Source: Ectocarpus siliculosus (taxonomy: Eukaryota; Sar; Phaeophyceae; Ectocarpales; Ectocarpaceae). Taken from it: DNA of 25,741 nt. The stretch is from the NCBI GenBank assembly GCA_000310025.1, contig FN648450.1:3898-29638 (forward strand). Direction: 5' to 3'. The translations under genes were made by a program, and so were the position numbers. A model generated the notes under the pieces. The model was not told the origin of the DNA. It saw only the letters and a list, made by a program, of their open reading frames with translations, and made no database searches. Below, in pieces: positions 1 to 25,741 of this stretch (position 1 is the stretch's first letter; each line of letters starts with the position of its first letter).

Positions 1-330
1 TTTTGGGGGTTCCTTCTACCATTAGGGGGGGGGGGGGGGGTAAAAAATTTGGGCCTTTTTGAACAGGAACCCTCCCCTCAAAAAAGGGGGGGGGGGGGAG
101 AGGGTTTTTTTTGAGCCCCGGGGGAAAAGGGGGCCCCCCTCAAACAAAAAAAACCGTTCCCGGCTCCCCCTTCCAAAAAATTTGCCCCTTTTTTTTTTTG
201 AGCAGTTTTTTTGCCCCGGGTTTTTGTAAAAAAAAATTCAAAACAAATGGGCCCCCCCCCCCCCCCCCCGGAGGGGGGAGAAATTCGAAAAGTTACCGTG
301 AACCGTCGAACAGTTACCATGAGTTGCCAT
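1..330. other. homopolymer-rich low-complexity edge
   Basis: This stretch is made of long runs of G, C, T and A, for example a G run near 25-40, a C run near 251-269 and a T run near 187-199, joined by short unrelated bits. The short open frames on both strands are Gly/Pro/Phe/Lys homopolymer translations and are not credible genes. It sits at the end of the window and stops abruptly near 290-330, where normal mixed sequence begins. The likeliest explanation is poor consensus at a contig edge, but real low-complexity DNA cannot be excluded. Confidence 0.7.
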
Positions 331-366
331 GAGGCAAGGTTAGATGGATGGCAAACATGCCTCGCT

Positions 367-654
367 GTCGTTACCCCTTCCGCATCTGCTCGTCATCGAT
401 GGTCGCCCATGCTCACCCAGCCGTGCTAGAGGAACACACACACGTACGATAGTCTCGTATCTACGAACGTATACAGTATCGACCAAAGCTCGAAATGAGC
501 GGAACAGTGTGTCGTTACCCCTTCCGCATCTGCTCGTCATCGATGGTCGCCCATGCTCACCCAGCCGTGCTAGAGGAACACACACACGTACGATAGTCTC
601 GTATCTACGAAAGTATACAGTATCGACCAAAGCTCGAAATGAGCGGAACAGCTC
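367..654. repeat. 144-bp tandem duplication
   Basis: Two head-to-tail copies, 367-510 and 511-654, are nearly identical. The clear internal difference is c at 468 against a at 612, and the last bases also differ. The unit is a multiple of three, so open frames run through both copies on both strands (340-741 minus, 344-733 plus) and repeat a 48-residue block. Neither frame has a recognisable domain or splice context, so I treat them as by-products of the duplication. The near identity points to a recent duplication or an assembly artefact. It lies downstream of the zinc-finger gene that ends at 744. Confidence 0.85.
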
Positions 655-743
655 AGCCAAGAACCATACATCGAACCACCTGCCTTGCAAACTTGCCATT
701 GCCGCATCTAGCACTGCACAACAGAGAACATAGTCATGCAAAT

Positions 744-984
744 CTACGAGTAGCCTTGGTCTTGTAGGGTTACGTTTTTCTTGATCACTCTACCCCGCTT
801 ACTCACGCGGACCCCTACTTCCGAGTTCTCGCGCGGTATCTCGCTACGTTTTCTGCGAGCCGGTCGCTTCTTGCTTTGGCCTTCCACCCCCCCTGCCCGC
901 CTTTCTTCCTCTTCTACTTCTTCCTCCTCTTCGTCTTCGTCGTCGTCGTCTTCGTCGTCGCCGTCGCCGTCGTCGTCTTCATCT

Positions 985-1061
<77 letters not shown>

Positions 1062-3121
1062 TTGTTCCTCGTCCTCCTCCTCTTCCTCTTCCTCCTCGCC
1101 CATGTCCTCCAAGGACCGGGTGCCGGACATGTTACGGCCGAAAGTGCCGTTCCCTTCCGTGCTCCCAAGTGCGCCAGTGGGGAGGGCTTCGTTTCCTTGA
1201 CCACGTCGGCGAGGCCTCCCGGCTTTAAATTTTTGGAGTACCTTGGCCTTCTCGCTCTCCGAGATAGTGTAGGCTTCCTTGAACCTATCTACCGTCGTAC
1301 CCGCCGCCACAAGTATGTCCTCCCGGTGGCATCTTGTGACGTGCTCGGACATGCCATACTTCCAGATGTAGGTGTCCTGGGAGCAGAAGAGGCACTTCAA
1401 GACCATGTTGGTGCACGGTGAGGTATCTGAGCCCGCCTTCGCACTACCCAGGTTCAGAGCTACGGCTTCCTGGCGTGCGTCGCTCCGAGGCGCTGATGGA
1501 CAGGTCGAGTGCACCAGGGGCCTGGCCTTGCCTGGTGGATCATGGATGGTGCTGCGGCACCCGACCTCACCACAGAAGCCACAGACAGTGCTCACTTGCA
1601 AAGCCTACAACAAAAAGGGAGAGAGGATGGATCGTGAGCGTGCCGCTGACATTTCCACGCCGGATTGAAATATGCGGCATGAGTCCACGCGCGTCCGGTA
1701 AGCACCGTTGCCCAACATCTCGCGAAATAATAACACAGGGGACAGGGTGAAGCAGCCCACGCAGGTGAAGTCTATACGATGCTAATGAAAAATAACGAAG
1801 CCATGCACGTATCAAAACAGCATTGCACACTACAGCAGTATCAAAACAGGTTAAATCTCACCCGGTCTTGCATTCCCATGCCAAAAAAAATAAAGAACAC
1901 CCGCACCTTGTCCTTCAAAATGTGACCTCCCACGTGCAGTCTCATTTTCGATCGTTGAACTTCTCTCGTGCAGAGTTTGCAGCAGATCTTCTCGGAGCCC
2001 AATCCCCCCGACGGGGCCACGCCCAATGCGCCAGCCTGAACATGAAACAGGTCCTCGTGGAGTGGTAAGGGATTGGCGTCTACGCCAGACGTTTTCTGCG
2101 CGGGAAGGTGTCGCCAAGCGCTCAGAGCGTCGACCTCGTCCACGAGAATATCTTTCACGGCGGTGAGGTCGGCAAGTTCAAATCGAAACGAGGTTCGGTC
2201 CACACTCTTCTCGATCTCCACTTGCTCCTGCACCATCGGCCCCTCGCGGAGGACAGTGCGTGTCACGGTCTCTTTGACCACGACAGGCGTCACGACTACG
2301 TCGGGATCCAACGGCAAGACGAGGCGACACTTGCACGATAGCTCCCCTTTGTGGAGTCCCAGGTCTCCCCAGTGTTGCCACGAGCCCGTAGCTGGCGTAC
2401 CGTCCTCACCGATATCTGAAGAGGGAGTTCCGTCGCCCTCTTCCAGCCGATCTGCAGCAATTGCAGGCGCCACACTGGACCATTGCAGCTTCATCAATCT
2501 ACCCTTGACAACAGCCCCATCTTGCGCCTGCTCCTCCGATGGGGCCTTCGTGCAAGAGAACAAGCCCAGGGCGTACTGGGCTGGGCTCCTTCCCGGGGTC
2601 GCCACCAACATAGCAAACGGGTCCCCTACAACAATTCCTCGCGAATCGGTGTTGTCAATGCCGGCTGCCTCCCCCCCCCTCTTTCCGACACCGCGTGAGC
2701 CGGTACTAGATCCCGATGGCCCCGCCGTGTAGGCTCGTACGCGCTTCAGCCGGTCTCTCGACGCATTCCGGAACTCTGTGCCCATGAACTCCGTCAAAGC
2801 TCGCTGCTTGTGAATCTGCTTACCATCGACCTCGCAGAAGGACGATATCTTGCCAGGCCCATTTTCGGTGGCGTGAAGGAAGGAATCTAGCTCAACCCCC
2901 GCCAGGAGTCCAGGCTCCTCCGTGGCTACGGGTGCGCACTGCTCTCCTTCATCTGCGTCGTCCCCGTCCTCAGAACCCTCCTCACTGACCGGGGCATCAG
3001 TCGTTCCTTGTGCCCGGGCATCAGTCGTTCCTTGTGCCCGAATGCCCGGAAACCCTCCACCCGGTCTTCCACACAAACGAGACCAGCGCATTCGGGACAG
3101 CCAAATATGCAACCGCAGCAT
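744..3121 (-). CDS. multi-zinc-finger protein with acidic tail, two exons seen
   Basis: Two minus-strand coding segments, 3121-1907 and 1604-744, join across a GT-AG intron (1906-1605, 302 bp). The donor reads AAG|GTGCGG. The acceptor is preceded by a pyrimidine tract ending GTTGTAG. Both edges are phase 0, so the frame stays open, giving about 691 residues. Zinc-binding motifs flank the junction. A C2H2-like finger has C381, C384, H396 and H400 and ends HVGGHILKDK. After the junction come CGFCG (413-417) and C421, then a CTN...CLFC...W..GMSEHVTRCH segment at roughly 468-500. The C-terminal third is a Glu/Asp run followed by a basic KKRPARRKR-type tail. The 5' part repeats RAQGTTDA twice (24-bp tandem, 2994-3041). 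The ATG at 3121 is the first in frame, but an earlier exon is possible. The layout resembles large repeat-associated zinc-finger families of unknown function. I assign no molecular role; nucleic-acid binding is only suggested. Confidence 0.7.
901..1100. repeat. GTC/TCC triplet microsatellite coding an acidic tract
   Basis: A nearly pure run of GTC, TTC and TCC triplets on the plus strand reads on minus as about 65 Asp and Glu codons of the zinc-finger gene. Plus-strand open frames across it (polySer at 781-1200, polyVal at 876-1421) are shadows of this repeat. Length variation in multiples of three would keep the gene in frame. Confidence 0.85.
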
Positions 3122-3843
3122 GCGTTATGTTATGAGATTTTAGCACACGTGATAACTTTCCAATGAAGCACAGCGGTTTGACATGGAAACAAACTTGTGG
3201 CTGCTTTCAGTGCACACTGACAGCGTTATATGACATTCCCGCTCTTTCGGCATGCTACGGTTATCACAAGCACCGAGCCAAGCACCGAACCTTTTTCGTC
3301 TTCTTGTGCTAAGAGATCACGCAATCATAAGAATACTTCCACCTCTTGGCTTACCCGAAAGGCAAGAGCGTCGTGACGCCAGCCTTCTGCAGGTCTGAGA
3401 TGGTGCCCCCGTTGATCGAACCCTTGAAGGAAGGGTGCCCCCGCAGTATGTCGTATCCGCGCCAACGGGACCCCCCTCCTCCGTGGAGCACGATGGTGCA
3501 GCCCCCGCGGGTGCCACGGGCGTCGATCCCACCGCCGCCGGCGCCACCGCCGCCGGCGCAGCAGCCGGGTGTATTACAGGGGGCGTACATTGCGCAAAGG
3601 ACAGCAAAGAAGTCTGCCTGCTCTTGCCTCCACTCGCAGTTCCTTTTCTGATAGCAACCCACCAAACCATAGGTTGCCGGAGGATGACGCACGGGGGAGC
3701 ATGAAGCAGCGCTTGTGTCAGCTGTCATCATCTAGAGCCCTTGCCTGCACGACCTTTATCGCAATATACCAATAGCCCAGCCAAGCACACCAGTGAACGA
3801 AAAAGTACATCGTCAATAGTAGGCGGGACGCCGCGACTTTCAC
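3122..3843. other. unassigned region between gene fragments
   Basis: No confident gene. A GC-rich segment (about 3440-3650) has open frames on several strands that are rich in Ala, Pro and Gly (AAAPAAVAPAAV-like in one minus frame). It could be a coding exon downstream of the finger exon at 3844-4013, since a possible acceptor ending CTATCAG precedes it on minus near 3651. The correct frame cannot be chosen from the sequence alone. 3122-3340 is AT-richer with nothing recognisable. Confidence 0.35.
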
Positions 3844-4013
3844 CTGTGCTCTTGGCCCCTCGCATGCTGGTCGACGTTTGTCTGCGACCACCTGTCACCA
3901 TTTTGGATATGCTTGCCACACGAGCAGATCCATTGTCCTTTGCCATTTTTTTTCGCGATTGCTGCCACCGCCGGTTGTTTGCTGGGAGGAGGTGGCGCAC
4001 TTGTCTGCGTCAT
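3844..4013 (-). CDS. first exon of small zinc-finger protein (copy 1)
   Basis: A minus-strand frame starts at the ATG at 4013-4011 and encodes a Pro/Ala/Lys-rich leader followed by GQWICSCGKHIQN and VDQHARGQEH. This has the C-x-C ... V-D-x-H-x2-G-x2-H shape of a short zinc finger. A candidate donor lies immediately after (CACAG|GTGAAA at 3844/3843), splitting an Arg codon in phase 2. Unspliced, the frame stops at once. The same finger, in the same position relative to a phase-2 donor, recurs at 5151-5371, which supports both as real first exons. The downstream exon is not identified. Function unknown; nucleic-acid binding is only suggested. Confidence 0.5.
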
Positions 4014-5150
4014 CGCGGAGCTGCCAGAAAAAAACACGTGCAGGACGGTGGCCGGTTAGCTAACTTCCCCAGGCCATAAGCAGAATACACACGAACACCC
4101 ATCGTTCATTGGGCCAGGCTCGGCCGTGATAACGATCTCCTTGAGGTGCCGGTACGCAACCAAGACTTTGGTGGTATGATGCTTTGTCAACAGAAGACAC
4201 AGACTTGAGACAGCAGTTTTGTTCACGATGGAACTTGGCTGGTACAATAACAAGCTTGGATTCAAAGCAGTCTTCGTGTTGCGCACAACATACCAACTAA
4301 CCAAGTTGCTATGTTGCTTGCCAACACTGCTGTATAAATTCAGCCGAAGATGTTACAGCCAACTTGATACAGCACACAACAGCAACAAAAAAAATCCCCC
4401 GAGTCAGGGCCTAGTTCACCAACTTGAGTTCACTGCTGTAAACATCGGCGAATGCAAGCCGAACGGAGTCTGTACAGTAGTAGCGACAAAGAAGCGAGGT
4501 GGAATTGTTTTGTTTGTGGCGATTCCGCCAGCAATGTTCCGTGAGTGCCTTGCCGCCAGCTTTAGGCTACTCTTACCGCAGGTGACACAAGATACCACAC
4601 CCCCTGGACCGATGTTCTAAGCTCTCTACAGCAGTACAATGCAGTACAAAAAGAGTGGCGATGCGAAAAAAGGCGAGGCGTTGGAGTTGCCTCGACGAGG
4701 TCCTGCCGAATAACTTGGCATCCTCCTCGTGGAGTGTAGTATATAGTTGAGCAAGAGCAAGCTTTGAAAACCAGTCGAGGGGGGGGTGGTATCTTATGCC
4801 ACCCACGGCAACCCACGGATATAGCGGACAAACCAAGCTTGGACAAACCACACCACATCAAGCACCCCTGTTATCCTTGAGTTTGAGACCTACCCAACGG
4901 CTTGGGCGGCTGTATACGTATCGACATTTGAGGGTAAAGTGGTTGTCACAGCCTGATAACCTCTCCCGTGCATGCCACTCGAGGTGACGCCGCTGTGATC
5001 TACTGGTACCAAACGAGATCTGCAACACACGCCTGCAGCGGGACGAACCATGGTTTCCAGCCGATTGCTTCAGGCTCATGTTTGGCCCATGCTTCACAAA
5101 GACGAGACTGGTTGCACTAGCGGAAACCAGTTCTGTCTGGTGCCACTGAC
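4014..5150. other. unassigned region
   Basis: No gene can be supported. Minus frames near 4573-4861 and plus frames near 4219-4620 show no domain and have no supported splice partners, although any of them might hold downstream exons of the finger gene beginning at 5371. A short stretch at about 4580-4640 resembles 17225-17295: both contain an ACA-AGATA-CACACCCC-like core, then TTTTAAGCTC or TTCTAAGCTC and a CTACAGCAG-like end. Part of this region is therefore probably old repeat sequence. Confidence 0.35.
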
Positions 5151-5371
5151 CTGTGCTTTTTTCCCTGCTCGTGACGATCCACGTCCGCGTGTCGGGTGCC
5201 CTCCGTGTGCTTGCCGAATATGTGCTGGCACGTGCGACATTGCCATCCATGTTGCTCTGACCAATCGGCCACACGAGCGACTGGCGGGCTGCCGCCTGCT
5301 CCTTGATTCTCATGGGGGTATGCACGAGACGGCTGGGAAGACGTCCCTGCAGTGTGCGGGGTTTCCGCCAT
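5151..5371 (-). CDS. first exon of small zinc-finger protein (copy 2)
   Basis: A true ATG at 5371 opens a minus-strand frame of about 74 residues: a Ser/Pro/Gly-rich leader, then HGWQCRTCQHIFGKH and ADVDRHEQGKKH. This is a C-x2-C ... V-D-x-H-x2-G-x2-H zinc finger. The exon appears to end at AAGCACAG|GTCAGT (5151/5150), splitting an Arg codon in phase 2, exactly as in the copy at 3844-4013. The leaders of the two copies are not similar, while the finger spacing and the donor are. The two are best read as tandem paralogues on the same strand about 1.3 kb apart. Downstream exons and function are unknown. Confidence 0.55.
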
Positions 5372-5633
5372 CTTTTTGGGGTTTCCGCAATTCCACAGCG
5401 CCAGCAGCGCCAGCGGTGATGCACACTACATGATAGAGCGGCACGCCAAAGCGCCAACGCCTGGGCATAAACCCCGGGGATGCATGGTATATGTCCCCCC
5501 CCCCCCCCCCAAATGACCCCCCCCCCTCCCCCGGACCACGATTTTCGATTAGTGGGCCTATGTGTCTTGAATTTTTTTCTACGAGTACCCTTGTCTGACC
5601 CAAAAAAAAACTTCCGAAGCGGTCTATTGAACC
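5372..5633. other. C-rich low-complexity spacer
   Basis: Contains C runs at about 5493-5510 and 5516-5532 and short A and T runs. There is no gene. It borders the left edge of the repeat copy that starts near 5634. Confidence 0.6.
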
Positions 5634-6367
5634 ATGAGACTTAGAAGCTAAAGCTTCAAAATTCCCCAAGCCTTGGACGTGTCGTTGGGCATGGTACAAT
5701 AGGATGTGGTGGTGTGTTGACAAGTAAGTGGAATGGACGGGGTGCGAGTAAAACGTCCGGGGCCCAGTCATGAACATGGAAAGTAAACACCCCAACAAAA
5801 AATTAATGGTGGGCGGGTGGGGGACCCCAACAAACAAAGCATGAAAAAAATAGAATAGATCAAAGACAAGTGAGCCAGGCGCGACATGCTTGAGGGAGGA
5901 GGCAAAAGAAGCATAGAAAAACCACCGTGGTCGTGGCTCGCTCTGGGCCGCTGGAACATGTCACATAGCACTGCAGTCCAGCATTAGGTAGGGCCCCAAG
6001 TCCATTGCTTGACATAAAACAGGTAGCGCACATTGCCTCTCATGCAGCAGCCCGGTGCACGGGTAGTCTTTTACTCAGCAAGATGCGGAACCACTGCGGT
6101 TGACGTAGTTCGATATGGTTGGGACCCCACCGGCGAAAGGCGAGAGAGAGACACATAGACTAAAGAAGAGAGCGGAGAGAAGACAAGGCATTCACTCTCG
6201 AGAAGACACTCACTCACTCTCGTCCCTGTGGCCCACCGCAGGCTGTCAGACATCTGTACCGAACGGCGGTATCCGAAGCGGGCTCAGCAACAACAAACAC
6301 AGCAACCACAAGTCGCCGAGTTGGAACTAGACTAGAGTAGTGCAGACTTTCATCCTTCTGTGACTAA
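5634..6367. repeat. repeat family copy A, left half
   Basis: This aligns at roughly 95 percent by eye with copy B from 19532 to 20276, starting at ATGAGACT. It shares landmarks such as CCAAGCCTTGGACGTGTCG, the GTCCGGGGCCCAGTCATGAAC stretch and the GAGAGAGACAC stretch. A 4-bp AAGT duplication (near 5723-5730) separates it from copy B. It stops at the TAA of the Harbinger target site (6365-6367), and the matching sequence resumes at 13797. I see no protein-coding capacity, terminal inverted repeats or LTR structure, so the family type is unknown. Confidence 0.88.
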
Positions 6368-6387
6368 GGGGGTGTCTTATCAGGCCG
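6368..6387. repeat. left terminal inverted repeat of Harbinger element
   Basis: GGGGGTGTCTTATCAGGCCG directly follows the TAA target duplication at 6365-6367 and pairs with 13777-13796 at 19 of 20 positions. Confidence 0.93.
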
Positions 6388-6452
6388 AAAAAATACGTAT
6401 TTGGTTACGAAACCGTATTTTCTTGAAATATATGGAGGCGTTCCTCTACGTT

Positions 6453-6502
6453 TCCGTAAAAAGAGCAAGGCGTATTTTTTGGGGGCTTGCTCCTTTTACG
6501 GA
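6453..6502. repeat. subterminal hairpin in left end of Harbinger element
   Basis: TCCGTAAAAAGAGCAAG (6453-6469) and CTTGCTCCTTTTACGGA (6486-6502) form a 17-bp inverted repeat with one mismatch and a 16-base loop. The CCGTAAAA core resembles the CCGTGAAAA motif repeated at the right end. It may therefore be a binding site for transposase or the accessory protein; that role is inferred. Confidence 0.75.
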
Positions 6503-6631
6503 TCGGTAAAAAATTTCCCGCTTTTTTTCGGCTACCGGAGCAGACACCGGTCACGCGTGCTGTCTTCATCACACCACACCTAGACAGCACCAACAGCACC
6601 CTAAAGTGCTTCCCAAGGCAACTCCACTACC

Positions 6632-8871
6632 ATGCCTGAGCGTGGGAAGCGTCAAGATCCCAGGGGGATCGCAGCGCAACGCCGGGAGAAGCGCCGTCGG
6701 CGAGCTATCGACGAGGAGGATGTAGCCCATGACAGAGATTCACAGTCTTGGGTCTTGTGAGGGCCGTAGTAGTGGCGGCGGGCGTCGTGGCAGCAGGAGA
6801 GGCTCATCGTGCCCACTGCCCTCAGGAACGGGAGCCCATCTACGAGCCCAAGCGTCTTCCGTGGGCTCAACACGAGGCGGACCTCGATAAACGGCACGGG
6901 TGGCGGCGGTCGTACCGCATGGAGAAAGGCAGTTTCCACAAGCTTGTCGAGCTACTCCGCCCTTCGCTGGAAGTCAACGCTTTCTTCGGCGGTGAGTGTT
7001 GATGTGTAGATGCAGCCGCCCACGGCAGGTATGCGTGATGAGGGTTCTTCTGGGTGTATATGTAGAAAGCAACGGGGAAGAGCACAAGTCTAAAACATGT
7101 GCTGTACATAGACTACTACTGCTGTAGTCTATGTTCCTGCTGCCTTTTTTCAAAAAGCAACTCGCTCGTCGAACATGCGGCAGCAGGGTACGTACAGCGC
7201 AGCAGCAGTATTGTACGATATACTGCTGTTACAAGACACATACTTGTACAGCAGCGGTCATTGTATGGGTTAAAGGCGGAGGTACTATTCGTGACGCTCA
7301 CTACTGTGCAGCAGTATTCACAGGGCGTACAGTACACGCCGGCCCCACTAAACAAATACAGCCTCGTCGGGAGCCGATACAAATTGTCGTATCCCGCAAT
7401 GACACAACAGCTGTCGACACGTGCTCATCATGTGCAAAAAATGCGTATGTAGGTGATGAACACAGAGCCGTCTCCGTACCGTAGTACATAGGTAGGTGTA
7501 TTGGGCCGGCAATCTGACGAGTTTGCGGAGAACATGCGCCCCCCGTCGTAGGTTGCTAAACTAAGTGCTGGCGATTGCAAACATGCCCCCTTTGACACTC
7601 GTACTTCTGTCCTGAACGACTCACGCTCATCCTGCAAACGTTATCTGCGCGTCGCTCGGAAACCCCACAGCACTGCGATCGCCAACCAACGGCGCCATAG
7701 CTGTGGAAGTCCGCGTTGCCGCGGCGTTGAGGATCCTGGCTGGCGGCAGTTACTGGGATGTTGCCCTCATGTTTGGCTTGTCGAGGGCGGTCACGTTCGA
7801 CATCTTGTGGCAAGTGATCGATGCCATCAACGAGACGCCTGCGATTGGGGCATTTGACTTCCCCCTGACCGAGGAAGGCTGCATGCGAAACGCCAATAGA
7901 TTCAAGGTGAGACCTAACGGTGGTCAGTACTGCAACTACGGTTATTCTTGGCGGCATTCTTTCGACCAACCGCGGGATATCGTGTATTTTTTCACGTCTG
8001 CTGTTTCCAGCCGTTTTAGCATAGGGAGGACTATCTATACGCAGCCCTCGTTGATAAGAGAGAAACAAAAGTGTTGTCGCCGGCGGGTACGAGTTCGGGT
8101 TGTCATCGTGGTCAGCATGGTTCGAACCGAAAAATATCCCCCGGGTCCCGGGTGGTTCGCCAGCTTTCGGTGTCCTTTACAAATAAATGTTGTTGTCATC
8201 CTTTGTGTATGCTGGCCACGTTGGTTCGGCCCCGCAACAGCAGTGGCCCGGCAACAGATTTTAGCGATACAAGAGTGTGGAATCAATGCAGTCACCTCCG
8301 TGGCTCTAAAATGCCCTGATACCTTCGTACCGCTGTACGTGACGCATGATTATGATTAGGATTATCAAACGGCCCAACTCTCAGTTTACATGGTATGCCC
8401 GCCGTTGCTGGCGATGGCGCCGTCGCCGATGACATCAACCCACACAACGTACAGCTGAACACTGTTACCAATTTTTGTCAACGTATCTCTCGACTTATTT
8501 TATATCCCTTCCCGACACTGCTACTTTCCCGCCCTCGTGTCTGCCGTCTACAAATGCAGGAGAAGAGCACCGATGGCATTTTCTCCTGGGTCGTCGCCGC
8601 CGTGGATGGTCTGTTCATCAAGGGCAGGGCTCCGTATGCGAAAGACACCGCCAACGTCCTCGCGTACTACTCTGGCAGCAAGTCCGCGTACGGCATCAAC
8701 GTACAAGCCTTTCTTCCCGTGGCGGGTACACTAAATGGGCGGGTTGCGGTTAGGGGCCACATGAGCGGATGGCGGCAGAAGTACGCTAGCTTCCACGGTA
8801 TGACGAGACGCGTGAAAGGGAGGATAGCGGCGCGGGAGGGAGAGGCGCGGGAGGGAGGTACCTCAGTGTAG
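6632..8871 (+). pseudogene. PIF/Harbinger transposase, truncated DDE domain
   Basis: The proposed exons are 6632-6751, 6826-6991, 7671-7906 and 8560-8871. The last three join with matching phases at good sites (CGGCG|GTGAGT to CCACAG|CAC, and AAG|GTGAGA to TGCAG|GAG). The first intron (74 bp, donor GTCTTG) is less sure. The ATG at 6632 opens a very basic leader. Residues near 60-95 (WRRSYRMEKGSFHKLVELL) match the N-terminal region of Harbinger transposases. VRVAAALRILAGGSYWDVA and the segment after it match the helix-turn-helix region. Exon 4 holds WVVAAVDGLFIKGRAPY, in which the Asp of AVDG (about residue 190) is the first catalytic acid, and NVLAYYSGSKSAYGINVQA. After NVQA the similarity ends and the frame stops at 8871. 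No second Asp (D-x-AY type) or Glu segment was found downstream to 10100. The full protein would catalyse cut-and-paste transposition; this copy lacks most of its catalytic core. Confidence 0.8.
7106..7134. repeat. 11-bp stem hairpin in transposase intron
   Basis: ACATAGACTAC (7106-7116) is followed after 7 bases by its exact complement GTAGTCTATGT (7124-7134). It lies in the proposed 679-bp intron, 6992-7670. The surrounding 7100-7300 region is rich in CAGCAG and CTGCTG motifs that give further small hairpins, for example around 7202-7235. Function unknown. Confidence 0.7.
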
Positions 8872-9565
8872 AGGGCGGAGGGCGCTGGAAGAACGTGTTT
8901 TGGGTGTTGGTGGTAGGGTGTCGGCGCATCCCGGGGAGAGGTGGGGGGTGTGATGTGTGACATGTTGATTCTCGCTGACATGTTTTGTGGGTGTCGGTGT
9001 GGAGCGTTCTGACCAGATGTGTCCGGGTACACTTGGTTCGTAATGTGTGTGTTCGTGCCGGCAACACTTTATGGTTAACATGCATCGTGTGCGGATGAAA
9101 GCGGGGTCCTGTGGGTCTTGGAGGGTGCTTGTTTTGCCTAGGGCATTAAAAGTGTGGGCATGTTCGACTTTTTTTCCTAATTGATAGGAGGGTGTGAATC
9201 GAAAACGTTGTTGTCGTTGATACAACTTTTAATGATGTCTCTGCATCCCTGTATTACATATTCGTCGCGTGGGTGAAAACATTGCTCCAGGTTGCAGACC
9301 TGAAGGAGACCCACACACACGCTAAAAATTGGGGTCTTGTCGAATCCCATCGCGAACACATTCCTGCGCTTCAAGTGAGCATGCGCGGAGACGGGAAAAA
9401 TTGCAAGGCTCCAAAATTGCGGAACCAAAGCGTGCCTTAGAGTCCCCGCCAACACCCAACGTAGTATTGGGTTGCAAGAACAAGTCTTGCAAATAGGAAA
9501 ACACCAAACGATATGCATGTCCGCAGAGTGGCGGCACGGCAGGTTACCCGCAAGACAGCGATGTC
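8872..9565. other. noncoding spacer inside Harbinger element
   Basis: This GT-rich region separates the end of the transposase frame from the duplicated segment. Plus-strand frames are short and minus-strand frames (8786-9225, 9177-9614) show no domain. The missing second and third catalytic motifs of the transposase were looked for here by eye and not found. Confidence 0.55.
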
Positions 9566-10022
9566 TTCGGCGTTCTTCAACCATATTATCCTTGATACTC
9601 CTTTGTTGCCTCAAGGCATCCTCTCAAAGTGTTGTTGCCAACCAAACAACCCACACGTCTCTGCGGAGGCGCACGTATCAAAAAAAAATGATGCTACGAA
9701 AAGACGAAGTCGTTGACTCAACCATGCCCAACAATAAAAAAGAAGGCTACGACCCTCGCAGCAAGGAAGCCCTGCAGCAGGGAGAGAAATAAAAAAACGC
9801 ATCCTCGTGTTCGTTGAATACAGTCACAGCAACTTGCCCGTGAACCACAACGGTCTCGGCTTTCTTCCACTATATTTATTTTCGTTGATACTCCTTTGTT
9901 CCGTAAAGCATCCTCTCAAAGGGTTGTTGCCTACCAATCCACACGTCTATGCGGAGGCGCACGTATCCTCAATGCTGCGACGAAACGAAGACGTTGACTC
10001 AATCATGCCCAACAATAAAAAA
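9566..10022. repeat. local direct duplication inside Harbinger element
   Basis: Two diverged direct copies, about 9566-9742 and 9855-10022, share TTGATACTCCTTTGTT, GCATCCTCTCAAAG, a CACGTCT...GCGGAGGCGCACGTATC stretch and ATGCCCAACAATAAAAA, with small indels. The offset is about 300 bp. The duplication lies between the 3' ends of the two convergent genes, so it may supply transcript ends. I see no coding potential. An oligo-C tract follows at about 10030-10050. Confidence 0.8.
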
Positions 10023-10111
10023 TGAAACTACCCCCCCGCCCCCCCCCCCGTCACGCATGCATAAAATTCGACGATTGCACGGTAACACTTTTCCGGGAGT
10101 GCATATGGGTG

Positions 10112-10390
10112 TTATTCGTCGCCAAACATTTCCTTCTCGATGCCGGCCAACATTTTGCGCAGGAATCTAACTCTCGTCTGATAACCCTCTTCTTTTTCTT
10201 TCTCCTCCACAATTTTCTTCGAGAATTCGGCGTGGGACTCGGTCATTTCCTTCTGGAGGGCGAGGCCAGAAGCCTTGCTGTCGTGTTCAGCAGTCTTGCA
10301 AGCGTGTTCCTCTTTTTTTTTGTACCACTCTGATTTTTCTGATCCGCCAACCTTTTCCAGCAGTGGCTCCATATCTTTGAATTGCGGTTT
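10112..10390 (-). CDS. coiled-coil segment past in-frame TGA of accessory gene
   Basis: The minus-strand frame that carries exon 4 of the Myb/SANT-like gene meets TGA at 10393-10391, then stays open in the same frame for 93 further codons to 10112. This segment contains an ATG at 10372 and reads as Lys/Glu-rich helical sequence (EKSEWYKKKEEHA, KKIVEEKEKEEGY), probably a coiled coil that would suit the C-terminus of the accessory protein. It may be the old C-terminus cut off by a nonsense mutation, a separate exon reached by unrecognised splicing, or chance. An overlapping minus frame (10243-10533) bridges the stop, so a frameshift history is also possible. Confidence 0.5.
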   Translation of the reverse strand, partial: KPQFKDMEPLLEKVGGSEKSEWYKKKEEHACKTAEHDSKASGLALQKEMTESHAEFSKKIVEEKEKEEGYQTRVRFLRKMLAGIEKEMFGDE

Positions 10391-13300
10391 TCATGGGCAG
10401 CGGACGTAGCCTCTGCCACGCTTTGCCCCACCCCCTTGTTTTTTTGCTTTTTTCCCCCGCCTGTTCTGCTCGTGGAGCCTGGCGCCCTCCCGCTTGGCGG
10501 CCGCCCGGCGGTCGGCACCGCCTGTGCCGACAATGCCCTCTCCGGTCCAGTCGTCCTCTCGCTGAGCGCCCTCGGGGAGGAGATTGTTGCACACTTGGTT
10601 CAGCTCGGGGTATTTCTCGATTGCGCAACCGAGAACATACGTGTCCGTGCACCCTGTAAAAAAACAAAATGCAAGGCGTGGGCGGGAGTTTTTTTTGGAC
10701 CAATTGGTATGGTCTTTCGTCGTGCTTCAAAATACACCATCAGGCCTCAATGCCAACGTCATCCCTGGAGCACGTTTTACAACACTGTCGATAACTCCAA
10801 GTATCACATCAAAACTCCGACCGTAGCAGCACTTGCACGCTGTGAAGGATGGGCGGAATTTATGCCACGCCCACAAAATCGCCCAAGGTTCCTCGAGCAA
10901 ACATACGCTATTTTATACAAGGCCCCATTCCACCCATCCCTTACCTTGACAAAATGAAAGCCATGGCTGGTTGTTGCCGGATTCACTCTTCCAGTTGGCA
11001 TAAGGCTGGTTCCACTTCGCCTTTGCCGTAGCCCACATCCTGGAAAGCTTCTCCGCCGAGATGTTTGGTTGCTGGATGATGTTCGGGTCGACGTGAGACA
11101 CTTGCTCGTCGTCCACGATTTTTCTCACCTTAAAAACGTCCACATCATCACCCATATATGGGGCATGCATACAGCGAGAGAGCGAGAGAGCGAGGGAGCG
11201 GGCAGCGCAGATCATACACGTGTTCTTTAAAAAAACTTACATAGAGTACCGCCCGGGCGTGCGAGGAATTTAACACGATTTTGATACGAAGAAAAACAAC
11301 ATACCGAACGGGGAATGCACCTCTCGCGGGAAGCTTAGTACTGTCTGCCTGATCCCGGCCTGTATTTTAGCGTTGCTTCTGCAGTGTTATTTTTTTCTGT
11401 CGTGTAATATTGTTTGGCTATGCACTCCTGTGGAATTCTTCTGCGCGTTTTCTACGTCTTCCACCAATAGGTGAAGGTTTCGAAGCAACTACAGCAGTAT
11501 GATCGTCGTCGGCGTCAGTAACAACACCATAAGTTACCGGTGTACATCAACAGCAGGTTGACCCGCTCTTGGGGGTGGATACCTCATGGCTTTTTACCTA
11601 AAACAACAGCGATCGTCCGTGGACGTCATGAGGTGTTGAGTACGATGGGTAAAATGACCACAAAAAAAAGGCATGCGTGTCAACATACACTTCGACTGCT
11701 GTCTATGTACAACGTTCTCGGCCGATCCGTCCTAATCAATCCCCCTACCCATGACCGTGTACCTGGTGGTCAGGGTCTCGGAAGCGCGCGGTGACCTCTG
11801 TCCACAATTCGTTCCGCGGCCCGACTGATGAGGTGTCCAGGTCCTGCCGGGTCGCCTGCAAGCGGCTCTCTATGAGAAGTGGGCGGATGGCGTCTTCGCA
11901 CAGGATCCCAACGAGCCGCATCATGCAGTGTGGGCCCTTGCGCTCCGTGTTGCTGCCGCTCCCTCCGACGGAACCATCCCCGTCCGGTCCGGCTGCACCA
12001 CCCGTCGATGAACCACCAGTGGGAGTACTCCCGCCCGCAGAATTCCCCTTTCCCGCTTCGTCTTCCTTGGCCAGGGCGTCGTAAAGGTCCGCCACACTGT
12101 ACTCCACATTATCGACTTGAAACGGCACGTTACTGTCACGTGCTATGGCGACCATCCCGACAACATTTCGAAACGTAAGGAGTGCTTTGGCAGGAATGGC
12201 TCCCTCCTCCTCGTCCTCCTCCCCGTTTCTGCGTCCAGATTTGCCTGCGCGAACATTGGGGATAGGAGAAAGCGGCCCACACAACGAATAAGCCTTCGCA
12301 TGAGAGGACGCCTCGGGTGTACACCCCCAACCGGAGCAAAACTACATATTCCTCATGCTGTACTCCACAAAAAATCGTTCAACTCTAGACATTCCTCTGA
12401 GCGTGAGAGGACAGAACACACAAAGCTTATGCGTTTAGGTCCGTGCACCACCAGTTGTCGTCGACAAAGCATGCCTGGTAGTACGCTGTGCGTGCCTTCA
12501 TTTTCCCACTTACTGGGGCAAATAAAACAGCTCTCGAGCATGCCGTACCTTCTACTGTACGAACAGGTCGATTTGAAGCGGGCATTCTACATAATACACA
12601 CAAAGCAGTAATTTTGTTTTGTAACCTTTACGCACACTGCGTTCGACTGCAGCATACTTACCTATACTTTTACTCAATACTCTGTGCCGTCTGCTGTGAC
12701 TCTCATCGACGACGAATCTACACAATACCAGCATCTCACCGGCTGTGATAGCATTGAGGTCGTCATAGTACGGACATGGCCGGTTCATGTTGCCGTCGTG
12801 AGATCGGAGGGCCTGCACCAGGACATGCTTGTCGCCCTCCTTCGACATCCTCGGGATCTTGCGGTGCGCGCATGTCCTCCTCAGCAGATGTGCGGCCCAG
12901 AGCGGGTAGTCCTTGCCCCGGGCTTTCTTGGCACTCGCTCCTAGGCTTGCCTTTGTTGAGTTCATGTTCCCTACGGCGCTGCCGCCGGCGCTCGCCTTCC
13001 GCTTGCCATGTTTTTTTTTTCTGCCCGCTCCCCCTCCCCCGAATGTTGCTTCCCGTATTTCCTTTGCGAACACGATATCTCCGGACTCGACATCTCCGGA
13101 CTCGACATCTCCGGACTCCTGTGAGCCTATGTCCGACGGAGCTGTACTCTCCTCTACCGACACATTATTGCTGCTGCCACTTGACATCGGAGCGTCCTTC
13201 CCGTTGTCGTCGTCGCTGCTCTCCGATTCGCTCCAATTCTTCCCTGGGTCTTCGCCAAACTGCTTGTCGTCGAGAATCTTTCTTATGGCCACCTGACGAG

Positions 13301-13571
13301 CTTTAGCACCTTCACCGTCCATGAAGCCCGGCATCAGCCCCGCGCCAGGTGGCACCCCCTGTTGTGTATCGGTATGGGGGGTAACCCTGCTGTGGACGGC
13401 CTGGCGGACCATGCCGCTCGGTGCCGGCTGGAGCTGTACGGCGCCAGCAGGCGTGATCTGGGCAACACCATGCCCAGCAGCTGCACCACTTTCACCTCCA
13501 CCCTGCAGTCGCAGAGGCACCGTTTTCGTTCTTGATGGCCGGCCTGCCACTGCTACGGCGTTGTTGTTCAT
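10391..13571 (-). CDS. Harbinger accessory Myb/SANT-like protein, four exons
   Basis: The minus-strand exons are 13571-12740, 12244-11763, 11128-10945 and 10653-10391. All junctions are GT-AG and phase-consistent: donors GTGAGA, GTACAC and GTAAGG, with acceptors after CGCGCAG, TTTTTAAG and TTTACAG. The spliced product is about 586 residues. Exon 1 encodes a low-complexity Ser/Gly/Asp-rich leader with a SGDVE triplet repeat and Lys-rich stretches. Exons 2 and 3 join to give ELWTEVTARFRDPDHQ then VRKIVDDEQVSHVDPN and SAEKLSRMWATAKAKW...NW.SESG. This is the Trp-containing three-helix pattern of Myb/SANT-like DNA-binding proteins that accompany Harbinger transposases and help them enter the nucleus and bind ends. 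Exon 4 continues CTDTYVLGCAIEKYPELN and a basic Arg/Lys/Gly tail. An in-frame TGA at 10393-10391 ends it, with more open frame beyond. Role assigned by family and context. Confidence 0.78.
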
Positions 13572-13729
13572 GGTGTGGGTGTATAACGTCTGTTGTGGGA
13601 GTCCTCGGGTCTCTCGCCTGGTCGGGACCGGTGTGTGTACGTCGAGCCGTGGCGCTTTCCGTAATTTTTGAAAAAATACGCGCCTTCGCGCCTTCTGCCG
13701 ATAAGAACCACTGGAAACCCTAGTTACGG

Positions 13730-13769
13730 TTCCGTGAAAAAAGTTACTATTCGGTGAAAAAAGTTACGA
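13730..13769. repeat. tandem subterminal motif at right end of Harbinger element
   Basis: Two adjacent 20-bp units, 13730-13749 and 13750-13769, match at 18 of 20 positions (TTCCGTGAAAAAAGTTACTA and TTCGGTGAAAAAAGTTACGA). They stand 7 bp inside the right terminal inverted repeat. Subterminal direct repeats are usual binding sites for transposition proteins. The left end has related CCGTAAAA motifs in a hairpin instead. Confidence 0.8.
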
Positions 13770-13776
13770 ATTTTTG

Positions 13777-13796
13777 CGGCCTGATAAGACACACCC
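13777..13796. repeat. right terminal inverted repeat of Harbinger element
   Basis: CGGCCTGATAAGACACACCC is the complement of the left end at 19 of 20 positions and is followed directly by the TAA target duplication (13797-13799). Confidence 0.93.
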
Positions 13797-14148
13797 TAAG
13801 TGAGAACAAAAAACATAACTACACGGACGAACTAGTCCGTCCACGATAGATGTGCACCGTTGCACGGAGCAGCAGACTGTTGGTTGTCATTCCTCACTTT
13901 CTGTGCTGCCATCTACATTATTATCGCTCAAGTTACGACTGACTACGCAGCAGACTCGAAAAGCATCAACACCCTTATTCGATGTATTGTTGTTGTTGTT
14001 GTTGTCTTCACATTAAAAACCGTTCCGATCTCTCTCTACCCAGTACGTACCTTCGTATGTCCGTACTGATCCAACACTCGACGTGGTCGATTCCCGTGGT
14101 CACAGGTTAACTTACCCTAAAAAGGCACACTCAAATAAACTGGCCCCG
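13797..14148. repeat. repeat family copy A, right half
   Basis: This continues copy A after the Harbinger insertion and matches copy B from about 20274 through GATGTAT (near 20473). It then jumps directly to the TTGTTG run and the CACATTAAAAACCGTTCCGA stretch that copy B has from about 21255 to 21410. Copy A therefore lacks about 770 bp of internal sequence relative to B. Both copies stop being similar immediately after TGGCCCCG, giving a shared right edge at 14148 and 21410. Confidence 0.88.
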
Positions 14149-15753
14149 TTCAGTAGAAATCAACGACAGATATTCTGGAATCCTCCACTCTCTCTTCGCG
14201 CTATGCGAGGTTTCAACTGAGACTAGCAGTCACTATCTATCATGGGCCAGAGAGAAAGAGGTACACCCCCTTGGTTCAATCTTGGTACTTCACAACGTAA
14301 GCAGAGACAAGGCCATCTGGCACAGAAAAAGAGAGAACAAAAGAGAGAAAAAAAAGAAAAAAAAAGAAAAAAAAAACAAGAGAAAAAAAAAGGAGAAAAA
14401 ATTAAAAAATTCGATGTATGCCGCTCTTCCTTCTTCCCCTCGCTGCCTCGGCAAGGTTTTGCTGAGGCATGACCCAAAGCGAGGGGGGGGGTCTTTCTAG
14501 CGAGCAGGGCTAGACTCATCCTCAAGGAACCGATACCTTCTTGCTACGGCGCACCCGCCGCAAGGCGTGCGTAGTGGTGGAGTTGGGTCGGCACTGGTGC
14601 GTCAGGTACAAAGGTGCAGATGCGCGGGCCTCGAGGCCGTCGGTGCAGGCAGCAATGCCCATCTCATCTTTGTGCGCGGAGGCAGACGCCATCAGAAAGG
14701 TGGACGGGCACTATGTACACGGCCCTATGCTTGCTAGAGGGAGCTGTACTGTCTCAGTAACCTGGTTTTGCCATCAAATGAGGAGGGGACAGGTGGTGAC
14801 GAGCTGACTGGGCTGGTTGACCCTTCGGCGCGAGAATTTTCAGACCAAGAACCCTAAGTGCAACGAGGGAGAAAGCGAGGAACCGACTGGGAAGGACAGC
14901 AACGAGAGCGTGTACGAAGCGGAGCGGGTCGAATTTGGTCGTGCTAGGACTGGCCACAGCGACACCGGAGAAGCGGCACCGGAGCAGCGGCACCGGAGCA
15001 GCAGCGGAACCGGAGCATGCGGACGGCATCGAACCGTGTCGCACGGACAAACATCTCTTGTGTTGTCAATTATTTTCCGTTTTTTTTCCCTGAATATAGG
15101 TGTTAGGTGTGTGTAATGACGTCACTGGTTTTGTAGAGAGACGCGGCAGAGATGGCGCGGATAACCCGGGTGCCTTAATTGTGTACCTGCATTGTGGAAG
15201 AACCCTTCAATGTGGAACGATTCCTAGTCAGTGCCGATGTTTACACTGCTGTGTCTAACACAGATGATCTGGATAGATTCGGGCGATTGTCAATTGATGG
15301 CTTTGATTGGTTGTTCTTCTTCTTCATTGTATGTCCACGGGACCATTCTGACAGCACTTCAGACAGCAGCTGCATGCCCCGAGCTTGTTGTGCACCATAC
15401 ACCATGGTGTTATTTTTGTGCAGACAGCACTTCAGACAGCAGTACGCTGTAGTCGACAAACATTCATTTTGGTGAAGTGCGGAACAAGGGGGGTGATGCC
15501 GCCTGCTGTAGTCGAATTGTAGTGTGTGCGCGTGTAGTTCAGTTGTGAGCACGCAAACGTGCTGCAGGGATTGTACGTGTACCTCCTCGGGCTTGTGTAC
15601 CCTTTTCTTGCTAATAGTGTGCGTGTTCTTTAGATCTTCTGACGGCTTTAGCATTTTTGTGACCACGGGCCGAGTCTTTGCTAGATTTTGGGATTAGCAA
15701 CTGACACGAGTTTAATGTGAAGAAAAACAACAACAACAACAACAACAACAACC
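14149..15753. other. unassigned spacer with simple repeats
   Basis: No gene can be supported. The stretch holds an A-rich tract with scattered G (14331-14410), a G run near 14483-14491, and short CGGCACCGGAGCAG-type repeats near 14960-15015. It also holds a perfect 19-bp direct repeat, ACAGCACTTCAGACAGCAG, at 15351-15369 and 15424-15442, and an AAC microsatellite at about 15725-15752. Open frames near 14541-14807, 14817-15116 and 15179-15475 have no recognisable domain. Confidence 0.5.
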
Positions 15754-16090
15754 CATGCATACGCCGCTTAGACTAATACGATGCATACCACCCATGCACA
15801 TGCAGCAAGAGAGAAAACCACCCACTGCACCACGGAGTTGGGGAAGGGCCTGTTGTTGTCTGTCTCAACAAACTGTTGTGCTGCTATAGCTTTTCATGTA
15901 TAAAGAGACAACATGCGACAAAGTAAGCGACGCGCAACGCCTAATAAGCGACGCGTGCACCCCAAAGCGACAGACACGATAGCCTCCAACCTTGTCTGAA
16001 GCAATTCAGCAACAGTAGCATGGTCACTCAGGAAGGAAAAATATTACACAAGCTGGGCCAGCCAAGACGCCTACAAAACGGTTGTAAACG

Positions 16091-16350
16091 GTTTACACCA
16101 CGATTTTTACGAGTTAGAATCTGAAATTTTGACACGTGGTCGGTGTTAGTATAACGAAGACCTTGACTGGCCGTACTTTTATTTTTTTTTTTCGAGAGGT
16201 AGCCCTATTAAAGGGAAAATGGCATCTTGATTGGTCGCGATAGGGGGACTAAAAAAAAAAAAAAGTACGGCCAATCAAGGTCTTCATTATACTAACACCG
16301 ACCACATGTCACAATTTCAGATTCCAACTCGTAAAAATCGTGGTGTAAAT
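16091..16350. repeat. fold-back element with ~90-bp arms
   Basis: The left arm (about 16091-16180) and right arm (about 16256-16350) are near-perfect inverted copies. GTTTACACCACGATTTTTAC begins the left arm and its complement ends the right, and shared internal blocks include GTCGGTGTTAGTATAA and GGCCGTAC, with a handful of mismatches. The loop of about 75 bp begins and ends in T and A runs. It lies wholly inside the 723-bp insertion, so it is a nested or internal palindrome. Its transcript would fold into a long hairpin, a possible small-RNA source by inference. Confidence 0.85.
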
Positions 16351-16515
16351 AGAAAATTGCTTACTGGCCTCTACACCTGGGCGCAGGGACGAAAATATAT
16401 ATAGGAATATAAAGGAAAATATTGTATTGTAGAGGATATTTTACGAGGCCATAACTTTCGATGGAAGATGACCTGAGCCTTGTAACTACCATCATTGTTC
16501 TCGCAATGCTCCCAG

Positions 16516-16573
16516 GTAAGTGCACACTAAATTTCGGCTTAGTCTGTAAAAACGATTTTTATACTGATTTTAG
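16516..16573 (+). other. possible 58-bp mini-intron inside the insertion
   Basis: CCCAG|GTAAGT at 16515/16516 and CTGATTTTAG ending at 16573 have the form of a strong donor and acceptor only 58 bp apart. An ATG at about 16463 lies upstream. Any product would be under 60 residues and I could not settle its frame. It may be chance or a captured piece of a gene. Confidence 0.3.
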
Positions 16574-17050
16574 TACCGGAAGCATCCCCCACTACACCGC
16601 CAATTGAGGATTTAATACCCAAATCAACTCAGATTCGAAAAATTTTAACACCGGCGCATCCTCTATTGTCTTCTAAGAGTAGGCAATAAATTTCAAGCCA
16701 AAACTCGTGGAATTGGCAGCGTGAGACGCGAAACAACGAAAGTGAGCTTCTTGGCTGGCCCAGCTTGTAATATTTGTGGCGCGCAGCACGCAGGACCCTC
16801 TTTGGCTGTTCAACCGGCCGTTTCCATTGCGAAACAGACAAGGAACAGTCAAGGCCGAGTCGTGTCGGCCACGGGAAGTGGAAGCTGCTGAAACTCGGGG
16901 AGAGGTCATGGTTTGCGATTGCCTACCGAACCATACTTAGGGCGCCACGACATGTTGCACTGTAGCTCGAGATCAACATTTGAGACCGGGTCGGGCAAGG
17001 GGTGGGCTATGCGAATATAAGTTCCACCCACGGATACTGAAATATGAGAC

Positions 17051-18130
17051 TGAAGCTTCAGAATAGCGTCAGAAAGTACCTGTATTGTGATAGCAACTCG
17101 ACGAGTATCGTCGCGTTGCCTGTCTGAAGCTTTCCAGTTTTTTAGCCGCTAATAAAGTCGAGAGCGCACACCGCGACATGCTCGCCGACCGAGCACGACA
17201 AAGCGTTCTACTGTATACACAGAGTAGATGACATAAGATATCACACCCCATGAACAATTTTTTATTTTTTAAGCTCGATTACTCCACAGCAGAAATCGTG
17301 GCCGGGCGGCGTTGGCACCGATAGCTTTCCGAAACAAGCCTGCCTATCGTTTGACATCCTCGTCGTCGTGGACTAACGTTATTAGCTGTGAATTTTTTTT
17401 ATGCGATATATTATGTCACCTACCACTGCCGGTACATGCCAGGCATGAGAACAACGAGCACCCTCCATACTCCAGTAAGTTACTGTAGTAGTTGAATTGA
17501 AACCTCTCATTACCCATCCATGAAGAAGTCGTTTTATACACAAATACTTGAAAAAAAGAGCAGTGGCCAAAATCGGGTACACCCGGTCCAAACACGGCCA
17601 TAATCGGGTACCCCTACACGATGCTGCTGGGAGCGGCCGCATGCCACCATCTGATTGGCCGACGCCCGCCCCTACCCGACCTTGACCGCCTTTCCACCGG
17701 GCGCACCCGATCTTGGCTACTCACCCCCCGGAGGAGTACGCGGTTTTTCTTTCCCCAACCCGAAAATGGCTGGGCGGTTCGACCAAAACCCATGCACACA
17801 AGTACCACCTCAGCAACGCCCTGCCCTCGAATTCGGACCTTCTGAAGGCCCGGCGGGCGGAGGCAGACCCCCCGCCGGCGGTGGGAGTCTCCCTTGCTTG
17901 GGGGAAACGGCAGGCGGTCTGTGCAAATGATCGAGAAGAAGAAAGAGCTGGATGAATACCTCGCTCACGAGATGCGACACATACGGGACTCATCTCAAGA
18001 ATAGACATATTTTTCTCCCTCCCGCTACTTTCTCATTATTGGCGACAAACGAGGGCCAGTGGTGTGCGTCCGACCCGTGGTTACCCGCTATACCCGATAC
18101 ATGGAATCGAAAAAGAAAACTGTTTTCTTG
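17051..18130. other. unassigned region between repeat copies
   Basis: No gene can be supported. About 17225-17295 resembles 4580-4640, suggesting an old shared repeat. A GC-rich stretch at 17600-17960 has plus frames (17621-17845, 17713-17955) rich in Pro, Arg and Ala without a recognisable domain. ATCGGGTAC is repeated at about 17573 and 17603. Confidence 0.45.
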
Positions 18131-18569
18131 GTGGCGAAGCGGACCCTCTTTATTGTGACTCTCCAATTGCTGTTCGTGGATGGCGACGACATGGCGACAC
18201 AGACGGACAAAATCTAGGGTTTGACGTCGGTCTTATCCGCCGCAGGAGGTGGAACCTATACTCAAAGTCGGGGAGGGGTCGTGATTTGCAATTCCTTACG
18301 GAACCGTACTTGAGGCGCCATGAGATTTGCACTGCCGTAGCAGAGGTTATATTTTTATTTGTCGGCAGGGAAACATAAAAACAAAATCTTCGGCGGGCCG
18401 GACACTCTTTTTTTCAACTGACCAACTGTTGTTTGTATGGCGAGACAATTTCCGGTCTTCTTGTCCGTCACAGGAGGCCGAAGCTGATGCTCAAACTCGG
18501 GGAGGGGTGATGGTTTGCGAGTCCCTACCGAGCCGTACTCGCTCGGGGCACCACGTCATGGACATGACA
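18131..18569. repeat. two degenerate copies of the repeat tail module
   Basis: Two tandem, diverged versions of the module at 20765-20960 of copy B lie at about 18131-18335 and 18390-18565. Each keeps a GGACCCTCTTT- or GGACACTCTTT-like start, a CATGGCGA-like block, a GTCGGCCACAGGAGG-like block, TCGGGGAGGGGT, a GGTTTGCGATTCC-like block and a GGCGCCA-like end. The window has five such modules (also 16775-16965, 19410-19525 and 20765-20960). Confidence 0.7.
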
Positions 18570-19531
18570 AGAAAAACATCCCCCCAACGAACACTGCTGA
18601 AATTCCATGGATGGGTGGGCGAGTGGGGGACCCAAAAACAATGAAACAGTCGGGGGGTTCGCGTTGTTCTGGGGCTCTACCGGCGAAAAACACCGTCGAC
18701 GCTCTGAACCGCTGGAAGCTGTCACACAGCACTGCATGTGCGGCGAACCGTAGGGGGCATGCGTATTGCTTGACGGAAAGAGGCGGCGCCCATTGCCTCA
18801 CATGCAGCAGCCGGGTACACGGGTAGCCTCCTACTCAGCAAGACACAAAACGATTGCCGTTGACGTTTGATGTTATTGGGGACCCCAACGGCGAAAATGC
18901 AACAGAGAGAGAGAGAGGTAGACTAAAGGAAGAGAGACTCGAGAAGACAAGGCATGAACTCTCGTCGAGAAGACGCTCACTCTCATCCCTCTGGTCCACC
19001 GCAGGCTTGAGCACGTGTAACGAACGGCGACATCCGATGTGCGCTCAGCAACAACAAACACGACAAAAGGAAAATAGTCGTCGTTTCCGAACCGCTGTGG
19101 AGATACTGTAAGTTGGTGGAGACTTTCTTTCTTTTCTGGTATGAAGTGGCAACAAAGAAGAACACGACTATCTGTCTGTGTATACTAGAAGAACGACGGA
19201 CGAACTATTATCTCAATGCGCTTGCTGTCGCGATAGATGCGCACCGCTACCGCTATACGAACGAGTAGACTGTTGTCAAACCTGACTACGATAACCGTAC
19301 GACCATTGCAGCACATTCCGACCATAAACAGCAGAAACCGCAGCAGCAGCCGCATGTGTACTACTACCATGGTCACTCAAGAACAAACGCAAAAAAAAAC
19401 AAATTGTGGCGCGCAGCACGCAGGACCCTTTTTCGCTGTTCAACTGGCCGATTCCATGGCGAAACAGGCAAGGAACAGTCAAGGCCGACTCTTGCCGGCC
19501 ACAGGAGGCGGAAGCCGTTCAAACTCGAACG
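18570..19531. repeat. repeat family copy C, diverged
   Basis: Aligns with copy B from about 19680 to 20880, with many substitutions and indels. Shared landmarks are GGGGGACCC, the CACATGCAGCAGCC stretch, ACACGGGTAG, CTCAGCAAGA, GAGAGAGAGA, the CCACCGCAGGCT block, ACGAACGGCG, CTCAGCAACAACAAACAC and TTGTGGCGCGCAGCACGCAGG. It runs directly into copy B at 19532, so C and B stand head to tail. It is more diverged from B than A is, so it is probably an older duplicate. No coding potential is seen. Confidence 0.8.
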
Positions 19532-21410
19532 ATGAGACTGAAGCTAAATAAAGCTTCGAAATTCCCCAAGCCTTGGACGTGTCGTTGGGCATGGTACAAT
19601 AGGATGTGGTGGTGTGTTGACAAGTGGAATGGACGGGGTGCGAGTAAAACGTCCGGGGCCCAGTCATGAACATGGCAAGTAAACACCCCTCCCAACAAAA
19701 ATTAATGGTGGGCGGGGGTGGCTGGGGGACCCCAACAAACAAAGCATGAAAAAAAAAAGAAAAGATCAAAGACACGGAAGCCAGGCGAACAGGCTTGCTT
19801 GAGGGAGGAGGCAAAAGAAGCATAGAAAACCCAGCGTGGTCGTCGCTCGCTCTGGGCCGCTGGAACATGTCACATAGCACTGCATGTCCAGCATTAGGTA
19901 GGGCCCCAAGTCCATTGCTTGACATAAAACAGGTAGCGCACATCGCCTCTCATGCAGCAGCCCGGTGCACGGGTAGTCTCTTACTCAGCAAGATGCGAAA
20001 CCACTGCGGTTGACGTAGTTCGATATGGTTGGGACCCCACCGGCGAAAGACGAGAGAGAGACACGTAGACTAAAAGAAGAGAGCGGAGAGAAGACAAGGC
20101 ATTCACTCTCGAGAAGACACTCACTCACTCTCGTCCCTTTGGCCCACCGCAGGCTGTCAGACATCTGTACCGAACGGCGGTATCCGAAGTGGGCTCAGCA
20201 ACAACAAACACAACAACCAAGTCGCCGAGATGGAACTAGACTAGAGTAGTGCGGACTTGCATCCTTCTGTGACGAAGTGAGAACAAAAAACATGACTACA
20301 CGGACGAACTAGTCCGTCCGCTATAGATGTGCACCGCTGCACAGAGCAGCAGACTGTTGGTTGCCATACCCCACTCTCTGTTGTAAATAAGATTGTGCTG
20401 CCATCTACCTTATCGCTCAAGTTACGACTGACTACGCAGCAGACTCGAAAAGGATCAACACCTATTCGATGTATGCCACCCATGCAATATGCCGCTTATA
20501 TAGACTATTACGATGCATACCACCCATCCATGCATATGCAGCAAAAAGAAAAAAGGCCTGTTGTTGTCTGTCTCAACTGTTGTGCTGCTGTTGCTCTTCA
20601 TGTATAACGACACAACAGGCGACAAAGTAAGCGACGCGCATCGCATACTACGCGACGCGAGCACCCCAAAGCGACAGACACGACATCACAACCTGGTCTG
20701 AAGCAATTCTGCAACAGCAGCATGGCCATTGGTCACTCACGAAGAAAATCACAAAAAAAAAGATTGTGGCGCGCAGCATGCAGGACCCTCTTTCGCTGTT
20801 CAACCGGCCGTTCCCATGGCGACACAGACAAGGAACAGTCCAGGCCGAGTCATGTCGGCCACAGCAGAGAGAAGCCCCTGAAACTCGGGGAGGGGTAATG
20901 GTTCGCGATTGCCTACCGAACCATACTTCGGGCGCCACGAGATTTACACTGTAGCTCTAGATTGGCATTTGAGACAGGGTCGGGCAAGGGTTGGGCTATG
21001 CGAATAAAAGTTCCACCCACGGATATTGAAATATGATTTCCCAGACAGCATAGGGACATCTCCCCTGCGGGTAACAGGCTCAACAAGACAGTTTGGTAGC
21101 TGTCTTGTGTGTCTCATAACTTTTGTTTTTTTGCGGCATGCGGTTGCATATTTCTTTGCCACTGCCGGAAAAGAACGCTGTATCTTCACGCAGTCCATAT
21201 TTCGCATTCATTATTTTACACCGAACGACGCAGGACGGGTCGACCTTCATCATTGTTGTTGTTGTTGTTACCTCCACATTAAAAACCGTTCCGATCTCTC
21301 TCTACCCAGTACCTTCATATGTCCATACTAATCCAATACTTGACGCAGTCGATTCCCGTGGTCACAGGCTAACTTACCCTAAAAAGGTACCCTCAAACAA
21401 ACTGGCCCCG
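19532..21410. repeat. repeat family copy B, longest copy
   Basis: At 1879 bp this is the most complete member in the window. It contains, in order, everything found in copy A (19532 to about 20478, and 21250-21410) and in fragment A' (20478-21035). Copy-specific sequence lies at about 21036-21245. The right edge is TGGCCCCG at 21410, shared with copy A. There is a TTG microsatellite near 21252-21268. I found no LTRs, terminal inverted repeats, Helitron-type hairpin end or protein, so its class is unknown. It serves as the uninterrupted reference for both insertions. Confidence 0.85.
20274..20276. other. paralogous empty site for Harbinger element
   Basis: Copy B reads CATCCTTCTGTGAC-GAA-GTGAGAACAAAA here. 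Copy A reads the same left flank, then TAA, the transposon, TAA and the same right flank. The three bases are GAA rather than TAA in this copy, so it has diverged by one base or never matched the target. Confidence 0.9.
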
Positions 21411-21699
21411 AGGGGTCCGCAAGTAAATAGAACTAGGGTTAAGGATTGGCCCCCCGCCCCCCAATGGGCCTGGGGGCCAACATCCCCGCCCGATGGTAGT
21501 GAGTGTCCGTGGGGAAGCAAAGAAGAAGAAGAAGGGTAGAGGATTTGTAGGGGGAAGAAGTGGAGAGGTAAGGAATTTGTGAATTTTCGGCACTCGACGA
21601 GCGCGCGGTCCTGCGGAGGGGGAAGGGACGTGTGAGTCCATAGTCTGGTCTATCGGAAATTGTAAAGCCGAAAAACCGAAGTACACATTATGCACATTA
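21411..21699. other. short unassigned spacer
   Basis: C-rich and then GA-rich sequence between the right edge of copy B and the tandem array. No gene or repeat recognised. Confidence 0.5.
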
Positions 21700-23300
21700 T
21701 GATGGAGATTGCCGACAAGAAAGGTACGAAGAGAGGAAATTGCACCCCACGTTCGTATTTGGTGTGAGAAGTGCCAGAAGAAAGGAGTGCGAAGGGAAGA
21801 AAAGAAAAAAGAGACGTCGATGTTTGCGTCGTGGAACGACCTTCTGTATGACGCAGGTATTCACGAATGCAAGACGGGGAGGTAAAATACCCATCATGAA
21901 GGTCGAAGCGCAGGACATAACTACATATAACCCGTGCGCGGAGAAGTTACCACGGAGGCTCATGAAGAAGAAGTTTCAAGGCCGGCTGCGAAAGTTTGAA
22001 GACCCAAACATGTAATTAAGCGACGATGGCAAGCGCTACGGAAAAAGTGCACAAGAAGAAAAATGAATACAAAAAATGAAAATGCCGGATGCCGACCTAT
22101 GGCTGTCTTGGAATGGAGGGATTCCCAGAATTTCCAAGAGGCAATCCACAAGTATGGAGCCGACGACGATGAAGGACACACATGTGGTACGCGAAGAGGT
22201 ACAGGGGAAGGAAACGCAAGGGGAAAAACTTGGTACTTGAACGCAGTCCTTCCTCAAAACGCAGGTACCTACACTACTACAGTAGAAATGCAAGACCCGG
22301 AGGTAAAATACCCATTGTGAAAGTCAAAGCGAAGGTCATAACTGGACATGATTCACGCGCGGAGAAGCTGACACGGAGACTTATCAGGGGGGAGTCGGAA
22401 GGCCGGCTAAGAAGATTGAAGACATACGCGCTTAAGCACCGATGGTAATCGTAACGGCAAATATGACGAGGGGAACTATGCAAATTGAAATGAAAAGGTC
22501 GGATGCCGACCTATGGCTCTCTCGGAATGAAGGGAAGGGATTCCCACAATTTCCAACAAGTAATGCACAAGTATCGAGGAGGCCGACGACGAGGACTCAC
22601 CCAGTTGCGACACGCAAAGAAGGATAGGGGAAGGAAACGCAAGGGGGGAAAAGTAGGACTTGAACGCTCCTCTAAATAACACACGTACTCACCAATGCAA
22701 GACGGGGTGAAATACCCATCGTGAAAGTCAAAGCGCAGGTCATAACTACATGTGACTCAAGCGCAGAAAAAGTGACACGGAGACTCATCAGGAAGAAGTT
22801 TGAAGGTCGGTGGAGAAGGTTTGAAAACACAAACGCCCAAGCGACGATGGAAATAGCAACGGCAAGACTCGACAAGGAGAAGAATGCATAAAAAAAATGT
22901 AAAGGCCAGATGCCGACGTATGGCTCTCTCGGAATAAAGGGACTCCCTTTATCTGCAACAGGTAATCCACAAGTATCGAGGAGTCCGACGCCGATGAAAC
23001 GGCACACATGTAGTACGTAATGAAAGATAGAGAAAGGCAGCGAAGGGGGGAAACAAGTCGGACTTGAACCCAATCCTTCTTGATAACGCAGGTCCGCAGA
23101 AATGCAAGACGGGGTGATAAAAGACCCATCGTGGAAGCGAAAGAAAAGGTAATAACCGCATATTACTCATGTGCGGAAAAGGACACACGGAGACTTATCA
23201 ACGAAAAGTTTGAAAGCCGGACAAGATGGTTGAATACACCACGACGCAAGTGACGATGGAGGTCTCAACCGCAAAAGTGCAAAAGAGGGAAAGAGGGAAA
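21700..23300. repeat. four-unit tandem array, period ~410 bp
   Basis: The GCAAGAC-CGGGG landmark recurs at 21869, 22290, 22697 and 23104 (spacings 421, 407 and 407). Other unit landmarks include GGATGCCGACCTATGGCT, GGAAGGAAACGCAAGGGG and a CACGGAGACTTATCA-like block. Units differ by many substitutions and small indels, so the array is old. Open frames on both strands carry peptides conserved between units: basic on plus (RRLI.KKFEGR.RR), hydrophobic on minus (FTMGIL-type and SILVDYLLEI-type). Neither strand stays in one frame across units, because the period is not a multiple of three. ACGCAG|GT-like acceptors precede three of the four landmarks on plus. It is either a degenerate minisatellite or a decayed tandem exon family. 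Confidence 0.8.
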
Positions 23301-23573
23301 GAGGCCGAAAAACAATTCCCCCCGTGGATCGTGACCGGTAGGTCAAAACGATAGAGACAGAATGGTAGAAAATAATGCCGGCAAACGGAAGACATACAAC
23401 CAGGTCCCGAGATCCCCGACCAAGGAAAACGTTGTTGAGAAAATGGGGAATGGTGCATACAAGAGCGAATAATGGAATGCAGGCTATGTACCTCTCGCAA
23501 GGCATTTGGTGTAACCCCCAAGCACGAAAACGCACACCGCGGCCGGTGGAAGGGGAAAGTCAGGGTCGCAGAT

Positions 23574-24956
23574 TCAGTTGTCGTCTCCGCCGCTGCTGTC
23601 GTTGCTGTCGTCGCTGTTGTCGCTGTCGTCGTCGTCGTCGATGTTGTCGCTGCTGACAAGGGCATCGTCGTTGCTGGCGTCGTCGCTGCTACTGTCATCA
23701 CTCGCGGTGTCGTCGTCGACAGGCAGGCGAAGACGACGCTTCGGGGATCGCCCGGAAGACGAGGGGGAAGAGGCATTGGTGTTGGGGGTGGTCGGTCCGG
23801 ACGAAGAAGAACCCGACAGGTCAATGGTGTCGGACGCAACCGGCTGAAGCTGTTGTGCACGTGTGACGATGTCCATGTTGTCCGTAAGGGCGACCACATG
23901 GTACCCCCACCTGGTCTGGTTAGACCACCGTTTCTTTTCAACGGCGGCAAGAAACGTAGTGTCAAGTATATACGAAGCTCTGGTCTTCTGGTAGTCAGCG
24001 TCGAAACCGACGAACGTGTCTCCGTCACACATGAGTACTTCTTCAAGCACCTGCAGTGGCGATTGAGCAAAGAAGGGAAGGAACAATACGGTAAGGTTGA
24101 TTTCAAATAACGCTGTGGCAAAAGGCAAGGCGGAGGGATGGGACCCGGATGGCACGATGCACACGAAGCAGATTATGTGCGGATCGTTTGGTGGGAGAGA
24201 AAAAAAGGGTATGGTAAGAGATGCGGTATGTAGGCCCACCACACATCCAGAAACCGAAATACGTGAAGTGGGAAAAATAGAACACCCTGTCGCTATTTTT
24301 GCAGGCAGGCTTCTTCAACGACTTGAGGACCACTTGGCTGTATGTGGACCTACGAGACTCCAACCGACACCCAAGGACCGGTAGGAGTGTGTGGAAATTG
24401 TCCATACCGCACCAGTCGTCACTCCCACCACTACAACTTATTGCAGTACAACAGTGGTACGATGCGGAGGATGTTCCGAGGAGCCCTGCACTTCGCGCGG
24501 CAACCACAAAATGGCAAGAACGTGGAGAAATGAACTCACCGGGGTACCGATAGACATCGCAGAAGTAATGAGAACGCCGTCGGGGGTGTGCGGTCCAACG
24601 TCCTCCGCGCCGTGGACAGGAACGACGGTAAACAACGTGGGCACCACGTCATAATCGTGGTGGGTGTGGGGGTTGAGCCTGCTGTTGCAAGTGAAGGGCA
24701 CGCCCAACCCAAGGTTGCATGTCGAATTACACGGCGGAGTGCCGTACCCGCATTTCATGCGGATGACAGGGTCTGTGTTTGTGAACCTCAGTAGTACCGG
24801 GTAAACGCCCGCGAGTGTCTGTTGGGCGGAAACGACGTTGAAGGATAAGACCTTGTTCCCCGTAAGGACGGATTTATAAATAGTGGTCGGCGGAAGGTTC
24901 GGGCCGGAGTTGGTCGGGGCGAGGGCCGCCAAGAGCTGGTTCCTGCGGTCGTTGCT
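23574..24956 (-). CDS. unrecognised two-exon protein with Ser/Asp tail
   Basis: The minus-strand exon 24956-24540 (139 codons) is bounded by CTTGCAG|AGC and CCG|GTGAGT. The segment 24050-23574 follows CACTGCAG|GTG and ends at a stop. Both are phase 0, so direct splicing across the 489-bp intron keeps the frame, giving about 297 residues of a longer protein. The first exon contains YKSVLTGNKVLSFNVVSAQ and a Cys-rich patch (KCGYGTPPCNSTCNLG). The second contains VLEEVLMCDGDTFVGFDADY and RWGYHVVALTDNMDIV, then a basic KRRLRLP-type stretch and a Ser/Asp tail. I recognise no family. Upstream exons are not identified; the Pro/Thr/Ser-rich frame running to 25664 looks like read-through. A middle exon in 24103-24507 is possible. 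Confidence 0.5.
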
Positions 24957-24972
24957 CTGCAAGATGCACATT

Positions 24973-25152
24973 GGAGATGGGGCAGTTGTACGGTCGGAAG
25001 GGGAAGGAGGGATAACGTTGGCATGTGTTAGTGGGAGAAAGGATGGGTACGAGAGGCACGTAGGAGATGGGGCAGTTGTACGGTCGGAAGGGGAAGGAGG
25101 GAAAACGTTGGCGTGTGTGAGCGGGAGAAAGGATAGGTACGCTGTAAGCACG
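24973..25152. repeat. 90-bp tandem duplication
   Basis: Two adjacent copies, 24973-25062 and 25063-25152, share GGAGATGGGGCAGTTGTACG at the start and GGGAAGGAGGG further on, with a few substitutions. The unit is 30 codons, so frames on both strands show a repeated 30-residue block. It lies just upstream of the acceptor of the 24956-24540 exon and supplies its pyrimidine-rich minus-strand lead, so it is probably intronic. Confidence 0.85.
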
Positions 25153-25741
25153 TACGGCGTCCGCGTGTATGGAGATGAGGAGGTCAAGGCGAGTATGAAC
25201 GCAGGTGATGGTATATTGGACGTTGGCGGACAGGATGAGAGTCGAAGGGGGTGGATAAACGAACCATTGAAAGGTCGAGGACAGGGCATATATGAAAATG
25301 GGAGGAGAGACAGGTGGAGCGGTTGGGCGGATGGAAATTTGATGAGTAGCAAAGGTAAATGGGCGAGTTGTGGAGTGGAGCAAGTACGCCGGCCAGTATG
25401 GGACATGTGCGGGTGATCATAATTGAAAAGGGTTGTGTGTGGAGGTTCGGCCGTGAGAAACGGTGCATGGAAGCGGAATGTTCGGCCCGTTGGGAAGGAT
25501 GGCGTAGGTATGTTTGGGTGTGAACGTTTGCCAAGATGATTGACGAGGAGCGGTAATGGTGTGGACCGAATGTACAGCCGACGCCGTTTGAAAGTCACAC
25601 GTTGTTCCGATTTTGTTTGGTGCTTCAACGCTGGGGGTTTGTTGAAGGCGTCTGGGGACAGCATGGTACGATCCCCGAGGTAAATGGAGGCGTGCCATGC
25701 GTTGAAATATGCGCCTTGACAAGCACAATAACTGCATCTGA
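25153..25741. other. unassigned window end
   Basis: No supported feature. Minus frames here are Pro/Ser/Thr/His-rich with no domain. Plus frames are Gly/Arg-rich. Upstream exons of the minus-strand gene at 23574-24956 could lie here or beyond the window. Confidence 0.45.

Follow-up and report, generated by a model that had tools for sequence, protein, structure and literature searches.

A probable PIF/Harbinger-like DNA transposon within a local repeat of Ectocarpus siliculosus, with empty sites in two sister copies

According to the group descriptions in a survey of the PIF/Harbinger-like (PHIS) superfamily, PIF/Harbinger elements proper duplicate TWA, their terminal inverted repeats (TIRs) are mostly shorter than 60 bp and usually have A or G as the first base, and the candidate autonomous families average about 4.1 kb (PMC4482050). 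The NuwaII group is described there as using the target C|TNA|G, with the ambiguity between a 3-bp and a 5-bp duplication that this target entails, and as having TIRs of 13–46 bp that mostly start with GG (PMC4482050). Closer to the present case, the autonomous Harbinger elements of Ectocarpus, as characterized in PMC12477816, all have two genes arranged tail to tail, and one group of them makes TNA duplications. The element described here lies in a window of 25,741 nucleotides of E. siliculosus contig FN648450.1, which is the whole stretch of DNA that was analysed. It resembles PIF/Harbinger elements, as the survey presents them, in its 3-bp TAA (TWA) duplication, its short TIR with G first, its two putative genes and a paralogous empty site; it differs from them in its length (7.4 kb versus about 4.1 kb) and in its transposase, which has no profile match and is probably truncated (PMC4482050). 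Compared by description, it is also like the TNA-duplicating Harbinger elements of Ectocarpus, such as Harbinger-3_Ec32, in both its putative tail-to-tail genes and its TNA duplication (PMC12477816). As an element it is an ordinary further copy of a known kind with a clean textbook insertion signature. Paralogous empty sites are a standard proof of insertion for the superfamily in the survey's account (PMC4482050), and apart from the well-defined ends and the polarised target described below the case is routine.

The transposon occupies positions 6368–13796 (7429 bp, no strand assigned) and was classified as a TIR DNA transposon of the PHIS kind from its TIRs, its target duplication and two empty paralogous sites. 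The left TIR is 20 bp long (6368–6387, plus strand) and reads GGGGGTGTCTTATCAGGCCG; the reverse complement of the right TIR (13777–13796, minus strand) reads GGGTGTGTCTTATCAGGCCG, and the two agree at 19 of 20 positions. TAA is found at 6365–6367 on the left and again at 13797–13799 on the right. The inverted repeats and the duplications had both been claimed in an initial annotation of this DNA, and both were confirmed. To be precise about the background, 70 inverted pairs of 20-mers with at most one mismatch occur in the window; six of these are in the TIR register of the 6368–13796 element, and the other 64 come from homopolymer or GTT runs and from a second inverted element at 16047–16770. 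No such pair was seen in any of 20 windows randomised with an order-1 Markov model. A looser control, in which the 15-mer shared by the TIRs was searched with up to three mismatches, gave two matches (both exact, at the two ends) against 0.61 expected; at least two matches were reached in 14 of 100 shuffles, so that this control is non-discriminating and not significant by itself. When a 16-mer of the TIR was searched in viral contigs, five contigs matched, with one exact match apiece.

At both ends TAA is preceded by C and followed by G. The duplication is thus either TAA or CTAAG, the latter at 6364–6368 and 13796–13800, and the element is accordingly 6368–13796 or 6369–13795. With no need of further copies, both termini of this large PHIS-type element are located to within one base. 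The same ambiguity bears on the group. The initial annotation had called the element a Harbinger with a TWA site; TAA does fit TWA, but the label was too narrow, since C|TAA|G is also NuwaII-like and the likeness of the protein was judged by eye only. For PIF/Harbinger we found a 3-bp duplication of TWA form (a 5-bp CTAAG being equally possible) and TIRs under 60 bp with G first. For NuwaII we found a C|TNA|G target, in this one insertion, and a 20-bp TIR that starts with GGG. The duplicated TAA or CTAAG is neither the ANT of Pangu nor the 2-bp AT of ISL2EU. Membership of NuwaII instead of PIF/Harbinger proper, a reading compatible with the insertion itself, is a serious candidate that falls somewhat short of an even chance. 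C|TAA|G stands on both sides with 3 and 5 bp indistinguishable, and both the TIR length and the GG start lie within what the survey gives for NuwaII (13–46 bp, mostly GG; PMC4482050). On the other hand, TAA also fits TWA, a C before and a G after are expected by chance at about 1 in 16 TAA sites, and a single insertion cannot fix the group. Moreover, among the 12 NuwaII hosts that the survey names there is no alga and no stramenopile (PMC4482050).

A PIF/Harbinger element is expected to encode a DDE transposase with an HTH and, in a second ORF, a Myb/SANT domain. The element appears to carry two convergent genes. The 5′ part of a putative spliced transposase gene was recognized on the plus strand at 6632–8868 by translation and motif search, with splice sites placed by eye. 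It consists of open pieces at about 6632–6757, 6733–6991 (in another frame), 7667–7906 and 8560–8868. By translation, the last of these includes a motif like that around the first catalytic D, VDGLFIKG, at 8602–8625. Inspected by eye, the plus-strand pieces, this motif included, resemble a Harbinger-type transposase over its first half. A six-frame search of the element with patterns of our own making found no second D or E catalytic motif. The putative transposase pieces matched no Pfam family at E values up to 10. One piece compared with the PDB gave three matches, the strongest of them a ribosomal protein at E 0.42; these were taken as chance. A search for relatives of the transposase gave 12 pattern matches in viral contigs, 0 of them confirmed, and none in phages. 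An imperfect direct repeat (9567–9741 and 9856–10022, plus strand, 80% identity) lies where the missing 3′ part of the transposase would be expected. This copy is, as judged from its sequence, probably defective, with a transposase gene that seems to lack its 3′ catalytic part, and it probably cannot move by its own protein now.

The second putative spliced gene, on the minus strand at 10115–13571, was drawn from open reading frames (ORFs). Its product has a W-rich segment that looks Myb/SANT-like by eye and a charged C-terminus ending KEMFGDE*. Neither its ORFs nor a joined piece matched any Pfam family, Myb/SANT families included; of two shorter pieces, one gave no match and the other two matches below the cut-offs (HTH_8, E 0.073; SAP30_Sin3_bdg, E 0.15). 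No relatives of a piece of this protein were found in the viral contigs. The Pfam searches covered 25 of the 57 listed ORFs of at least 100 aa plus seven further pieces, and all matches were below curated cut-offs.

The DNA on either side of the element belongs to a repeat copy, A, of which a sister copy, B, lies downstream at 19527–21410 (plus strand). The left flank, 5629–6364 (plus strand), is the left part of A and differs from B 19527–20273 at 33 of 730 aligned sites. The right flank, 13800–14148 (plus strand), is the right part of A and aligns in two segments, 13800–13987 with B 20277–20474 (11 differences in 183 sites) and 13988–14148 with B 21253–21410 (14 in 157). At 20258–20290, copy B has the left and right flanks of A joined without the element. 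This junction had been pointed out in the initial annotation, correctly as to the joined flanks, but the target trinucleotide of B (20274–20276) is GAA and not TAA, a mismatch that went unmentioned there. A check by alignment of the flanks had been proposed as well; the homology of A and B extends far beyond the junction, and the flanks are not unrelated. The single alignment with 19532–21410 suggested for it was not clean: B carries approximately 780 bp (about 20475–21252) that are absent from A. Because this stretch upsets the placement of the tail of A, the divergence was taken from a segment-wise alignment. Over the three flank segments 58 of 1070 sites differ (34 transitions and 24 transversions, with 14 gap events besides), which corresponds to a K2P distance of 0.056 (s.e. 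0.0075). The divergence is uneven. Divergence is lower in the left segment than in the far-right one (Fisher p = 0.03); tested against all of the right, the left gave p = 0.06. Transitions make up 13 of the 14 A–B differences in the segment 13988–14148; for the left flank the figure is 14 of 33.

Two more copies were found in the window. Copy C (18544–19400, plus strand) is about 77–78% identical to A and B over 18700–19066. Copy D (15751–17047, plus strand) lies outside the part of the repeat that holds the insertion site, its pieces 15751–16039 and 16774–17047 matching B 20478–20748 and 20764–21036. There are therefore at least four copies, all in the same direction. Since C and D are of the same repeat family, A and B are more than a simple duplicate pair, and a one-step duplication as the full story is unsupported. 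C-like sequence ends at 19527, which is the start of B. B could have entered a C-like unit, but by eye no more than about 6–7 bases past 21410 resemble the expected continuation. The family may be a decayed tandem array or a mobile repeat. The beginning of the repeat unit, ATGAGACTGAAGC (19532–19544 in B), recurs at 17044–17056, where the similarity of D to B stops (17047), and has by eye the look of a unit junction. The GTT-rich stretch of A (13987–14017) and B (21253–21283) has an inverted occurrence at 15711–15742, just left of D. Copy D contains a second inserted TIR element (16043–16773), with TIRs identical at 20 of 20 positions (16048–16067 and 16749–16768), AATATT on both sides and an internal palindrome at 16092–16349; it is absent from B and C.

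The relation of A to B could also be that of the two LTRs of one retrotransposon, in which case their divergence would date that retrotransposon. They are in direct orientation and 5.4 kb apart, as LTRs might be. However, none of the seven ORFs of at least 100 aa within 14149–19526 or overlapping its end matches Pfam, no common flanking duplication was seen by eye, and two further members of the family, C and D, are located between A and B. An LTR pair is thus very unlikely, and it was set aside on the interval ORFs and on the position of C and D.

Copy C is continuous through the insertion site and has no element; at 19143–19145 it reads GAA. Positions A 6365 and B 20274 both map to C 19143 in all six of the alignment scoring schemes tried. 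The homology of C adjoining the site is weak, lying outside the BLAST block and having a score that was reached by 1 of 500 shuffles. A C base was available for 32 A–B differences, of which 16 are A-derived, seven B-derived and nine unresolved (binomial p = 0.09 for 16 versus 7); just eight of the 32 are in A 5939–6305, where C matches well, and these divide into five A-derived, one B-derived and two unresolved. Because both B and C read GAA, GAA is probably the ancestral target and TAA derived in A. That a point mutation from CGAAG to CTAAG took place in the A lineage before the element entered has, in our estimation, an even chance; one locus would then record the creation of a target followed by its use, bracketed by two GAA paralogues.

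A reverse order of events would have the element older than the separation of A and B and later excised precisely from B. Some Harbinger-type elements do excise precisely, which speaks for the idea. Such an excision would restore TAA, whereas B reads GAA, and the older copy C is also GAA without the element. With an outgroup repeat copy to polarise the target, precise excision from B can be set aside as highly improbable. It is scarcely credible that the junctions are an assembly join of unrelated contigs: the window does have low-complexity runs (1–300) and repeats, where assemblers can fail, but one would not expect such a join to produce inverted ends, target duplications that match, and flanks that meet at one and the same base in an intact paralogue.

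The preferred reading is that a PHIS-superfamily (PIF/Harbinger-like) cut-and-paste DNA transposon entered copy A after A and B had split, and we hold it with high confidence because of the TIRs, the duplicated target and the two sister copies that are free of the element. Entry into A after the A/B duplication had been proposed before; it is well supported, with C now added as a second empty paralogue, but A and B have to be seen within a local repeat family of at least four copies. The events may have run as follows. A G-to-T change in the A lineage would first have converted CGAAG to CTAAG and so made a usable target. The element would next have been joined at CTAAG by a transposase that may have come from another copy, and repair of the staggered cut would have duplicated TAA (or CTAAG). 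The copy present today would be the product, with its two putative convergent genes and a transposase gene apparently without the 3′ catalytic part.

The initial annotation had also taken the A–B divergence as a maximum age of the insertion. The logic is valid, but the bound is a loose one, because the flank segments diverge unequally and gene conversion between the copies is possible. Per-site, per-generation mutation rates are given in PMC10254074 as 4.07e-10 for Ectocarpus and 1.22e-9 for a Scytosiphon cross. If one or the other applied, the bound from 0.056/(2u) would stand at about 69 million or 23 million generations, respectively, an illustration and not a date.

The rest of the window was also surveyed. 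An Rfam scan gave no matches at gathering scores. Long poly-G, poly-C and poly-T runs occupy 1–300, possibly a poor contig end, and a tandem duplication of about 143 bp with 99% identity follows at 366–651. On the minus strand, ORFs within 744–3121 have a long acidic run and motifs that look by eye like cysteine-histidine fingers; their Pfam matches were all below curated cut-offs. At 21834–23274, beyond copy B, a tandem repeat occurs in at least three diverged units, each roughly 400 bp long and 72–73% identical to one another.
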